From Sphaerisporangium rufum (GTDB lineage Bacteria > Actinomycetota > Actinomycetes > Streptosporangiales > Streptosporangiaceae), in NCBI RefSeq assembly GCF_016863395.1, contig NZ_BOOU01000071.1, positions 1-64,000 of the forward strand: 64,000 nt of DNA, given 5' to 3'. Positions within the stretch are counted from its first letter, which is position 1. Each line of letters opens with the position of its first letter. The position numbers and the translations under genes were made by a program. Positions 1 through 64,000 of the stretch are shown here, piece by piece. Below the pieces are notes generated by a model, which was not told the DNA's origin, did not search any database, and worked only from the letters and a program-made list of their open reading frames with translations.

Positions 1-70
1 GGTCACCGGATCGCTCCGGCGACGTGTGCCTTACTTTACCGGATCCCGAGAGCACTCGAGATCGGCATCG

Positions 71-141
71 AGGTGGAGACGGGATTTGAACCCGTGTACG
101 CGGCTTTGCAGGCCGCTGCCTCGCCTCTCGGCCACTCCACC
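71..141 (-). tRNA. tRNA-Cys (GCA)
   Basis: Read on the minus strand this folds as a full cloverleaf. The acceptor arms GGTGGAG and CTCCACC pair, the T-arm carries GGTTCAAATCC, and the anticodon loop CTGCAAA gives anticodon GCA. Length is 71 nt without CCA, and no CCA is encoded. It lies 11 bp downstream of tRNA-Gly on the same strand, so the two are probably co-transcribed. Confidence 0.95.
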
Positions 142-152
142 AGGTGTTACCG

Positions 153-225
153 AGCGGACGACGGGATTCGAACCCGCGACCCTCACCTTGGCAAGGTGAT
201 GCTCTACCAGCTGAGCCACGTCCGC
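153..225 (-). tRNA. tRNA-Gly (GCC)
   Basis: Minus-strand cloverleaf with acceptor arms GCGGACG and CGTCCGC, a D-arm with GCTCAGCTGGTAGAGC, anticodon loop TTGCCAA (anticodon GCC), and T-loop GGTTCGAATCC. It is 73 nt long with no encoded CCA. It is the promoter-proximal member of the pair with tRNA-Cys; a Gly-Cys (often Val) tRNA cluster is common in actinomycetes. Confidence 0.95.
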
Positions 226-464
226 GTGCCGGTTCACCCGGCCACGCACAGACTCTAGCGCGTTCCGTGCCCGGCCGCGTACACAGCACGGGGTGGGCTG
301 TCATTGATTGCGCTTTTTGCCGGAATATTGCCGCGGATTGCGGTGGCCGGCCGGCCGGGTGCGGTGCGCGGTTCGCCCGGAGCGGACGCCGATGGGAACG
401 CGGCGGAAATGTCACCGCCGCGCCGTAGATTGGGCGCCCGTCAGTACGTGGAAGGAGTTCCCCG

Positions 465-1340
465 GTGACCGTCCCGGCTTCCCAGGTGTCCGGCCTCGCG
501 GCCGGTGTCCCGTTCGTCGCCGTCCCGCCGTCCGCCGTCCCGCCCCGGGAGGCGCCCGTGGTGGTGACCTGGCACCTGCTGGACGCGCCGCGCACCGAGT
601 CCGCCATGGCCGCCGCGCTGCCGATGGCCGGCCTTCCGGCCTGGCGCGTCCATCTCGGCCTGCCGATGTGCGGCTCCCGGATGCCCCCCGGCGGCTGGGA
701 CGAGGTCATGGCGCGCGCCTTCGACGACGCCGTGCTGAAGCTGCACAGCCCGATCGCCGTCCAGGCGGCCGAGGAGTTCCCGGCCGCGCTGGCCCACCTG
801 CGCAAGGAGCTGGACCTGGCCGGCGGGCCGCTCGGGCTGGTCGGCGGCTCGCTCGGCGCCGCCGTGGCCCAGCTGGTCGCGATCGAGACCGGTCCGTCGG
901 CCGGCCTGGAGGTGGCCGCGGCCGTGCTGGTCAGCCCGGTCGTCCGGCTGCACGACGTCGTGACGGCCATGGGCCGGCACTTCGGCACCGGTTACACCTG
1001 GAGCGAGGAGGCGCGGGCAGCGGCGGCCCGGCTGGACTTCCTCGCCCGGGCCGGCGAGCTCGCCGCCGCCGGGCAGCCGGCGATCCGGCTGGTGGTCGGC
1101 ACCGAGGACGACGCCGAGGGCTTCCTGGAGCCGGCGCGGCTGCTGCGCGACGAACTGGCCGCACGGTACGCCGACCCGGCGCGGGTCGACCTGCACACCG
1201 TGGCGGGCATGGGGCACGCGATCGCCGAGGAGCCGGGCATGGCGCCCGCCCCGCAGACGCCGCACGCCGCCGAGGTCGAGCGGCTCGCCGCCGCCTGGCT
1301 GCGCGCCCACCTGCCCGGAGCGGCCGGGGCGGTGGCATGA
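465..1340 (+). CDS. alpha/beta hydrolase family protein
   Basis: A 291-residue protein with an alpha/beta-hydrolase layout. The nucleophile elbow is GGSLGAA with Ser129; a candidate acid lies in the TEDD segment near residue 217, and the histidine is in GMGHA near residue 255. There is no signal peptide, so it should be cytoplasmic. The GTG start at 465 follows a strong ribosome site (GGAAGGAG) at the right distance; longer in-frame extensions lack one. The next gene starts inside its stop codon (ATGA), so the two are translationally coupled. The substrate cannot be told from sequence. Confidence 0.8.
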   Translation: MTVPASQVSGLAAGVPFVAVPPSAVPPREAPVVVTWHLLDAPRTESAMAAALPMAGLPAWRVHLGLPMCGSRMPPGGWDEVMARAFDDAVLKLHSPIAVQAAEEFPAALAHLRKELDLAGGPLGLVGGSLGAAVAQLVAIETGPSAGLEVAAAVLVSPVVRLHDVVTAMGRHFGTGYTWSEEARAAAARLDFLARAGELAAAGQPAIRLVVGTEDDAEGFLEPARLLRDELAARYADPARVDLHTVAGMGHAIAEEPGMAPAPQTPHAAEVERLAAAWLRAHLPGAAGAVA

Positions 1341-2398
1341 TCGGTCCGCGGGAGATCGCGCTGCTGCGGCTGGCGGCCCAGGGGCTGGCCGGGCCGGGGG
1401 AGCCGACCCCGGCCGCTGCGGTGCGCCGGCTGGCCGCGATGCAGGCCCAGGAGCGGCCCGGCGCGCTCACCTCGGTCGCGCTGCGCACCGCCGGCGGCAC
1501 CCGCGAGGCGGTGCTGGCCGCGCTGGACGCGGGCGAGGCGGTCACCTCCTGGCCCATGCGCGGCACCCTGCATCTGGTGCCGGCCGAGGACCTGCGGTGG
1601 ATGCTGGAGCTCACCGGCCCCCGGCAGCTCGCCGTCGCGGCCCGCCGCCGGGCGGAGCTGGAGCTCGACGAGGCCGCGCTCGACCGGGCCCGCGAGGTGG
1701 CGGTCGCCGCGCTGTCCGGCGGTGGCCGGTTGCGGCGGGCCGAGCTGTACGAGCTGTGGACCGCCGCCGGGGTGCCGGCGTCCGGCTCGCGGGGCTACCA
1801 CCTGCTCGGCCACCTGGCGCAGACCGGCACCGTCTGCTTCGGCCCGGCCGCCGGCGGCGAGCAGCTGGTGGTGCTGGTGGCCGAGTGGATTCCCCGGCCC
1901 CGCCGGCCGGAGCGCGAGGAGGCGCTCGGCGAGCTGGCCGAGCGCTACTTCCGCGGCCACGGCCCGGCGACCGCGCGCGACTTCGCCCGGTGGACCGGCC
2001 TGCTCGCCGCCGACGTCCGCGCCGGGCTGGCGCTCGCCCGGCCCCGGCTGGCCCGCCTGGAGGTCGACGGCGTCGAGCATCTGATGGCGCCGGAGACCCC
2101 TGACCTGCTCGCCGCGCACCGGGACCAGGCTCGCGGCACGTTCCTGCTGCCCGGCTTCGATGAGCTGCTGCTGGGCTACGCCGACCGCACCGCCGTGCTG
2201 CCGGCGGAGTTCGCCGGGCGCATCGTGCCCGGCGGCAACGGCATCTTCCAGCCGACGGTGGTGGACGACGGCCAGGTCGTCGGCACCTGGCGGCACGCCG
2301 GCCGGGCGGGGCGGCGCGAGCCGGCCTTCGTCCCGTTCACCGGCTTCCGGGACGGGCTGGCCGCCACGCTGGCGGAGGTGTACGCGGCGCTGCCATGA
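1337..2398 (+). CDS. winged-helix DNA-binding protein, AlkZ/YcaQ-like
   Basis: A 353-residue protein of the HTH_42 (AlkZ/YcaQ) superfamily, the fold of bacterial DNA glycosylases that remove bulky alkylated bases and unhook crosslinks. The N-terminal AAMQAQE segment near residue 35 carries a Q-x-Q pair matching the catalytic QxQ/QxD motif known from AlkZ and AlkX. The family's pattern continues through SWPMRGTLHLVPAEDL and the C-terminal LLPGFDELLLGYADR block. It starts by ATGA overlap with the preceding hydrolase gene. Assignment to the superfamily is firm; glycosylase activity is inferred from the QxQ pair only. Confidence 0.8.
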   Translation: MIGPREIALLRLAAQGLAGPGEPTPAAAVRRLAAMQAQERPGALTSVALRTAGGTREAVLAALDAGEAVTSWPMRGTLHLVPAEDLRWMLELTGPRQLAVAARRRAELELDEAALDRAREVAVAALSGGGRLRRAELYELWTAAGVPASGSRGYHLLGHLAQTGTVCFGPAAGGEQLVVLVAEWIPRPRRPEREEALGELAERYFRGHGPATARDFARWTGLLAADVRAGLALARPRLARLEVDGVEHLMAPETPDLLAAHRDQARGTFLLPGFDELLLGYADRTAVLPAEFAGRIVPGGNGIFQPTVVDDGQVVGTWRHAGRAGRREPAFVPFTGFRDGLAATLAEVYAALP

Positions 2399-2544
2399 GG
2401 CCGGCCGCAGGCGGTCCGGCCGGGCGAGGCCACCGGCATCGGCGGTACCGGTCGCCTGGCCAGGATCATGGTGATTGGCGGCGCCACCGGCGGGTAGAAG
2501 CGCAAGCGGTGCCGGCCGGCGGTCGGATGGTGGAGTTCGCGCGT

Positions 2545-2570
2545 AATCTTGCCCGATTTCGGGCAGGATT
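2545..2570. promoter_or_regulatory. 26-bp inverted repeat upstream of the glmS-linked small gene
   Basis: Two 12-bp arms (AATCTTGCCCGA and TCGGGCAGGATT) separated by TT form an almost perfect palindrome with one mismatched pair. It ends 6 bp before the GTG at 2577, overlaps a possible -10 TAATCT, and would cover the transcription start. A dimeric repressor site is the simplest reading. The regulator is unknown. Confidence 0.55.
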
Positions 2571-2576
2571 CTTGGC

Positions 2577-2885
2577 GTGTCTCCAGATTCCTGCGTAAAG
2601 TCCTGGCCTGTGGCCACGGCGCGGCAGCCATTCGACGATCTGATCACCCATCTCGTCCGGACCAGTTCCCTCGGACCGGGCGAGGCGGCGCGCGTCGTCG
2701 CCGAGGTCGTGGCGTACTTCTCGGAGTCGGCCGAGGAGTACGTGCGCCGGCGGCACGGGGAGATGAAGGCGCGCGGGCGTACCAACGAGCAGATCTTCCC
2801 GGTGATCGCCGCCGAGCTGGCCGCCCGCCCGGTCGCGCCACCCGGTCTTTCGCTGCGCCAACTGCGCCGCATCGTGTACGGCTAG
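2577..2885 (+). CDS. small conserved protein preceding glmS
   Basis: A charged 102-residue protein with no signal peptide or membrane segment. The core FDDLITHLVRTSSL...VVAEVVAYF is helical and amphipathic; the C-terminus LSLRQLRRIVYG is basic. The first 10 residues are uncertain because a second GTG at 2610 (reading VATARQPFDDL) would also serve. It ends 18 bp before glmS, so it probably shares a transcript with it. I do not recognise a characterised family. The long palindrome just upstream suggests that this gene and glmS are controlled together. Confidence 0.65.
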   Translation: MSPDSCVKSWPVATARQPFDDLITHLVRTSSLGPGEAARVVAEVVAYFSESAEEYVRRRHGEMKARGRTNEQIFPVIAAELAARPVAPPGLSLRQLRRIVYG

Positions 2886-2903
2886 CAGCCATAGGAGAGC
2901 AAG

Positions 2904-4724
2904 ATGTGTGGAATTGTCGCCTATATCGGTCCTAAGGACGCGGCGCCGATCCTGCTGGAAGGGCTGCAACGCCTGGAGTACCGCGGCTACGACTCGGCCG
3001 GCCTGGTGGTGAACAACAAGGGGCTCAAGGTCCGCAAGGTCAAGGGACGGGTCGCCGACCTGGCCGCGGTGGTGCCGGCCCGATTCAAGGGCGGCGGCGG
3101 CATCGGGCACACCCGCTGGGCCACCCACGGCATGCCCAACGACGTGAACGCCCATCCGCACCTGGACAACAAGGAGCGGATCGCCGTCGTGCACAACGGC
3201 ATCATCGAGAACGCCGGCGAGCTGCGGGCCAGGCTGACCGCGGACGGCGCCGAGTTCGTCTCCGAGACCGACACCGAGGTGCTCGCCCACCTGATCGCCC
3301 GCACCGTCCAGGACGCCGGATCGCTGGAGGAGGCGGTCCGCACCGCGCTCAAGAGCGTCGTCGGCACCTACGGCATCGCCGTGCTCGACGCCGAGCGGCC
3401 CGGCGAGATCGTGGTGGCCCGCAACGGCAGCCCGATCGTGCTCGGCATCGGCGAGCGCGAAATGTTCTGCGCCTCCGACGTGGCGGCGCTGGTGCGCTAC
3501 ACCCGGCAGGTCGTGCACCTGGAGGACGGCGAGCTCGCCGTGCTCAAGGCCGACGGCTTCCGCACCTTCACCATGGACGCCCGGGTCACCTCCAAGGAAC
3601 CGCTGACCGTCGACTGGGACGCCGGGCACTACGACACCGGCGGCTACGAGCACTACCTGCTCAAGGAGATCTCCGACCAGCCCGAGTCGGTGGCCCGCAC
3701 GCTCAGCGGGCGGCTGGACGACCGGTTCCACATCGCCCACCTGGGCGGCCTCAACCTCGACGCCCGCGAGACCCGCGCGTTCCGCCGCGTGAAGATCATC
3801 GGCTGTGGCTCGGCCTACTACGCCGGCCAGATCGGCGCCCAGCTGATCGAGGAGCTGGCGCGCATCCCCGCCGACGCCGAGCCGGCGTCGGAGTTCCGCT
3901 ACCGCAGCCCGGTCGTCGAGCACGACACCCTCTACGTCGCGGTGAGTCAATCGGGGGAGACCTACGACACCCTGGCCGCCGTGCAGGAGCTCAAGCGCAA
4001 GGGCGGCCGGGTGCTCGGCGTGGTCAACGCGGTGGGCAGCGCCATCGCCCGCGAGGTCGACGGCGGCGTCTACCTGCACGCCGGCCCGGAGGTGTCGGTC
4101 GCCTCCACCAAGGCGTTCATCTCGACGGCCGTCGCGTTCGCTCTGATCGCCCTGCACTTCGGGCGGGTGCACGACCTTTCCCCGGCCGACGGGCGCCGCA
4201 TCGTCGAAGGGCTGCGCCGGCTGCCCGACCAGATCCAGGAGATCGTCGAGCAGAACGAGGCGATCGAGGCGCTCGCCCGCAAGTACGCCCCCCACCCGAG
4301 CATGATGTTCGTCGGCCGGGTGCGCGGCTACCCGGTCGCCCGTGAGGGCGCCCAGAAGCTCAAGGAGATCTCCTACGTACACGCCGAGGCCTACCCGGCG
4401 AGCGAGCTCAAGCACGGGCCGCTGGCCCTGATCGGGCCGGAGATGCCCACCGTCGCGATCGTGCCGGACGACGAGCTGCTGGACAAGAACCTCACCACCC
4501 TCGGCGAGATCCGCGCCCGGGGCGGCAAGGTGCTCATGGTCGGCCACCGGGTGCCGGACCCGCACCTGGCCGAGGACGCGATCGTGGTGCCGAAGAACGA
4601 GCCGGAGCTGGACCCGATCCTGCTGTGCATCCCGCTGCAGCTGCTCGCCTACCACGCCGCCGTCGCGCTGGAGCGCGATGTCGACAAGCCCCGCAACCTC
4701 GCCAAGAGCGTCACCGTCGAGTGA
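2904..4724 (+). CDS. glmS: glutamine--fructose-6-phosphate aminotransferase
   Basis: This 606-residue enzyme makes glucosamine-6-phosphate from fructose-6-phosphate and glutamine, the entry step to UDP-GlcNAc and the cell wall. The start MCGIVAYIG exposes the catalytic Cys2 of the class II glutamine amidotransferase domain (residues 1-220, with the THGMPNDVNAHPH and HNGIIEN blocks). Two SIS domains follow, with GCGSAYYAG and SQSGETYDT in the first and the SELKHGPLAL loop in the second. The C-terminus NLAKSVTVE is the usual one for the family. A clear ribosome site (AGGAGAG) precedes the ATG. Full length and intact. Confidence 0.97.
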   Translation: MCGIVAYIGPKDAAPILLEGLQRLEYRGYDSAGLVVNNKGLKVRKVKGRVADLAAVVPARFKGGGGIGHTRWATHGMPNDVNAHPHLDNKERIAVVHNGIIENAGELRARLTADGAEFVSETDTEVLAHLIARTVQDAGSLEEAVRTALKSVVGTYGIAVLDAERPGEIVVARNGSPIVLGIGEREMFCASDVAALVRYTRQVVHLEDGELAVLKADGFRTFTMDARVTSKEPLTVDWDAGHYDTGGYEHYLLKEISDQPESVARTLSGRLDDRFHIAHLGGLNLDARETRAFRRVKIIGCGSAYYAGQIGAQLIEELARIPADAEPASEFRYRSPVVEHDTLYVAVSQSGETYDTLAAVQELKRKGGRVLGVVNAVGSAIAREVDGGVYLHAGPEVSVASTKAFISTAVAFALIALHFGRVHDLSPADGRRIVEGLRRLPDQIQEIVEQNEAIEALARKYAPHPSMMFVGRVRGYPVAREGAQKLKEISYVHAEAYPASELKHGPLALIGPEMPTVAIVPDDELLDKNLTTLGEIRARGGKVLMVGHRVPDPHLAEDAIVVPKNEPELDPILLCIPLQLLAYHAAVALERDVDKPRNLAKSVTVE

Positions 4725-4731
4725 CACCGGC

Positions 4732-4762
4732 GCCCGGGCGCGCCCCCACCCCGCGCCCGGGC
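4732..4762 (+). terminator. hairpin terminator after glmS
   Basis: An 11-bp perfect GC stem (GCCCGGGCGCG with CGCGCCCGGGC) and a 9-nt loop start 8 bp after the glmS stop. There is no U tract, as is common for actinomycete terminators. Confidence 0.6.
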
Positions 4763-4893
4763 CGTCACCGGCCACGGCGGACCAGAACGCACCGCCGCCG
4801 GTCGCTCGTCGGCCGCGACGCTCGGCGCCGGGCCGGGATGGCCGTAAGTGCGATCTGATGGCAGGCGCACGCTCGGATCTCCGCCGGGCGCGG

Positions 4894-5313
4894 TCAATCG
4901 GCGTGCCACGGATCGATGACCTCGACTCCCGTTCCGTGGAAGTCCTTGATGTTGCGAGTGGCCAGCGCGGCACCGTGGGTCCGACAGATGGCGGCGATCT
5001 GCGCGTCGAACCCATCGATAGGCAGGCCCGCACGTTCGCGTTCGGTCACCACGACCGCGTATGGCCGGGCCGCGGCCGCGTCGAACGGCAGCACCTGTTC
5101 CTCGAACGTGGCGAACACCTCATCGGCCACGGTCTTCAATAGCTGCTTGCGGTTTCCGTCGGGTAGACGCTCGATTCCGAAGGTGACCTCGGCGAGCGTC
5201 ACAGATGTCGTGTATAACTCGCGGCCGGGCTGCGAACGAACCCAATCCACCACCGCCGCCGATGGCTGTGATCTCATCAGTTCGGAGATCACGTTGGTAT
5301 CGAAGACGATCAT
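4894..5313 (-). CDS. PIN-domain ribonuclease toxin (VapC/FitB type)
   Basis: A 139-residue PIN-domain protein, expected to cleave RNA in a Mg-dependent way. All four acidic positions are visible: Asp5 in FDTN, Glu42 in TLAEVTFG, Asp103 in GFDAQIAAIC and Asp124 in RNIKDF. Its ATG overlaps the stop of the upstream antitoxin gene (ATGA), the usual toxin-antitoxin coupling. Nothing suggests inactivation. The FitB subgroup is favoured by the short NVISELMR start and the ribbon-helix-helix partner. Confidence 0.88.
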   Translation of the reverse strand: MIVFDTNVISELMRSQPSAAVVDWVRSQPGRELYTTSVTLAEVTFGIERLPDGNRKQLLKTVADEVFATFEEQVLPFDAAAARPYAVVVTERERAGLPIDGFDAQIAAICRTHGAALATRNIKDFHGTGVEVIDPWHAD

Positions 5314-5555
5314 GGGGCGAGGTCCGCCGCACGTACCGGCGTGGACCGCGCGGGCAACTCCAGGTCGACTCCGCCGACGGCGCTGAAGCGGTCGAGGAGT
5401 GCCGTCATCAGACCTTCCGACTCCGACGGCTCGCTCACCGCCTCGGTGAGGATGGCGCGGATCTCCGACTCCATCGACCGGCCATGGCGCGCCGCCCTGA
5501 CTCTCAGACGACGCTTCACCTCTTCGTCCAAACTCCTGATGCTGACAGCCGCCAT
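5310..5555 (-). CDS. FitA/Arc-like ribbon-helix-helix antitoxin
   Basis: An 81-residue antitoxin. The N-terminal MAAVSIRSLDEEVKRRL followed by RAARHGRSMESEIR is the beta strand plus two helices of the Arc/FitA ribbon-helix-helix DNA-binding fold; the acidic and hydrophobic C-terminus should wrap the toxin. The reading frame extends further upstream, but the ATG at 5555 is chosen because AGGAGGG lies 5 nt before it and the protein then begins exactly with the family's first strand. It is probably autoregulated through the inverted repeat just upstream. Confidence 0.85.
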   Translation of the reverse strand: MAAVSIRSLDEEVKRRLRVRAARHGRSMESEIRAILTEAVSEPSESEGLMTALLDRFSAVGGVDLELPARSTPVRAADLAP

Positions 5556-5569
5556 CAATCCCTCCTCTT

Positions 5570-5586
5570 TGCTATCAATGCTAGCA
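5570..5586. promoter_or_regulatory. candidate operator of the toxin-antitoxin pair
   Basis: Arms TGCTA and TAGCA flank a 7-bp centre, 14 bp upstream of the antitoxin start. RHH antitoxins typically bind short inverted repeats at this position. Short arms, so only suggestive. Confidence 0.4.
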
Positions 5587-5759
5587 CCCAGAATGGGTGT
5601 CAGTTGCGCCACCCTCGCACCCGTGCCCAAGTCGAGATGCTGTGTCGACCCCGAGCAAGTCCGGAGTGCGCTGGTCCGCGCCGCTTGGTCGTGCGCAACC
5701 AACGGCCTGGGTCGCGTGCCGTCCCTGCATCGACGACGACGCCAGGGCACGGGAGTGCA

Positions 5760-6428
5760 TCACGTTGATAGACGGGGAAGTACGCCGGCGTGGGCGGCGG
5801 CGTGGGCGGCGTCGGCGGCGCGGTCGGCGACCGTCTCGTCCACCGGCTCGCCGGAGATGAACAGCCGGTAGTACAGGGGGGCGACGGCCACCCGGACCAC
5901 CTCGGCCGCGTCGACCCCGGCCGGCAGCTCGCCACGCTCGGTGGCGCGGGTCACCAGTACCGCCGCCTGGGCGTTCCGGCCGGCCAGGAAGCGGTGCAGC
6001 GCGGCGGCGGTGGCCGGGTCGCGCACCGCCGCCGCGATGAACGCGCGGGCCACCGGCCCGTCCTGTGGGTCGGTGAAGTGGCTGACCACCAGCCGGCACA
6101 GGGCGCGCAGGTCGCCGCGCAGCCCGCCGGTGTCCGGCACCGGCCACGGCTCGCCGCCGGCCGCCTCCAGCGCGTCGACCGCCAGCCCGGCCACCGTGCC
6201 CCACCGCCGGTAGACGGTGGTGCGGTGCACGCCGGCCCGGGCCGCGACCGCGTCCACCGTCATCTCCTCGAACCCCCCCTCGGCCAGCTCGGCGAGCGTC
6301 GCCGCGCGCACCGCCGCGCGCACCCGGGCGCTACGCCCCCCTGGCCGCCGCCCGCCGCCGTCGCTCCCGGGGGTGCCGATCTCATGGGTGCCACCAGAGC
6401 CGCCGGCCCCGTCGCCGTGCCCGCTCAT
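5760..6428 (-). CDS. TetR-family repressor
   Basis: A 222-residue TetR-type regulator with a long Gly-rich lead (residues 1-30) before the DNA-binding domain. The helix-turn-helix reads MTVDAVAARAGVHRTTVYRRWG. The ligand domain after residue 80 contains the FTDPQDGPVARAFIAAAV and LPAGVDAAEVV segments of TetR_C-type regulators. The ATG at 6428 has GGAAGGGAGGG upstream and is preferred to the in-frame GTG at 6464. It is divergent from the ABC-F gene, with a candidate operator between them, so it probably controls that gene and itself. Confidence 0.88.
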   Translation of the reverse strand: MSGHGDGAGGSGGTHEIGTPGSDGGGRRPGGRSARVRAAVRAATLAELAEGGFEEMTVDAVAARAGVHRTTVYRRWGTVAGLAVDALEAAGGEPWPVPDTGGLRGDLRALCRLVVSHFTDPQDGPVARAFIAAAVRDPATAAALHRFLAGRNAQAAVLVTRATERGELPAGVDAAEVVRVAVAPLYYRLFISGEPVDETVADRAADAAHAAAHAGVLPRLST

Positions 6429-6521
6429 GCCGGACCCTCCCTTCCGGCCCGCCGGCCGTCCCACGGACCGGTGCCGATCGTAATCCGGGTTGCGGACCGT
6501 CCGCGGATCTGCGAGAGTCAG

Positions 6522-6546
6522 CTTAACGCAACTCTGTAGCTTTAAG
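6522..6546. promoter_or_regulatory. candidate TetR operator before the ABC-F gene
   Basis: Imperfect palindrome: the left arm CTTAACGCAACT matches the complement of the right arm TGTAGCTTTAAG at 9 of 12 positions around one central base. It lies between the divergent TetR and ABC-F genes, immediately before the ribosome site of the leader ORF. Confidence 0.45.
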
Positions 6547-6562
6547 GAGAGGGTGAAGGATC

Positions 6563-6652
6563 ATGGAGTTCCCGGCGGACGTCATCACCATCCGAACCTG
6601 CGAGCACCGGGAGATCCCCCCTGTCCACCCAGCTGGCCCTGCGGGGCGTTAG
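6563..6652 (+). CDS. 29-codon upstream ORF (possible leader peptide) of the ABC-F gene
   Basis: ATG at 6563 follows AAGGAGAGGGTGAAGGATC and opens a 29-codon frame (MEFPADVITIRTCEHREI, ending AGR then TAG). It ends 32 bp inside the ABC-F coding region in another frame. Leader peptides that sense ribosome-targeting antibiotics are known upstream of several ABC-F resistance genes. This ORF has the only strong ATG/SD combination in the region, so it may drive coupled translation of the ABC-F protein. Alternatively it marks a sequencing or real frameshift at the gene start. Confidence 0.45.
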   Translation: MEFPADVITIRTCEHREIPPVHPAGPAGR

Positions 6653-8264
6653 CAAGTCCTACGGAGACCGGCAGGTCCTCGACGAGGTCTCCTTCACCAT
6701 CCGGCCGGGCGAGCGGGTCGGCGTCGTCGGCGAGAACGGCTCGGGAAAGTCCACGCTGCTGCGCCTGGCCGCCGGCCTGGAGCGCCCGGACGACGGCGAG
6801 GTGACCGTCGTCGCGGCCGGCGGCGTCGGGCACCTGGGCCAGACCCTGGACCTGCCACTCGAGCACACCGTCCAGCAGGCGATCGACCGGGCGCTGGCCG
6901 GCCTGCGCGCCATGGAGCGCCGGATGCGCGAACTGGAGGCCGCGATGGCGGCGGCCGGCGACGGCGTGGCGGCGGCCGGGCTCGAGGAGTACGGCGAGAT
7001 CCTCGCCGGCTACGAGCTGCGCGGCGGCTGGGAGGCCGACGCCCGGGTGGCGAAGTCCCTGCACGGCCTCGGTGTCGGGCACCTTGGCCGCGACCGCGCG
7101 CTCGGCGGGCTGTCCGGCGGCGAGCGGGCCCGGCTCGGGCTGGCCTGCCTGCTGGCGGCCTCGCCGGAGGTCCTGCTGCTGGACGAGCCCACCAACCACC
7201 TGGACGCCGCCGGGCTGGCCTGGCTGGAGGATCGGCTGCGTGCCCACACCGGGACGGTGGTGGCGGTCTCGCACGACCGGCTGTTCCTGGACCGGGTGGC
7301 CGGCGCGATCCTGGAGGTCGACGGCGGCGGGGTGACCCGGTTCGGCGGCGGGTACGCCGGTTACCTGGCCGAGAAGGCGGCGGCGCGGCAACGCTGGGAG
7401 CAGGCCCACCAGGCCTGGGTCGAGGAGGTCGCCCGGGTCGAGAGGTTCGCCGCCACCACCGCCCACCGGGTGGCGCCCGGCCGGGAGATGAAGGACCGCA
7501 ACAAGCCGGCCTACGACCGGGACGCCGGCCGGGTGCAGAGCTCGGTGGCCAGCCGGGTGCGCCAGGCCGAGGTGCGGCTGCGCCGGCTCCGCGAGCACCC
7601 GGTGCCGCAGCCGCCCCCGCCGCTGCGCTTCGCCGGCCGGTTCGACGGCGGGGCGGCGGGCGGGCCGCTCGCCGAACTGCGCGACGTCCGGGTCGGCGAC
7701 CGGCTGGCCGTCACCGGGTTCCGGGTGCTGCCCGGCGAGCGCATTCTGGTCCAGGGACCCAACGGGGCCGGCAAGTCCACCCTGCTGCGGGTGCTGGCCG
7801 GCGAACTGCGCCCCGACCGCGGCGAGGTGCGGCGGTGCGGCCGGATCGGCCACCTGGTCCAGGAGGGCGAGTACTCGAGGCCCGGGCGGCCGCTGCTCGC
7901 CGCGTACGCGGCCGGGCGGGCCGGGACGCTGGAGGAGCACGGCGAGCGGCTGCTCGGCACCGGCCTGTTCCGCGCCGCGGACCTGGCCATCCCGGTCGGC
8001 CGGCTGTCGGTCGGCCAGCGGCGCCGCCTGGACCTGGCCCGGCTGTTGGCCGGCGAGCACGACCTGCTGCTGCTGGACGAGCCGGCCAACCACCTGTCCC
8101 TCACCCTGGTCGAGGAGCTGGAGCAGGCCCTTGCCGCCTACCCGGGGGCCGCCGTCGTCGTCTCCCATGACCGGGCCCTGGCGGCGAGGTTCACCGGCAC
8201 CCGGCTGCAGATGCGGGCCGGTCGCCTGCACCGCACCCACGAAGGAGTACCGCAGCCATGTTGA
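6621..8264 (+). CDS. ABC-F family ATP-binding protein
   Basis: A soluble protein with two ABC ATPase domains and no membrane segments, as in ribosome-protecting ABC-F proteins. Domain 1 has GENGSGKST, LSGGERARLG and LLLDEPTNHLD. A linker with basic and helical segments (about residues 240-330) follows. Domain 2 has GPNGAGKST, LSVGQRRRLD and LLLDEPANHLS. The first Walker A lies upstream of any ATG or GTG in this frame: the only fitting start is CTG at 6621 (reading STQLALRGVSKSYG), 7 nt after GGGAG. That gives 547 residues, normal for the family. The TetR neighbour suggests inducible antibiotic resistance, but the drug is unknown. Confidence 0.88.
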   Translation: MSTQLALRGVSKSYGDRQVLDEVSFTIRPGERVGVVGENGSGKSTLLRLAAGLERPDDGEVTVVAAGGVGHLGQTLDLPLEHTVQQAIDRALAGLRAMERRMRELEAAMAAAGDGVAAAGLEEYGEILAGYELRGGWEADARVAKSLHGLGVGHLGRDRALGGLSGGERARLGLACLLAASPEVLLLDEPTNHLDAAGLAWLEDRLRAHTGTVVAVSHDRLFLDRVAGAILEVDGGGVTRFGGGYAGYLAEKAAARQRWEQAHQAWVEEVARVERFAATTAHRVAPGREMKDRNKPAYDRDAGRVQSSVASRVRQAEVRLRRLREHPVPQPPPPLRFAGRFDGGAAGGPLAELRDVRVGDRLAVTGFRVLPGERILVQGPNGAGKSTLLRVLAGELRPDRGEVRRCGRIGHLVQEGEYSRPGRPLLAAYAAGRAGTLEEHGERLLGTGLFRAADLAIPVGRLSVGQRRRLDLARLLAGEHDLLLLDEPANHLSLTLVEELEQALAAYPGAAVVVSHDRALAARFTGTRLQMRAGRLHRTHEGVPQPC

Positions 8265-8323
8265 TCGAAGAGTTCGCCGTCGCCCAGGAGACCGGGACCC
8301 TGGCCCGCCTCGCGCCGCGCTGA
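8258..8323 (+). CDS. 21-residue ORF overlapping the ABC-F stop
   Basis: ATG at 8258 overlaps the ABC-F stop (ATGTTGA) and has GAAGGAG 10 nt upstream, then runs 21 codons (MLIEEFAVAQETGTLARLAPR). The strong ribosome site and stop/start overlap look like a real coupled cistron, but the product is tiny and unlike anything I recognise. It may be a small protein or the remaining start of a deleted third gene. Confidence 0.35.
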   Translation: MLIEEFAVAQETGTLARLAPR

Positions 8324-8345
8324 CCGGCCGGCGTCAGCCGGCCGG
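8324..8345 (+). terminator. hairpin between convergent ABC-F and sigma genes
   Basis: Perfect 9-bp stem CCGGCCGGC/GCCGGCCGG with loop GTCA, directly after the small ORF. It reaches into the 3' end of the convergent sigma-factor gene. No U tract. Confidence 0.4.
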
Positions 8346-9356
8346 GCGCGGCCGCTCGGGGGCGGCCGCGGCCGGGGCGTCCAGCGTCTCGGGCAGGCCG
8401 AACCAGCGGAACAGCCGGGGGTCCAGGAAGTTGACGGCGCGGGCGACCCGGCCGCCGGCCAGGGTGAGCACCTGCAGGTTGAACGCCCGGAAGGGGGAGC
8501 CGCCGGTGCGCAGGTAGCCGGCGAACGCGGGCCGGCCGCCGGCGCGCACCGGGACGAGCCGCTGGTCGCCGGGCCCGGCCGGGCAGTGGGCGAGCAGGTG
8601 CCGGCCGATGTGTTCGGGGCCTTGGTACCAGGTTTCGTGCGGCGGCATCTCCCAGACCGCGTCCGCGGTGAACAGCTCGACCAGGGCGGGGATGTCCTTA
8701 CGCTCGAAGGCGGTGACGTAGCGGTCGAGCAGTTCCCGGTCACCGGCCGACCCCTGCTCGTCGGTGGTGTCCCTCTCGGCCGGGGCCGCCCGGTCGAGCT
8801 GGGACCGGGCCCGTTGCAGGATGCTGTTCACCGCGACCGGCGTGGTGTCCAGGACCTCGGCGACCTCGGCGGCCCGCCACTGCATGACCTCGCGCAGCAG
8901 CAGCACGGCCCGCTGCCGGGGCGGCAGGTGTTGCAGCGCGGCCACGAACGCCAGCCGCACGCTCTCCCGGGCGAGGACGACCGCCGCCGGGTCGCCGCCC
9001 GGGGCGCCGTCCAGCAGGGCGTCGGGGAACGGCTCCAGCCAGCCGATCTCCGGCCGGGCCGCGGGCAGGTGCGCCGCCCCGTCGCCCGGCGCGCTCAGGT
9101 CGGCCGGCAGCGGCCGGCGGCGGCGGCCGTCCAGCGCGGTCAGGCAGGCGTTGGTGGCGATGCGGTACAGCCAGGTGCGCAGCGACGACCGGCCCTGGAA
9201 CCGGTCGTAGGCCTGCCACGCCCGAAGGTAGGTCTCCTGCACCAGGTCTTCGGCGTCGTGCATCGACCCGGTCATCCGGTAGCAATGCGCCAGCAGCTCG
9301 CCGCGGAAGGGCGCCGCCGCCAGAGTGAAGTCGTCCTGGACCGGCTGCTCCGCCAT
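8334..9356 (-). CDS. ECF sigma factor with C-terminal SnoaL-like domain (SigG type)
   Basis: A 340-residue extracytoplasmic-function sigma factor. Region 2 covers about residues 12-85 (LLAHCYRMTGSMHDAEDLVQETYLRAW). Region 4 covers about 135-200 (LPPRQRAVLLLREVMQWRAAEVAEVL). A C-terminal NTF2/SnoaL-type domain spans residues 215-325 (LLDRYVTAFERKDIPALVELFTADAVWEMPP). Such fused domains replace a separate anti-sigma factor in the SigG and SigJ groups. The ATG at 9356 follows GGGAGGTGGC. No anti-sigma gene is adjacent. Confidence 0.9.
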   Translation of the reverse strand: MAEQPVQDDFTLAAAPFRGELLAHCYRMTGSMHDAEDLVQETYLRAWQAYDRFQGRSSLRTWLYRIATNACLTALDGRRRRPLPADLSAPGDGAAHLPAARPEIGWLEPFPDALLDGAPGGDPAAVVLARESVRLAFVAALQHLPPRQRAVLLLREVMQWRAAEVAEVLDTTPVAVNSILQRARSQLDRAAPAERDTTDEQGSAGDRELLDRYVTAFERKDIPALVELFTADAVWEMPPHETWYQGPEHIGRHLLAHCPAGPGDQRLVPVRAGGRPAFAGYLRTGGSPFRAFNLQVLTLAGGRVARAVNFLDPRLFRWFGLPETLDAPAAAAPERPRPAG

Positions 9357-9479
9357 GCCACCTCCCAAGGCCGGCCCGGCCCGCGCCGGTCGTCCGCTCT
9401 GTATATCCGGCCCCGCCGACAGAATCGGCGCCACCTGGCCCGGCCGGTACCGGTGTTCTCTCCCATTCCCCACGAAGTA

Positions 9480-9509
9480 TTTACATTTCGGACATCCGGT
9501 TGGCATACT
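9480..9509 (+). promoter_or_regulatory. promoter of the LacI-type glycan operon
   Basis: TTTACA and CATACT with an 18-bp spacer resemble a housekeeping promoter. The predicted start is near 9516, at the edge of the first LacI operator, so repressor binding would block the polymerase. Confidence 0.5.
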
Positions 9510-9517
9510 CAGGGCAC

Positions 9518-9531
9518 TGTAAGCGCTTCCA
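9518..9531. promoter_or_regulatory. LacI-family operator, upstream copy
   Basis: TGTAAGCGCTTCCA, centred on the AAGCGCTT core typical of LacI/CcpA-family regulators. It differs from the perfect downstream copy at two of 14 positions. The centres are 41 bp apart, close to four helical turns, which would suit looping or cooperative binding. Confidence 0.75.
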
Positions 9532-9558
9532 GTCGCCGGGTCCGGTGACAGATCAAGG

Positions 9559-9572
9559 TGTAAGCGCTTACA
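9559..9572. promoter_or_regulatory. LacI-family operator, perfect palindrome
   Basis: TGTAAGCGCTTACA is a perfect 14-bp palindrome 16 bp before the LacI start. Its position shows that the repressor gene and the downstream transport and hydrolase genes are likely self-controlled. Confidence 0.82.
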
Positions 9573-9587
9573 TCGACAGGAGGGTGG

Positions 9588-10622
9588 ATGGACGAGCGAG
9601 AGGCCGCGGCGGAGGCGCCGGGCGGGGTGACGATCTACGAGGTCGCGCAGCGCGCCGGCGTGTCGATCGCCACCGTGTCGCGCACGCTGCGCGGCACCGG
9701 GCCGGTGGCCGGGCCGACGCGGGAGAAGGTCCTGCGGGCCGTCCAGGAGCTGCGCTTCACGCCGAGCCGGGCCGGCGTCAGCCTCGCCGAGGGCCGGCAC
9801 GCGGCCAACGGCATCGTCTTCCCCAACCTGTCCGGCCCGTACTTCGCCGAGGTGCTCATCGGCTACGAGGAGGTCGCCTCGGAACTCGGCCGCTCGGTGA
9901 TCATCCTGTCCACCAAGGGACGCACCGCGATCCGCGACCTGGTGCGCGAGCTGGCCCGCCGGGTGGACGGCCTGGCCGTCTTCGGCAGCACCGTCCCGGC
10001 CGACCTGGTCGACGAGCTGGCCGCCTCCGGGCCGCCGCTGGTGCTCATCTCGCACGCCGAGCGGGCCGGCGCCTGCACGCTGCGCAGCGAGAACATCCGG
10101 CCGGCCGCCGAGCTGGCCCGCCACCTGCTCGACCACGGGCACCGCTCCTTCGCCTTCCTCGGCGCTCCGTACGCCACCGGCGACGACGTCGACCAGCGCT
10201 GGCAGGGCGTGCGCGGGGTGCTCGGCGACGCGGTGCGCCCGGTGCTCACCGACGAGTACACCGTGGACAGCGGCCACGCCGCGGCGCTGCGCCTGCTGGC
10301 CGGTCCCGACCGGCCGGACGCGGTGATCTGCTCCGACGACGAGGTGGCGCTCGGCGCCATCCTCGCCGCCGAAGAACTCGGCCTGGCCGTGCCCGGTGAC
10401 GTCGCCGTCACCGGCTGGGACGACATCATGGCCGCCCGGCACGCGCGACCCGCGCTGACCACGGTGCGCCAGCCGATGCGCGAGCTCGGCGCCGGCGCCG
10501 CGCGCACCCTGGACGCCCTCATCTCCGGAACCGGTGCCGCCGGCGCGCACCGCGTCCTCGACACCGAGCTGATCGTCCGCGGCAGCTGCGGGCCGCATCC
10601 CCCAGGAGGTCTCCGAAAGTGA
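9588..10622 (+). CDS. LacI-family transcriptional repressor
   Basis: A 344-residue LacI-type repressor. The helix-turn-helix is VTIYEVAQRAGVSIATVSRTL (residues 14-34), followed by the hinge-helix region and a periplasmic-binding-like sugar sensor (GIVFPNLSGPYFAEVL near residue 75, AVTGWDDIMAARHARPALTTVRQP near residue 270). The start has AGGAGGGTGG upstream. It is the first gene of the operon and its GTGA stop overlaps the binding-protein gene. The effector is presumably a mono- or oligosaccharide released by the neighbouring hydrolases. Confidence 0.93.
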   Translation: MDEREAAAEAPGGVTIYEVAQRAGVSIATVSRTLRGTGPVAGPTREKVLRAVQELRFTPSRAGVSLAEGRHAANGIVFPNLSGPYFAEVLIGYEEVASELGRSVIILSTKGRTAIRDLVRELARRVDGLAVFGSTVPADLVDELAASGPPLVLISHAERAGACTLRSENIRPAAELARHLLDHGHRSFAFLGAPYATGDDVDQRWQGVRGVLGDAVRPVLTDEYTVDSGHAAALRLLAGPDRPDAVICSDDEVALGAILAAEELGLAVPGDVAVTGWDDIMAARHARPALTTVRQPMRELGAGAARTLDALISGTGAAGAHRVLDTELIVRGSCGPHPPGGLRK

Positions 10623-11881
10623 AAGCACGTACCACCAGGGCGCTCGCCCTGCTCGCCACCGGGCTGGTGCTGGCCGGCTGCGGCCGGGGCACCGACGGCG
10701 CCGCCGAGAAGCCCAAGGACGTCAACACCACCGCCCAGGCGACCGGCAAGCTGAACGTCTGGGCCATGGGCACCGAAGGCGAGGCGCTGGACGCCTTCGC
10801 CAAGAAGTTCGAGAGCGCCAATCCCGGGATCGAGATCACCGTCACCCCGATCGGCTGGGACGTGGCGCACGACAAGATCATCTCCTCGGTGGCCGGGCGC
10901 AGCACCCCGGACATCAGCATGATCGGCTCCACCTGGATGGGTGAGCTGGCCAAGTCCGGCGCCGTCGACCCCACCCCGGGCAACCTCATCGACAAGGCGG
11001 CCTTCTTCCCCGGTGCCTGGAGCACCGTCGACGTCGACGGCACCGCGTGGGGCGTGCCGTGGTACGTCGAGACGCGGGTGCTCTACTACCGCAAGGACCT
11101 GGCGGCCAAGGCCGGGGTGAAACCGCCCGCCACCTGGGAGGAGTCCAAGACCTTCGTCAAGGGCCTGAAGAAGGCCGGCGCGGGCCAGGGCATGCAGATC
11201 AACTACACCGTCGGCTCCTGGCAGGAGCTGCTGCCGCTGGTCTGGCAACAGGGCGGCTCGATCAACGGCCCGGACGGCGGCTGGACCTTCGACACCCCCG
11301 AGATGGTCAAGGCGCTGGAGCGGACCAAGTCGTACTTCGACGAGGGGCTCAGCACCAGCAAGGTCGACCCGGCGTCCTTCCCGGCCAGCTTCTTCAAGGG
11401 CGAGGTCGGTGCCTTCCACTCCGGCCCGTGGATGATCGCCGGCATGGAGAAGGACGGCGGCGACGGGTTCGCCGAGAAGTTCGACGTCGCTCCGTACGCC
11501 AAGGGCCCGGCGGGCGGCACCAGCTTCATCGGCGGCAGCGACCTGGTGGTCTTCAAGGACTCCGGCGCCCGCGACGCCGCCTGGAAGTTCGTCAAGTGGC
11601 TGACCGAGCCGGAGACGCAGGCGGCGTGGTTCGACACCGTCAAGGCCCTGCCCAGCGTCCAGGCCGCCTGGCAGCGTCCCGAGCTGACCGCCGACCCGCG
11701 GGTCGCCGTCTTCGGCGAGCAGCTCAAGGACGCCAAGACCCCGCCGCCGGTGCCCACCTGGGAGCAGGTCGCCAAGGCGATCGAGCAGCAGATCGAGCGG
11801 GTCGTCCGCGGCAAGACCACCCCGGCCGAGGCCGCCAAGGCGATCCAGTCCCGCGCCGAGACGGTCGGCACCGGTCTGTGA
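10619..11881 (+). CDS. sugar ABC transporter substrate-binding lipoprotein
   Basis: A 420-residue family 1 extracellular solute-binding protein (MalE type). The lipobox LAGC places the lipidated Cys at residue 21, so it is anchored outside the membrane. The mature domain shows LNVWAMGTEGEALDAFAKKFE, the PDISMIGSTWMGEL hinge and GTAWGVPWYVETRVLYYRKDL. The C-terminal WFDTVKALPSVQAAW segment is typical of oligosaccharide binders. The start codon GTG overlaps the LacI stop. The neighbouring hydrolases suggest a plant or fungal oligosaccharide substrate. Confidence 0.93.
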   Translation: MKARTTRALALLATGLVLAGCGRGTDGAAEKPKDVNTTAQATGKLNVWAMGTEGEALDAFAKKFESANPGIEITVTPIGWDVAHDKIISSVAGRSTPDISMIGSTWMGELAKSGAVDPTPGNLIDKAAFFPGAWSTVDVDGTAWGVPWYVETRVLYYRKDLAAKAGVKPPATWEESKTFVKGLKKAGAGQGMQINYTVGSWQELLPLVWQQGGSINGPDGGWTFDTPEMVKALERTKSYFDEGLSTSKVDPASFPASFFKGEVGAFHSGPWMIAGMEKDGGDGFAEKFDVAPYAKGPAGGTSFIGGSDLVVFKDSGARDAAWKFVKWLTEPETQAAWFDTVKALPSVQAAWQRPELTADPRVAVFGEQLKDAKTPPPVPTWEQVAKAIEQQIERVVRGKTTPAEAAKAIQSRAETVGTGL

Positions 11882-12825
11882 TGGCCGCGGTCGCCTCCGA
11901 ACGGGCATCGGCCCGGCGCGGCGCCCGGTCCGGCGCCCGCCGGCCGGACGCCCCGCCGCGCCGCACCGGCCGGGCCTGGCTGTTCTGCGCGCCGTTCCTG
12001 CTGGTGTTCGCCCTGATGTACGCGCTGCCGCTGGTCGCCGGCCTGCTGATGGGCTTCACCGACATGCGCAGCACCGACGTGCGCAACCCGTTCGCGGTGA
12101 ACTTCGTCGGCCTGGCCAACTTCGAGCGGCTGTTCCAGGACGACACGATGCGCCGTGCCGCGACCAACACGCTGTTCTTCGTGGTGGCCACCACGCCGCT
12201 CACCGTGGCCGCCGGGCTCGGCGCGGCCATGCTGCTGAACTCCGGCATCGGCCGGCTGCGCACGTTCTTCCGGCTCGGCTACTACCTGCCCTACGTGACC
12301 AGCATCATCGGCATCGCGGTGGCCTGGCGGCTGCTGCTCGACCCGCAGGCCGGCCTGCTGAACCAACTGCTCGGCATGATCGGCGTCGACGGCCCGGCCT
12401 GGCTGCTGGACGACCGCACCGCGCTGCCCGCCCTGGTGGTGATGACCGCCTGGCGCAACTTCGGCTTCGACATGGTGGTCTTCCTGGCCGCGCTGCAGGG
12501 CGTGCCGCGCGAGCTGCACGAGGCGGCGCACGTCGACGGGGCCGGCGCCTGGGCCAGGTTCCGCGCGGTCACCCTGCCGATGCTGCGGCCGGCCATCCTG
12601 TTCTGCGGCGTCTACAGCGCGGCCGGCTTCATGCAGTTCATGGAGGAGCCGCTGGTGATGACCCGCGGCGGGCCGCTCGACTCCACCCTGTCCGCGTCCC
12701 TGGCGATCTTCAACCAGTTCGGCGCCGGTGACTACGGCTACGGCGCGGCGGCGGCGACCATCCTGTTCACCGTCATCGTCGCCTTCTCCTTCGCGCAGTT
12801 CCGCTGGCTGCGCCCCAACCGGTGA
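11881..12825 (+). CDS. sugar ABC transporter permease (MalF type)
   Basis: A 314-residue inner-membrane permease with about six transmembrane segments after a basic 30-residue lead. The coupling-helix EAA motif reads ELHEAAHVDGAGAWARFRAVTLPML near residues 214-238. It starts by TGATG overlap with the binding-protein gene and is followed by the second permease. No ATPase gene is present in the operon, so the pair must borrow a shared MsiK-like ATPase. Confidence 0.92.
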   Translation: MAAVASERASARRGARSGARRPDAPPRRTGRAWLFCAPFLLVFALMYALPLVAGLLMGFTDMRSTDVRNPFAVNFVGLANFERLFQDDTMRRAATNTLFFVVATTPLTVAAGLGAAMLLNSGIGRLRTFFRLGYYLPYVTSIIGIAVAWRLLLDPQAGLLNQLLGMIGVDGPAWLLDDRTALPALVVMTAWRNFGFDMVVFLAALQGVPRELHEAAHVDGAGAWARFRAVTLPMLRPAILFCGVYSAAGFMQFMEEPLVMTRGGPLDSTLSASLAIFNQFGAGDYGYGAAAATILFTVIVAFSFAQFRWLRPNR

Positions 12826-12842
12826 AAGGCGGGAGGCCTGAG

Positions 12843-13658
12843 ATGACCCGACTGCGGACCGCCATCCGGTACGCCGCGCTGACCGCCGGCCTGGCCATCG
12901 TGGCCGGCCCGTTCCTGTGGACGCTGCTCGGCTCGTTCAAGACCGACGCGGAGATCCGCCGCGAGCCGCCGACCTTCCTACCACTGCGGTGGATCGCCGA
13001 CAACTACACCAGCCTGCTGGAGCGGATGGACGTCGTCACCGCGACGTTCAACAGCGCGGTGGTGGCGGGCGTCGTCGTGGCCTCCAACCTGCTGTTCTGC
13101 TCGCTGGTCGCCTACGCGCTCACCAAGCTGGACTTCGGCGCGGGCCGGCTGGTCTTCGGCCTGGTGCTGCTGCAGATGATGGTGCCGGCCATCGTGCTGC
13201 TCATCCCGCAGTTCGTCACGGTGGCGAGCCTCGGGCTGGCCGATACCTACGCGGGCATCGTGCTGCCCGGCCTGGTCACCCCGCTCGGCGTCTTCCTGAT
13301 GCGGCAGTTCATGGGCGAGATCCCCGACGAGATCGTGCACGCCGCCCGGGTGGACGGCGCGGGGGAGTTCCGCATCTTCTTCCGCGTCGTGCTGCCGCTG
13401 TGCAAGCCCGTGCTGGCCACCCTGGGCCTGATCACGTTCATGGCGTCGTGGAACAACTTCATCTGGCCCGCGGTGGTCGCCCAGCACGAGGACATGTACA
13501 CCCTGCCGGTCGCGCTGGCCAACCTGTCCACCCGGGAGACCGCGCACTACGGGGTGCTGCTGGCCGGCGTCATCGTCGTCATCACCCCGGTGCTGCTGCT
13601 CTTCGTGCTGCTCCAGCGCTACTTCGTCCAGGGCGTGGCCACCGCCGGCCTGAAATAG
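12843..13658 (+). CDS. sugar ABC transporter permease (MalG type)
   Basis: A 271-residue permease with six predicted transmembrane helices. The EAA motif is EIVHAARVDGAGEFRIFFRVVLPL, and the C-terminus LQRYFVQGVATAGLK is the standard MalG-family ending. The ATG at 12843 has GGGAGG upstream and is preferred to the GTG at 12822. It pairs with the preceding MalF-type protein to form the translocation channel. Confidence 0.92.
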   Translation: MTRLRTAIRYAALTAGLAIVAGPFLWTLLGSFKTDAEIRREPPTFLPLRWIADNYTSLLERMDVVTATFNSAVVAGVVVASNLLFCSLVAYALTKLDFGAGRLVFGLVLLQMMVPAIVLLIPQFVTVASLGLADTYAGIVLPGLVTPLGVFLMRQFMGEIPDEIVHAARVDGAGEFRIFFRVVLPLCKPVLATLGLITFMASWNNFIWPAVVAQHEDMYTLPVALANLSTRETAHYGVLLAGVIVVITPVLLLFVLLQRYFVQGVATAGLK

Positions 13659-13685
13659 CCCCCGACAACCCCCCGAGGTACTCAC

Positions 13686-15254
13686 ATGCGCACCACCGTC
13701 CTGGCCTGCTCCCTGGCCCTCGCCCTGACCACCGCCGTCCCGGCCGCCGCCGCGGCCCCGCCCCCCGCCACGGCGGCCCCGCCTCCCGCCGCCGCGGCCG
13801 GGCGGCCCGGGCACGTCCCCCAGGCACCGGCACTGCGCCGCTACGCGGCCGACACCTGGCGCTCGATCGCCGCCATGGTGGAACCCCGCACCGGGATGCC
13901 GTCGGACAAGGTGTCCGGCGACCTGCGCACCCGGGCCAAGGTCACCTCGCCCACCAACATCGGCACCTACCTGTGGAGCACCCTGGTCGCCCGGGACACC
14001 GGCCTGATCACCCGCGGCCAGGCCACCGACCGGGTGCGGCGCGCGCTGGACGGGGTGGCCCGGCTGGACCACGACACCGCCACCGGCCTGTACTACAACT
14101 GGTACGACCCGGCCACCCTGGCGGTGGTGCGCACCTGGCCGGAGACCGGTGACCCGGTCCGCCCGTTCGTCTCCAGCGTGGACAACGCCTGGTTGGCCGC
14201 CGGGCTGATGATGGTGAAGAACGCGGTGCCCGGGCAGGCCCGGCGGGCCGGCGAGCTGCTCGGCCGGATGGACCTCACCGCCTTCTACGACCCGGCCGGT
14301 CGCGCCGACGCCGGCACCGGCCTGATGACCGGCGGCTACTGGCCGGACAAGCCGGACGGCTGCTCGCAGGAGACCGACTACGCCGGCACCGGCCGCACCG
14401 TGTACTCGACCTGCCACCGCTACGGCGCCATGTCCGAGACGCGCATCGTCAGCTACGTCGCCATCGCCCTCGGCCAGGTGCCCGCCGAGCACTACTTCGG
14501 GCTGTGGCGCACCTTCCCCGACACCTGCGACTGGAGCTGGTCGGACCAGAAGCCCGAGGGGGAGTGGCGCACCTACCGCGGCGTCAAGGTCTTCGAGGGC
14601 ACCTACGGCTACCGCGGCATGCGCTTCGTCCCCAACTGGGGCGGCAGCATGTTCGAGGCGCTGATGGTGAACCTGGTCGTCCCGGAGGAGACCTGGGGCG
14701 CGCGCAGCTGGGGCCGCAACCACCCGGTGTTCGTCGCCGCGCAGATCGAGCACGGCATGAACGAGGCCAAGTACGGCTACTGGGGCTTCTCGCCGTCCAA
14801 CGACCCGGCCGGCGGCTACCGCGAGTACGGCGTGGACCCGCTCGGCATGGACACCGACGGCTACACCTCCGACGAGGAGCGCACCTCCACCGACCCCGGC
14901 TTCGGCGACTGCCGGCCCGGCAAGCCGGACCCCGAGCGGTACGGCGACGGGGTGGTGACCCCGCACGCCTCGTTCCTGGCGCTGCGCTACGCGCCGGACG
15001 CCGCGCTCGCCAACCTCGCCGCGCTGCGCGACCGGTTCGACTCCTACGGCCCGGGCGGCTTCTACGACGCGGTCGCGGTGCGCAGCGGCCGGGTGTCGCG
15101 CGAGTACCTGGCGCTGGACCAGGGGATGGTGATGGGCGCCCTCGGCAACGCGCTGGCCGGTGACGCGCTGCGCCGCTACTTCACCCCGGGCGGCCCGCAG
15201 CGGCTGCTGCGGCCGGTGCTCGGCCTGGAGGAGTGGGCGGTGCGCCGCGGCTGA
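13686..15254 (+). CDS. secreted glycoamylase-like hydrolase (PF10091/GH144-like)
   Basis: A 522-residue protein with a Sec signal peptide (MRTTVLACSLALALTTAVPAAA) and an Ala/Pro-rich stretch before the mature domain. The C-terminal half carries patterns of the Glycoamylase family (PF10091), which includes GH144 endo-beta-1,2-glucanases: KYGYWGFSPSNDP with GGYREYGVDPLG, then GVVTPHASFLALRYAP, and GGFYDAVAVRSGRVSREYLALDQGM. Six (alpha/alpha) repeats are expected. It sits directly behind the importer permeases, so it probably generates the imported oligosaccharide. The precise substrate is unresolved. Confidence 0.75.
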   Translation: MRTTVLACSLALALTTAVPAAAAAPPPATAAPPPAAAAGRPGHVPQAPALRRYAADTWRSIAAMVEPRTGMPSDKVSGDLRTRAKVTSPTNIGTYLWSTLVARDTGLITRGQATDRVRRALDGVARLDHDTATGLYYNWYDPATLAVVRTWPETGDPVRPFVSSVDNAWLAAGLMMVKNAVPGQARRAGELLGRMDLTAFYDPAGRADAGTGLMTGGYWPDKPDGCSQETDYAGTGRTVYSTCHRYGAMSETRIVSYVAIALGQVPAEHYFGLWRTFPDTCDWSWSDQKPEGEWRTYRGVKVFEGTYGYRGMRFVPNWGGSMFEALMVNLVVPEETWGARSWGRNHPVFVAAQIEHGMNEAKYGYWGFSPSNDPAGGYREYGVDPLGMDTDGYTSDEERTSTDPGFGDCRPGKPDPERYGDGVVTPHASFLALRYAPDAALANLAALRDRFDSYGPGGFYDAVAVRSGRVSREYLALDQGMVMGALGNALAGDALRRYFTPGGPQRLLRPVLGLEEWAVRRG

Positions 15255-15314
15255 CCGCCGACGGCCGGGCCGCCGCCATGACGACACGTCCGCAACGACG
15301 ATCGGGGAGATCGA

Positions 15315-17174
15315 ATGACCCAGCCCGCGAAGTCCGCGCTCAGCGACTGGCGCGAGCGCATCTACCGCGGCTCGGGCGACGCCGGGGCGGCCGGCACCGT
15401 GCCTGCCGCGCCGCCGGCGCCGTCCGGGCTGCGCGCCGAGGCCGGCGCCGGGCAGGTGACGCTCACCTGGGAACCGGTGGACGGCGCCATCGGCTACCTG
15501 GTGCACCGGGGCACCGGCCCGGACGGCCCGTTCCTCACCACCAAGCAGCCCGACGTGGACGTGCCCGCGGTGCCCGGCACCCGGTACGTCGACACCACCG
15601 GCAGCCCCGGGGAGACCGCCTACTACGTGGTGGCCTCGCTCGGCACCATGGAGACGGTCGGCGAGTTCGGCCCGCCGGTCTCCGGCACCCCGCTCGCCGG
15701 CGGCTCCCGGGCGGTGGCGGTGCGGGTGGACGCCGGCCGGGTGACCCGGCCGCTGCCCCGGCCGTGGCGGCCGATGATCGGCTCCGAGCACCTGTCCCAC
15801 CTGCTGTCGGCCGACCGCACCGGCGGCCGGCCGATCGGCGCCGAGCTGGCCCAAGCGCTGCGCATCATGCGCGAGGAGCTGGGCGTGGCGGCGGTGCGCG
15901 CGCACGCCATCCTCGGCGACGACCTCGGCGTCTACCGCGAGGTCGACGGGGAACCGGTGCACGACTTCACCGGGGTGGACCGGGTCTACGACACCCTCAC
16001 CGGCCTCGGCCTGCGGCCGGTGGTCGAGCTGGGCTTCATGCCGCGCGACCTGGCCCGCGACCCGGAGGCGACGGTCTTCGAGTACCGGGCGATCATCTCG
16101 CCGCCCAAGGACTACGACCGGTGGGGCGACCTGGTCCGGGCCCTGGTCGAGCACCTGGCCGGCCGGTACGGCATCGAGGAACTGGTCCGGCACTGGTCGT
16201 TCGAGGTGTGGAACGAGGCCAACCTGGAGGTGTTCTGGGCCGGCACCCCGCAGGAGTACTTCCGGCTGTACGACGTGACCGCCGCCGCGGTCAAGAGCGT
16301 GCACCCCGATCTGCGGATCGGCGGCCCGGCCAGCGCGGCCAATGGCTGGGTCGAGGAGCTGCTCGCGCACGCCGGCCGGTCCGGCGCCGCGGTCGACTTC
16401 GTCTCCACCCACACCTACGGCAACGCGCCGCTGGACTGGCGCCCGGTGCTCGCCCGGCACGGCCGGGACGGCACGCCGATCTGGTGGACCGAATGGGGTC
16501 CTACCCCGACGCACTTCCACGGCATCGGCGACGGCCCGTTCGGCGCGGCGTTCCTGCTGCACGGCATGAAGTCGGCCGCCGGCCGGGTGGCGGCGCTGTC
16601 GCACTGGGTGGCCTCCGACCACTTCGAGGAGCTCGGCCGGCCGCCGCGGCTGTTCCACGGCGGGTTCGGGCTGCTCACCGTGGGCAACCTGCGCAAGCCG
16701 CGCTACTTCGCGCTCGCGCTGGCCGAGCGGCTCGGCGAGCACGAGCTGGCCGCCGAGACCTCCGGCGACGTCGCCGGGGTCGAGGTGTGGGCGGCCCGGC
16801 ACGACGACGGCCGGATCGGCGCGCTGGTGTGGAACGGCACCCTGGACCAGACCCGGGCCGCCGGCGCGCCGCTGCTGGACCGCCGGGTCGCGCTGACCGT
16901 GCACGGCCTGCCCGACGGCCGGTACCTGGTCACCCACCACCGCATCGAGGCCGGCCGCTCGGACGTGCGGAGCGTGTGGGAGTCCATGGGCGGCGGCGAC
17001 TGGCCGGACGAGGAGCAGTGGGAGCGGCTCGCCGCGCGCAACACCCTGGACGAGCTGCACCGGCCGGTCGAGGTCATGGCCGTCGGCGGCACGCTGACCG
17101 TCGCCTTCGACCTGCCCATGCCCGCCGTCTCCGCCGTCGAACTCCACCCCCTCCCGCCGGACGGCACCGCCTGA
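15315..17174 (+). CDS. GH39-like glycoside hydrolase with N-terminal fibronectin type III domain
   Basis: A 619-residue protein without a signal peptide, so probably cytoplasmic. Residues 35-125 form an FnIII-like domain (PSGLRAEAGAGQVTLTWEPV). The (beta/alpha)8 barrel follows: the acid/base is expected at Glu in FEVWNEANLEVFW (about residue 301) and the nucleophile at Glu in IWWTEWGPT (about residue 394), as in GH39 beta-xylosidases. The C-terminal beta-sandwich spans about residues 460-619. As the last gene of the LacI operon it would cleave sugars after import. Confidence 0.8.
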   Translation: MTQPAKSALSDWRERIYRGSGDAGAAGTVPAAPPAPSGLRAEAGAGQVTLTWEPVDGAIGYLVHRGTGPDGPFLTTKQPDVDVPAVPGTRYVDTTGSPGETAYYVVASLGTMETVGEFGPPVSGTPLAGGSRAVAVRVDAGRVTRPLPRPWRPMIGSEHLSHLLSADRTGGRPIGAELAQALRIMREELGVAAVRAHAILGDDLGVYREVDGEPVHDFTGVDRVYDTLTGLGLRPVVELGFMPRDLARDPEATVFEYRAIISPPKDYDRWGDLVRALVEHLAGRYGIEELVRHWSFEVWNEANLEVFWAGTPQEYFRLYDVTAAAVKSVHPDLRIGGPASAANGWVEELLAHAGRSGAAVDFVSTHTYGNAPLDWRPVLARHGRDGTPIWWTEWGPTPTHFHGIGDGPFGAAFLLHGMKSAAGRVAALSHWVASDHFEELGRPPRLFHGGFGLLTVGNLRKPRYFALALAERLGEHELAAETSGDVAGVEVWAARHDDGRIGALVWNGTLDQTRAAGAPLLDRRVALTVHGLPDGRYLVTHHRIEAGRSDVRSVWESMGGGDWPDEEQWERLAARNTLDELHRPVEVMAVGGTLTVAFDLPMPAVSAVELHPLPPDGTA

Positions 17175-17308
17175 CCCGGAACTCGTCGCGGGACGTCCGC
17201 CGCCGGGGTGACCTCCAGAGCCGGTACCCGGCGGGCCGCCGGGCGCCCCGGCCGCCGACGTGCCGTTTCACCCGCGGTCGTGCGTGACGTCCGGCACCGA
17301 TGGACGTC

Positions 17309-17342
17309 CGCCCCGGCGCGTACCGCGGTCCGCGCCGGGGCG
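17309..17342. promoter_or_regulatory. 34-bp inverted repeat upstream of the sensor kinase
   Basis: Perfect 12-bp arms CGCCCCGGCGCG and CGCGCCGGGGCG enclose a core that is itself palindromic (ACCGCGGT), with one mismatched pair. It lies 135 bp after the GH39 stop and 52 bp before the kinase start. It can be a terminator hairpin for the LacI operon or a binding site of the downstream response regulator. Confidence 0.5.
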
Positions 17343-17394
17343 CCGGCCGGTGCCCGCCGCCCGGCCGGAACGGACGCCGGGGCAGAATGGCCGG

Positions 17395-18813
17395 GTGAGG
17401 ATTCCGGTCGTCGTCGTGCCGCTGGTGAGCGGCGCGACGTACCGGCGTGGCGTTCACCTGCTGCTCGGCGGGGTGCTGCTGCTGCCGTACCTGATGACCG
17501 GGGTGGCGTTCGCCCGGATGTTCGCGGTGCCCCGGGCGCCCTACGGCCTGCTCGCCCTGGTGCTGGCCCTGGCGGTCGCGGTCGGAGCGGTGCCGCCGTT
17601 CCTGCGCGGCACCCGGGCGCTGGAGATCACCGCGGCCCGGTCGCTGCTCGGCGTCCCGCTGCCCGACCCGCCGCCGGTCCCCGAGCGGAGCCGGGCCGCC
17701 CGGGAGACCCGGGTGCGGGCGGCGCTGTGGTTCGCCGTGCACCTGGCGACCGGCGGGGTGGTGGGCGCGCTGGTCTCCATCCCGGCGGTGCTCGGCGTCG
17801 TGCTGGCCGTCCAGTGGTTCGGCCTGACCGGTGACGCGCTCGCCGGGCTGCGGCTCGGCCCGCTGGACGAGCACGACTCGGCCTGGCTGGCCCTGCTCGG
17901 CATCGCCATGGTGGTCGGGGTGATCTACGCGGTGGCCGGGCTCGGCGCGCTGGCGGCGGTGATGGCCCCGGTGCTGCTCGGGCCGTCGCCGGCCGAGCGG
18001 ATCGCCGCGCTGGAGGCGCGGGCCGCCGAGCTGGCCGAACGCAACCGGCTGGCCCGCGAGCTGCACGACTCCATCGGGCACGCGCTGACGGTGACCACCC
18101 TGCAGGCCGCGGCGGCGCTGCAGGTGCTCGACCGGGACCCGGCGTTCGCCCGCCAGGCACTGGCCGCCATCGAGGACACCGGCCGGGCCGCCGCCGCCGA
18201 CCTGGACCGGGTGCTCGGCATGCTCCGCGAGGGCGGCCCGCCGGCGTCGCACCACACGCTCGCCGACCTGGACGGGCTGGCCGGGCACTCGCGCGGCACC
18301 GGCATGGACGTGCGCACCGAGATCCGCGGCGAGCTGTCCCGGTTGCCGGCGCCGGTCTCCCGGGAGGGGTACCGCATCGTCCAGGAGAGCCTGACCAATG
18401 CGCTGCGGCACGCCGGCCCGGTCCCGGTCACCGTGCGCGTCACCGTCGAGCCGGCCGCGCTGGTCATCGACGTGGCCAACCCGCTCCGCATCGTCCGGCG
18501 CGGTGGCAGCCCGGCGAGGAGCGCCGCGGCGGATGGCGGGATGGCCGGTGGCGCGGCGGTGGATGGCGAGATGGGGGGCGGCGAGGCGGACGGTGGCCTG
18601 GCTCGGGTCGCGCCGCCGGAAGGCGGGCGCGGGCTGGCCGGGATGCGGGAGCGGGTGACGCTGCTCGGCGGCGCCATGACGGCCGGCCCGGACGGCCGCC
18701 GGTGGCGGGTCGCGGTCCGGCTCCCGGTACCGGCCCCGGCGGGGCCGGGCGACGGCGACCGCCGGGACGGCCGGGGAGGCCGGGACGCACGGGATGGACG
18801 GGAGGGGTCGTGA
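17395..18813 (+). CDS. sensor histidine kinase, HisKA_3 (NarX/DesK-like)
   Basis: A 472-residue membrane kinase. Four hydrophobic segments lie at about residues 20-42, 50-70, 110-140 and 165-195. The H-box RELHDSIGHALTVT has the phosphoacceptor His224. The ATPase domain is recognisable by REGYRIVQESLTNALRHAG and GRGLAGMRERVTLLGG. Between these blocks sits a 40-residue Gly/Ala-rich insertion (about 365-405) at the ATP-lid position. The GTG at 17395 is chosen; a GTG at 17260 would add a Pro/Arg-rich lead unlike the family. The stop overlaps the response regulator start (GTGA). Confidence 0.88.
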   Translation: MRIPVVVVPLVSGATYRRGVHLLLGGVLLLPYLMTGVAFARMFAVPRAPYGLLALVLALAVAVGAVPPFLRGTRALEITAARSLLGVPLPDPPPVPERSRAARETRVRAALWFAVHLATGGVVGALVSIPAVLGVVLAVQWFGLTGDALAGLRLGPLDEHDSAWLALLGIAMVVGVIYAVAGLGALAAVMAPVLLGPSPAERIAALEARAAELAERNRLARELHDSIGHALTVTTLQAAAALQVLDRDPAFARQALAAIEDTGRAAAADLDRVLGMLREGGPPASHHTLADLDGLAGHSRGTGMDVRTEIRGELSRLPAPVSREGYRIVQESLTNALRHAGPVPVTVRVTVEPAALVIDVANPLRIVRRGGSPARSAAADGGMAGGAAVDGEMGGGEADGGLARVAPPEGGRGLAGMRERVTLLGGAMTAGPDGRRWRVAVRLPVPAPAGPGDGDRRDGRGGRDARDGREGS

Positions 18814-19475
18814 CGGTCCGGGTGGCGATCGTGGACGACGAGGAGCTGATCCGGGTGGGCCTGCGCGTCATCATCGACGCGCAGCCCGACCTGGAGGTGG
18901 TCGGCGAGGCGGCCGACGGGGCCGAGGTGATGGCGATGGTCGCCCGCACCCGGCCGGACGTGCTGCTCATGGACGTGCGGATGCCGGCCATCGACGGCAT
19001 CGAGGCGACCCGGCGGTTGCTGGCCGCCTCCGCCGAGCCGCCCCGGGTGCTGGTCATCACCACCTTCGAGAACGACGATTACGTCTACGAGGCGCTGCGC
19101 GCCGGCGCGAGCGGGTTCGTGCTGAAGCGCACCCCGCCGGCCGAGGTGGTCCAGGCGGTGCGGGTGGTGGCCCGCGGCGAGTCGCTGGTCTTCCCGGCGG
19201 CGATCCGCCGGCTGGCCGGCGCCCGCGGCCCCGGCGGCGCGGAGAGCCCGGCGGCCGGCCGGCTGCGCCGGGCCAGGCTGACCGAGCGCGAGGAGCAGGT
19301 GCTGCGGCTGATGGCCGCCGGCCTGTCGAACGCGGAGGTCGCCGCCGAACTGGTGGTGGGCGCGGAGACGGTCAAGACGCACGTCGGGAACATCCTTGGC
19401 AAGCTCGGTGCCCGTGACCGGACCCAGGCGGTGATCGTCGCCTACGAGTCCGGCTTCGTCTCCCCGACCGCGTAG
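18810..19475 (+). CDS. NarL/LuxR-family response regulator
   Basis: A 221-residue partner of the upstream kinase. The receiver domain has VAIVDDEELIRVG, phosphoacceptor Asp55 in LLMDVRMP, and FVLKRTPPAEVV with the conserved Lys. The LuxR helix-turn-helix is LTEREEQVLRLMAAGLSNAEVAAELVV followed by ETVKTHVGNILGKLGARDR. Translation is coupled to the kinase by GTGA overlap. The regulon is unknown; the next gene on the same strand is the pectate lyase, 289 bp away. Confidence 0.92.
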   Translation: MTVRVAIVDDEELIRVGLRVIIDAQPDLEVVGEAADGAEVMAMVARTRPDVLLMDVRMPAIDGIEATRRLLAASAEPPRVLVITTFENDDYVYEALRAGASGFVLKRTPPAEVVQAVRVVARGESLVFPAAIRRLAGARGPGGAESPAAGRLRRARLTEREEQVLRLMAAGLSNAEVAAELVVGAETVKTHVGNILGKLGARDRTQAVIVAYESGFVSPTA

Positions 19476-19667
19476 GACCGCGAGTCCTCGATCGCCGGGT
19501 ACCGCGAGCGGGAAACCTTCACCGGGTGGACGCGCGGCGGTGCTGAACGTTTCAGACGTTCATGTATGTGAAAGCTTTCCCGCCCACCGGACCGACCGAT
19601 GTCACAGGTGGCAGGCGCCTCATCACCGGGGTGGCCGGACCAGGGCGCGGCCGGGGTGACCTCCCCA

Positions 19668-19696
19668 TTGACACGCCCCGCGATCGTTCCTACCTT
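19668..19696 (+). promoter_or_regulatory. near-consensus housekeeping promoter of the pectate lyase gene
   Basis: TTGACA and TACCTT separated by exactly 17 bp. The predicted transcription start is near 19703, giving a leader of about 60 nt that contains the palindrome at 19712. Such a strong promoter would need repression, which fits the operator. Confidence 0.7.
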
Positions 19697-19711
19697 CCCC
19701 TCAGTTCAACT

Positions 19712-19734
19712 ACATGTATGTCGTACATATATGT
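19712..19734. promoter_or_regulatory. candidate operator just downstream of the pectate lyase promoter
   Basis: Arms ACATGTATGT and ACATATATGT flank CGT; 9 of 10 bases pair. The core ATGT-CGT-ACAT fits the TGTnnnACA shape of FadR-type GntR sites. CATGTATGT recurs at 19561-19569 inside TTCATGTATGTGAA, about 150 bp upstream. AT-rich symmetry stands out in this GC-rich sequence. No regulator gene is adjacent. Confidence 0.6.
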
Positions 19735-19764
19735 GAATGTTCTTCGAACAGACAAGGGGTCGAC

Positions 19765-21528
19765 GTGGGCGTGGGAATGAAACGAACGGGCGCCGCGCTC
19801 GCCGCTACGGCGGCGGTGGCCGTGGTGCTGGCCGGCGCGGTCACCGGTGCGGCGGGGGCGGCCGCGGCGCCGGCGCCGGGCACCTACACGGTGGTCAACG
19901 GCGCCAGTGGCCTGTGCCTGGACGCGCCGGGCACCTCGGCCGGGACCCAGCTCGTGCAACGGCCGTGCGACGGCAGTGCCGCCCAGGCGTGGACCCTGGC
20001 CGCGTCCGCAGGCGGCATGAGCCTTATGGCGGGGAGCGGTGGCCGGTGCGCGGGCGTGCGGGGCGCGAGCACCTCGGCGGGCAAGGCGGTGGAACTGCAG
20101 GACTGCACCGGCGCTTCCTCGCAGAGCTGGACGTTCACCGCGTCCGGTGCGAAGTACCGCATCGTCAACGTCAACAGCGCCAAGTGCCTGAACGTCAAGG
20201 ACGGCTCCAGCGCGCCCGGCGCCCTCGTCCAGCAGAACTCCTGTGACTCGGCCACGTCCAAGCAGTGGACGGTGACCCCCACCGGCACCACGCCGACCCC
20301 GACTCCCACGCCGACCCCGACTCCCACGCCGACGCCGACTCCCACGCCGACGCCGACTCCCACGCCGACGCCGACTCCCACGCCGACGCCGACTCCCACG
20401 CCGACCCCGACGCCGACCCCATCGGCCGGCGAGTTGTACGTGGCGACCAATGGGGACGACGCCGCCCCCGGGACGGTGACGTCCCCGTTGCGGACGATCC
20501 AGCGGGCGGTGGACCTGGTCCAGCCTGGTCAGACCATCGTCATCCGCGGCGGTACCTACGCGCCGAGCACCAACATCAAGCTCAACAAGGACGGCACGGC
20601 CGATCGGCCGATCACCGTCCGCAGCCGGCCGGGCGAACGGGTGATCATCGACGGCGAGAACATGCCGTACACCCCGGGCGCGGTGGGCTCCAGCATCCCT
20701 CGCGCCGATCGGGGCGCCATCCATATCGAAGGCGACCACTGGCGGCTGGCCGGGCTGGAGATCATCCACGGGGCATACGGGATCTTCGGCGTGGACACCA
20801 ACGACAACGTCTTCGACCGGCTGGTCACCAGGGACAACTACGAGTCGGGCCTGCACCTGCAGGGCTCGTCGAGCGGCAACCAGATCGTGAACCTGGACTC
20901 CTACGGCAACCGCGACCCGCGCAAGAACGGCGAGAGCGCCGACGGCCTGGCCATCAAGGAGGGCAGCGGCAGCGGCAACATCGTGCGCGGCGCCCGGCTG
21001 TGGAACAACTCCGACGACGGCCTGGACCTGTGGATGTTCCTCTCGCCGATCACCATCGAGTCGTCGGTGGCCTGGGGCAACGGATTCAACCGGTGGAACC
21101 TGCCCGACTACGTCGGCGACGGCAACGGATTCAAGCTCGGCGGCGGCCCCGACGCGGTGGACCCGCCGACCGACCACGCGATCCACAACTCGATCGCCTT
21201 CGACAACGCGGTCGGCGGGTTCATCGACAACGGCAACTCCGGCCGGATCGCCGTCGACCACAACACGGCGTGGCGCAACGGCGGCACCGGTTTCAACTTC
21301 GCCCGGTCCGGCTCGGTCCTCACCAGGAACCTGGCGGTGGCGAACCAGACCCAGGTCTCGCTCGGCACGTCGTCGGGCTCGGGCAACTCGTGGGACCTCG
21401 GCGGCAGCTGGACGCTCGCGAGTACCGACGCGAGCACCATCACCGGGCCCCGGGCGGCGGACGGTTCCATCCCCTCCTCGCCGTTCCTGCGCCCCGCCAA
21501 CGGCGCGGACGTCGGCGCCCGGATCTGA
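19765..21528 (+). CDS. secreted pectate lyase, PL9-like, with ricin-type lectin domain
   Basis: About 587 residues. After a signal peptide (MKRTGAALAATAAVAVVLAG...) comes a ricin/CBM13-type beta-trefoil (about residues 35-175, with QAWTL, QSWTF and KQWTV repeats). A Thr-Pro linker of about 45 residues leads to a parallel beta-helix pectate lyase. The blocks LYVATNGDDAAPGTVTSPLRTIQ, LWNNSDDGLDLW and GDGNGFKLGG match PL9; the Lys in NGFKLGG is the expected catalytic base. Starts at GTG 19765 (SD AAGGGG) or ATG 19777 give the same mature protein. It would cleave polygalacturonate outside the cell. Confidence 0.87.
   Translation: MGVGMKRTGAALAATAAVAVVLAGAVTGAAGAAAAPAPGTYTVVNGASGLCLDAPGTSAGTQLVQRPCDGSAAQAWTLAASAGGMSLMAGSGGRCAGVRGASTSAGKAVELQDCTGASSQSWTFTASGAKYRIVNVNSAKCLNVKDGSSAPGALVQQNSCDSATSKQWTVTPTGTTPTPTPTPTPTPTPTPTPTPTPTPTPTPTPTPTPTPTPTPTPTPSAGELYVATNGDDAAPGTVTSPLRTIQRAVDLVQPGQTIVIRGGTYAPSTNIKLNKDGTADRPITVRSRPGERVIIDGENMPYTPGAVGSSIPRADRGAIHIEGDHWRLAGLEIIHGAYGIFGVDTNDNVFDRLVTRDNYESGLHLQGSSSGNQIVNLDSYGNRDPRKNGESADGLAIKEGSGSGNIVRGARLWNNSDDGLDLWMFLSPITIESSVAWGNGFNRWNLPDYVGDGNGFKLGGGPDAVDPPTDHAIHNSIAFDNAVGGFIDNGNSGRIAVDHNTAWRNGGTGFNFARSGSVLTRNLAVANQTQVSLGTSSGSGNSWDLGGSWTLASTDASTITGPRAADGSIPSSPFLRPANGADVGARI
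20293..20400 (+). repeat. six 18-bp tandem units encoding the Thr-Pro linker
   Basis: Six in-frame copies of an 18-bp unit (CCGACSCCGACTCCCACG, where S is C or G) run through this stretch and continue in degenerate form to 20420. The repeat is an interdomain linker and is prone to length change by slippage. Confidence 0.9.
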
Positions 21529-21551
21529 TCCCGGCCCTCTCCCGCACCCCT

Positions 21552-21576
21552 CCGGCGCCGGTCGTACCGGCGCCGG
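21552..21576 (+). terminator. hairpin between the two pectate lyase genes
   Basis: Perfect 11-bp stem CCGGCGCCGGT/ACCGGCGCCGG with a 3-nt loop, 23 bp after the PL9 stop. It may end the first transcript or attenuate read-through into the PL1 gene. Confidence 0.55.
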
Positions 21577-21619
21577 GAGACGAACGCACCAACACCGGAA
21601 AGACGAAGGTGAGATCAGG

Positions 21620-23191
21620 ATGAGACGAGTGAGCGCGCTGCGATTCCAGGCGGCGCTGGCCGCGACGGCCGTCGCGGGCGCCATCGGGGTGGCCGTGCCG
21701 ATGTTCCAGGCGTCGGCGGCGGCCGGCGGCGCCACCGGGTTCGCCTCCAGCAACGGCGGGACCACCGGAGGCGCGGGCGGCCAGACGGTGCGGGCCACCA
21801 CCGGCACCGCGATCCACGCGGCGCTGTGCGGCCGGGCCAGCAGCAGCACCCCGATCACCATCCAGGTGGAGGGGACCATCAACCACGCCAACACCGCCAA
21901 GGTGTCCGGCGGGAGCTGCAACACCGCCGCCGGCGTGATCGAGCTGAAGCAGATCAGCAACGTCACGATCATCGGGGTCGGCGCCGGCGCCGTCTTCGAC
22001 CAGGTGGGCATCCACATCCGGGAAGCCAGCAACATCATCATCCAGAACGTGACCGTCCGGAACGTCAAGAAGTCCGGTTCGCCCACCTCCAACGGCGGCG
22101 ACGCCATCGGCATGGAGAGCGACGTCCGCAACGTCTGGGTCGACCACGTCAACCTGGAGGCCTCCGGCGGGGAGGCGGAGGGTTTCGACGGGCTGTTCGA
22201 CATGAAGGACAACACCCAGTACGTGACCCTGTCCTACAGCGTGCTGCGCAACTCCGGTCGCGGCGGGCTCATCGGGTCCAGCGAGAGCGACCGCACCAAC
22301 GGGTACGTGACCTTCCACCACAACCTGTACGAGAACATCGACTCCCGCACGCCGCTGCTGCGCGGCGGCATCGCGCACATCTACAACAACTCCTACGTCA
22401 GCCTGCACGAGTCCGGCATCAACTCCCGGGCCGGGGCGCGCGCCAAGGTGGAGAACAACTACTTCAAGGACTCCAAGGACGTCCTCGGCACCTTCTACAC
22501 CAGCGAGGCCGGCTACTGGCAGGTCGGCGGCAACATCCTCGACAACGTGACCTGGTCGGCCCCCGGCAGCGAGACCAACCCCGCCGGGCCGAACCTGCAG
22601 TCCACCACCACCGTGAGCATCCCGTACGCCTACACCCTGGACGGGGCGAGCTGCGTGCCGGCCATCGTCCGCCAGACGGCGGGCGCGAACAAGGGCATGC
22701 CGGTGTCCAACGGCAGCTGCTCGGCGCAGAGCCCGACCCCGACGCCGATCAGCCCCACCCCGACGCCGACGCCCACCCCGCCGGTCACGCCGACCCCGAC
22801 CCCGTCCGCCACCCCCACCCCCGGCGGGACGAACCTGAGCATCGGGGCCGGCTCGGACGGCTCCAGCAAGGCCGACGGCACCAGCTACGGCAACGTGCGG
22901 GACGGGAACCTGAGCACCTACTGGTCGCCCGCCGGCTCGACCGGTGACATCTCCATCAAGTGGGGTTCCGCCCAGGCGGTTTCCTCGATCGTCATCCGCG
23001 AGGCGGCCGGCTCGGCGGGCGCCATCGGCTCCTGGCAGGTCCTCAACGGCGACACCGGTGCCGTGCTGAAGTCCGGCAGCGGGGCGGGCGCCATCACCTT
23101 CGCCCGGACCACGCTGAAGAAGATCACCTTCCGGATCACCGGCGCCTCCGGCACCCCCAAGGTCGCCGAGTTCGAGACCTACGCCGGCTGA
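21620..23191 (+). CDS. secreted pectate lyase, PL1 family, with C-terminal discoidin-like domain
   Basis: 523 residues with a signal peptide cut near residue 34 (VPMFQASAAAGG). The PL1 beta-helix shows NVTIIGVGAGAVFD, the Ca-binding region DAIGMESDVRNVWVDHVNLEA, and NIDSRTPLLRGG with the expected catalytic Arg. A Thr-Pro-rich linker (about residues 372-402) joins a C-terminal F5/8-type-C/CBM-like domain (GSDGSSKADGTSYGNVRDGNLSTYW). A clear ribosome site (AAGGTGAG) precedes the ATG at 21620. With the PL9 enzyme it forms a pectin-degrading pair. Confidence 0.9.
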   Translation: MRRVSALRFQAALAATAVAGAIGVAVPMFQASAAAGGATGFASSNGGTTGGAGGQTVRATTGTAIHAALCGRASSSTPITIQVEGTINHANTAKVSGGSCNTAAGVIELKQISNVTIIGVGAGAVFDQVGIHIREASNIIIQNVTVRNVKKSGSPTSNGGDAIGMESDVRNVWVDHVNLEASGGEAEGFDGLFDMKDNTQYVTLSYSVLRNSGRGGLIGSSESDRTNGYVTFHHNLYENIDSRTPLLRGGIAHIYNNSYVSLHESGINSRAGARAKVENNYFKDSKDVLGTFYTSEAGYWQVGGNILDNVTWSAPGSETNPAGPNLQSTTTVSIPYAYTLDGASCVPAIVRQTAGANKGMPVSNGSCSAQSPTPTPISPTPTPTPTPPVTPTPTPSATPTPGGTNLSIGAGSDGSSKADGTSYGNVRDGNLSTYWSPAGSTGDISIKWGSAQAVSSIVIREAAGSAGAIGSWQVLNGDTGAVLKSGSGAGAITFARTTLKKITFRITGASGTPKVAEFETYAG

Positions 23192-23203
23192 CCGGCGCGG
23201 ACG

Positions 23204-23240
23204 GCCGCCGGGCCCGCGATCCGCTCGCGGGCCCGCCGGC
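23204..23240 (+). terminator. strong hairpin terminator after the pectate lyase gene
   Basis: An 11-bp perfect stem (CGGGCCCGCGA/TCGCGGGCCCG) with a 5-nt loop, extended by 4 further base pairs after one mismatch. It starts 13 bp after the PL1 stop. Confidence 0.7.
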
Positions 23241-23377
23241 CGTCCGGCCGGCCCGGTGGACCGGGCCCGGTGGTCCACGGTCGGGCGCCTGGTGGCGTCC
23301 ATCGTCAACTTTGGTGAGCACTGATCGGTCACTTCCGAGAGCAGACCCCGAGGTCCGCGATTCTTAGGCTTCGGCGC

Positions 23378-24742
23378 ATGCTCACGAAACTCCTGGCGCT
23401 CGCCCTCCTCCCGTCACCGGTCGCGCCGGCGTCGCCCCCGTCCCTGGAGTGGGGCCCTTGCCCGATCGCGGCGGCCCCTGACCTGCAGTGCGCGGACCTG
23501 CCGGTCGCCCTGTCGCCCGGCGGCGACCGCGAGATCACCCTGAAGGTGGCCCGGCTGCCCGCCACCGGTGCCAGGAAGGGATCCGTACTGGTCAACTTCG
23601 GCGGCCCGCAGGGATACCAGATCGCGTCTCTCGCCTCACGCACCCGGATCTTCGACAAGATCCGTACGTCGATGGACGTGGTGACCTGGGATCCGCGCGG
23701 CTATCCCGGGCTCAGCGATGCGGTGCTGCGGTGCGACTGGGGCTTCATCCGGACCCCGGCGTTTCCCGCCGACCAGGCCGGGTTCGACCGGCTCGCCGCG
23801 GCGAACAGGGCGAGGGGCGACCGGTGCCGCACGACCGATCCCGAACTCTTCGACCAGATGGACTCGGCCGCCGACGCCCGGGACGCCGACGCCATCCGCG
23901 AGGCGCTCGGCGACGACCGGATGAACTTCCTGGGCCTGTCGTACGGAGGAACGATCGCCCAGTCCTACGTCCGGCTGTTCCCCCACCGGGTACGCACGAT
24001 GTACATCGACGGCACCCGGAACCACAGCCTCCGCGACTGGGAACGGGAACTCGACGCCATGGCCCGCGAGACCGAGCGCTTCATGGACCGGTTCTTCGCC
24101 TGGGCGCCGGCCGGGATGGAGAAGCGCTGGCGGGCGCTGGTCGCCAGGGCCGACCGCGAGCCGATCCCCGCTCCCCAGGCCGGCGCCCGCTTCGACGGCA
24201 CCCACTTGCAGGCGATCGCGTTCCTCAAGCTCCGCCCCGGCCCCGCCGGCTGGGGTGACTTCGTGGCGGCCATCACGGCGGCCGAGGCCGGCGACGCCTC
24301 GGGGTTCGTCTTCTCGAGCCGCGAACCCTACCCCGGCGCTCCGGGCGGCGGGTACAAGGAATGCCTGGACCTGCCGCGCCCTGCCGCCCAGCGGGACGTC
24401 GCGCGCACGGTGAAGCGGCTGCGCGCCATCGCCCCCAACACCGGCGCCGCCTTCGCGCTGGCCTGGCACCTGCCGCTCACCTGCGCCGGCTGGCCGACCC
24501 CGGTGACCAACCCGCCCGCGCCGATGCCGCGTACCGTGCCGCCGCTGCTCGGCGCGGGCACCTGGCAGGACTACGACTCCACCCGCCGGGTGGTCGAGCA
24601 GATCCCCGGCAGCCGCACGATCGAGCACGACGGCCCGGGCCACAACCTCTTCGGCGCGATGGCCGACCCCTGTGTCATCGACCACGTCAGCAGGTACGTC
24701 ACCGAACGCCGGCTCCCCCCGAGGGGCACCACCTGCCCTTGA
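23378..24742 (+). CDS. secreted alpha/beta hydrolase, tripeptidyl-aminopeptidase-like
   Basis: 454 residues with a short signal peptide (MLTKLLALALLPSPVAPA). The TAP-like pattern is clear: VLVNFGGPQGYQ forms the oxyanion region, the nucleophile Ser is in NFLGLSYGGTIAQSY (about residue 191), and His is in EHDGPGHNLFG near the end. The usual DPxTP segment that carries the acid is replaced by GAGTWQDYDSTRRVV, with an Asp one or two positions away. A possible -10 TAGGCT ends 7 nt before the ATG, so the mRNA may be leaderless. Probably releases peptides from the N-terminus of substrates outside the cell. Confidence 0.82.
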   Translation: MLTKLLALALLPSPVAPASPPSLEWGPCPIAAAPDLQCADLPVALSPGGDREITLKVARLPATGARKGSVLVNFGGPQGYQIASLASRTRIFDKIRTSMDVVTWDPRGYPGLSDAVLRCDWGFIRTPAFPADQAGFDRLAAANRARGDRCRTTDPELFDQMDSAADARDADAIREALGDDRMNFLGLSYGGTIAQSYVRLFPHRVRTMYIDGTRNHSLRDWERELDAMARETERFMDRFFAWAPAGMEKRWRALVARADREPIPAPQAGARFDGTHLQAIAFLKLRPGPAGWGDFVAAITAAEAGDASGFVFSSREPYPGAPGGGYKECLDLPRPAAQRDVARTVKRLRAIAPNTGAAFALAWHLPLTCAGWPTPVTNPPAPMPRTVPPLLGAGTWQDYDSTRRVVEQIPGSRTIEHDGPGHNLFGAMADPCVIDHVSRYVTERRLPPRGTTCP

Positions 24743-24983
24743 TCCCGGCGCCACGAAACCGCCCCCGGACACCGGCCCGCCCGAGCCGGGCCCCGCCAGG
24801 CGCCGTGCCGTCGCTGGTCAAGCGCTCCGCGCATCGAGCAGGGACCGGCCCGTGATGCTCTCGCGGGCCGGCGGCCGCCCGGCGGCCACTCGTCCGGCGG
24901 CCGTTCCCTCTCCCCGTCCCTCCGGCTTCCGTAACCCCCCCGTTGAGCCTTTGTGGCACGGAACAAGGCGGTACGCTGCGCCT

Positions 24984-25700
24984 ATGACGGATGGTAGCCG
25001 CATACATCGGCAGCCGATCGCCACGAGTGAAGTCGCGCAGTTGGAGATCAGCGCCACCCAGTCGACGCTGACACAACCGGTCACCCAGCCCAAGGCACAG
25101 GATGCCGTCGGCGTCGTGCGCGCCTACGCCAAAAGGCTGCACGAGATAGACGAGGCGACGACGAAGGAGAAGGCCGAAACCGTTCAGCGCGTCGCCGGAG
25201 AGGTCGCGGCGCGGATTCTCGCCTATATCGAGGTTCAACGAAGGCTCCTGCAGGAAGCACTACGTGAGTTCGACCCGGGCTCGTGTGCCACCACGAACCA
25301 CGCGGAGTCGCCTGATGTCCGGGCTCGATGGTGGCGTAGACAGCTCATCGAAGCCGCACGCAGCGTTGACTTCTATACCAACCTGGCCTCCGGAGCATGG
25401 TGGGTCACGCTCCAGATGGAGGCGTTCGGTGAGCGTCTCAGATTCCTGTCGGCGGTGCAGAAGGTCGGGCACGGGGAGACCGGGGTGCTCGCCGTGACGG
25501 CATATGCGGAGATGGTGCATCCCGAGTCGGACGAATCCACGACGGCCGTCGAACCGGAACCGGCACTGGAGTTGACGCCGACGGACTCCGTCACGCTCGC
25601 TTACAACGATCAGCCCAGCGAGCGCTGGGACGAGATAGAAGAGTTCGTCCAGGAAAAACTTCGCGAGGCCGTCCAGCACTTCGTCGACCGCCTCGGCTGA
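24984..25700 (+). CDS. hypothetical protein, mostly helical
   Basis: A 238-residue protein I do not recognise. It has no signal peptide or membrane helix. Residues 45-95 (VVRAYAKRLHEIDEATTKEKAETVQRVAGEVAARI) look like a long charged helix or coiled coil; the last 50 residues are acidic. Codon use is less GC-biased than in neighbouring genes. A TACGCT hexamer ends 7 nt before the ATG, which suggests leaderless transcription. The whole 25-28 kb stretch has this accessory character. Confidence 0.6.
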   Translation: MTDGSRIHRQPIATSEVAQLEISATQSTLTQPVTQPKAQDAVGVVRAYAKRLHEIDEATTKEKAETVQRVAGEVAARILAYIEVQRRLLQEALREFDPGSCATTNHAESPDVRARWWRRQLIEAARSVDFYTNLASGAWWVTLQMEAFGERLRFLSAVQKVGHGETGVLAVTAYAEMVHPESDESTTAVEPEPALELTPTDSVTLAYNDQPSERWDEIEEFVQEKLREAVQHFVDRLG

Positions 25701-25737
25701 TGGCGCTCCCGCCCAGGACTGCCGCTGCTCGGGCAGG

Positions 25738-26406
25738 TCAGGAGTCGATGAGACGGCTGGTGAAGCCATCGCGGACGAGGGACTCGTACGCGGCATGCAC
25801 GGCCTCCGGAACCTCCTGCTCGATGGCGAACCCGAGCTTCGGGTACTCGATCACCCGCTGGAGGTCGCCGGCGAGCATGTCCAGGACGAGTTTCTCGTCG
25901 CCGATGGACTTCAGGTAGTCGTCGAACTCCAGCGGCTCCGACGCGCAGCGGATTTCGACGTCGGGCCACAGCTTGCGGGCGGTCGCGAACGATCGCCTTT
26001 CCATATAGGGCTTGGAGATCAGCAGCACCGTGGCCGGGTGGATGCCGGCGGCGGCGAGGACCTCGAGGGCCAGGGTGATGTTCTGCCCGGTGTTGGTCGC
26101 GTTGGGCTCCAGCAGGATCGCCTCGGCGGGAACACCAAGGTCGATGGCGTGTGCGCGGAAGTGAACGGCCTCTCCTTGCGGGAAGACCTTGGCGGTGGTG
26201 GGACTGTTGCCGCCGGTGAACACCAGCACCGGGAAAAGCCCGGCGCGATACAGCCCGGCGGAGTGGGTCGCGACGCCGAGGTCGTGGCTGCCCAGCCCGA
26301 TCGCCACGTCGACGGGCCGCAGCTCATGCCGCATCAGGTGGTAGTCCCAGATCAGCTTCGCCTGACGCCGCTGGTCTTCGGTGATGGCCTGCGGGTCGTT
26401 GCTCAC
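25738..26406 (-). CDS. YdcF/ElyC/SanA-family protein
   Basis: 222 residues of the DUF218 (YdcF) family, a Rossmann-like fold of uncertain activity. Recognisable blocks are DVAIGLGSHDLGVATHSAGLY, LVFTGGNSP, EAILLEPNATNTGQNI and VLLISKPYMERRSF. In contrast to the envelope members ElyC and SanA it has no transmembrane anchor, so it acts in the cytoplasm. It is followed, after a 277-bp gap, by the XRE regulator on the same strand. The substrate is unknown. Confidence 0.82.
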   Translation of the reverse strand: MSNDPQAITEDQRRQAKLIWDYHLMRHELRPVDVAIGLGSHDLGVATHSAGLYRAGLFPVLVFTGGNSPTTAKVFPQGEAVHFRAHAIDLGVPAEAILLEPNATNTGQNITLALEVLAAAGIHPATVLLISKPYMERRSFATARKLWPDVEIRCASEPLEFDDYLKSIGDEKLVLDMLAGDLQRVIEYPKLGFAIEQEVPEAVHAAYESLVRDGFTSRLIDS

Positions 26407-26456
26407 GTGTTACTCTGGGTCACCGTTTGCCAGGACCTGGTCGGCCTTTCCTTCGT

Positions 26457-26561
26457 GTGATCGCCCAGGAGATCTTGGAGGACCTGCAAGCAGCGCCCAG
26501 CGAATTCGCTGCCATCGCCGAAGCCCTCCAGCAGTCCCGAGCCGGGTCCGCCGACGGGTAG
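26457..26561 (+). pseudogene. possible 3' remnant of a type I methylase (HsdM-like) gene
   Basis: A 34-codon frame reading VIAQEILEDLQAAPSEFAAIAEALQQSRAG... resembles the extreme C-terminus of N-6 DNA methylases (EILEDL-x-AAL-x-EF-x-AIAEAL). Nothing of the catalytic domain is present and there is no ribosome site. It lies between two minus-strand genes. Reading: a scar of a lost restriction-modification gene. The similarity is from memory and short. Confidence 0.35.
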
Positions 26562-26683
26562 CCGACCGCGACGAGTCGACTCCGCCTACGGTGTGCCGAT
26601 GATCAGCGCACCCGGCGCCAGCGAGCCGCCAGAGACCGGCATGACAGATGGTCGTGGGCTCCGGCGGCTCGGCTGGAGGTGCC

Positions 26684-27997
26684 TCAGGCGTAGGTGCTCT
26701 GTGGCGGCGGGGTGGTCAGCAGCTTGCGGAACTCGATGACGGAGTCGCGGCCACGCTGCTCGGGAGGGACGGCTCGAAGCACCAGGTTGCCGGTCTCCAT
26801 GATGTGGTTGCTGCGATAGGCCGGTGCCAGCGTGTCGATCGCCGCCGCCGCTTGGCGAACGCCCTCGTCGATGCCGCCCCGGGTCACCGTGCACATCGCC
26901 CCATGGAGTTGGACGTTGACCAGGTACAGGTAGTCGCGTGCGGACTTCAGTACGTTCTCCCGGGCGGTGTCCGCTGCGGATTCCTTGCCCGCTGCCGCGT
27001 ACACCCAGCTTTCCGCGAAATCGATCTTATTCGAGGTCCAGAAGCCGTACTGGTCGGCGGTGCAGTGGTCGGCGGATCGGCGCAGGGTGGTCAGGGTGGC
27101 AAGCGCTTCGTCATGCCGGCCCAGCATGGACATGGCCTTGGCTTTGGTGATCAGTAGCTCTGGATACGGCTTGTCGATGAGTTGCTGGGTGCTGTGCACC
27201 ATGTGCAGGATCGTCCCCGGGTCACGCTGGCCGTACAAACCGTGACCCGCCGCCTCGGCGCGGACCAGGAGGCGGACGGTGAGGTCGCCGGAGGTGTCGG
27301 CGGCCTGGCGGGCGGTGTCCCACCAGCGGACGGCGGCGCCGTGGTCGGCGAGGCGGGTGAGCGCGTTGGCGTGCAGCGCGGCCAGCATGGCGGTGATGCG
27401 GTGCAGTTCGGTGGCCTGCGCCGGAGGCGCGGTCCGGGTCTGCTGCCGGACGGCGGCCAGGTCGATGACCAGGTCGGCGGCCACCTGAGCGGGTGGTCGG
27501 GTGCGTAGCGCGTACAGGTGGTCGGCGCAGGCCTGTTCCCAGTCGGCCAGGTCGCGGCCGGGGTGTTCGAAGTCGGTGTCGAGCAGTCGCCGGAGCGGTT
27601 CGGTGGCGATGCCGAACGTGCTGAGGGTGCCGAGGCCGGCCAGGAGGTGCAGGGCGGTCCGACGTTCCATCTCGTCGTCTCCCATGCCGAGTGTGGAGTT
27701 TTCTCCATATCTACCCGGATGGGGCCGGACCGACTCGGCGGCCTGCAGCCGAAGCATCACCGCGTGCAGCACGCTCAGCATCCCGCCGGCGCCGTAGATC
27801 TGGTCCAGCCGGGCGACCAGGTCCGCCGCCGGCATCCGCTCGCCGCGCTCGAAGCGGCCCAGGTTGGAGAAGTCGGTGAACGCCAGCTCGCCCGCCCGCC
27901 GCAGCGACATGTTCGACCGGCTCTGCCGGAAATGCCGCAGCACCGCCCCGAACAGCCGCTCCACCGAAGCGTGCGGATCGATCATCTCCTCGCCCAC
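26684..27997 (-). CDS. XRE-family regulator with TPR-like C-terminal domain
   Basis: About 437 residues. The N-terminal helix-turn-helix is VLRHFRQSRSNMSLRRAGELAFTDFSNLGRFERGERMPAADLVARLD. The rest is all-helical with TPR-like repeats (LHRITAMLAALHANALTRLADHGAAVRWW, LITKAKAMSMLGRHDEALATL), a layout common in actinomycete DNA-binding proteins that sense peptides or small molecules. The frame opens at 28063; GTG at 27997 is preferred because GGGAG lies 5 nt upstream. Less extreme GC than the flanking genes. Confidence 0.8.
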   Translation of the reverse strand: MGEEMIDPHASVERLFGAVLRHFRQSRSNMSLRRAGELAFTDFSNLGRFERGERMPAADLVARLDQIYGAGGMLSVLHAVMLRLQAAESVRPHPGRYGENSTLGMGDDEMERRTALHLLAGLGTLSTFGIATEPLRRLLDTDFEHPGRDLADWEQACADHLYALRTRPPAQVAADLVIDLAAVRQQTRTAPPAQATELHRITAMLAALHANALTRLADHGAAVRWWDTARQAADTSGDLTVRLLVRAEAAGHGLYGQRDPGTILHMVHSTQQLIDKPYPELLITKAKAMSMLGRHDEALATLTTLRRSADHCTADQYGFWTSNKIDFAESWVYAAAGKESAADTARENVLKSARDYLYLVNVQLHGAMCTVTRGGIDEGVRQAAAAIDTLAPAYRSNHIMETGNLVLRAVPPEQRGRDSVIEFRKLLTTPPPQSTYA

Positions 27998-28259
27998 CAC
28001 GACTCCCTTCCAGGCCCGCACCGGCAGCCCATCGGGCCCCGGCTTCACCCACTCCACCAGCACCGATCACTCATGATGGTCGCACCGACACTCTGGGTGG
28101 CGCAGGGAATCGCGAATCATGCCGGGAGCGGTTCCAGCACGGGCCATGCGGCGGCCCGGAGCCTCGCGGGCCGGCACCCATCGAGCGGGTGGCCTGAGGC
28201 GGTGGGCCGGGTGGGAGCCCCGGCCGGGGTGGCCCGATGCTCGACCCGGCCGGGGGGGT

Positions 28260-29249
28260 TCAGGTGGTGACGGCGGCCAGGTCGGCGCACATGGCGTGCA
28301 GGGCGTCGCGGGCCGGGCCGGGCGGCAGCGCGTCCAGGGCGCCGGTGGCGCGGGCGGTGTGCCGGATCACCTCCTGGCGGGTCTCGGCCAGGGCGGGGGA
28401 GCGGCGCAGCAGCCGGGCGGCGGTGGCCAGCCGGCCGGGGTCGGTGATGGGGCCGCCCGCGACCAGCCGGCGCAGCCGGGCCGGGCCGCGGCCGCGGCGG
28501 CGGGTGGCCCGCAGCACCGGCAGCGTGGCCACGCCCTGCCGCAGGTCGGCGTAGGCGGGCTTGCCGGTGTCGGCGGCGGGCGCGGCGGCGTCCAGTAGGT
28601 CGTCGGCGAGCTGGAAGGCGATGCCGTAGGACTCGCCGAACGCGGTCAGCGCCTCGCGGGCCGGTTCGGCGACCCCGGCCGCCCGGGCGCCCAGGCCGGC
28701 GGCCAGCGCGAACAGCGCCGCCGTCTTGTCGGCGATGACGCCCAGGTAGAAGCGCTCGGGGTCGGCGTCGCCCGGCCCGAACGCCTCGCGCAGTTGCCCG
28801 GAGACCAGCCGGGTCACCATGCGGGTCTGCTCGTGCAGCGCGCCGGCGCCGAGCGGCGCGGCCAGCTCGGCGGCCCGGGCGACCAGCAGGTCGCCGGCCA
28901 GCACGGCGACCCGGTTCCCCCACCGGGCGTTCGCGCTCGGCACGCCGCGCCGGGTGGCCGCCTCGTCCATCACGTCGTCGTGGTACAGCGACGCCACGTG
29001 CAGCAGCTCCACCGCCGCCGCGGCGTTCCGGACGGCGGGCCGGTCGAACTCGCCGAACCGGGCGGCCAGCAGCGCCAGCGCGGGGCGCCGCCGCTTTCCC
29101 CCGGCCCGCAGCAGGTGGCCGGCGACCATGCCGGACAGCGGGTCGCGGGGGTCGTCCACGGTGTCCTGCAGCAGGTCCTCCACCTCGGCCAGCGCCGCGC
29201 GCAGCCAGCCGGCCAGGTCCTCGCCGGTGATGTTCGGCACGGCGGTCAT
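28260..29249 (-). CDS. polyprenyl (isoprenyl) diphosphate synthase
   Basis: 329 residues of the trans-isoprenyl diphosphate synthase family, which condenses isopentenyl diphosphate with an allylic diphosphate. The first Asp-rich motif is HDDVMDEAATRRG with GGKRRRP upstream; the second is FQLADDLLDAAA. Its ATG overlaps the stop of the upstream membrane-protein gene (ATGA), so the two are coupled. Product chain length cannot be read with confidence. It could supply menaquinone side chains or a specialised terpenoid; no terpene cyclase or menaquinone gene is adjacent. Confidence 0.9.
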   Translation of the reverse strand: MTAVPNITGEDLAGWLRAALAEVEDLLQDTVDDPRDPLSGMVAGHLLRAGGKRRRPALALLAARFGEFDRPAVRNAAAAVELLHVASLYHDDVMDEAATRRGVPSANARWGNRVAVLAGDLLVARAAELAAPLGAGALHEQTRMVTRLVSGQLREAFGPGDADPERFYLGVIADKTAALFALAAGLGARAAGVAEPAREALTAFGESYGIAFQLADDLLDAAAPAADTGKPAYADLRQGVATLPVLRATRRRGRGPARLRRLVAGGPITDPGRLATAARLLRRSPALAETRQEVIRHTARATGALDALPPGPARDALHAMCADLAAVTT

Positions 29250-30349
29250 CCCCGCCCGCCGCAGGTGCCGCAGGCGCTCCGGCGCCGCAGGTAATAGGCG
29301 AAGGCCGCCAGCCCCAGGGCGACGCTCCACACCGGCCACAGGCCGTGGATCACCAGGCCCACCGGGCCGGGCATCATCCGCCACATGATCGGGGAGGTGA
29401 CGATGCCGATACCGCCGGACATGACGATGGCCGACACGATGGCGGCCGGCACGACCGCGAGCCGGACCGGGACCGGCCGGCCGGCCAGCCCGGGCAGCCA
29501 GCGGGGGAAGACCTCGCCGAACGGCCGGACCAGGCCCAGGGTGAGCAGGGCGCCGGCGGTGGCGAACGTGGCCAGCCCGGTGCCGGCCCAGACGCCGCCG
29601 GTCGCCCACAGTGTGGCGAGCTGCGCGTCGCTGATCCCGAGCGGGATGTGCAGCAGCCAGGCGAACCGGTCCACCGCGTACAGCAGCGGGACGACCACGG
29701 CGATCCCGGTCGCCCAGCGGCCGATCCGGGCCCAGCGGGCCCGGTCGGCCGCCGTCCGGTCACCGTCCCGCCCGCAGGCGGCGCACGCCCCCCTGGTGCG
29801 CCGCTGCCAGCCCAGGACGGTGGCCGCCAGCAGGAACCCGCCCAGCACCGTCCAGGCCTGGCCGGCGTTCGACCAGTTGAAGACGACCGAGTAGTCGACG
29901 CCCTTCGGCCAGCCGAACGGCGCCCCGAGGATGAGCATCGGCGCGTAGCCGGCCAGTGCCAGCAGGTGCGGCGAGGGGATGACCCCGATCAGGATCGCGG
30001 TGACCGTCCAGCCGAAGCCGAGCAGCAGGACCCGGGCCGGGCCGGCCAGCCGGACCGCGTGCCGGCCGGACATGGCGAGCGCGGCGACGGAGGTGGCCAG
30101 CAGCACGGCGGCGAGCACCGGTGCGGCGACCTCCGGTGACACGGTGTGCACGGGGCCGAGATCGCCGCCGCCCCGGTCGTTCGGGCCGTAGGGGTAGCCG
30201 CGGCCGGTGACCGTCCAGGCCAGCGCGAGCAGGCCGTAGGTGGCGGCCCACAGGGCGGTCAGCGGCCCGGCCCGGCCGGGCGCCGCGGCGGGCCGGGCGG
30301 CGGGCGCTCCGCCCGGCGCGACGGCGGCCGGGCTGGATGACGAGATCAC
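29246..30349 (-). CDS. polytopic membrane protein with two CxxCG motifs
   Basis: 367 residues with about eight hydrophobic helices after an Ala/Pro-rich lead. A cytoplasmic or extracellular loop carries GACAACGRDGD (about residues 186-196) and the C-terminus ends SACGTCGGRG: two CxxCG motifs that could share a metal or form disulfides. I do not recognise a functional family. It is the first gene of a two-gene unit with the polyprenyl synthase, suggesting a role with an isoprenoid lipid in the membrane. That role is inference from gene order. Confidence 0.7.
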   Translation of the reverse strand: MISSSSPAAVAPGGAPAARPAAAPGRAGPLTALWAATYGLLALAWTVTGRGYPYGPNDRGGGDLGPVHTVSPEVAAPVLAAVLLATSVAALAMSGRHAVRLAGPARVLLLGFGWTVTAILIGVIPSPHLLALAGYAPMLILGAPFGWPKGVDYSVVFNWSNAGQAWTVLGGFLLAATVLGWQRRTRGACAACGRDGDRTAADRARWARIGRWATGIAVVVPLLYAVDRFAWLLHIPLGISDAQLATLWATGGVWAGTGLATFATAGALLTLGLVRPFGEVFPRWLPGLAGRPVPVRLAVVPAAIVSAIVMSGGIGIVTSPIMWRMMPGPVGLVIHGLWPVWSVALGLAAFAYYLRRRSACGTCGGRG

Positions 30350-30559
30350 GATCTGCTCCCTGGACTTGTGGTCGACGCCGCGTGGCGCCGATCACCAGCG
30401 TCGTCTCCGGCGAGTGGCCGGGGTTCCCCCGGGCGGCCGAACCGGGTCCCCCCGCCGGGGGAGCCCGGCGGTGCCGGACACCCGGTGGAGTCTCGCGATG
30501 ACGGTGTGAAGTCCCGTCAAACCGGGCATTTGTCGAATATCGGGGGAAAGGGCGTAGAA

Positions 30560-31522
30560 ATGCGTCGTCGTCGGGTGCTGGCGCTCGGCGCCGGTCTCGT
30601 CGCGCTGGCCGCCGGCTGCGGAACCGAGGGCGGCCCCCGCCGGCCGGCCGCGGCCCGCTTCTCGATGGTCGTCGCCGGGCCGTACGGGGGCGGCGCCGAC
30701 CGGCTGGGCCGCTTCATCAAGGGGGACGCCGAGCAGGCCGCGCTGGTCGCCGGCCTGGACGTGGTCAACCGGCCGGACCGCACCGCGCTCGGCGAGTTCG
30801 TCGGCCCCCGCCCGCCCGGCCGGCTGCTGATCGCCGAGCCCGCGATGATCGCCACGATGCCCGGCGGCCGGCGGGCCGGTGCCTTCGCCGGTACCACGCC
30901 GCTGGCCCGGCTGTGCGGGGAGTGGGAACTGCTGGTGGTGCCGGCCGGCTCCCGGCTGCGCAGCTTCGACGCGTTCGCCGACGTGCTGCGCCGGGATCCG
31001 GCCCGGCTGGTGCTGGCCGGGCGGGCCGCGGGCGGGGTGGACCACATGCTGTTCGGGCTGCTGGCCGAGAGCCTCGGCGTGGACCCGCGGCTGCTGCGCT
31101 ACGCCCCCCATTCCAGCACCGGGCAGGCCGTCGCCGCGCTCGCGGCCGGCCGGGTGGCGGCGGTGGTGGCCGGCCGGGCCGGCCTCGGGGCCCGGCTGCG
31201 CGCCGGTGACCTGCGGGTGCTCGCGGTGTCCGCCCCGCACCGGCTCGGCGGCGTGGACGCGCCGACCCTGCTGGAGTGCGACGTGCACCTGTACTACGCC
31301 GACTGGCGCGCACTGATCGGCACCGGCCGGCTGCCGGCCGCCGACCAGGACGCGCTGACCCGTATGTGCCGGGAGATCACCTCCTCCGCGCGCTGGCGGC
31401 GGATGTGCCGGCACAACGGCTGGAGTCCGATCTATCTCGACGGTGAGGACTTCCGGCAGTGGCTGCGGGTGGAGTGCGCCCGCCTCGGCCGCGTGCTGGA
31501 CGACCTCGGGGCGCGGGCCTGA
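30560..31522 (+). CDS. TctC/Bug-like solute-binding lipoprotein
   Basis: 320 residues resembling the extracytoplasmic binding proteins of tripartite tricarboxylate transporters. The N-terminus RRRVLALGAGLVALAAGCG gives a lipobox with Cys20 (an arginine-rich, possibly Tat-like lead). The mature part shows the family's pattern: FSMVVAGPYGGGADRLGRF, VVNRPDRTALGEF and AAGRVAAVVAGRAGLGARLRAGDLRVLAVSAP. No TctA or TctB membrane gene is nearby, so it is an orphan binding protein or a sensor. It is divergent from the membrane protein/polyprenyl synthase unit. Confidence 0.78.
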   Translation: MRRRRVLALGAGLVALAAGCGTEGGPRRPAAARFSMVVAGPYGGGADRLGRFIKGDAEQAALVAGLDVVNRPDRTALGEFVGPRPPGRLLIAEPAMIATMPGGRRAGAFAGTTPLARLCGEWELLVVPAGSRLRSFDAFADVLRRDPARLVLAGRAAGGVDHMLFGLLAESLGVDPRLLRYAPHSSTGQAVAALAAGRVAAVVAGRAGLGARLRAGDLRVLAVSAPHRLGGVDAPTLLECDVHLYYADWRALIGTGRLPAADQDALTRMCREITSSARWRRMCRHNGWSPIYLDGEDFRQWLRVECARLGRVLDDLGARA

Positions 31523-31544
31523 CCGGAAAGACGATCAGCGCCAA

Positions 31545-31588
31545 CACAATCTGTGGGGGTTGTTGCGTCGCGGGCCACTAGATGTAGG
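31545..31588. promoter_or_regulatory. tandem NrdR-box-like sites
   Basis: CACAATCTGTGG (31545-31556) and CACTAGATGTAG (31577-31588) share 8 of 12 positions and the CACnAnnTGTnG frame of NrdR boxes. They are spaced 32 bp, close to three helical turns, as known for NrdR sites, and flank and overlap the nrdA promoter. Confidence 0.55.
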
Positions 31589-31591
31589 ATC
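31564..31591 (+). promoter_or_regulatory. nrdAB promoter
   Basis: TTGCGT and TAGGAT with a 16-bp spacer. The predicted start near 31598 coincides with the 5' edge of the riboswitch. Confidence 0.5.
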
Positions 31592-31599
31592 CTGATCGT

Positions 31600-31780
31600 C
31601 GCTGGTTCGCCCCTCGGGGCGAGGCAAGAGGGAACCCGGTGCGATTCCGGGGCTGCCCCGCAGCGGTGAGCGGGAACGACCGCCGTCATGAGCACTGGGC
31701 CGCCCGCGGCCTGGGAAGCGACGGCCGGTAGGCATGCGCAGGATGCCCGCGAGCCCGAAGACCTGCCGGTGACGCCGTCG
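31600..31780 (+). promoter_or_regulatory. cobalamin riboswitch upstream of nrdAB
   Basis: The leader contains the conserved cobalamin aptamer elements in order: GAGGGAACCCGGTGCGATTC, CGGGGCTGCCCCGCAGCGGTGA, CACTGGG, and the B12-box-like end AGCCCGAAGACCTGCCGG. Downstream, the nrdA ribosome site GAGGAG (31899-31904) can pair with CTCCTC at 31870-31875, which suggests control of translation. Known logic in Streptomyces: when B12 is present it shuts off class I nrdAB because the B12-dependent class II enzyme takes over. Confidence 0.9.
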
Positions 31781-31909
31781 TCCATGCCCCGAGGGAGGGC
31801 GCCGCGACGGAGCGACCCGGCGGGCCCGCGTTGACCGCGCGGCCGGCCGCGGTCGGGCTCCGGCGCGCGCTCCTCCCGGCGGGGAGTCCGAGCGCAGCGA
31901 GGAGACAGC

Positions 31910-34156
31910 ATGACCGTGACCAGCGACCGGCCGGCCGGGCCGGGATCGGCCGGGGGTGGTGAGCGGCGGCTCGCCATCGAGGAGGCCGCCGCCCGGGTGA
32001 TCACCGACCCGGAGAACTCCCGGATCGCCGCCGGCCTGCTCGCCGAGGAGATCATCGAGGAGGCCGCGGCGCACGGCGTGCGGTCGTTCGCCGAGTCGGT
32101 GGCCGCCGCGCACCAGGCCGGCCTGGTGCACGACGAGCTCGCCGCCTTCGTCCGGTCCGCCGCCGCCGAGCTGGACGCGCTGGTGGACCACGCGGCCGAC
32201 GCCCGGTTCGAGTACTTCGGCCTGCGCACCGTCTACGACCGCTACCTGCTGCGGCACCCGGTGACCCGCGGCGTGCTGGAACGGCCGCAGCACTTCTTCC
32301 TGCGGGTCGCCTGCGGGCTGTCCGGCACGGTGGCCGAGGCCGCCGAGCTGTACCGGCTGATGTCCACCCTGTGCTACCTGCCGAGCTCGCCGACGCTGTT
32401 CAACTCCGGCGCCCGCCGCCCGCAGCTTTCCTCGTGCTTCCTGCTCGACTCGCCGCGCGACGAGCTGGAGGCGATCTACGAGCGGTACGGCCAGATCGCC
32501 CGGCTGTCGAAGTACGCCGGCGGCATCGGCGTCTCCTGGACCCGGGTGCGGGCGCGCGGCTCGCTGATCCGGGGCACCAACGGGCTGTCCAACGGCATCG
32601 TGCCCTGGCTGCGCACCCTGGACGCCAGCGTCGCCGCGGTCAACCAGGGCGGCCGGCGCAAGGGCGCGGCGTGCGTGTACCTGGAGCCCTGGCACGCCGA
32701 CGTGGAGGAGTTCCTGGAGCTGCGCGACAACACCGGCGAGGACGCCCGGCGCACCCACAACCTCAACCTCGCCAACTGGATCCCCGACGAGTTCATGCGC
32801 CGGGTGGAGGCCGACGGGGTGTGGTCGCTGTTCGACCCCAAGGAGGTGCCCGAGCTGGCCGACCTGTGGGGCGCCGCGTTCGACGAGCGGTACCGGGCGG
32901 CCGAGGCGGCCGGCACCTACGTCCGCCAGGTCCCGGCCCGGGCGCTGTACGGCCGGATGATGCGCACGCTCGCGCAGACCGGCAACGGCTGGATGACCTT
33001 CAAGGACGCCGCCAACCGGGCCTGCAACCAGACCGCGCGCCCGGAGAACGTCGTCCACCTGTCGAACCTGTGCACCGAGATCATCGAGGTGACCAGCGAC
33101 GCGGAGACCGCGGTGTGCAACCTCGGCTCGGTGAACCTGGCCGCCCACCTGGCCGGCGACGGCCTGGACTGGGCGCGGCTGCGGGCCACGGTGACCACCG
33201 CGGTGCGCTTCCTGGACCGGTCGATCGACCGCGGCTTCTACCCGACGCCGCAGGCCCGGGCGGCCAACCTGCGCTGGCGGCCGATCGGGCTCGGCGTGAT
33301 GGGGCTGGCCGACGTGTTCTTCGCGCTGCGCCTGCCGTTCGACTCGGCCGAGGCGCTCGCGCTGTCCACCCGGATCGCCGAGGAGATCGCGCTGGCCGCC
33401 TACGCCGCGTCCGCGACGCTCGCCGAGGAGTCCGGCCCGCACCCCTCCTATCCCGACACCCGGGCCGCCGCCGGGGTGCTGCACCCCGACCACTTCCCGG
33501 ACGCGGCGCCGGCGCACCCCGCCGAGTGGGCGGCGCTGCGCGAGCGGATCGCGGCGACCGGGCTGCGCAACTCGCTGCTGGTCGCCATCGCGCCCACCGC
33601 GACGATCGCCTCGATCGCCGGGTGCTACGAATGCGTCGAGCCGCAGGTGTCCAACGTGTTCAAGCGCGAGACGCTGTCGGGGGAGTTCCTCCAGGTCAAC
33701 CGCTATCTGGTCCGCGACCTGCGCGAGCGGGGGCTGTGGACGCCCCGGGTGCGGGACGCGATCAAGCGGGCCGACGGGTCGGTGCAGGGCGTCGCCGAGC
33801 TGCCCGAGGACCTGCGGCGGCTGTACCGCACCGCCTGGGAGCTGCCGCAGAAGGCGCTGATCGACCTGGCCGCCGCCCGGCAGCCGTACATCGACCAGTC
33901 GCAGTCGCTGAACCTGTTCATGGCCGCCCCGACGATCGGCAAGCTGTCGTCGATGTACGCCTACGCCTGGCGGGCCGGGCTGAAGACCACCTACTACCTG
34001 CGCTCGCGGCCGGCGACCCGCATCGCGCAGACCACCGTCGCGGCCGAGGACGCCGTACCCGCCCCCGGGCCCGTCCTCGCACCCGCCGCCGGGCCGGACG
34101 CCGGCGCGGTGGCCTGTTCCCTGGAGAACCCCGAGATCTGCGAGGCGTGCCAGTGA
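31910..34156 (+). CDS. nrdA: class I ribonucleoside-diphosphate reductase, alpha subunit
   Basis: 748 residues. This subunit reduces ribonucleoside diphosphates to deoxy forms using a radical passed from NrdB. Active-site signatures are present: QLSSCFLLD (first redox Cys), NLCTEI (thiyl-radical Cys with the Asn and Glu), and AVCNLGSVNL (second redox Cys). The C-terminal shuttle pair Cys744/Cys747 is in EICEACQ, and the radical-path tyrosines are in KTTYYLRS. I see no ATP-cone sequence in the first 100 residues. The stop overlaps the nrdB start (TGATG). Confidence 0.95.
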   Translation: MTVTSDRPAGPGSAGGGERRLAIEEAAARVITDPENSRIAAGLLAEEIIEEAAAHGVRSFAESVAAAHQAGLVHDELAAFVRSAAAELDALVDHAADARFEYFGLRTVYDRYLLRHPVTRGVLERPQHFFLRVACGLSGTVAEAAELYRLMSTLCYLPSSPTLFNSGARRPQLSSCFLLDSPRDELEAIYERYGQIARLSKYAGGIGVSWTRVRARGSLIRGTNGLSNGIVPWLRTLDASVAAVNQGGRRKGAACVYLEPWHADVEEFLELRDNTGEDARRTHNLNLANWIPDEFMRRVEADGVWSLFDPKEVPELADLWGAAFDERYRAAEAAGTYVRQVPARALYGRMMRTLAQTGNGWMTFKDAANRACNQTARPENVVHLSNLCTEIIEVTSDAETAVCNLGSVNLAAHLAGDGLDWARLRATVTTAVRFLDRSIDRGFYPTPQARAANLRWRPIGLGVMGLADVFFALRLPFDSAEALALSTRIAEEIALAAYAASATLAEESGPHPSYPDTRAAAGVLHPDHFPDAAPAHPAEWAALRERIAATGLRNSLLVAIAPTATIASIAGCYECVEPQVSNVFKRETLSGEFLQVNRYLVRDLRERGLWTPRVRDAIKRADGSVQGVAELPEDLRRLYRTAWELPQKALIDLAAARQPYIDQSQSLNLFMAAPTIGKLSSMYAYAWRAGLKTTYYLRSRPATRIAQTTVAAEDAVPAPGPVLAPAAGPDAGAVACSLENPEICEACQ

Positions 34157-35151
34157 TGCTGCTCGACCCCGGCATGGACCTGACCCTGCGCCCGATGCGC
34201 TACCCGGAGTTCTACGAGCGGTTCCGGGCGGCGATCCGCAACACCTGGACGGTGGAGGAGGTGGACCTGCAGTCCGACCTGGCCGACCTGGCCCGGCTGG
34301 ACGAGGCGGAGCGGCACCTGATCAACCGGCTGGTGGCGTTCTTCGCCACCGGCGACTCGATCGTCGCCAACAACCTGGTGCTCAACCTCTACCAGCACAT
34401 CAACGCCCCCGAGGCCCGGCTGTACCTGTCCCGGCAGCTGTACGAGGAGGCGGTGCACGTCCAGTTCTACCTGACGCTGCTGGACACCTACCTGCCCGAC
34501 CATGACGAGCGGGCCCGGGCGTTCGCCGCGGTGGAGCACATCCCGTCGATCCGGGCCAAGGCCGAGTTCTGCTTCCGGTGGATCGACTCGGTGCACGAGC
34601 TGGCCCGGCTGGAGACACCGGAGCACCGCCGGGCGTTCCTGCTCAACCTGATCTGCTTCGCCGCCTGCATCGAAGGGCTGTTCTTCTACGGCGCCTTCGC
34701 CTACGTGTACTGGCTGCGCTCGCGCGGGCTGCTCGGCGGGCTGGCCACCGGGACGAACTGGGTGTTCCGCGACGAGTCCCTGCACATGGAGTTCGCCTTC
34801 GCGGTGGTGGACACCGTGCGCGTCGAGGAACCGGAGCTCTTCGACGACGCCCTCGGCGCCCGGGTGACCCGGATGGTGGAGGAGGCGGTGGCGGCCGAGT
34901 TGGCCTTCGCCCGCGACCTGTGCGGCGACGGGCTGGCCGGCATGAGCGCGGAGCGGATGCGCGAGTACCTGGAGTACGTCGCCGACCGGCGGCTGGCCCG
35001 GCTCGGCCTGCCGGTCCGCTACGGCACCGCCAACCCGTTCGCGTTCATGGAGCTACAGGACGTGCAGGAGCTGGCGAACTTCTTCGAGCGCCGGGTGTCG
35101 GCCTACCAGGTCGCGGTGCCGGGCGGCGTCCGGCTCGACGAGGAGTTCTGA
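34156..35151 (+). CDS. nrdB: class I ribonucleoside-diphosphate reductase, beta subunit
   Basis: 331 residues of the ferritin-like radical-generating subunit. Metal ligands are visible: Asp in FFATGDSIVANN, Glu and His in LYEEAVHVQF, Glu in ACIEGLFFYG, Glu and His in RDESLHMEF. A Tyr sits four residues after the ExxH histidine (AVHVQFY), so the tyrosyl-radical site is retained. The C-terminal tail VPGGVRLDEEF should dock onto NrdA. No nrdS-like regulator gene follows, in contrast to some Streptomyces operons. Confidence 0.95.
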   Translation: MLLDPGMDLTLRPMRYPEFYERFRAAIRNTWTVEEVDLQSDLADLARLDEAERHLINRLVAFFATGDSIVANNLVLNLYQHINAPEARLYLSRQLYEEAVHVQFYLTLLDTYLPDHDERARAFAAVEHIPSIRAKAEFCFRWIDSVHELARLETPEHRRAFLLNLICFAACIEGLFFYGAFAYVYWLRSRGLLGGLATGTNWVFRDESLHMEFAFAVVDTVRVEEPELFDDALGARVTRMVEEAVAAELAFARDLCGDGLAGMSAERMREYLEYVADRRLARLGLPVRYGTANPFAFMELQDVQELANFFERRVSAYQVAVPGGVRLDEEF

Positions 35152-35262
35152 AGGTCCGCACCTGCGGCGGGCGTGGAATGTGAGGCATGTCTCCCTGAGA
35201 AGATCGCGCCGGCCGGGTTCGCCGCGCGGGGCGGGGTTATGGAGGCAGCGCAAGGGTGCCGG

Positions 35263-35299
35263 GGCCGGGCGGCCGGCGGATGGATCGGGCCGCCCGGCC
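35263..35299 (+). terminator. terminator after nrdAB
   Basis: A 12-bp stem (GGCCGGGCGGCC with GGCCGCCCGGCC) and a 13-nt loop, about 110 bp after the nrdB stop and before the MscS gene. Confidence 0.5.
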
Positions 35300-35444
35300 G
35301 GCGGCCGGGGAACCCGCGGCGCGGCCGACTCGTCGGAAACACCGATATTTGTCATGCTTCGTCATGCGACGGTGCGCGCCGGCCGTACGGTGAACTACCG
35401 GCCCCGGTACCAGCGAGAACGAGACGACGAAGGAGGCGCCACAG

Positions 35445-36641
35445 GTGTCATCCGCACTTCAATGGATCATTCTGGTGGTCGCCGTGCTCGGCGCCGTCGT
35501 GCTGGTCGAGCTGCTGCGACGCCTGCTCAGCAACCGCCGGGTGAACGGCCGGTTCCAGCTGGCCGGTCCGCTGGTGGAGCGCTGCACCTGGCCGGCGTTC
35601 GCGACGGCGGGAGTCGTCGCCTTCGACGCGGTGTACCGGCCGGGCATGTCGGAGGGCAAGACCAACAGCGCGGTGGAGCAGACCGTCGCCCTGCTGCTGA
35701 TCGCGTGCGTCGCGGCCCTGGTCATCCAGGCCGCCTACGCGGTGACCGACGTGGTGCTGTCCCGGCTGAACCGGGTCGAGGGCGTGGGCAACCGCAAGGC
35801 CCGGCGCATCCGCACCCAGATCACCCTGGTCCGCCGGGTGGCCGCCGCGGTCATCATCATCGTCGCGCTGGGCGCGATGCTGTTCACCTTCCCGGCGGTG
35901 CGCGCGCTCGGCGCCGGGCTGCTGGCCTCGGCCGGGATCGCCGGCGTGGTGGCCGGTATCGCCGCCCAGTCCACGCTGAGCAACCTGATCGCCGGGTTGC
36001 AGCTGGCCTTCAGCGACGCGATCCGGCTGGACGACGCCGTCGTGGTGGACGGCGAGTGGGGCCGGATCGAGGAGCTCACCCTCACCTACGTGGTGGTGCG
36101 GGTATGGGACGAACGGCGGCTGATCCTGCCGGTCTCCTACTTCACCGCCACGCCGTTCGAGAACTGGACCCGCTACGAAAGCCGCGTCGTCGGCCACCTG
36201 ATGCTGTACGTCGACTGGTCGGTGCCGGTGGACGAGCTGCGCGGCGAGCTGTACCGGGCGCTGCGCGAGCACCCGCTGTGGGACCAGAAGGACTGGACCC
36301 TGCAGGTGACCGATGTGCTGCCCAACGGCCTGGTGCAGCTCCGCGCGCTGATGAGCGCCTCGGACGCGCCCAGCGTGTGGGACCTCAAGTGCGATATGCG
36401 CGAGCACCTGGTGGGGTACATCCGCCGCAACCACCCCGACGCGCTGCCGCGCTTCCGGGTCGAGGACGCGCAGAGCCGCGGCGCGTTCGGCCGCAACGGC
36501 GTCCGGACCGGCCGGCCCGACCGGGTGGCCGACCCCGAGCCGGGCCGCGAGCCCGGCGGCCTGCCCGGCCGGGACGGTGCCGAACCCGCCCGCGACGGCG
36601 CCGCCGCCCGGCCCGGCCGCCGGCCGCCCGGCCCGCGCTGA
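35445..36641 (+). CDS. small-conductance mechanosensitive channel (MscS family)
   Basis: 398 residues. About four hydrophobic segments (residues 3-22, 55-70, 80-105, 140-180) precede the MscS core: GVVAGIAAQSTLSNLIAGLQLAFSDAIRLDDAVVV, followed by the beta domain WGRIEELTLTYVVVRVWDERRLILPVSYF and the PFENWTR motif. The last 60 residues are Pro/Arg-rich and disordered. The GTG at 35445 has a strong ribosome site (AAGGAGG). The channel releases solutes on osmotic downshift. Confidence 0.93.
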   Translation: MSSALQWIILVVAVLGAVVLVELLRRLLSNRRVNGRFQLAGPLVERCTWPAFATAGVVAFDAVYRPGMSEGKTNSAVEQTVALLLIACVAALVIQAAYAVTDVVLSRLNRVEGVGNRKARRIRTQITLVRRVAAAVIIIVALGAMLFTFPAVRALGAGLLASAGIAGVVAGIAAQSTLSNLIAGLQLAFSDAIRLDDAVVVDGEWGRIEELTLTYVVVRVWDERRLILPVSYFTATPFENWTRYESRVVGHLMLYVDWSVPVDELRGELYRALREHPLWDQKDWTLQVTDVLPNGLVQLRALMSASDAPSVWDLKCDMREHLVGYIRRNHPDALPRFRVEDAQSRGAFGRNGVRTGRPDRVADPEPGREPGGLPGRDGAEPARDGAAARPGRRPPGPR

Positions 36642-36780
36642 CCGAACCGGCTCCGTCGCCCCGCATCCGTCGCCTCCGCGTCCGCCGAGTTCGTGGCCAT
36701 CGGTTCCGCGGCCCCGTGTCCGCGCGATGCGGCCGCGCGGCCGGGCCGCGGCGCCGGGAGGCGACGGCCGGCGGGCGGGA

Positions 36781-38349
36781 TCAGTTGCTCGGCGGGCGCA
36801 GCACGCGGGTGGCGCCGGCGATCAGCGCGGTGGCGAGGATCCAGCCCGCCGCGATGAGCAGGTTGGCCAGCCACTGCGTCCAGCCCACCGGCTCCCAGGC
36901 GCCGCGCTGCTCGAACACGCTCACCGGGACCAGCAGGTCCAGCGTGTAGGGGAACGGGTGGAAGGTCCGCCGCTCGTCCAGGCCCACCTGGGCCGGCGGG
37001 TGGGTGGCGAACACCGCGGTCCCGGCGGCCAGCAGCACCGCCGTCCACACCGCGGCCAGCCAGGGACGGTACCCGTAGCCGACGGCCCAGTCCAGCAGCA
37101 CCCCCGCGAGCCGGCCCGGCCAGCGCAGCGTGGCCCGCCGGGCCCGCTGCTTGGCCAGCAGCACGTCGCGGGCGTCCTTGTCGTGCCCGATCCGGCGGTA
37201 CCAGCCGGCCAGGTGCTCGTAGGGCTGCGGCCGGTACCCCTCGGGGTCCTTGGCCACCCAGGCCAGCCGGTCGGCGGTCCGGGGCTGGCCGCGCAGCGAC
37301 TCGAACTGCAGCCCGTTCAGCCGGACGTGCCCGGGATAGGCGTCCGGATGGTCCAGCAGGACGCCGATCCGCGAGTAGCCGAGGTTCACCTCGCCCCGGG
37401 CCGAGGCCGGGCGCAGGATCAGCTCGTCCACCTGCATGTGGCTCAGGTGCAGGCAGCGGTCCTCGGCCGCCAGCACCGCCCGGTCGAAGGACAGCACGCC
37501 GGCCACCCGGGCGCCGCGCAGCCGCACGGTGCCCTCGGCGGTGAATCCCGCGCTGAACTCCACGCTGCTCGCCTGCAGGTGATCGGCGTAGATCGCGTGC
37601 GGGCCGGTGGCCCGGATCACCGCCTGCTGCATGAACAGCCCGCTGTCGAACCGGGCGCCGATCAGGCGCAGCCCGCCCTCGGCGCGCAGGCCGCGGCAGA
37701 AGGCGCCGCCGGCCACGGCCAGGCCGCCGGCCCACAGCGCCCAGTGGTGCTGGTCCCAGCCGCGCTCCTGCCGCTCGACGTCGCCGAACCGCCGCCGCCG
37801 GTCGGCCAGGAAGGACTCGTCGGCGGCCGAGGTGGGCTCCGGCGCGGCCAGGTGCGTGCCGGACAGGCGCAGCTGCCCGGAGATCCGGGTGTTGTCCAGC
37901 CGCAACCCGGCGTGCACCGTGCACCCGTCCAGCTCGAACAGGCCGTCCACCGTGCAGCGGGCCGCCCGGATGCGCCGGATGTCGCAGCCGCGGAACCGCA
38001 GCCCCTTGGTCGCCGAATCGATCAGGGTGACCGGGTCGCCGAGGTGACAGTTCAGCAGGTGCAGCTTGGCGGGTACCGTGGCGTCGGACAGGTCGAGCGT
38101 CCCGACGACCGTGGCGCCGGCCAGCCGCAGGCCCGGCACCCGCCCCGGCTCGGCCGGCCGGGCGCCCAGTAGCAGCGCGGTCAGCACCCGCGCCCGGACG
38201 GTCCGCTCCGGCCCCCATCGCGCGCCGCGCGCGGGGTCGTCCTCCTCGTCGCGGCCGGTCCGCAGGTCGACCCAGGCACCGGTGGGATAGGCGTCCCAGA
38301 CCTTGCGCTCCGCCGGAGTGAGCCGCCAGAACGGTCGTGATCTACGCAC
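36781..38349 (-). CDS. membrane-anchored right-handed beta-helix (pentapeptide-like) protein
   Basis: 522 residues. Residues 60-350 are built of roughly 20-residue repeats alternating hydrophobic and small residues (LRLAGATVVGTLDLSDATVPAKLHLLNC, LRLDNTRISGQLRLSGTHL), as in beta-helical pentapeptide-type proteins. Residues 425-522 contain two or three transmembrane helices (WLAAVWTAVLLAAGTAVFA, WLANLLIAAGWILATALIAGA). Homologues in actinomycetes are often labelled membrane-associated oxidoreductase, but no cofactor motif is visible here. Function unknown. Confidence 0.7.
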   Translation of the reverse strand: MRRSRPFWRLTPAERKVWDAYPTGAWVDLRTGRDEEDDPARGARWGPERTVRARVLTALLLGARPAEPGRVPGLRLAGATVVGTLDLSDATVPAKLHLLNCHLGDPVTLIDSATKGLRFRGCDIRRIRAARCTVDGLFELDGCTVHAGLRLDNTRISGQLRLSGTHLAAPEPTSAADESFLADRRRRFGDVERQERGWDQHHWALWAGGLAVAGGAFCRGLRAEGGLRLIGARFDSGLFMQQAVIRATGPHAIYADHLQASSVEFSAGFTAEGTVRLRGARVAGVLSFDRAVLAAEDRCLHLSHMQVDELILRPASARGEVNLGYSRIGVLLDHPDAYPGHVRLNGLQFESLRGQPRTADRLAWVAKDPEGYRPQPYEHLAGWYRRIGHDKDARDVLLAKQRARRATLRWPGRLAGVLLDWAVGYGYRPWLAAVWTAVLLAAGTAVFATHPPAQVGLDERRTFHPFPYTLDLLVPVSVFEQRGAWEPVGWTQWLANLLIAAGWILATALIAGATRVLRPPSN

Positions 38350-38386
38350 ACCGGGACCTTAGCGCGCATCGGGCCCCGGTCGCGGG

Positions 38387-38701
38387 TCAGTCCTCCTCGA
38401 GGTGGATCGCCCGCTCCTCGGCCGACAGGTCGCCGTCGTCCGCGCCGACCTCCCGCGCGTACTCCTCGGCGTCCACGTCGGAGTGGGCCCCCTCGTCCGG
38501 GGCGACCAGGCGGTGCCCCTCCCGGGGCACGTGCCGGCGGTCGCGGGCCTCCTGCCACACCCGCCGGGAGATGCCCTCGGGCGTCTCGGGATGTTCCTCG
38601 GCGATCTCGTGCTCGAGCCCGAGGTCGTCGGTCCACTCCTCGATCTCGGTCTGCTGCTCGTCGTCCCCCATGTCGTCCGGGGCCTGCCGCATGTCTCTCA
38701 T
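38387..38701 (-). CDS. small acidic hypothetical protein (DUF5709-like)
   Basis: 104 residues, very rich in Asp and Glu, with no hydrophobic core and probably disordered. The blocks LEHEIAEEHPETPEG, VWQEARDRRHVP, RLVAPDEGAHSDVDAEEYAREVG and LSAEERAIHL match the DUF5709-type acidic proteins seen across actinomycetes. An AAGGGG ribosome site lies 7 nt before the ATG. Function unknown. Confidence 0.7.
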   Translation of the reverse strand: MRDMRQAPDDMGDDEQQTEIEEWTDDLGLEHEIAEEHPETPEGISRRVWQEARDRRHVPREGHRLVAPDEGAHSDVDAEEYAREVGADDGDLSAEERAIHLEED

Positions 38702-38844
38702 ACGCGCCCCTTACCCGCCTCGGGTGATATCGGCACGCCGGCCCGGTATGCCGGGGTTAGATCTCCCGGGCAGTCGTACGGGAGGGGTGTCGTCCGAGCA
38801 TTTGGCCGGGGGCGGCGTGGAGATCGAGGTCGACCGAGGAAGCG

Positions 38845-40446
38845 TCATGCTCGCAGGACGGTGATCGGGCGGCCGGACGGGGTGGTCGCCTGCTCGAAGT
38901 CGCCGCGTTCCTTCCATGGTGGTGCTTCGGGGCGGCGGTCGAAGATGACCAGGACGCCGGTGGGCAGGGTCTGCCGGTCGAGGTAGCGGTCGAGCTGGGC
39001 CAGGCCCTCGGGTTTCGGGTCGTCGGCGCCGGTTCGCCACACCTTCAGTTCCATGGCTTCGCGTTGCATCAGCCGTTCGCCGTCGGGTCCGGGGTAGGGC
39101 CAGCGGACGAGGACGTCCAGGCGTTTGGTGCCGGCGGCGTACTCCCGGTCGAGGTAGCCGCCGCCGTTGACCAGGCGGTGCAGGAAGGCCATCAGGATGA
39201 TCTGGCAGGCGGCCTCGTGGTAGCCCTCCTGCCGGATGAGGACCTCGCCGTGCTCCCGCCAGAACACCACGAACTCCTCCAGCAGGCGGGGCAGGTCGAA
39301 CCGGCCGTCGGGGAGCACGAGGCTGTGCGGGTCGGCGTGGATGTTCTGCTCGGTCAGCTCGCCCAGCACGCGCAGGATGACCTCCCGGTAGATCGGGTTG
39401 GCCACCTGCGGCGGGGGCTTCTGCGTGATCAGGCCGAGATCGCGGGCGTAGGCCAGGTCGCCGGAGTTGTGGCGGTCGATGTAAGTGCCGCCGGCGACGA
39501 TGGGTTCCATCACCCGCTTCACCCGGGGCTCGTGCAGCCGGGCCGCCAGGGAGTCCAGGTGGACGGCACGCGCCCGGATCAGCCGCTCCTTGGCCTCCTC
39601 CACCTGCCCGATGGTGATGGTGCCGGTCACCCCCATCTGGGTGATGAGCTCATCGGCGAGGGCGTTGACCAGCCAGGGCTGTCCCTGGGTCAGCTCGAAG
39701 ACCCGGTCCACCGCGTCCTTGGCGAACTCCTGGCCGGTGGCCTGGGTGTGCTGGCCGTACAGCTCGGCGATCTGGTCGGCGGTGAAGTCGCCCAGGCGTA
39801 GCGACCTGGCGATGATGTTGAACGGGCTGGCCGGGTTGTACCGGCCGGGGTCGCCGCCGGAGGCGAGCTTGTAGTCGCGCACGTCCCGCAACCCGCACAG
39901 CACCACCGAGGCGGGGAACGGATAGCCCTTCGATCGCCTGTTGTGCCCGTCGCGGAGCTGGCTGAGGATGCTGACCAGGCTGTTGCCCTGCAGTGCGTCG
40001 ATCTCGTCGAGGAGCAGCACCACCCGGCGCGGGCAGCGGCGGCACCACTCGCTCAGCGCCGCACCGAACCGGCTGCCCGGGGTGACCTGCGGCGGGGAAT
40101 CCGGCGGCCGCAACTCCGCCGGCCATCCGGACAGCTCGGCGGCCTCGCGGAGGGAATCCAGTAGCAGCGCCTCCGCCCAGCCGACATCATCGACGGCCGA
40201 CTTGGCGCGCTCGCAGGACAGCGACAGGGCGGCGATGTCGCCCTCGGCGGTCAGCTCCGACGCCAGCGCGTCCAGGATGGTGGTCTTCCCGGTCTGCCGG
40301 GGGGCGTGCAGCACGAAATAGCGGTCCATCTCGACGAGTGTCCGCGCCTCGGGAAGCCGTGGGGTGGGGGGCAGCATGTAGTGGAGCCGCGGATCGCAGG
40401 GACCGGTGGTGTTGAAGTACCTTGCTCGGGGTGGCCGCATGGTCAC
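38845..40446 (-). CDS. AAA ATPase with C-terminal PD-(D/E)xK-like domain
   Basis: About 533 residues. The ATPase (residues 10-270) has RYFNTTGPCDP at the start, Walker A APRQTGKTT, Walker B VVLLLDEIDAL and sensor-like VVLCGLRDVRD. The C-terminal region (about 420-520) has KRLDVLVRWPY followed by REAMELKVWR, the spaced D...ExK of PD-(D/E)xK nuclease-like domains. This matches the AAA-ATPase-like (PF14516-type) family, sometimes linked to mobile or defence genes. Starts are possible at GTG 40446 (6 nt after GAGGTGG) or ATG 40440. It stands alone on its strand. Confidence 0.78.
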   Translation of the reverse strand: MTMRPPRARYFNTTGPCDPRLHYMLPPTPRLPEARTLVEMDRYFVLHAPRQTGKTTILDALASELTAEGDIAALSLSCERAKSAVDDVGWAEALLLDSLREAAELSGWPAELRPPDSPPQVTPGSRFGAALSEWCRRCPRRVVLLLDEIDALQGNSLVSILSQLRDGHNRRSKGYPFPASVVLCGLRDVRDYKLASGGDPGRYNPASPFNIIARSLRLGDFTADQIAELYGQHTQATGQEFAKDAVDRVFELTQGQPWLVNALADELITQMGVTGTITIGQVEEAKERLIRARAVHLDSLAARLHEPRVKRVMEPIVAGGTYIDRHNSGDLAYARDLGLITQKPPPQVANPIYREVILRVLGELTEQNIHADPHSLVLPDGRFDLPRLLEEFVVFWREHGEVLIRQEGYHEAACQIILMAFLHRLVNGGGYLDREYAAGTKRLDVLVRWPYPGPDGERLMQREAMELKVWRTGADDPKPEGLAQLDRYLDRQTLPTGVLVIFDRRPEAPPWKERGDFEQATTPSGRPITVLRA

Positions 40447-40485
40447 ATTCTGCCACCTCGCCGGCACTCCCGTCCGGCCGGCGGC

Positions 40486-41718
40486 TCAGTGCTCCACCAC
40501 CTCGTTCTTGCCGATCACCACGATGCCCTCCCGGGTCACCGCGAACCGGGAGCGGTCGTACTCGACGTCCAGGCCGATCCGGGCCCCGTCCGGGATGACG
40601 ACGTTCTTGTCGATGATGGCCCGGCGGACCACCGCGCCCCGGCCGATCTTCACATTGCCCATCAGCACCGAGTCCTCCACCTGGGAGTGGGAGTGCAGCA
40701 CCACGCCGGGGGACAGGATCGACCGGCAGGCGGTGCCGCCGGAGATGATCACGCCGGGGGACACCAGGGAGTCCAGCGCGCGGCCGACCCGGTCGCCGTC
40801 GTTGTGCACGAACTTGGCGGGCGGCAGCGGGTCGTGCCCGGTGTAGATGGGCCAGCGCGAGTTGTACAGGTTGAACACCGGATGCGCCGACACCAGGTCC
40901 ATGTGGGCCTCGTAGTAGGCGTCCAGCGTGCCGACGTCGCGCCAGTAGCCGCGGTCACGCTCGCTGGAGCCGGGCACGTCGTTGTCGGCGAAGTCGTAGA
41001 CCTCCGCGCTGCCGGCCTTGACGAACATCGGGATGATGTTGCCGCCCAGGTCGTGCTTGCTGCTCGGGTCGAGCGCGTCCTCGCGCAGCGCGTCGATCAT
41101 GGCCTGGGTACGGAAGACGTAGTTGCCCATCGAGGCGTACACCTGGTCGGGCGCGTCCGGCAGGCCGACCGCGTCGGTCGGCTTCTCGCGGAACGCGGAG
41201 ATGCGGCGGCCGGACGGGTCGGTCTCGATCACCCCGAACTGGTCGGCCAGCTCCAGCGGCTGGCGGATCGCCGCCACCGTCACGTCCGCGCCCGAGTCCA
41301 TGTGCTGGCGGACCATCTGGCCGGGGTCCATCCGGTAGATGTGGTCGGCGCCGAAGACGATGCAGTGCTCCGGCATCTCGTCGTAGATCAGGTTGAGGTT
41401 CTGGAACAGGGCGTCCGCCGAGCCGGAGAACCAGCGCGGCCCGAGCCGCTGCTGGGCCGGCACCGGGGTCACGTAGTTGCCGAGCATGGTGGACATCCGC
41501 CAGGTCCGGCTGACGTGCCGGTCCAGGCTGTGGCTCTTGTACTGGGTCAGCACGACCATCCGCAGATAGCCGCCGTTGGCCAGGTTGGACAGGACGAAGT
41601 CGATGAGCCGGTAGATTCCCCCGAACGGTACGGCCGGCTTGGCACGGTCGGCCGTCAGCGGCATCAGCCGCTTCCCCTCGCCGCCGGCCAGCACGATCGC
41701 GAGGACTCTGGTCGTCAT
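40486..41718 (-). CDS. glgC: glucose-1-phosphate adenylyltransferase
   Basis: 410 residues. It makes ADP-glucose for glycogen and maltose-1-phosphate synthesis. The N-terminal pyrophosphorylase signature is [51 protein letters not shown] and [10 protein letters not shown] follow. The C-terminal half ends in left-handed beta-helix repeats ([31 protein letters not shown]). The ATG at 41718 gives the family's usual start; upstream extension is not conserved-looking. Divergent from glgA, as in mycobacteria. Confidence 0.97.
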
Positions 41719-41797
41719 AGGCAGCACGTTACCCGGGTTCGTCCTGCTGAATCGTGGCGAACCCCCCCGAACCTGGTCGAACGGTAGGGTCGTCCGC

Positions 41798-42976
41798 ATG
41801 CGCGTCGATCTGCTCAGCCGCGAGTACCCGCCCGAGGTGTACGGCGGTGCCGGTGTCCATGTCGAGTACCTCGCCCGGGAGCTGCGCGCCGCGGCCGACG
41901 TGCGGGTGCGCTGCTTCGGCGCGCCGCGCGCGGAGCCGGGGGTGCGCGCCTACGCCGTGCCGGACGGGCTGGCCGGCGCCAACGCCGCGCTGCAGGTGCT
42001 CGGGGTCGACCTGGAGATGGCGGCGGCGTGCGCGGGCGCCGACGTGGTGCACAGCCACACCTGGTACGCCAACCTCGCCGGTCACGTGGCCGGGCTGCTG
42101 TACGGGGTGCCGCACGTGGTCACCACGCACAGCCTGGAGCCGCTGCGGCCGTGGAAGGCCGAGCAGCTCGGCGGCGGCTACGCCCTGTCGAGCTGGGCCG
42201 AGCGCACCGCGCTGGCGGGCGCGGACGCGGTGATCGCCGTCTCGGAGGGCATGCGCCGCGACGTGCTGGCCTGCTACCGCGAGATCCCCGAGGACCGGGT
42301 GAGCGTGATCCACAACGGCATCGACACCGACGAGTACGCCCCCGATCGGGGCACCGAGGTGCTGGCCCGGCACGGCATCGATCCCGGCCGCCCGTATGTG
42401 GTGTTCGTCGGGCGGATCACCCGGCAGAAGGGGCTGGCCCACCTGCTGCGCGCCGCCCGGTCGTTCCCGCCGGACGCCCAGCTGGTGCTGTGCGCGGGCG
42501 CGCCGGACACCCCGGAGATCGCCGCGGAGGTCACCGCGCTGGTCGGCGAGCTGCGCGACACCCGGTCCGGCGTGGTGTGGATCTCGGCGATGCTGCCGCG
42601 GCCGGAGGTCATCCAGATCCTCACCCACGCGACCGTGTTCGTCTGCCCGTCGGTGTACGAGCCGATGGGCATCGTGAACCTGGAGGCGATGGCCTGCGAG
42701 ACCGCCGTGGTGGCCACCGCGACCGGCGGCATCCCCGAGGTGGTCGCCGACGGGGAGACCGGCCTGCTGGTGCCGATCGACCAGGCGGCGGACGGCGAGC
42801 CCCGCGACCCCGACCGGTTCGCGGCCGGCATCGCCGAGCGGGTGGGCGCGCTGCTCGCCGAACCGGCGACCGCCGCCGAGCTGGGCCGGGCCGGGCGGCG
42901 GCGGGCGGTCGAGCACTTCTCCTGGCCGGCCATCGCGGCCCGCACCCACAAGCTCTACCAGAGCCTGACCGGTTGA
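41798..42976 (+). CDS. glgA: glycogen synthase / alpha-maltose-1-phosphate synthase (GlgA/GlgM)
   Basis: 392 residues of glycosyltransferase family 4, the actinobacterial GlgA type shown in mycobacteria to make maltose-1-phosphate from ADP-glucose. Signatures are [18 protein letters not shown] at the start, [12 protein letters not shown], the nucleotide site [15 protein letters not shown], and [18 protein letters not shown]. The TAGGGT hexamer ends 7 nt before the ATG, so a leaderless mRNA is likely. The divergent glgC supplies its substrate. Confidence 0.93.
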
Positions 42977-43003
42977 GCGGGCCCGCATCGAAGGCGGGCC
43001 CGC
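42977..43003. terminator. bidirectional hairpin after glgA
   Basis: Perfect 10-bp stem (GCGGGCCCGC twice, self-complementary) with a 7-nt loop, immediately after the glgA stop and before the convergent small gene. Confidence 0.7.
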
Positions 43004-43009
43004 CCGGCG

Positions 43010-43099
43010 TCAGTGCCGCTGGAACACGCCCAGCATCAGGCAGATGACGAAGAAGACCGCGCCGGCGATGAGCAGCGCGAAGTGCAGGGGCACATCCAC
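43010..43099 (-). CDS. 29-residue single-span membrane protein
   Basis: A GTG-started ORF that is almost entirely one transmembrane helix (PLHFALLIAGAVFFVICLM), ending LGVFQRH. The frame is open further upstream, but that part is basic and irregular. A CGGAG ribosome-like site lies about 8 nt before the GTG. Very short membrane proteins of this kind are common but rarely annotated. It lies between convergent glgA and the divergent pgeF gene. Confidence 0.45.
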   Translation of the reverse strand: MDVPLHFALLIAGAVFFVICLMLGVFQRH

Positions 43100-43256
43100 T
43101 TCGGTCGGGCTCCGATCAGGTCCGTGGTGCTTGTGGGACTTGGGGGAAAGGCCACGGTAACGCCCGCCCGCCCGATCATGGAGCCGAATCCGAATCTGAA
43201 TCGGTTTGGTCGGCGGGCCCGCCGGGGCGCCCGGGCCGGGTCGGTAGGCTGAGACG

Positions 43257-43970
43257 GTGATCGCGATCGACCGGGTCAGGATGGCCTTCACCGACCGGCA
43301 CGGCGGGGTGAGCGCCGGCCCCTACGGCACCAGGAACCTCGGCGGCTCGGTCGGCGACGATCCGGCGGCCGTCGCCGCCAACCGCGCCGCCACCGCCCGC
43401 GACCTCGGCCTGGACCCGGGCCGGGTGGTCTTCATGCGCCAGGTGCACGGCCGGGACGTCGGCTACGTCACCGGCCCCTTCGGCGATGAGCCGCCCGCGC
43501 TGGACGGCGTCCTCACCGACCGTCCCGGCCTCGGCATCGCGGTACTGGCCGCCGACTGCGCGCCGGTCCTGCTCGCCGACCCGGCGGCCGGCATCGTCGG
43601 CGGCGCGCACTCCGGCCGGGCCGGCACCGCGGCCGGCGTGGTCCCGGCGCTGGTCGAGGCCATGCGCGCCCGCGGAGCCGGCGACCTGGTCGCCGTGCTC
43701 GGCCCGATGGCCTGCGGACGCTGCTACCAGGTGTCGGCCGAGCTGCGCGAGCAGGTCGCGGCCGGCCTGCCCGAGGCCTGGTCGGCCACCCCGGCCGGCG
43801 ACCCGGCGCTCGACCTGCGGGCCGGCATCGTCGCGCAGCTCGCCCGGCACGGGGTGCGCGACGTCCGCCACGACGAGCGCTGCACGATCGAGACCCCCGA
43901 CCTGTACTCCCACCGCCGCGAGCGGCTGACCGGCCGGTTCGCCGGTTATGTCTGGCTGGCGGCCGGCTGA
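43257..43970 (+). CDS. pgeF: purine nucleoside phosphorylase / multicopper polyphenol oxidase (YfiH family)
   Basis: 237 residues of the DUF152 family. Enzymes of this family were called laccases but act on purine nucleosides (YlmD/YfiH type); E. coli PgeF also trims peptidoglycan precursors. Conserved blocks are FTDRHGGVSAGPYGTRNLG, VHGRDVGYV, ADCAPVLLADP with the metal-binding Cys, GGAHSGRAGTAAGVV with His, and MACGRCYQV. A TAGGCT hexamer ends 6 nt before the GTG start, again suggesting a leaderless mRNA. Its 3' end overlaps the convergent acyltransferase gene by 25 bp. Confidence 0.88.
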   Translation: MIAIDRVRMAFTDRHGGVSAGPYGTRNLGGSVGDDPAAVAANRAATARDLGLDPGRVVFMRQVHGRDVGYVTGPFGDEPPALDGVLTDRPGLGIAVLAADCAPVLLADPAAGIVGGAHSGRAGTAAGVVPALVEAMRARGAGDLVAVLGPMACGRCYQVSAELREQVAAGLPEAWSATPAGDPALDLRAGIVAQLARHGVRDVRHDERCTIETPDLYSHRRERLTGRFAGYVWLAAG

Positions 43971-45313
43971 GCCGCCGCCTGAGCCCCCGCCTGAGCCCCT
44001 GCCCGGACGCGCCGGCGCCGCGGGGTCGCCAGCGCCGTCCCGGCCAGCACCGCGCCGGCGCCGAGCACCGGCGCCACGCCCGGCACGAACCCGAAGGCGG
44101 TCAGTGCGAGCAGCCCGGCACCGGCCAGCCCGGTCGCCGCGAGCACCCGCCCCCGGCCGGGCGCGGCGCCCGGCGCCACCCGCGGCGGGGCCTCGAACCG
44201 GGCGAACCACCGCACCAGCGGGCGGGCGACGAGCGCCAGCGCGCCGAGCCAGAGCGGCCAGCCGGCCAGCCACCCCGCCGAGCCGGGCGCCGGGGTGCCG
44301 GCGCCCAGGCCGACGACCACCACCCCGGCCACCACGAACAGCGCGCTCATGTGCCACAGGTACACCGTCATCATCCGCGGACCGGCCCAGGCCAGCAGCC
44401 GGCCGGCGAGCGGTGTCGCGGCCAGCCGGACCAGCCGCGGCCGCAGCAGCATCGCCACGCCGATCTGGCCGGCGGCCACCGCGAGGAGTGCCAGCGTGGG
44501 CGGCGCCACGTTGGACGGCTCGCCGGGCAACCCGATCATGCCGGCCGGGTAGGGGCCGAACGCGACCAGCAGCACCGCCGCGCCGAGCCCGCCGGCGGCC
44601 AGCGCCCGGTGCCCGCCGAGCCGCCCGCCCGCGTACATGAACCCGAGCTGGTGCACCGCGAGCCAGACGAAGGCGACGTTGAGGTACCCGGCGGCCTCCG
44701 GCCCGGTGAAGCGGACCACGTCGACGAGCGCCGCGGCCAGCGCCAGCGCCACCGGCACCCGGGCGCCGTACCGGTCGCCGAGCCGCCGCAGCCACGGGGT
44801 GAGCGCGACCGCGAGCAGGTAGACGGCGAGGAACCACAGCAGCTGCCCGGCCAGCCCGGCGGCGGTCCGCACCGGCTGGGCGGGCAGCCCGAGCGCGAGC
44901 AGCAGGTGGGGGAGCGGCACCCAGACCGCGGCCAGCGGCAGCACCGGCCAGGCCAGCCGGCGCACCCGGCCCGCCAGCCACGCCGGCCCGGTGCCGCCGC
45001 GCTCCAGGTGCGCGCGGTGGCTGATCGCGTTGGCGGCGCCCCCGGCGAAGAACACCAGCGGCATGCACTGGCCGAGCCAGGTGAGCGCGAAGGCCCCCGG
45101 CGCGGCGTAGGCGTTCCCGGTGGCGATCCGGCCGCCGTCGTAGGACAGCACCGGGATGCTCCAGTGCTCCAGCACCACCACGGCGATGCCGAACAGGCGC
45201 AGCAGGTCGATGAACCGGTCCCGCCCGGGGGCGGGCGGTGCCGGCCGGGGCCGGCCGCCGCCGGCCGCTCCGGCGCGGGGGGAGGGCGAAGGTCGGTCGA
45301 GCAGGGCGGGCAC
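43946..45313 (-). CDS. membrane acyltransferase (acyltransferase 3 family)
   Basis: 455 residues with about ten transmembrane helices. The first helix has RFIDLLRLFGIAVVVLEHWSIPVL with the conserved Arg and His of acyltransferase_3 proteins, and the GPRMMTVYLWHMSALFV segment near residue 318 is typical. These proteins transfer acyl groups to sugars or cell-envelope molecules. The tail is Ala/Gln-rich. It overlaps pgeF at the 3' end and is divergent from the sensor kinase. Confidence 0.85.
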   Translation of the reverse strand: MPALLDRPSPSPRAGAAGGGRPRPAPPAPGRDRFIDLLRLFGIAVVVLEHWSIPVLSYDGGRIATGNAYAAPGAFALTWLGQCMPLVFFAGGAANAISHRAHLERGGTGPAWLAGRVRRLAWPVLPLAAVWVPLPHLLLALGLPAQPVRTAAGLAGQLLWFLAVYLLAVALTPWLRRLGDRYGARVPVALALAAALVDVVRFTGPEAAGYLNVAFVWLAVHQLGFMYAGGRLGGHRALAAGGLGAAVLLVAFGPYPAGMIGLPGEPSNVAPPTLALLAVAAGQIGVAMLLRPRLVRLAATPLAGRLLAWAGPRMMTVYLWHMSALFVVAGVVVVGLGAGTPAPGSAGWLAGWPLWLGALALVARPLVRWFARFEAPPRVAPGAAPGRGRVLAATGLAGAGLLALTAFGFVPGVAPVLGAGAVLAGTALATPRRRRVRAGAQAGAQAAAQPAASQT

Positions 45314-45419
45314 GGCGCACCTCGCGAGGTCGGGGGTTGGGGGGCCCTTCGAGGCTCCCGCGACGCGCGCCCCGGCACAGTCAGGTGGACGGGCCTCCCG
45401 CCCGCCGCCGGGACGACCG

Positions 45420-45445
45420 CCGGGGTAGGGCTGGCCCTACCCCGG
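45420..45445. promoter_or_regulatory. perfect 26-bp palindrome between acyltransferase and sensor kinase genes
   Basis: Arms CCGGGGTAGGGC and GCCCTACCCCGG are exact inverted copies around TG. The site is 55 bp upstream of the kinase ATG and 107 bp from the acyltransferase start. It is a strong candidate for the binding site of the neighbouring response regulator. Confidence 0.65.
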
Positions 45446-45499
45446 GCCGGGCGGTGCGCGGGATCGCCCCGCCGCTGGTGCGCGCCGTACGTTGAGGCC

Positions 45500-46747
45500 A
45501 TGCCTTCGGTCCTGCGGCGTCTGGCCGCCGCCACCCGCTACTCGCTCCTCGGGCTCCCCCTGGCGATCCCGAGCTTCGCCCTGCTGATCGCGGGACTGGC
45601 CGCCGGCCTGGCCACGGTGGCCTTCTACCTGGGCCTGCCCATCCTGGCCGGCACGCTGCTCGTCGCCCGCGGGTTCGCCGACGTGGAGCGACGGCGGCTG
45701 GCCGAGCTGTCCGGCCACCCGGTGCCCCGACCCCGGTACGCGCCGCCGCCGGCCGGCGCCGGCCGGTTCCGCCGAATGGTGAACCCGCTGACCGGCGGGC
45801 AGTCCTGGCTGGACCTGCTGCACGGCATCATCACGTTCCCGTTCGCCATCATCGGCTTCGTGGTGACCGTCACCTGGTGGTCGGTGGCCGTGGCGGGCCT
45901 GCTCTACCCGGTGTACGGCTGGATCCTGTCCAACATCCCGGGCAATCATGGCCTGCCGGAGCTGCTCGGCGTCGGCGAGGGCTACCTGTGGGACACCGCC
46001 TTCAACATGGGCATCGGGCTGTTCTTCACGCTGACCCTCCCGCTGATCGTGCCCGGCGTGACCGCGGTGCAGGCCGGACTCGCCCGCGGGCTGCTCACCG
46101 GGGTCGCCGCGCTGCAGGAGCGCATCGAGGACCTGACCGAGGGCCGGGCCGCCGCGGTGTCGGCCGAGGCCGGGGCGCTGCGCCGGCTGGAGCGCGACAT
46201 CCACGACGGCCCGCAGCAGCGGCTGGTGCACCTGGCGATGGAGCTGTCCCGGGCGCAGCGCCAGCTCCAGCGCGACCCGCAGGCCGCGCACGCCACGCTG
46301 AGCGAGGCGATCACCGCGACCCGCGAGACCCTGGACGAGCTGCGGGCGCTGTCGCGCGGCATCGCGCCGCCCATCCTCAGCGACCGCGGGCTGGCCCCGG
46401 CGCTGGCCGCGCTGGCCGGCCGGTGCACCGTCCCGGTGGAGCTGGACGTGCAGACCGTCGAGCGCTACCCGGCCGTTGTGGAGAACACCGTCTACTACGT
46501 GGCCGCCGAGTCGCTGACCAACATCGCCAAACACAGCCGGGCCCAGCTGTGCACCCTCTCGCTGACCCGGGTCGGCGACGCGCTGACCCTGGCGATCGGG
46601 GATGATGGGGTCGGCGGCGCCCACGTCGCCAAGGGGCACGGCCTGGCGGGGCTGGCCGACCGGCTGCGCGCGGTGGACGGCGAGCTGCTGGTCCGGTCGC
46701 CGGCCGGCGGGCCGACATTGATCATCGCGGAGGTGCCGTGCGGGTAG
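45500..46747 (+). CDS. sensor histidine kinase with N-terminal Sensor (PF13796-like) domain
   Basis: 415 residues. The membrane part has four hydrophobic segments (residues 18-55 as a pair, 110-143, 168-188), matching the Sensor domain of actinomycete kinases. The H-box ALRRLERDIHDGPQQRLVHLAMEL has His235; the ATPase domain shows YYVAAESLTNIAKHSRA, IGDDGVGGA and GHGLAGLADRLRAVDG. TACGTT ends 6 nt before the ATG, suggesting a leaderless mRNA. The stop overlaps the regulator start. Downstream partner: the NarL-type regulator. Confidence 0.92.
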   Translation: MPSVLRRLAAATRYSLLGLPLAIPSFALLIAGLAAGLATVAFYLGLPILAGTLLVARGFADVERRRLAELSGHPVPRPRYAPPPAGAGRFRRMVNPLTGGQSWLDLLHGIITFPFAIIGFVVTVTWWSVAVAGLLYPVYGWILSNIPGNHGLPELLGVGEGYLWDTAFNMGIGLFFTLTLPLIVPGVTAVQAGLARGLLTGVAALQERIEDLTEGRAAAVSAEAGALRRLERDIHDGPQQRLVHLAMELSRAQRQLQRDPQAAHATLSEAITATRETLDELRALSRGIAPPILSDRGLAPALAALAGRCTVPVELDVQTVERYPAVVENTVYYVAAESLTNIAKHSRAQLCTLSLTRVGDALTLAIGDDGVGGAHVAKGHGLAGLADRLRAVDGELLVRSPAGGPTLIIAEVPCG

Positions 46748-47385
46748 TCGTGGCCGACGACGCCGTCCTCATCCGGGCAGGCCTGGTGCGGCTGCTGGAG
46801 GAGTTCGGCCACGAGGTCGTGGCGGCGGTGGGCGACGGCGGATCGCTGGTGGAGGCGATCGCCGCCCACCGCCCCGACGTGTCGGTGGTCGACGTGCGCA
46901 TGCCGCCGAGCTTCGCCGACGAGGGCCTGCGCGCCGCGGTCGAGGCCCGGCGGCGGGTGCCGGGTTCCCCGGTGATGATCCTTTCCCAGTACGTCGAGGT
47001 GTCCTACGCCGACGACCTGCTGGCCGACGCCAGCGGCGCGGTCGGCTACCTGCTGAAGGACCGAGTGGCCGACGTCGACGAGTTCTTCGAAGGGCTGCGC
47101 CGGGTGGCCGGCGGCGGCACGGTGTTCGACCCCCAGGTGGTGGCCCAGCTCATGGTGCGCCGCCGCCGCGACGACCCGCTGGTCTCGCTGACGCCGCGCG
47201 AGCGCGAGGTGCTCGGCCTGATGGCCGAGGGCAGGTCGAACCCGGCGATCGCCCGGCAGCTGGTGATCACCGACGGCGCGGTGGAGAAGCACATCCGCGG
47301 CATCTTCGCCAAGCTCGACCTGTACGCCGACGACGCCGACCAGCACCGGCGGGTGCGCGCCGTGCTGGCCTACCTGCGCGCCTGA
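46738..47385 (+). CDS. NarL-family response regulator
   Basis: 215 residues. The receiver has RVVVADDAVLIRAGLVRLL, phosphoacceptor Asp52 in VVDVRMPP, and GYLLKDRVADVDEF with the conserved Lys. The LuxR DNA-binding domain is LTPREREVLGLMAEGRSNPAIARQLVI then AVEKHIRGIFAKLDL. Its GTG lies inside the 3' end of the kinase gene. Likely self-regulates through the palindrome at 45420. Confidence 0.92.
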   Translation: MRVVVADDAVLIRAGLVRLLEEFGHEVVAAVGDGGSLVEAIAAHRPDVSVVDVRMPPSFADEGLRAAVEARRRVPGSPVMILSQYVEVSYADDLLADASGAVGYLLKDRVADVDEFFEGLRRVAGGGTVFDPQVVAQLMVRRRRDDPLVSLTPREREVLGLMAEGRSNPAIARQLVITDGAVEKHIRGIFAKLDLYADDADQHRRVRAVLAYLRA

Positions 47386-48197
47386 TCCGCCTGGTCGCGG
47401 CCGGCGGCGCCCGGGCCGGGGTCGTCCGCGCCGGGGTCGTCCGGGCCGGGGTCCGGTCCGGGTATCCCCACCGTGACGGCCGAGCGGACGTGGCCGAACC
47501 CCAGGCGCTCGTACAGCCGGCGGGCCGGATTGCCCTCGGTGACCGCCAGGCCGAGCGCGGGCAGCCCGTGCAGCGTCGCCAGCGCCAGCGCCCGGCGCAG
47601 CATCACGGCGCCGAGGCCGGCGTAGCGGGGGTCGGGGTCGCGGAAGACGTCCATCACCCAGGGCCCGCCGCTGGGCGGCTCCCCCGGCACCGTGCCGACC
47701 AGCACGCCGGCCACCACCTTGCCGTCGCGCAGCAACAGCCCGCCGCAGGGCAGCAGGGGTCCCTCCGACTCGCCGGCCAGCAGCGTGGCCAGCTCGCGCC
47801 GTGCGGCCCCGTCGTCCGGCTGGTGGTAGTCGGGATGGTCGGGATGGTAGGCGGCCCGCCAGGCCGGGAAGACCTCGTCGGCCGGGACGGCGCCGCACGA
47901 CACCACGCCGTACCCCGTCTCCGCCCACTCCGCCGGCGCGGGCGACGCCCGCAGGTCGCGGCTGTAGGCATGGGCGTGCCGGAGCGGCCGGGCACCGGCC
48001 TGGAGCAGCCGCCGGCCGAGATCCTCATCGACGACGACCGCCCAGCCGGGCATGGTGCGCAGGATCGTGCCGGCCGCGGCGGGGGAGTGCTCGCGGAGGA
48101 GTTCGGCGAGCGGGCGGCCGTACCGGGTGCCCTCGATGTAGCTGAGCACCGGCCGGCCGGCCGCGTCCCGCACCGTACGGCGGCTGACAGGGTCCAT
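47370..48197 (-). CDS. GNAT-family N-acetyltransferase
   Basis: 275 residues. The C-terminal half is a GNAT domain: VVAGVLVGTVPGE, WVMDVFRDPDPRYAGLGAVMLRRALALA (acetyl-CoA binding loop, here RYAGLGAVM instead of the full RxxGxG), LGLAVTEGNPARRLYERLGFGHVRS. The N-terminal half (SRDLRASPAPAEWAETGYGV, FPAWRAAYHPDHPD) is specific to an actinomycete subgroup. Its 3' end overlaps the convergent response regulator by 16 bp, and the tail is a Pro/Gly/Asp-rich repeat. Substrate unknown. Confidence 0.82.
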   Translation of the reverse strand: MDPVSRRTVRDAAGRPVLSYIEGTRYGRPLAELLREHSPAAAGTILRTMPGWAVVVDEDLGRRLLQAGARPLRHAHAYSRDLRASPAPAEWAETGYGVVSCGAVPADEVFPAWRAAYHPDHPDYHQPDDGAARRELATLLAGESEGPLLPCGGLLLRDGKVVAGVLVGTVPGEPPSGGPWVMDVFRDPDPRYAGLGAVMLRRALALATLHGLPALGLAVTEGNPARRLYERLGFGHVRSAVTVGIPGPDPGPDDPGADDPGPGAAGRDQADQARR

Positions 48198-48469
48198 CCG
48201 CCCAACGTTAGGGTGATGGTCAGCGATCAGCCACCGAATTTCGCGAGATTGATCCCGCTATGAGCGCTATGTCGGATTCTCCGGTTGGCCAAGTGTCACT
48301 GCTGGTGCACAATTCCACCGATCCGAATTTCTGTAACGTTCTGGTACCAGAGAGGCCGACGAGGCGCTAGTGTGATCGCGCGCGCAAATGTCCCGATAGA
48401 TCCCGGTAGGCACCCAGCAGCAGATAACCGGTTCACCCCGGTACTGCGATATCTGGCGGAGGACGGGAT

Positions 48470-49237
48470 ATGAGAGAAACGCGACATCGACGGGCTCCGA
48501 AGCGCTCTCGATCACGTGCACCGATCGTGGTCGGAGTGCTGACGACGACGTCGCTCGTCGCCGGGACCGCTCTCCTCGGAGCGGCGGTCCTCATACCGGT
48601 ACAAAGCTTTTTGATCTTCTATGCGGGGGTGTTCGCTCTCCTTGGACTGACCGGGGTGGTGGTCATCGGCCTGGCCGCCACCGATCGCATCATCCTCTCC
48701 GTACGCCACCGCGTCTTCATGCAGGCCCTGCACCGGGCCATGGCGGTCTTCGCCGTGGGATTCCTCATCACGCACGTCGTGCTGCAGATCATGCGGCAGC
48801 GGGTGACCGGCGCGGACGCCGTACTGCCGTTCGCCGGCTCCGGCTTCGCGGTGGGCCTCGGCACGATCGCCGCGGACCTGATGATCCTGGTCGCGGCGAC
48901 CGGCGCCTTCCGCGCCAAGTTCGTCGGCGGCAGGTTCCCGTGGATGTGGCGCGCGCTGCACGTGACGGCGTACGTGTCCTGGCCGGTGGCCATCGTGCAC
49001 GGCCTCACCGCGGGCCGGTCCGCCGCCGACTGGGTCACGCTCAGCTACATCGCATCGCTGATCGTGGTGGCCCTCGGCGTGCTGATGCGCCTCATCGTCA
49101 CCGTCGCGCCCAAGGAGGGCGCGCCCGGCATGGCCGTCCGGGCGGTGAACCTGGGCCGCAAGGCCGAGCCCATCCGGGTGGACGACGTCTTCGACGAGGA
49201 GTTCTGGACCACGTTGCGAAAAGAGGTACGGCGGTGA
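48470..49237 (+). CDS. ferric-reductase-like bis-heme membrane protein
   Basis: 255 residues with about six transmembrane helices. Two helices carry paired histidines: His88 and His102 in LHRAMAVFAVGFLITH, and His164 and His177 in LHVTAYVSWPVAIVH. The 13-14 residue spacing is that of two stacked b-hemes in ferric reductases and NADPH oxidases. There is no flavin or NAD(P)H domain in this protein. The soluble C-terminal tail (residues 215-255) is charged. Its stop overlaps the start of the NuoF-like gene (GTGA), so the electron donor is almost certainly that protein. Confidence 0.82.
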   Translation: MRETRHRRAPKRSRSRAPIVVGVLTTTSLVAGTALLGAAVLIPVQSFLIFYAGVFALLGLTGVVVIGLAATDRIILSVRHRVFMQALHRAMAVFAVGFLITHVVLQIMRQRVTGADAVLPFAGSGFAVGLGTIAADLMILVAATGAFRAKFVGGRFPWMWRALHVTAYVSWPVAIVHGLTAGRSAADWVTLSYIASLIVVALGVLMRLIVTVAPKEGAPGMAVRAVNLGRKAEPIRVDDVFDEEFWTTLRKEVRR

Positions 49238-50718
49238 GCGCCGGTGTGCTGCAGGTCTTCCGGATCGGCCCCGGCCGGATCACGGCGGGCCTGGACAGCT
49301 CCCCGCGGCTGGACTACGACACCCACCGCCGGGTGCACGGGCAGCTTCCCCGGCTGCCGATCGACGACCTGATCGCGCTGGCCGAGCTCGGCGACCTGCG
49401 CGGACGCGGCGGCGCGGGCTTCCCGTTCGCCCGCAAGCTCCGCGCGGTGGTCGACTCGGCCGGCCGCCGCGGCGCGCCCATCACGGTGGTGGTCAACGCC
49501 ACCGAGGGCGAGCCCGCGGCGCACAAGGACAAGATGATCCTCGCCAGGGCGCCGCACCTGATCCTGGACGGCGCCGACCTGGTGGCCCGGGCGCTGAACG
49601 CCCGGGAGATCGTGGTCGGCGTCGCGCACGGCGGTCCCGGCGAGCGCTCGCTGCTCAACGCGATCCACGAGCGCGGCATGACCGACTTCGTGCGGGTGGT
49701 CCGGATGCCCGACCGGTTCATCTCCGGTGAGGGCGGCGCCCTGGTGCGCGGCATCAACGGCGAGCGGCCCATCCCGCCCGGCCGCAAGGTCCGCTCCAGC
49801 GACAGCGGCGTGGGCGGCATGCCCACCATGCTGTCCAACGCCGAGACCTACTCCCAGCTCGCGCTGATGGCCATGCTCGGCGTGGACATGTACTCCTCGG
49901 TGGGGCTGCCGTCGGAGCCGGGCACGGTGATGCTGAGCGTCACCGGGTCGGCCAAGCGGCCCGCCGTGGTGGAGACGCCCACCGGCGTGCGGCTGCGCGA
50001 GGTGCTCGACCTGTGCGAGGCGACCATCGGGCAGGGCGTGCTGCTCGGCGGTTACCACGGCAAGTGGATGTCCGCCGAGGCGGTCGAGCGGGCCGAGGTC
50101 TCCCGGGCCGGCTTCGAGGCGCTCGGCGGCGCGCTCGGCGCGGGCATCGTGGTGCCGCTCGGCTGGGAGTCGTGCCCGCTGGGCGAGACCGCGCGGGTGG
50201 CCCGCTACATGGCCGGCCAGAGCGCCGGCCAGTGCGGGCCGTGCTACATGGGGCTGCCCGACCTCGCCCAGGCGTTCGGCGCGCTGGCCGACGGCAACGG
50301 GCACATCGAGGCGGTGCAGCGGGCCGCGGCGACGATGAAGGGCCGGGGGGCGTGCTCGCACCCGGACGGCACCTCGAAGTTCGTGCTGTCGGCGATCGAC
50401 GTGTTCGCCGAGGACATCATGACCCACGCGGCGTACGGCACCTGCGGGCTGCCCACCAAGGGCGTCCTGCCGCTGCCGGTGGAGGCGTCGACCCGGGCCG
50501 CCGAGGCCCAGCTCATCCTGGACTGGTCGCGCTGCGAGGGGCACGGGCTCTGCTCGGTCATCGTCCCGGAGCTGATCACCCTCGACCAGCACGGCTACCC
50601 GGTGGTGAGCACCGCCTCGGTGCCGAACAACCTGGTGGGGGAGGCCCGGCGGGCGATCGAGATCTGCCCGGCCCTGGCCCTGCGCCTGACGCCGGCCCCG
50701 GCCGAGAAACGGGGCTGA
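49234..50718 (+). CDS. NuoF-like FMN/Fe-S protein with fused C-terminal ferredoxin
   Basis: 494 residues. The N-terminal part is like the 51-kDa subunit of complex I: GRGGAGFPFARK (57-68) and NATEGEP (88-94) form the NADH/FMN site, then ISGEGGALV and an SLBB-like segment. The Fe-S motif reads SAGQCGPC with Cys334, Cys337 and Cys374; Ala332 stands where NuoF has the first Cys. Residues 425-490 are a fused 3Fe-4S-type ferredoxin (Cys434-x5-Cys440 ... Cys478-Pro). Probable path: NAD(P)H to FMN to Fe-S to the membrane hemes of the coupled upstream protein. Confidence 0.85.
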   Translation: MSAGVLQVFRIGPGRITAGLDSSPRLDYDTHRRVHGQLPRLPIDDLIALAELGDLRGRGGAGFPFARKLRAVVDSAGRRGAPITVVVNATEGEPAAHKDKMILARAPHLILDGADLVARALNAREIVVGVAHGGPGERSLLNAIHERGMTDFVRVVRMPDRFISGEGGALVRGINGERPIPPGRKVRSSDSGVGGMPTMLSNAETYSQLALMAMLGVDMYSSVGLPSEPGTVMLSVTGSAKRPAVVETPTGVRLREVLDLCEATIGQGVLLGGYHGKWMSAEAVERAEVSRAGFEALGGALGAGIVVPLGWESCPLGETARVARYMAGQSAGQCGPCYMGLPDLAQAFGALADGNGHIEAVQRAAATMKGRGACSHPDGTSKFVLSAIDVFAEDIMTHAAYGTCGLPTKGVLPLPVEASTRAAEAQLILDWSRCEGHGLCSVIVPELITLDQHGYPVVSTASVPNNLVGEARRAIEICPALALRLTPAPAEKRG

Positions 50719-50770
50719 GCCTGCCCGAGAAGCGGGGTCTGCCGGGAAGCGGGGCCGAGCCCGGACGGGC

Positions 50771-50804
50771 CACGGGCCCGGCCGCGACGGCGGCCGGGCC
50801 CGTG
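50771..50804. terminator. strong bidirectional terminator
   Basis: Perfect 15-bp stem (CACGGGCCCGGCCGC with its complement) and loop GACG, between the convergent NuoF-like and anti-sigma genes. It should end transcription from both sides. Confidence 0.8.
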
Positions 50805-50896
50805 ACGCCCGATGGCGGGAAGGAGTGCGGGCACGCCAGGGCGCACCCGCCGGCCAGGCGGCCTGTCCCGCCGCCCGGCGCCCCCTCGCCCGCCGC

Positions 50897-51913
50897 TCAG
50901 GCCACGGGGATGTCCAGCAGGTGGACGCCGTCGTCCCGGCGCACCTCGAAGCGCTTGATGTCCTTGAGCACCAGCGCCGTGCCGCCGGTCAGCGTCAGCG
51001 GCTCGGGGAAGCCGGGCACGCCGTACCCCTTGCCGGCGGCGACCTGCCAGCCGGACACCACGTCGGTGGCGCCGTTCTTGGACACCGCGATCAGGCTGCA
51101 GCGCTCCGGCCCGCGCACCCCGCTGAGCTGGAAGGACACCTCGGTTCCCCAGCTCTTGTTCACCAGGCCGACCGAGCCGCTCACCCCGGTCGCCGGGCCG
51201 GCGCCCTTGCGGAACACGTCCATGTCGCCCGGCGCGGGCGGCTGGGGCTGGGCGATCGGCGCGGACTGGGCCGTCCGCGGCCACAGCTGGGCGGTGACCG
51301 TTCCGGTGACCCCGATGACCACCGCCGCGGCGGCCGAAAGCAGCACGGCGCGCCGGCGGCGGTAGCGGGCCACCGCTACCTCGTCGATGTCCAGCCGCAC
51401 CACCTGCTCCGACCCGGTGGCCGGCTCGGCGCGGCGCCGGCCGGTCGAGGCCGCCCGGTGGCCGCTGCCCGGCCGCGGGCCGGTGGCGCGCCGCGGGCCG
51501 GTCGTGTGCCGCGGGCCGGTCGTGGCCGGCCCGATCGGCTCGCCCGACCACAGGTCGCGCACCACGCCGTCCCCCAGGTGGGCGCCGTTCACGCCACCGA
51601 GGCGGGTGCCGTTGGTCTCCGGGGAAGGCGGCCGCGGGGTGCGGTCGGACAGCCCGGCGAACAGGCCGTCCTCCATCCGGTAGCCGTTCGTGTCCCGGGC
51701 CGTTCCGTTCACCGCACCCGGCGTGCCCGCAGCGCCCCGCTTGAGATGGTCCAGCTCGTCGGGGAGCTCGTACATCTCGATGAGCTCGCGCTGGCAGCTC
51801 GGGCAGTCGAGCAGATGGCGGTCGAACGCCTCGGAGTCCTCCTTGTTGAGGACACCGAGGATGTACGCCGCCACCTCGACGTGAGGGGGTGATCCTTCCA
51901 TCAGACCGGTCAC
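50897..51913 (-). CDS. zinc-binding transmembrane anti-sigma factor
   Basis: 338 residues. The N-terminal zinc anti-sigma domain has His33-x3-Cys37-x2-Cys40 (HLLDCPSCQREL) and should hold the sigma factor in the cytoplasm. A long Gly/Pro/Arg-rich linker (about 60-180) leads to one transmembrane helix (190-210) and an extracytoplasmic RskA-like domain (FRKGAGPATGVSGSVGLVNKSWGTEVSFQLSGV). The ATG overlaps the sigma stop (ATGA). The layout resembles RslA/RskA and implies release by a signal outside or by thiol oxidation. Confidence 0.9.
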   Translation of the reverse strand: MTGLMEGSPPHVEVAAYILGVLNKEDSEAFDRHLLDCPSCQRELIEMYELPDELDHLKRGAAGTPGAVNGTARDTNGYRMEDGLFAGLSDRTPRPPSPETNGTRLGGVNGAHLGDGVVRDLWSGEPIGPATTGPRHTTGPRRATGPRPGSGHRAASTGRRRAEPATGSEQVVRLDIDEVAVARYRRRRAVLLSAAAAVVIGVTGTVTAQLWPRTAQSAPIAQPQPPAPGDMDVFRKGAGPATGVSGSVGLVNKSWGTEVSFQLSGVRGPERCSLIAVSKNGATDVVSGWQVAAGKGYGVPGFPEPLTLTGGTALVLKDIKRFEVRRDDGVHLLDIPVA

Positions 51914-52479
51914 CCCCTCTCCTTCATCGTCTTCTTCAGGGCGCGAAGCGCGTAGTACACCCGGGACTTGACCGTCCCCGGCGGTACTCCCAGCACCTCG
52001 GCCGCCTCATTGATCGTACGGTCGTGGAGATAGGTCTGCACGAGCGCCTCCCGGTGTTCCTCCGAGAGGCGGTACAGAGCCTCCGATACCACCATCTTCG
52101 ACAGCATCGGCTCCGAGCCGTCGGGGATGGCGACGGTGTCCAGGCGATCAGGCTCTACCTCCTGCGGGCGCACCGAACGCTGCCGGTGGGTGTCGATGAC
52201 GATGCGGCGGGCCACCGTCATCAGCCACGCCCACAGCAGGCCGGGCTCCCGGTTGAGCTTGGCGGCGTTCCGCCAGGCGCGGAACACCGTCTCCTGTACG
52301 ACATCTTCTGCCCATTGCTGGTCGCCTCCAGTCAGTCTGCGCACATTGCGGAGGAGGGGTCCGCCGTACTCGCGGTAGAGCGTCGCTACGAGCTGCTCTT
52401 CGGAGTCCTCGTGCGTCTCCTCCGGTAGGGACCGGACGCTGCGATGACGCTGCACAGGCACATGGTGGCAGCGGATCAC
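51910..52479 (-). CDS. ECF sigma factor (SigL-like)
   Basis: Up to 189 residues. Region 2 is LVATLYREYGGPLLRNVRRLTGGDQQWAEDVVQETVFRAWRNA; region 4 is LSEEHREALVQTYLHDRTINEAAEVLGVPPGTVKSRVYYALRALKKTM. The start is uncertain: GTG at 52479, or GTG at 52458 or 52452, since no good ribosome site is seen. Coupled by ATGA to the anti-sigma gene. A SigL-like promoter lies in front of the divergent DUF4142 gene, so that gene is probably a target. Confidence 0.9.
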   Translation of the reverse strand: MIRCHHVPVQRHRSVRSLPEETHEDSEEQLVATLYREYGGPLLRNVRRLTGGDQQWAEDVVQETVFRAWRNAAKLNREPGLLWAWLMTVARRIVIDTHRQRSVRPQEVEPDRLDTVAIPDGSEPMLSKMVVSEALYRLSEEHREALVQTYLHDRTINEAAEVLGVPPGTVKSRVYYALRALKKTMKERG

Positions 52480-52537
52480 CAGTCACGTGAGCAAATCTCG
52501 CAACTTCCGTAAAAAACCGAAAAATCGACAGGTGCGG

Positions 52538-52565
52538 TGAACCGCTGCCGCACCGGCGGCGTATT
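52538..52565 (+). promoter_or_regulatory. candidate ECF (SigL-type) promoter of the DUF4142 gene
   Basis: TGAACC and CGTATT separated by exactly 16 bp. The mycobacterial SigL consensus is TGAACC with a CGT-starting -10, and the adjacent sigma factor is of that kind. The start would be near 52572, about 50 nt before the GTG. Confidence 0.6.
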
Positions 52566-52622
52566 CCCTGCTGACAAGCGCGCCTTGGGGATCTGCGGGA
52601 CACGGAAGGAAGAGGACATTCG

Positions 52623-53258
52623 GTGAACCTCCAACTCAGGCCGATGCGTCTGGTCGAAGTGCTCGCGGCGCTCGCCTTCCTGGTGATCGCCACGATCGCG
52701 GTCCTGACCATCGCCCCGAACGGCATCACCTCGGCGAGCGGCGACGCGGGGCAGTTCACCCAGACCCCGTCCGGCCCGCTCGGCCCCGCCGACCGGGACT
52801 TCCTGGTCAAGGTGCGCCAGGCCGGCCTGTGGGAGATCCCGAGCGGCCGGCAGGCGCAGCAGCGCGCGGGCAGCGCCCGCGTCAAGCAGGTCGGCCTCCA
52901 GCTGGTCGCCGACCACATCAAGCTCGACCAGCAGGTACGGGCCCTGGCCGCCAAGCTCGGCGTCGGGCTGCCGAACGTCCCCAACCCCGACCAGCAGGGC
53001 TGGATGGCCGAGCTGTCCACCAAGACCGGCGAGGACTACGACAAGACCTTCGCCGACCGGCTGCGCGCCGCGCACGGCAAGGTCTTCGCCGCCGTGTCCC
53101 TGGTGCGGGCCGGCACCAAGAACAACGAGATCCGCGCCTTCGCGCAGGTCGCGGTCGACGTGGTCATGAAGCACATGACCCTGCTGGAGAGCACCGGCAA
53201 GGTGGACTACGCCGCCCTGCCGACGCCCCCGCCTCCCTCCCCCAACCCCTCCAAATAG
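52623..53258 (+). CDS. DUF4142 exported or membrane-anchored helical protein
   Basis: 211 residues. An N-terminal helix (LVEVLAALAFLVIATIAVLTIA) acts as signal or anchor. The rest is the ferritin-like four-helix DUF4142 domain (FLVKVRQAGLWEIPSGRQAQQRAGSARVKQVGLQLVADHIKLDQQV, RAFAQVAVDVVMKHMTLLES). The C-terminus is Pro-rich. GGAAGAGG lies before the GTG at 52623. Divergent from the sigma/anti-sigma pair and behind an ECF-like promoter. Molecular role of DUF4142 is unknown. Confidence 0.88.
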   Translation: MNLQLRPMRLVEVLAALAFLVIATIAVLTIAPNGITSASGDAGQFTQTPSGPLGPADRDFLVKVRQAGLWEIPSGRQAQQRAGSARVKQVGLQLVADHIKLDQQVRALAAKLGVGLPNVPNPDQQGWMAELSTKTGEDYDKTFADRLRAAHGKVFAAVSLVRAGTKNNEIRAFAQVAVDVVMKHMTLLESTGKVDYAALPTPPPPSPNPSK

Positions 53259-53337
53259 GGGAGAAAGGCGCGCGGGGCACCGCTTCACGAGTGCCACGGC
53301 GACCGCGACCGGCGCCGCTTCGAGGAGCCCCGGGACC

Positions 53338-53385
53338 GGCGGCCGATCGGCGGGGGATCCACCTCCCTCTCACCGATCGGCCGCC
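53338..53385. terminator. bidirectional hairpin between DUF4142 and GMC genes
   Basis: Perfect 13-bp stem (GGCGGCCGATCGG with CCGATCGGCCGCC) and a 22-nt loop, between convergent stops. Confidence 0.65.
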
Positions 53386-53398
53386 TCGGGGTTCCGCC

Positions 53399-55759
53399 TC
53401 ACCCCGGTCCGTAGACGTCCCAGAGCTGTCCGACGAAGAACCTGCCGAACCGGGCGACCGCCGCGACGCCGTGCGGGCCCTCGGTCCGCAGGCTCTTCAA
53501 CGTCGCGGCGAGATCCGTCGGCCGGATGTGCAGCGTGCCCGCACCGACGACCGTCGCCCCGCCGTCCCCGCCGTCCGGGACGTGACCCTCCAGTAGCGTG
53601 ACGAAGAGGGTCGAGGTGTCCAGCCACAGCCGGGTGGGCGGCCCGTGGTGGACGTCCTTCCAGCCCGACAGCGTGCGGGCCCGGCCCGCCGCGTCGGTGA
53701 ACCACAAGCGGTAGCGCATCTCCCGCCGGTCCGGCGTGCCGCCCGGCGCGAACAGGTTGAACCAGCCCCGCTCCACCGGCCGCCGCCCGCCCGCCAGGGC
53801 GGACTCCAGCCAGCCCTCCGCGCGGGCCGGATGCTCCGGCTCGGCCAGGAACCGGTCCACATCGGCGATGCCGATGGTCAGCCGGAACGACAGCCGGTCA
53901 CCGGTCGACCGGCCGGTCATGTCGCCGGAGGCCGGATCGGTGACCCCCGGCGCGACGAACCCGCCCATCTCCTCGGTGAACGACAGCGACGTCCGCTCGG
54001 CGGGCGTCTCCGCCACCGGGCCGCTCGCCGCCGTGGCCGGGCCGAGGCCCACCTCACCGTCCGCTACCGTCATTCGCACACGTCCTTCTTCCCCACGCCG
54101 GGTCCAGGCCGGCGGTCTTTCCAGGAGCCGGGTGCACATCCGGTCGGCCAGCGCCGCGATCGTCAGCGACGGGTTGGCCCCCACCGGCCCCGGCAGGGCC
54201 GCGCCGTCGGCGATGTACAGCCCCGGGTGGTCGAACACCTCGCCGAAGGCGTCGCAGACGCCCTCACCGGGATGCCGTCCCATCGGTGCCCCGCCGAGCG
54301 GGTGCACCGTGATGACGCGCCTGCCGAGCCAGCCGGGCATCCCGGCGTGCTCGGCGCCCAGCACGTCGGAGACCCGGCGCATGGTCGCGCGCAGCCGGTC
54401 GAAGTGCGGCTCGCTGGCCGCCGAGTTCCACTGCACGTCCAGCCGGCCGTCGCGCAGCCGCAGCACCCCGTCCGGCACGTCGCGCCCCATGCCGAGCAGC
54501 GGCAGCGAGCTGCCGGACAGGTCACCGTCCCCGACCAGGCCGGCGATCTCCGCCGACAGGTTGGTGTCGTGGGTGACCAGCGCCCGGATCCGTTCGGCGA
54601 TGAACCGCGCCGCGCGGGCGATCTCGTGGCGCACGTCCGCCCCCTCGACCAGCCAGTCGACGAACGAGGGGTAACCGCCGTCCTGGATGTAGGCGCCGCG
54701 CCCGCTCTCCCGGGTGCCGTCGGCGTCGTCGGCCAGCCGGATGGTGCTGGTGATCACCGGGCCGCGGCTGGCGTCGATGGTGCGGGTACGGCTGCGGTCC
54801 TTGGCCCGCAGCAGGAAGGTCAGCAGGTCGCCGTTGCCGGAGAACCGGCTGCCGAGCGTGCCGCTCAACCCCGGCAGCCCGGCCCGGCTGCGCAGCAGCA
54901 GGTACGTCGTGCCGTAGGTGCCGGCCGCCAGCACCAGCCGGTCGCAGGTGATGGTGTGCGAGCCGCCCGCCGGGTCGTGGCGGACGTAGTCGACGGCGTA
55001 CCCGCCGGCCGGCCGGGCCCGGACCGCCCGCGCCTCGTGCAGCGTGCGCAGCTCGGCGCCGTGGTGCCGGGCGGCCGACAGGTAGGTGTGGTCCAGGCTG
55101 TTCTTGGCGCCGTCGTTACACCCCACGTCGCACTCCCCGCACAGCCGGCAGGTCCGGCGCGGCACCCCGTGCAGGTTGCCGTACGGCGCGGCGGCCAGCG
55201 GCAGGCCGATGCCCGGCGCCGCCCCGCGCGAGGGGGCGAAGCTGACGCCGAGCGGCGGCAGCGCCCACTCAAGGCCCAGCTCGGCGGCGGCGTCCTGCAT
55301 GGCGCGGGTCTTCGGCGTGGCGTCGTAGCCCGGCTGCTCCAGCGGGTACGGCGTCGCGCCGATCATCTCCTCCACGGCGTCGTAGTGCGGGTCGAGGTCG
55401 GCTCGCGTCACCGGCCACGTCTCATACCCGCCGCGGGGCAGCGGCTCCTCGTGCACGAACCACTTCTCGTCCTTGCGCAGCAGGACGTTGGCGTAGATCA
55501 GCGAGCCGCCGCCGAGGCCGCTGCTCACCACCGAGTCGCAGCCGCCGAAGCTCCACACGTCGTACAGGCCGTAGAGGCCGGCCCGCGGATCCCAGAACGC
55601 GCCGCCCATCTCCGCGGGACTGCGCGGGAACGTGCCCGGCGGGTAGGGCCGGCCGCGCTCCAGCACGACGACCGACAGCCCGGCCTCCGCCAGCCGGTAG
55701 GCCGCCACCGCCCCGCCGAACCCCGACCCCACGACCACCGCGTTGTAATGAGAGGACAT
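53399..55759 (-). CDS. GMC-family flavoprotein, cholesterol-oxidase type
   Basis: 786 residues. The FAD-binding motif is VVVGSGFGGAVAAYRLAEAG at the N-terminus; SSGLGGGSLIYANVLL follows. The catalytic His/Gly region is VHPLGGAPMGRHP with DGAALPGPVGANPSLTIAALADR (GMC signature 2). CRLCGECDVGCNDGAKNSLD (about residues 203-222) has four Cys, as in the Cys-rich cholesterol oxidases. An extra C-terminal domain of about 220 residues (from about 565) is unlike the flavin domain. No signal peptide. The alpha/beta hydrolase gene ends 3 bp upstream of its start, so they form an operon probably acting on a sterol-like lipid. Confidence 0.85.
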   Translation of the reverse strand: MSSHYNAVVVGSGFGGAVAAYRLAEAGLSVVVLERGRPYPPGTFPRSPAEMGGAFWDPRAGLYGLYDVWSFGGCDSVVSSGLGGGSLIYANVLLRKDEKWFVHEEPLPRGGYETWPVTRADLDPHYDAVEEMIGATPYPLEQPGYDATPKTRAMQDAAAELGLEWALPPLGVSFAPSRGAAPGIGLPLAAAPYGNLHGVPRRTCRLCGECDVGCNDGAKNSLDHTYLSAARHHGAELRTLHEARAVRARPAGGYAVDYVRHDPAGGSHTITCDRLVLAAGTYGTTYLLLRSRAGLPGLSGTLGSRFSGNGDLLTFLLRAKDRSRTRTIDASRGPVITSTIRLADDADGTRESGRGAYIQDGGYPSFVDWLVEGADVRHEIARAARFIAERIRALVTHDTNLSAEIAGLVGDGDLSGSSLPLLGMGRDVPDGVLRLRDGRLDVQWNSAASEPHFDRLRATMRRVSDVLGAEHAGMPGWLGRRVITVHPLGGAPMGRHPGEGVCDAFGEVFDHPGLYIADGAALPGPVGANPSLTIAALADRMCTRLLERPPAWTRRGEEGRVRMTVADGEVGLGPATAASGPVAETPAERTSLSFTEEMGGFVAPGVTDPASGDMTGRSTGDRLSFRLTIGIADVDRFLAEPEHPARAEGWLESALAGGRRPVERGWFNLFAPGGTPDRREMRYRLWFTDAAGRARTLSGWKDVHHGPPTRLWLDTSTLFVTLLEGHVPDGGDGGATVVGAGTLHIRPTDLAATLKSLRTEGPHGVAAVARFGRFFVGQLWDVYGPG

Positions 55760-55762
55760 CGC

Positions 55763-56863
55763 TCAGCCCGAGTGGCGCTTGAGGAAGTCGAGGATGCGGG
55801 GGAAGACGTCCACGTGGGCGTTGCGGCCGATGAGCGGGTCGATGTGCCCGTAGCCGGGCAGGATCTGCAGCTCGTGCCGGCCGGGGGCGCGGGCGGACAG
55901 CTCCCGGTGGCAGACGATGTTGGAGTCGGTGAACACGTCGTTGTGGTCACCGGTGAGGAACAGCACCGGCGTGGGCACCGCGGCCGCGCCGGCCAGGTAG
56001 TCGTCCGGCAGCGCGGCGTGCGCCGGCTCGCCCGGGTCGCACTTGACCGCCCGGCCGGCCCGCACCATCCGGCCCACGTGCCGGTAGTAGCCGACGTCCG
56101 CGGCGCCGTTGAGGTCGGCGAGCCGTTCGTGGACGTGCGTGTCCGGGGCGAGGTTGCGGTGGCGGTACATCGCCGGGCGGCCGCTGCCCCACATGAAGCT
56201 CTGCATGTGGCAGGCCGGCTCGCGGCACTCCGGATGCAGGAAGGAGACCAGCCGCGCCAGCAGCCACCGGCGGGTGAGCGGCGGCGCGCCGGCGAACCGC
56301 GGGTCGATGTAGGAAAGGCCGAGCACGTGCTCCAGCAGCGCCGGGCCGGCGGCGAGCTTCATCCGGGCCCACGGGTGGACCCGCGGGGTCAGCCCGACGC
56401 TGTTGGCCACCATGCTGGTGATGCCGCCGACCGCTCCGCCGAACAGGCTCATCTGGAACGACACCGACCCCAGGCAGTGCGCGATGACGTGGATCCGCCG
56501 TGCCCCAACGTGACGGCGGAGCTCGCCCACCGCTGCCGGATGATCGAAGGCGGCGATGTCGTCCAGGGTGTGCCGCCGGGTCTCCATGTTGTACGGGAAC
56601 CGGTTGCTCATCCGGAAATCGAGTGCCCACACGTCGCCGAAACCGTTCTCCAGCAGGTGGGTCACCAGGTTGCGGTGCTCCGGCATGACGAACATGTCGC
56701 TGGACGAGGTCAGCCCGTGGACCAGCAGGACGACGTCGTCGCACTCCCCTCCGCGGAAGCGCGTCAGCGTCAGCCCGAGCTCGTCCCCGGTCGAGAAAGG
56801 ATGCACCGACACCTCGGCACCGGACACGCCCTCAAGCGTGAAACGCGGTATGCGGTGCGCCAT
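55763..56863 (-). CDS. alpha/beta hydrolase with Cys at the nucleophile position
   Basis: 366 residues. The fold is clear: LLVHGLTSSSDMF (oxyanion region), RIHVIAHCLGSVSFQMSL (nucleophile elbow), LFLTGDHNDVFTDSN (acid Asp306 or Asp309) and GYGHIDPLIG (His340). The elbow reads AHCLGS, with Cys130 where hydrolases usually have Ser, as in dienelactone-hydrolase-like enzymes and in the hydrolase domains fused to some GMC oxidases. It lies just upstream of the GMC gene, co-transcribed. Possibly opens a lactone or thioester of the oxidised lipid. Confidence 0.85.
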   Translation of the reverse strand: MAHRIPRFTLEGVSGAEVSVHPFSTGDELGLTLTRFRGGECDDVVLLVHGLTSSSDMFVMPEHRNLVTHLLENGFGDVWALDFRMSNRFPYNMETRRHTLDDIAAFDHPAAVGELRRHVGARRIHVIAHCLGSVSFQMSLFGGAVGGITSMVANSVGLTPRVHPWARMKLAAGPALLEHVLGLSYIDPRFAGAPPLTRRWLLARLVSFLHPECREPACHMQSFMWGSGRPAMYRHRNLAPDTHVHERLADLNGAADVGYYRHVGRMVRAGRAVKCDPGEPAHAALPDDYLAGAAAVPTPVLFLTGDHNDVFTDSNIVCHRELSARAPGRHELQILPGYGHIDPLIGRNAHVDVFPRILDFLKRHSG

Positions 56864-56961
56864 GCTGACCGTCCCTGTGCTCGTGAACCCCGACCCAACA
56901 ATGCCAAGTCACCGGGCCCGTTCGCATCAGTGAAAACCCGTACATCTCCGGCCCGCGGGCC

Positions 56962-59874
56962 TCAGCCGGGCCGGTGCAGCTTGGTGGCGGCGGCGACCCG
57001 CGACGAGACGCCGAGCTTGGCGAAGACGTGCGAAAGATGGGTCTCCACCGTGCGCACGCTCAGGAACAGCCGGTCGGCGATCTGCCCGTTGGTCAGCCCG
57101 GCGGCGACCAGCGCGGCGATCTCCTCCTCGCGGGGCGTCAGCCCGTGGGCACCGGTGCCGGGCCCGGCCGCCGGCCCGCCGTGGCCAGGGGCGACCCGCA
57201 CGCCGAGCCGGCGCTGCTCGCGGACGGCCTGGCCGGCCAGCGCCCGCGCCCCGCACTCCCGGAACAGCTCGGCCGCCGCGCGCAGCCGCTCGCGGGCCGT
57301 CCGGCGGTCGCCGGCCTCGCCGTGCGCCAGCCCGGCGGCCAGCAGCGCCCGGCCGGCGTCCAGCCGGCGCTCGGCGGCGGCCAGCAGTCCCGCCGCTTCT
57401 TCGGCCAGCGCGGCGGCGGCGCCCGGGTCGCCGCCGCGCAGCGCGTGCGCGCGGGCCAGCGGCACCAGGCCGGCGAACGCCGGCAGCAACGGGTCGGCCA
57501 GCGCGGCCACCCGGTCGGCCCAGGCCTCGGCCTCGGCGGGCCGGCCCTGCGCGGCGGCCGCCCCGCCGAGCAGCTCGTAGCTGGCCAGCAGGGTGCCGTG
57601 GTCCATCCGGGGGGTGGCGGCGCCGGCCTCCCCGCACGCCTCCAGCAGCCGCTCGGTCGCCTCCTCCGGGCGGCCCGCCGCGGCCAGCGCCACCCCCAGC
57701 GCCTGGCGCGCCATGGTGCCCCAGACCTCGCCGCCGCCGACACCGGCCCGGACGGCCTCCTCGCCGGCGCTGACGGCGGCGCCTGAGTCCCCCGACAGCG
57801 CCGCGGCCAGGCACAGCTGGGTGAGCGCGAAGACGAGCTGCTGCCCGGAGTTCAGCAGCCGCGCGCCCTCCACCGACTCCTCGGCGGTCTCCAGCGCCTC
57901 GGGCAGCCGGCCCAGCACGACCAGAGTGCGGGCCCGGCCGGCGAGCAGGTTGGTGAGGATGTAGGTCTGCCCGGTGGCGCGGGCGACGGCCTCGGCCCGG
58001 TCGAAGTGCCGCAGCGCCGCCGAGCAGCGCCCAAGGTAGGTCTCGGCCCAGCACAGCCAGGCGACCGCGTCCAGCCACTCGGCCAGATGGTCGTCCAGCG
58101 CCACGCCGACCAGCCGGTCGGCGGCGTCCGCGCTGCGCAGCGCCTCGGCCACCCGTCCGGCCGCGTACGCCGGCATCGGGCGCAGCGCCGCCACCGCCAT
58201 CGCGATGCCCGGCTCCCAGTCGTCGGCGGAGTCGGGCATCAGGTCGAGCACGGCCTGCGCGGCGCGGAAGTCCACCCGCATCATGCTCTCGGCGACCAGC
58301 CGCATGCGCAGCGGGACGGCCTCGGCGGCCCGCGGATCGGGCATCCGGCGCAGCTCGTCCAGCAGCAGCGCCCGCGCCTCGTGCGGGCGGTCGAGCTGGC
58401 GTTCCATCAGCGCGCAGATGCGCGCGGCCCGCGCCCGGCGGGCGTGGTCGCCAGGGGGCAGCAGCCGCAGCAGCTCGCGCGCGGTGTCGCGGCCCTCGAC
58501 CAGCCGGCCGCTCACGCCCTGCGCCCGGCTCAGCTCCATGAGCAGCTCCAGCCGCTCCTCCAGCGTGGCCGGCTCGTCGGGCATCAGGTCCAGCGCCTTG
58601 CGCAGCCAGTGCGCCGCGGTGACCGGGGCCTGCGGGGCCACGGCCCGGGCCGCCTCGACCAGCGTGGCCGCCGCCCGCCGGTCACCGAAGGAACCGGCCC
58701 GCTCGTAGTGCCGGGCCCGTACCGTGGCCGGCGCGCCGAGCTCGGCCAGCCGGGCCGCCAGCCGGCCGTGCGCGGCGAGCCGCCAGCCCGCCGCCGCCGA
58801 CTCGTAGACGGCCTGGCGGACCAGCGGGTGGCGGAACCGGAACCGTCCGCCCGCCGCCGCGCGGACGATGTCCCGGGCGACCAGCTCGTTGAGCGCATCC
58901 AGCGCCGCCGCCGGCTCGACCTGCGCGGCCACCGCGGCGAGCGCGGGTTCGAACTCGTCGGCGGTGACCGCCGCGGCCTGGGCGACCAGCAGCGAGGCGG
59001 GCGACAGGTCGCCCAGCTCGACCCGCAGCGCGGCGCGGACCGTCGCCGGCAGGTCGTCCACCTCCAGCCGGCTCATCCGGGCCAGGGCCTCCAGGTAGAA
59101 CGGGTTGCCGCCGCTCGCCTCGTACAGCGCGCGGGCCCGGGCCCGGTTGACCCCGGGGCCGAGGAACGCCTCGACCTCGGCCAGGTCCAGCGGCCCCACG
59201 GTGACCTGGTTCCCGTACCCGCCCGCGATGTGCGCCAGCGCCGCCACCCGGGGGGTCACCTGCGCGGGCCGGTAGGCCAGGGTGACCAGGACCGGGCCGC
59301 GCGGCGGGTGGCGCACCAGGTGGTCGAGGAACTCGGCGGAGCCGTCGTCGGCCCAGTGCACGTCGTCGAGGATCAGCGCCAGCCCGCCAGGGGCGGCCAG
59401 CTCGTCGATGAGCTGGCGCAGCGCCCGGTAGAGGCGGTAACGCACCATCCCGCTCCGGTCGCCGGGGCCGGCGTCCGGCTCGGGATGGGGTGCCTTGGCG
59501 GCCAGCGCGGGGAAGACCGTCGCCAGCCGGCGGGCCTGCGCCGGATCCAGCCGCCCGGCCAGCTCGTCGCACCGTGCCTCCAGATGGTCGTCCAGCGCGT
59601 CGACCAGCGCGCTGAACGGCATGAGCTGCTCGAACTCCGCGGCCCGCCCCCACAGCGGGGTGAGCCCGTGCTCGCGGGCGATCGTGGCCAGCTCGGCGAG
59701 CAGCCGGGTCTTGCCCGCCCCGGGCTCGCCGGCCACCGTCAGCAGCCGGAACCCGTGCTCGCGGGTGGCGCCCACCGTCGCGGCGAAGGCGTCGAGGGCG
59801 TCCCGGCGGCCGACCAGGGTGCCGGGCGCCGCCGTGACCCCGTTCCCGGGTCGCAGCGTCTCACGACTCTTCAT
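56962..59874 (-). CDS. large LuxR-family regulator with AAA ATPase (LAL type)
   Basis: 971 residues. GTLVGRRDALDAFAATVG opens the ATPase, with Walker A VAGEPGAGKTRLLAEL and LALILDDVHWADDGSAEFLDHL. A long TPR-like helical region spans about 380-870. The C-terminal LuxR domain is LTPREEEIAALVAAGLTNGQIADRLFLSVRTVETHLSHVFAKLGVSSRVAAA. The ATG at 59874 (MKSRETLRPG) is preferred to the GTG at 59970. Such regulators often control secondary-metabolite or catabolic genes; the nearest candidates are the hydrolase-GMC pair downstream. Confidence 0.9.
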   Translation of the reverse strand: MKSRETLRPGNGVTAAPGTLVGRRDALDAFAATVGATREHGFRLLTVAGEPGAGKTRLLAELATIAREHGLTPLWGRAAEFEQLMPFSALVDALDDHLEARCDELAGRLDPAQARRLATVFPALAAKAPHPEPDAGPGDRSGMVRYRLYRALRQLIDELAAPGGLALILDDVHWADDGSAEFLDHLVRHPPRGPVLVTLAYRPAQVTPRVAALAHIAGGYGNQVTVGPLDLAEVEAFLGPGVNRARARALYEASGGNPFYLEALARMSRLEVDDLPATVRAALRVELGDLSPASLLVAQAAAVTADEFEPALAAVAAQVEPAAALDALNELVARDIVRAAAGGRFRFRHPLVRQAVYESAAAGWRLAAHGRLAARLAELGAPATVRARHYERAGSFGDRRAAATLVEAARAVAPQAPVTAAHWLRKALDLMPDEPATLEERLELLMELSRAQGVSGRLVEGRDTARELLRLLPPGDHARRARAARICALMERQLDRPHEARALLLDELRRMPDPRAAEAVPLRMRLVAESMMRVDFRAAQAVLDLMPDSADDWEPGIAMAVAALRPMPAYAAGRVAEALRSADAADRLVGVALDDHLAEWLDAVAWLCWAETYLGRCSAALRHFDRAEAVARATGQTYILTNLLAGRARTLVVLGRLPEALETAEESVEGARLLNSGQQLVFALTQLCLAAALSGDSGAAVSAGEEAVRAGVGGGEVWGTMARQALGVALAAAGRPEEATERLLEACGEAGAATPRMDHGTLLASYELLGGAAAAQGRPAEAEAWADRVAALADPLLPAFAGLVPLARAHALRGGDPGAAAALAEEAAGLLAAAERRLDAGRALLAAGLAHGEAGDRRTARERLRAAAELFRECGARALAGQAVREQRRLGVRVAPGHGGPAAGPGTGAHGLTPREEEIAALVAAGLTNGQIADRLFLSVRTVETHLSHVFAKLGVSSRVAAATKLHRPG

Positions 59875-60087
59875 CTCGTAACCCCACAGCGCGACGGAAC
59901 ACCACGGACGGCGGCGCCGCAACCTGGTTTCCGCGAGGCCCGCACCGGCTCGCGAGGAGTCGCGGTGCACGCGCCGGGGCCGCCGCCGGCCGGCGGCCGA
60001 TCCGTCCCGGGCACCGGGCGGTGGCGGGAGCCGATCGGCCCGATCGGCCGCGTTCCGCCAAAGTTACGCAGCGCCGGCCGCTCCTGG

Positions 60088-60813
60088 CTAGCTCCGTGCC
60101 GGCTCTGTACGAGGATTGTGACCGACCGCTTCCCCGGCGCGGCCGGGGTTCGCGGCCCTCGCCGGGGGAGTTCCGGCCGGGGTGCGGGCGGGCAGGGCGC
60201 GCAGGCCGAGCACGGCCACCTCGCACCCCCGGCGGGCCGCCGCCCACATGGCCTCGGGGGGTTCGCCGCGGTCGCGGCACGACATCGCGGCCAGCTTGGC
60301 GGCGCCGACGAAGGCCCCGACCGCCGCGGCGGCGTCGATGTGGTCGAGCTCGTCGGGGCAGGCGCGCAGCAGGGCGGCGGCCAGCTCGTGCTGGACGCCG
60401 AACATCACCTGGACCAGCCGGGCCTGCAGCGCGGGCTCGGACATCACCAGCCGGCCGCGCGCCTCCAGCAACTCCATGGCCAGCCGGGTGTCCTCCTCCG
60501 CCGGGCTGTCGCCGGCGTGGGCGAGCGTCGCCTCGCCGACCCGCAACAGCAGGTCGGCCACCGGCTCGCCGGGGCGCCGGGTCGCCATCACCGCCAGCGC
60601 CCGCTCGACGCGGGAGCGGACGTCGAAGAAGACCACGTCCTCCTTGCCCGCGAAGTAGCTGAAGAAGGTGCGGGTCGACACCTCGGCCGCCGCGGCGATC
60701 TCGGCCAGCGTCGTCTCGGCGTAGCCCTTGCTCTCGAACAGCCGCACCGCCGCCTCGATCAGGGCGTGCCGGGTGCGCCGCTTCTTGCGCTCGCGAAGGC
60801 CGGGGTCGGGCAT
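60088..60813 (-). CDS. TetR-family repressor
   Basis: 241 residues. The DNA-binding domain is RRTRHALIEAAVRLFESKGYAETTLAEIAAAAEVSTRTFFSYFAGKEDVVF. The ligand domain is all-helical; the C-terminus is Pro/Ala-rich. It is divergent from the P450-ferredoxin operon with 121 bp between starts, and a palindrome lies there, so it most likely represses that operon. Confidence 0.9.
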   Translation of the reverse strand: MPDPGLRERKKRRTRHALIEAAVRLFESKGYAETTLAEIAAAAEVSTRTFFSYFAGKEDVVFFDVRSRVERALAVMATRRPGEPVADLLLRVGEATLAHAGDSPAEEDTRLAMELLEARGRLVMSEPALQARLVQVMFGVQHELAAALLRACPDELDHIDAAAAVGAFVGAAKLAAMSCRDRGEPPEAMWAAARRGCEVAVLGLRALPARTPAGTPPARAANPGRAGEAVGHNPRTEPARS

Positions 60814-60869
60814 GCCATGAGTTTACGACATCGGCTCCTTAATTTCACCCGTTGCAAAATCGGAGAGGG

Positions 60870-60882
60870 TACTGTTTTAGTA
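60870..60882. promoter_or_regulatory. candidate operator in the TetR-P450 intergenic region
   Basis: TACTGTTTTAGTA: arms TACT and AGTA around GTTTT. It overlaps a possible weak promoter (TTGCAA at 60852, TTTAGT at 60876, 18-bp spacer). Arms are short, but the AT-rich site stands out between the divergent genes. Confidence 0.4.
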
Positions 60883-60934
60883 AGCAGCAGGAAGACGTTC
60901 GGTTTCGAAGGCTGTCAAGTCCAAGGAGCGCGTC

Positions 60935-62131
60935 ATGACCCAGGCCATGCCCCAACCGGTGACCCTGCCGATGACGAGGGAGAGGCCGCTCGATCCCCCC
61001 GAGGATCTCGGCAGATGGCGCGAGGAGGGGCCGATCCGGCCGCTGCTGTACGCCGACGGGCATGTGGGCTGGCTGGTCACCGGATACGCGGCCGCCCGCG
61101 CGGTGCTCGCCGACCCGCGCTTCAGCACCCGGGTGGAGCTGATGCACCCGCCGTTCCCGCAGCGGCTGCGCCAGGCGCAGATCAAGCCGCGCCCCGGGTT
61201 CTTCCTGCGCGAGGACCCGCCCGAGCACACCCGCTTCCGCCGGCTGCTCACCGGGCAGTTCACCGTCCGGCGGATGAAGCTGCTCGAACCGCGGATCGCG
61301 AAGATCACCGAGGACCGGCTGGACGAGATGGAACGGCTCGGCCCGCCGGCCGACCTGGTGCAGGCGTTCGCCCTGCCGATCCCGTCCCTGGTCATCTGCG
61401 AGCTGCTCGGCGTGCCCTACGACGACCATGAGCGGTTCCAGCGCGACTCCTCCATCCTGCTCAGCCTCGAATCCTCCATCGAAGAGATCACCGCCGCCAT
61501 CGACGGGCTGACCGACTACCTGGCCGAGCTGGTGCGCCGCAAGCGGGCGGAGCCGGGGGACGACCTGATCAGCGGGCTGGTCGCCTCCGGCGAGCTGACC
61601 GAGGAGGAGATCACCGGCGTCGCGGTGCTGCTGCTGGTCGCCGGGCACGAGACGACGGCCAACATGCTGTCCCTCGGCACGTTCACCCTGCTGAACGCGC
61701 CGGCGCAGCTGGCCGCGCTGCGCGAGGACCCCTCGCTGGCGGAGAGCACGGTGGAGGAGCTGATGCGCTACCTCACCGTCATCCACCTCGGCCCGATCCG
61801 CACCGCGCTGGAGGACGTCGAGGTGGCGGGCGAGACGGTGCGCAAGGGACAGTCCGTCACGATCGCCCTCGGCGCCGCCAACCGCGACCCCGGGCGCTTC
61901 GAGTCGCCCGATACGCTGGACATCAGGCGGCAGGCCATGGGGCACCTGTCCTTCGGGCACGGCGTCCACCAGTGCCTCGGCCAGCAGCTGGCCCGCATCG
62001 AGATGCGCATCGCCTATCCGGCGCTGCTGCGGCGGTTCCCGGGCCTGCGGCTCGCCGTCCCCGCCGATCAGGTCGAGATGCGGTCCAACATGGCGATCTA
62101 CGGCGTTCACCGGCTGCCGGTCGCCTGGTAG
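60935..62131 (+). CDS. cytochrome P450 (bacterial class I)
   Basis: 398 residues, soluble. The I-helix oxygen-activation motif is AGHETT (236-241), the ExxR pair is Glu275/Arg278, and the heme-binding loop is FGHGVHQCLGQQLAR with proximal Cys347. It is similar in layout to CYP105/CYP107-type actinomycete enzymes that hydroxylate drugs, macrolides or terpenes. The next gene is a 3Fe-4S ferredoxin 14 bp downstream, its likely electron donor; a ferredoxin reductase is not encoded nearby. AAGGAG precedes the ATG. Confidence 0.95.
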   Translation: MTQAMPQPVTLPMTRERPLDPPEDLGRWREEGPIRPLLYADGHVGWLVTGYAAARAVLADPRFSTRVELMHPPFPQRLRQAQIKPRPGFFLREDPPEHTRFRRLLTGQFTVRRMKLLEPRIAKITEDRLDEMERLGPPADLVQAFALPIPSLVICELLGVPYDDHERFQRDSSILLSLESSIEEITAAIDGLTDYLAELVRRKRAEPGDDLISGLVASGELTEEEITGVAVLLLVAGHETTANMLSLGTFTLLNAPAQLAALREDPSLAESTVEELMRYLTVIHLGPIRTALEDVEVAGETVRKGQSVTIALGAANRDPGRFESPDTLDIRRQAMGHLSFGHGVHQCLGQQLARIEMRIAYPALLRRFPGLRLAVPADQVEMRSNMAIYGVHRLPVAW

Positions 62132-62145
62132 GAGGTCCACCGGCA

Positions 62146-62355
62146 ATGTTGATCAACGCGGACACCGGGCGGTGCATCGGCGCGGGCATGTGCGCCCTCA
62201 CCGCCCCGGAGGTGTTCGACCAGAGCGAGGACGACGGCACCGTCGTGGTCCTGGACGCCGAGCCCGGCCCCGAGCGGGCGGCGGCCGTCCGCCGGGCCGT
62301 CCAGGTGTGCCCGTCGGGGGCGCTGTCCCTGGCCGGCGCGCCGGCGACCGGCTGA
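62146..62355 (+). CDS. 3Fe-4S-type ferredoxin partnering the P450
   Basis: 69 residues. Cys10 in GRCIGAG, Cys16 in GMCALTAP and Cys56 in VQVCPSGA give the C-x5-C ... C-P pattern of SoyB/FdxD-type 3Fe-4S ferredoxins, with the middle Cys of a 4Fe-4S cluster absent. TAGGAGGTC at the end of the P450 gene provides the ribosome site. It passes single electrons from a ferredoxin reductase to the P450. Confidence 0.95.
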   Translation: MLINADTGRCIGAGMCALTAPEVFDQSEDDGTVVVLDAEPGPERAAAVRRAVQVCPSGALSLAGAPATG

Positions 62356-62363
62356 GCACGAAA

Positions 62364-62398
62364 GGCCGGGACGGCGGGCCCGCCCCGCCGCCCCGGCC
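62364..62398. terminator. strong hairpin after the ferredoxin gene
   Basis: A 15-bp stem (GGCCGGGACGGCGGG with its complement, one mismatch) and 5-nt loop start 9 bp after the stop. It may also serve the convergent lipoprotein gene. Confidence 0.75.
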
Positions 62399-62450
62399 GT
62401 TCGCGGCGCCCCGGCCGGGCGTCGGGGCCGGAACGCCACGCCTCTCGCCG

Positions 62451-63026
62451 TCAGGCCGGCGGCGGCACGAAGGCGTCGTAGGCCGACTCGGCCGGCATGG
62501 AGTGGCCGGAGGGCATCTGGTGGTCCGCCGGCATCGGGGTACCGGAGGACATCTGGTGGCCGGGCGGCATCTGATGCCCGGAGGGCATCTGGTGGTCCGG
62601 TGGCATCGGCGCGCCGGAGGGCATCTGGTGGCCGCCGTCGCGCAGCGTGCCGCCGATCGCGGCCCGGAACGGCTCCAGCATCTGGCGGGTGTTGCCGACG
62701 ACGATCCACCGGGGACCGATCAGGTAGGCCCCGCCGTAGTCCACCGCGTCCGCCAGCCACTGATCCCTGCCGGTCTCGGTGGCGAACGTCGTGACCGAGA
62801 AGCCGCCGCCGTTCGCCGTGCGGCACATGCCTTGCCGCAGCTCGGCCGCGTTCACCAGGATCGACGGCTTGGCGCACCCGATGCGCCCGGCGATCTGCTC
62901 GACGGTCGAGGGGGCGGCGGCGGCGCCGCGCGCGGTCCCGCACCCGCCGAGCAGGCCGAGCGCCAGTACGGCGCCGAGCGACGCGGCGGTGCGGCGGGCG
63001 GGCCCGGCGTGGCGGGGACGTTCCAT
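62451..63026 (-). CDS. lipoprotein with a His/Met-rich C-terminal tail
   Basis: 191 residues. The lipobox LLGGC gives lipidated Cys29. Residues 41-130 form a small domain (TVEQIAGRIGCAKPSI, FATETGRDQWLADAVDYGGAYLIGPRWIVVGN) shared with the next gene, with Cys51 and Cys68 17 residues apart. Residues 131-178 are a tail with 6 His and 8 Met: HQM occurs five times and HSM once. Such His-Met spacing is typical of copper- or silver-binding tails. GGAGTGAAGAG precedes the ATG. No copper transporter gene is adjacent. Confidence 0.75.
   Translation of the reverse strand: MERPRHAGPARRTAASLGAVLALGLLGGCGTARGAAAAPSTVEQIAGRIGCAKPSILVNAAELRQGMCRTANGGGFSVTTFATETGRDQWLADAVDYGGAYLIGPRWIVVGNTRQMLEPFRAAIGGTLRDGGHQMPSGAPMPPDHQMPSGHQMPPGHQMSSGTPMPADHQMPSGHSMPAESAYDAFVPPPA
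62493..62636 (-). repeat. imperfect tandem repeats encoding the His/Met tail
   Basis: The coding strand repeats HQMPSG/HQMPPG/TPMPAD-type units of 6-12 residues; the + strand shows GGCATCTGGTGG-like words recurring every 18 or 36 bp. Good substrate for copy-number change. Confidence 0.75.
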
Positions 63027-63118
63027 CTCTTCACTCCCATCCGGCGTGCCGGCCCGGGTTCCTGCGGCACGCTCCCAGATACGGCGCTCCCCGCGCCCCG
63101 GTTCAGCGTCGCGGCGGG

Positions 63119-63553
63119 TCAGGACGTGGTCTCCACGGTGCCGCCGAGCGTGGCGCTGAACGACTGCAGCAGGGCCGCGTCGTTGCCCGAGATCACCCAG
63201 CGGGTGCCGACCAGGTAGTTGCCGCCCCACTTCTTGGCCTCCGTCAGCCAGTCCGTCTTGCCTTGGTCGGTGGAGAAGGTCACCAGGACGTACTGTCCCT
63301 GGTCGGTCTGGCAGGCCGCCTGGCGCAGTTCCTCGGCCTCGGTCTGGATCTGCGGCTTCTTGCAGCCCGTCTTGGTGGCCAGCTGCTTGATCGTGGCCGG
63401 CGGGCCGGGGTCGGCGGCGGGTACCGCCGCGCCCGCCGCGGCCAGGCCGGCCTGGGCCGGCTGGTCCTCGCCGCCACCGCACGCCGTGGCGAGGGTGAGG
63501 GCGAGCACGGAGCCGGCGAGTGCGGTCACCCGCGTGGCGGTGCGTCGTCCCAT
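63119..63553 (-). CDS. lipoprotein paralogous to the upstream His/Met protein
   Basis: 144 residues. Lipobox LATAC gives Cys25. The domain (TIKQLATKTGCKKPQI, YVLVTFSTDQGKTDWLTEAKKWGGNYLVGTRWVISGN) matches the neighbouring gene in order and spacing, including the Cys64/Cys81 pair, but it lacks the His/Met tail. The two genes run in the same direction with about 90 bp between them, as expected for a tandem duplication. I do not know this family's function. Confidence 0.75.
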   Translation of the reverse strand: MGRRTATRVTALAGSVLALTLATACGGGEDQPAQAGLAAAGAAVPAADPGPPATIKQLATKTGCKKPQIQTEAEELRQAACQTDQGQYVLVTFSTDQGKTDWLTEAKKWGGNYLVGTRWVISGNDAALLQSFSATLGGTVETTS

Positions 63554-63796
63554 GGCTGATCTCCCATCACTGTCCAGCGGATGTCACCGCCAGCGGATAC
63601 GCGTGCCGGCCGCCGATGGTTCATCCGCGTGCCGCGCGAGTCGCATCCGGGCCGGTAGCCGCCGGGCCGTCAGGTCCGGATAAGAATTTCGGCGAACTTC
63701 CAAGATGGTTCGAACTGTTCCGGCGCTCCCCCCGTACCTCCTCGCGATGGGGCACTGACCAATGCCGCATGAGTACTGACTCCCAGAGGAGTTCGA

Positions 63797-64000
63797 ATGA
63801 TCCGAAACCAGCACAGACGGCGGTTCAGGCCCGTCCTGAGCGTCCTTGCCCTGGGTGGGGCAGGGGTCGGGCTCGTCGTGGCGAGCGTGACCCCGGCTGG
63901 GCCGGCGACGACGACCACTGCACTGGCGCGGTCGGTTCTCGCCGCGGCCCCCGCCCTAGTGAGCTCGGCCGCGGCGCCGACCGTCAACTGCCCCTCGGTC
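63797..64000 (+). CDS. secreted protein, 5' part only (cut by window end)
   Basis: An open frame of 68 codons runs to the end of the window. It starts with MIRNQHRRRFRPVLSVLALG, a basic n-region and a long hydrophobic stretch that predict a Sec signal peptide with cleavage in an Ala-rich segment (about residues 50-58). CAGAGGAG lies 6 nt before the ATG. The mature start AAPTVNCPSV is not enough to name a family. Confidence 0.7.
   Translation, partial: MIRNQHRRRFRPVLSVLALGGAGVGLVVASVTPAGPATTTTALARSVLAAAPALVSSAAAPTVNCPSV

Follow-up and report, generated by a model that had tools for sequence, protein, structure and literature searches.

A ferric-reductase-like protein and a NuoF-ferredoxin fusion linked to a SigL-like sigma factor and exported DUF4142 and DUF1996 proteins in Sphaerisporangium

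Genes and proteins of the locus

The window, a 64,000-nucleotide stretch of Sphaerisporangium rufum DNA (positions 1 to 64,000 of contig NZ_BOOU01000071.1), contains a gene for a ferric-reductase-like (FRD-like) membrane protein (48470-49237, forward strand, 255 aa) followed by one for a NuoF-like FMN/Fe-S protein with a fused ferredoxin (49234-50718, forward strand, 494 aa), then an RslA-like anti-sigma factor gene (50897-51913, reverse strand), a SigL-like ECF sigma factor gene (51910-52479, reverse strand, with Sigma70_r2 and Sigma70_r4 Pfam matches) and a DUF4142 gene (52623-53258, forward strand). Gene calls and Pfam searches placed all five where the first-pass annotation of this DNA had reported them. 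The GTG start of the NuoF-like gene overlaps the TGA of the FRD-like gene, with 4 bp in common, in agreement with the translational coupling claimed for the pair, and neither NuoE nor any other complex I gene turned up in the neighbourhood covered by gene calling and scanning, as had also been noted. The five-gene set nevertheless lacked a sixth partner, a DUF1996 gene, overlooked because it starts at 63797 and crosses the window end (63797..64000, forward strand, continuing to contig position 65773); in Sphaerisporangium this gene is displaced by about 14-15 kb. Two small lipoprotein-like genes lie on the reverse strand at 62451..63026 (gene-caller boundaries) and 63119..63553, the second resembling the first by eye, and neither gave a Pfam or NCBIfam match.

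The FRD-like protein has a short cytosolic tail and carries four histidines (His 88, 102, 164 and 177, with spacings H-x13-H and H-x12-H) that are invariant in 20/20 aligned homologues and are predicted to bind two hemes b. This is in keeping with its description as a bis-heme ferric-reductase-like protein, although the window protein scored 20.4 bits against PF01794 (Ferric_reduct), below the curated cut-off of 28. PF01794 was matched at E≤0.01 by 10 of the 20 family members, and the FRD profile matched no PDB chain at E≤1. An FRD-like gene lies within the NuoF locus, mostly close upstream, in 57 of the 63 loci examined.

The second protein comprises a NuoF-like part (residues 1-404, approximately) and a CxxHxxC...CP ferredoxin domain (approximately residues 425-487), with Pfam matches to Complex1_51K (6e-28), NADH_4Fe-4S (5e-16) and Fer4_15 (1e-11); it scored 58.7 bits against PF10589, over the cut-off of 23.5, and 158 bits against NCBIfam TIGR01959, under the cut-off of 559. 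Residues 2-403 match the NuoF fold (Z 41.6-43.9, rmsd 2.1-2.6 and 385-405 residues aligned in the 50 rows listed), and the FMN loop and NxxEGEP motif are retained in the fused rows, minor changes aside. Ferredoxin cysteines 434, 440 and 478 are present in all 44 fused alignment rows (a set in which one contig, L034/L056, is counted twice and several species are close), which together with the Pfam matches is in line with the proposed fusion of a 3Fe-4S-type ferredoxin. At the N3 site the first cysteine of CxxCxxC is absent, with Ala, Ser or Thr in its place, and the other three are present, each in 70/70 rows; because one canonical cysteine is missing, an intact N3-type cluster is not certain. 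H376, invariant in 44/44 fused and 21/26 unfused rows, is a possible fourth ligand of the altered cluster. C314 and C404 were rejected as specific stand-ins for the lost cysteine, since both also occur in L002, a NuoF-like protein of the same genome that carries all four N3 cysteines. Besides the fusion, the window genome encodes two NuoF-like proteins whose cysteine set is complete, and one of these is complex I-like by sequence. In complex I the second Glu of GEE adjoins the NADH ribose; this position is G, S or A in 44/44 fused rows, and Glu is kept in 15/26 unfused rows. Because the ribose-side Glu is lost in the fused form, NADPH would be favoured over NADH.

The best PDB match of the sigma factor was M. 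tuberculosis SigL (6dv9, 1.3e-26; the runner-up, at 6.6e-11, is not named SigL) and that of the anti-sigma factor was 3hug_B (1e-4), the SigL-partnered chain (RslA in PMC2877774). The anti-sigma factor has a zf-HC2 domain over cut-off (2e-5, residues 15-41), a zinc motif HxxxCxxC that reads H-LLD-C-PS-C in the translation, and a single predicted TM segment at about residues 188-206. The identification of a SigL-like sigma factor with an HxxxCxxC anti-sigma factor is thereby supported, and redox-driven release of zinc and sigma has been shown for RslA (PMC2877774).

The DUF4142 product matched PF13628 (6e-26; 91.7 bits, over the cut-off of 27), in line with the gene's original assignment. In the predicted model a hydrophobic N-terminal segment precedes a ferritin-like four-helix bundle which, among the matches listed, is closest to DUF305/CopM and Dps/bacterioferritin (Z 13.4-16.5); a helical-bundle match of this kind shows no function. 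Residues E71, H98, D102, D140, H151, H184 and E189 are invariant in 15/15 sequences. No treatment of this module was found in the titles and abstract openings of the open-licence literature on DUF4142, and SCO2568-2570 (presumed locus numbers) gave no match in open-licence literature. Open-licence literature on DUF1996 was mostly fungal among the matches listed.

Linkage across genera and the promoter-like motif

Among 120 sampled Streptosporangiaceae genomes, 62 carry the fused form, in 68 loci. DUF4142 lies ≤8 kb from the fused-type NuoF gene in 40 of these loci, the sigma gene in 35, DUF1996 in 35 and all three in 30, among the matches listed; weaker or other-subfamily rows excluded from this count (70 sigma, 49 DUF1996, 51 DUF4142 and 11 ApbE) include none ≤8 kb from a fused-type gene. 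Four gene orders recur, and the genes remain co-located across genera despite the reordering, the DUF4142 link being retained in 22/35 genera. Such persistence under reordering shows that the grouping is not due to chance, and the association of the redox pair with the SigL-like pair and DUF4142, proposed from the single locus, is retained beyond it. Co-occurrence across actinobacteria, put forward in the first-pass annotation as a check, with absence of the sigma/DUF4142 genes from most genomes as the refuting outcome, gave a split result: it held in the home family, where 40/62 fused-form genomes keep the DUF4142 link, but not outside Streptosporangiaceae, where the link was seen in 0/7 loci of at least 12 kb; one further plasmid locus there carries DUF4142 and DUF1996 without the sigma gene.

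An ECF-type promoter-like motif, TGAACC-N16-CGTATT, lies at 52538..52565 on the forward strand, 57 bp 5' of DUF4142. In the general form TGAACn-N16/17-CGTAy it precedes DUF4142 (≤900 bp upstream) in 36/39 loci, the exceptions being L050, which is without the motif, L119, where it follows DUF4142 and precedes DUF1996, and L121, which reads CGTAGC. Exact sites numbered 46 in 38 loci against 1, 1, 2, 0 and 0 in five simulations. A set of 11 Sphaerisporangium genomes yielded 84 sites, and the reversed control pattern 13. In Sphaerisporangium the motif precedes DUF4142 and the two lipoprotein-like genes (in the window as TGAACC-N16-CGTATC at 63078..63105 and 63596..63623, both on the reverse strand). 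A copy also precedes a cell-surface LPMO_10 gene in the window genome, the one genome with such a site among the loci fetched. In the roughly 300 bp that precede the sigma gene the motif was absent in 18/20 loci, the window included, where a diverged form is possible; autoregulation of the sigma factor through this motif was rejected, with the motif upstream of its gene in just 2/20 loci.

The FRD-NuoF operon of Sphaerisporangium has its own conserved upstream block (48330..48423, forward strand, from an alignment of nine Sphaerisporangium upstream regions), presumed to be its promoter/operator region, in which the TGAACC-CGTA motif is absent. The block contains the near-palindromic TGTAACGTTCTGGTACC, and no second copy of its 19-bp core occurs in the genome with up to 3 mismatches allowed. 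Rfam gave no match in the block, and an RNA element there was discarded; the one match, elsewhere, had an E of 0.47 and fell below the gathering score. The claim that the module stands under an ECF sigma factor thus stood in part: in other genera the motif lies within the DUF4142 transcription unit and heads a head-to-tail DUF4142-DUF1996-FRD-NuoF/Fd run in 17/42 loci, whereas the Sphaerisporangium pair is without it. We infer that the motif is read by the sigma factor and that motif-bearing units everywhere depend on it; direct sigma control of the redox pair is at most possible in Sphaerisporangium, with its motif-free block.

That separate block would also suit a redox pair that is independent of the sigma/DUF4142 group and adjacent to it merely by descent, as would the 28/68 loci in which sigma, DUF4142 and DUF1996 are all absent within 8 kb (among the matches listed; some lie near contig ends) and genome G089, whose sigma and DUF4142 genes are about 250 kb from the NuoF gene. 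However, the link survives four gene orders, 17/42 loci form the single run behind the motif, and even with 11 copies in 8 Mb the estimated chance that a DUF4142 gene lies ≤8 kb away is about 2%, against 40/68 seen among the matches listed, so that we give independence little credit.

A putative electron route and its acceptor

The cofactor sites read most naturally as a two-protein NAD(P)H-to-heme-b chain, as first suggested. NAD(P)H, with NADPH likelier than NADH, would reduce the FMN of the NuoF-like protein, and electrons would pass through the altered N3-type Fe-S cluster to the fused [3Fe-4S]-type ferredoxin domain, then to the inner and the outer heme b of the FRD-like protein, and so to the outer face. 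The pair would functionally belong to a regulon for envelope stress or metals that the SigL-like sigma/anti-sigma pair controls, and the likely recipients would be the exported proteins of that regulon, foremost the ferritin-like DUF4142 and DUF1996, or metal ions that they handle. We lean, with moderate confidence, towards such a trans-membrane electron exporter, serving metal or redox chemistry of the envelope, acting within a SigL-like regulon.

Were the outer heme to reduce O2 instead, the pair would be NADPH-oxidase-like, releasing superoxide or H2O2 outside, and the sigma and DUF4142 genes would answer or use the oxidant. NADPH oxidases are members of the FRD superfamily (PMC8238504). 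Their two-heme histidine pattern is of the same kind and the loss of the ribose-side Glu would favour NADPH, but the Dps-like DUF4142 could equally handle metals. LPMO enzymes can use H2O2, and the motif copy before LPMO_10 would fit, yet among the loci fetched that site is confined to a single genome, and NADPH oxidases are not known to have a NuoF-like donor; this alternative appears unlikely. Actinobacteria are rich in menaquinone, with which an MsrQ-like FRD protein might exchange electrons, the pair then acting either as NAD(P)H:menaquinone reductase or, driven by quinol, as a source of reductant. MsrQ is described as the quinone-binding member of the fold family (PMC8238504), but the linked genes seem to encode exported, not respiratory, proteins and the genome already has its two further full-cysteine NuoF-like genes, one complex I-like, which leaves quinone coupling distinctly improbable.

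Flavinylation clusters of the MsrQ-like kind that include a NuoF-like protein have been published (eLife 2021, PMC8238504); they pair a PF01794-type two-heme membrane protein with a PF10589 NuoF-like protein, mainly in Actinobacteria, and the NuoF-like protein of this 31-cluster subset is proposed as NAD(P)H donor. The redox pair by itself is therefore not new, and its earlier labelling as undescribed goes too far. Electrons could accordingly be thought to reach an ApbE-flavinylated FMN_bind protein encoded elsewhere; in the window genome, contig C51 carries a locus with ApbE and FMN_bind, and unfused relatives do lie ≤8 kb from ApbE in 21/41 loci among the matches listed (two pieces of one G030 gene entering as one locus). 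For the fused type, 0/68 loci have ApbE or FMN_bind within 8 kb among the matches listed, and in 19/62 genomes, the single-contig Sphaerisporangium G009 included, neither family is matched at E≤0.001. Flavinylation was rejected as a general requirement on these counts, and we regard this route as very improbable here.

For the exporter, a more specific form can be offered tentatively, as possible but doubtful: a flavinylation-independent, sigma-linked export from NADPH through the NuoF/ferredoxin protein with its three-Cys N3-type site and the two-heme protein to DUF4142 and DUF1996 as redox metal carriers in the envelope of actinobacteria. If true, these two unexplained exported families would share a role, and tying them to cytosolic reductant and a zinc-type anti-sigma switch makes that role testable. 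The exporter would also represent a second, flavinylation-free branch of MsrQ-like/NuoF systems and offer electrons a NuoF-derived point of entry, possibly linked to NADPH, at which the cluster site is altered, useful for studying how complex I-type flavoproteins change partners. In many soil actinobacteria the pair lies beside the stress-activated sigma switch and the two secreted proteins, and this suggests a single envelope-redox system, so far described only in part.

Comparison with known systems

With complex I NuoF and HydB-type flavoproteins the NuoF-like protein shares the fold, the FMN loop and three of the four N3 cysteines; it lacks the first cysteine of CxxCxxC and, in the fused form, the ribose-side Glu, it has a C-terminal ferredoxin domain, and NuoE was not seen alongside. 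The modelled DUF4142 bundle resembles the ferritin-like four-helix bundles of DUF305/CopM (copper-binding) and Dps/bacterioferritin, at an identity of 3-15% among the matches listed.

Both regulators are related in sequence to SigL and RslA of M. tuberculosis and share the HxxxCxxC zinc site. On the -10 side the motif has CG then T as in the SigL promoter, but reads CGTA where the SigL -10 element of M. tuberculosis prefers G after T (PMC6372665), and M. tuberculosis sigL has its own sigma-dependent promoter (P-sigL), whereas no motif precedes the sigma gene in 18/20 loci here. Set beside the clusters of PMC8238504, the PF10589 NuoF-like protein is alike and the membrane protein, predicted to have two hemes, resembles their PF01794-type protein though its PF01794 score is below the cut-off, whereas here a ferredoxin is fused to NuoF, and sigma, DUF4142 and DUF1996 genes take the place of apbE and FMN_bind.

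The redox pair and its regulator genes

The first-pass annotation had proposed a five-gene membrane redox module under an ECF sigma factor, and all five genes were confirmed at their positions. Two genes that overlap by 4 bases lie on the forward strand, one for a ferric-reductase-like (FRD-like) protein (48470-49237) and one for a NuoF-like protein (49234-50718), and are followed in the opposite direction by the anti-sigma (50897-51913) and sigma (51910-52479) genes, which also overlap by 4 bases, and by the forward-strand DUF4142 gene (52623-53258), divergent from sigma. The 5' neighbours of the module encode a two-component system and a GNAT protein. Adjoining DUF4142 downstream (53399-56863) are genes for an alpha/beta hydrolase and a cholesterol-oxidase-like GMC oxidoreductase, the latter present in 10/10 Sphaerisporangium loci and 0/32 others among the 42 loci laid out.

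A simple hydropathy rule returned six hydrophobic segments for the FRD-like protein and missed the helix at about residues 160-180, which bears two of the histidines, so that a count of six helices is taken from the family pattern. His 88, 102, 164 and 177 were invariant in 20/20 homologues, and the H-x13-H / H-x12-H spacing is the pattern of two putative stacked hemes b. The homologues of loci L041, L042, L062, L064, L065, L067 and L069 have long C-terminal tails of low complexity that are rich in Pro and Gly and reach several hundred residues in length; the tails of the window protein and of those in L042 and L067 end alike in an acidic peptide of the [FY]W..LR.E type, to which the NuoF-like partner may dock.

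The NuoF-like protein, whose nearest named relatives are from Sphaerisporangium (87–92% identity), gave an AlphaFold model (pLDDT 86) with a NuoF fold, residues 2-403 of which matched complex I and NfnB chains at Z 41.6–43.9 (among the matches listed). Its C-terminal domain is a Fer4_15 ferredoxin with CxxHxxC...CP, which we take to be the [3Fe-4S]-binding kind of actinobacterial ferredoxins. Among 70 rows of fused and unfused proteins (with and without this domain), the first cysteine of the N3 motif CxxCxxC...C was replaced in every case (Ala 67, Ser 2, Thr 1) and the remaining three were retained in all 70, while His376, two residues past the last N3 cysteine, was invariant in 44/44 fused rows. 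In the GEE motif, the second Glu was G, S or A in all 44 fused rows, whereas 15 of 26 unfused rows retained it, and the KPPFPA segment, presumably the adenine pocket, was replaced by PPGRK or similar. In E. coli the equivalent residue, E183, excludes NADPH, and for the window protein we provisionally infer a preference for NADPH. A second NuoF-like gene, with complete N3 cysteines, lies ~43 kb from the module (contig C71:93576-98100, L105) and is followed by that of a 901-aa protein whose start resembles, by eye, a formate dehydrogenase or NuoG-type subunit.

Distribution, linkage and gene order

NuoF-like relatives were compared across 60 relatives and 120 genomes of the home family, Streptosporangiaceae. 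In the family genomes the fused form occupied 68 loci in 62 genomes, with at least 53% of residues identical to the window protein, while the unfused form occupied 41 loci at 35–48% identity, commonly laid out as ApbE-FRD-NuoF-ferredoxin, sometimes with a two-component system. ApbE lay within 8 kb of 21/41 unfused loci and, among the matches listed, 0/68 fused loci, and neither ApbE nor FMN_bind was matched at E≤0.001 in 19 of the 62 fused-form genomes, including the single-contig genome G009. DUF4142, sigma or DUF1996 (rows used) lay within 8 kb of 0/41 unfused loci, whereas fused loci had DUF4142 in 40/68, sigma in 35/68 and DUF1996 in 35/68 (among the matches listed), with all three in 30/68 and none in 28/68.

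As to the suggested co-occurrence of the genes across actinobacteria, the DUF4142 link was found within the home family in 40/62 genomes and 22/35 genera, but at 0/7 loci of at least 12 kb outside it (L041, from an uncultured Streptosporangiales, L042, L046, L047, L048, L053 and L072); eight further loci of 4.4–4.5 kb were too short for a linkage verdict. A plasmid locus outside the family (L050) has DUF4142 and DUF1996, with sigma absent. A phylum-wide sample of 396 genomes gave matches at E≤1e-90 in 10, i.e. nine besides the own genome, and eight of these nine belong to one genus, probably Streptomyces, since its gene order is common with L046-L048. In genome G089 (contig C1, L121), sigma, anti-sigma, DUF4142 and an FRD-like gene stand together with the fused NuoF ~250 kb off, so that in this one genus the module is split.

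Four arrangements recurred among 42 loci, described here with the promoter-like motif TGAACn-N16/17-CGTAy. The first has anti-sigma and sigma leftward and motif, DUF4142, DUF1996, FRD and NuoF/ferredoxin rightward (a head-to-tail run in 17 loci). The second runs FRD, NuoF/ferredoxin, motif, DUF4142, DUF1996 (L043, L045, L070, L118, L120), except that in L119 the motif follows DUF4142 and precedes DUF1996. The third has DUF1996 and DUF4142 leftward, FRD and NuoF/ferredoxin rightward, and sigma (L060, L066, L116, L117); the fourth, of Sphaerisporangium (10 loci), has FRD, NuoF/ferredoxin, leftward anti-sigma and sigma, motif and DUF4142, with DUF1996 ~14–15 kb away in the four genomes measured.

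The promoter-like motif and the redox operon upstream block

The motif was found at most 900 bp upstream of DUF4142, in the same direction, in 36/39 loci with DUF4142, a Lipoprotein_15 gene filling a long gap between the two in L060 and L066. Exact sites numbered 46 in 38 loci against 1, 1, 2, 0 and 0 in five Markov simulations, and the spacers vary between loci, so that conservation is confined to the hexamers and does not extend over the full length. Nine sites occur in the own genome (control 0) and 84 in 11 Sphaerisporangium genomes (reversed control 13); in 11/11 of the latter the DUF4142-position site is accompanied, by eye, by a second, opposite-strand site 10.3–12.3 kb away. Three own-genome sites fall within 52.5-63.6 kb of the window: one precedes DUF4142, and the others each precede one of two small lipoprotein-like genes that neighbour DUF1996. 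A cytochrome P450 paired with a small Fer4-type ferredoxin of its own (60935-62355) lies between the module and these two lipoprotein-like genes.

Other targets were judged from 36 site loci. Many sites precede unrelated single genes; repeated targets were a TIGR03118-type exported family (9 loci: L131, L135, L142, L143, L148, L151, L157, L159, L160), an aminotransferase family (3) and an NlpC/P60 family (2). The motif stands 38–39 bp before the TIGR03118-type gene in 6/9 Sphaerisporangium loci; in the predicted regulon, this family would be the second target that is conserved. In the own genome only, a membrane-anchored LPMO_10 directly follows a motif copy (L124:330-1436, contig C12). LPMOs require an external electron or peroxide supply; a link to the redox module, from one genome, is tempting.

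Upstream of the FRD gene, nine Sphaerisporangium genomes share a strongly conserved, near-invariant block of ~95 bp from which the motif is absent (48330-48423, containing TGTAACGTTCTGGTACC and the following bases and ending in GGCACCCAGCA), with a 19-bp core that is single-copy in the own genome. This motif-free block counts against a simple story of sigma control.

Proposed electron route and comparison with known systems

The DUF4142 model (pLDDT 83) has an N-terminal hydrophobic segment and then a four-helix bundle. Among the matches listed, the closest solved fold was DUF305 3bt5 (Z 16.5, rmsd 2.5, 143 aligned), followed by copper- and silver-bound CopM (Z 14.9–15.7) and then Dps and bacterioferritins; the sequence had no PDB match at E≤1. 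The predicted fold lends weak support to a metal-handling role, because helical bundles readily score high Z.

Beside the observed anatomy, linkage and motif, we infer an electron direction, donor and acceptor: cytosolic NAD(P)H would reduce FMN in the NuoF-like protein, and electrons would pass through Fe-S to the ferredoxin domain, then over the two hemes of the FRD-like protein to the outside face, with proteins that the regulon exports as the possible recipients.

The module had been called possibly undescribed. The redox pair is foreshadowed in PMC8238504, where 31 MsrQ-like flavinylation clusters also encode a PF10589 protein; as presented there, the survey is limited to flavinylation gene clusters, so ApbE-free loci would presumably fall outside it. 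For the full set of sigma, DUF4142, DUF1996, FRD and NuoF, no describing paper was found in the open-licence literature.

The best solved relatives of the sigma and anti-sigma factors are M. tuberculosis SigL and RslA. TGAACC is, we assume, similar to the SigL -35 element. In PMC6372665, the SigL -10 consensus is T-G-N-C/A-A-G with CG before it, from which the motif's CGTA differs by a mismatch at the position after T. For RslA, PMC2877774 describes disulfide formation leading to zinc release, with affinity for SigL lowered 8-fold.
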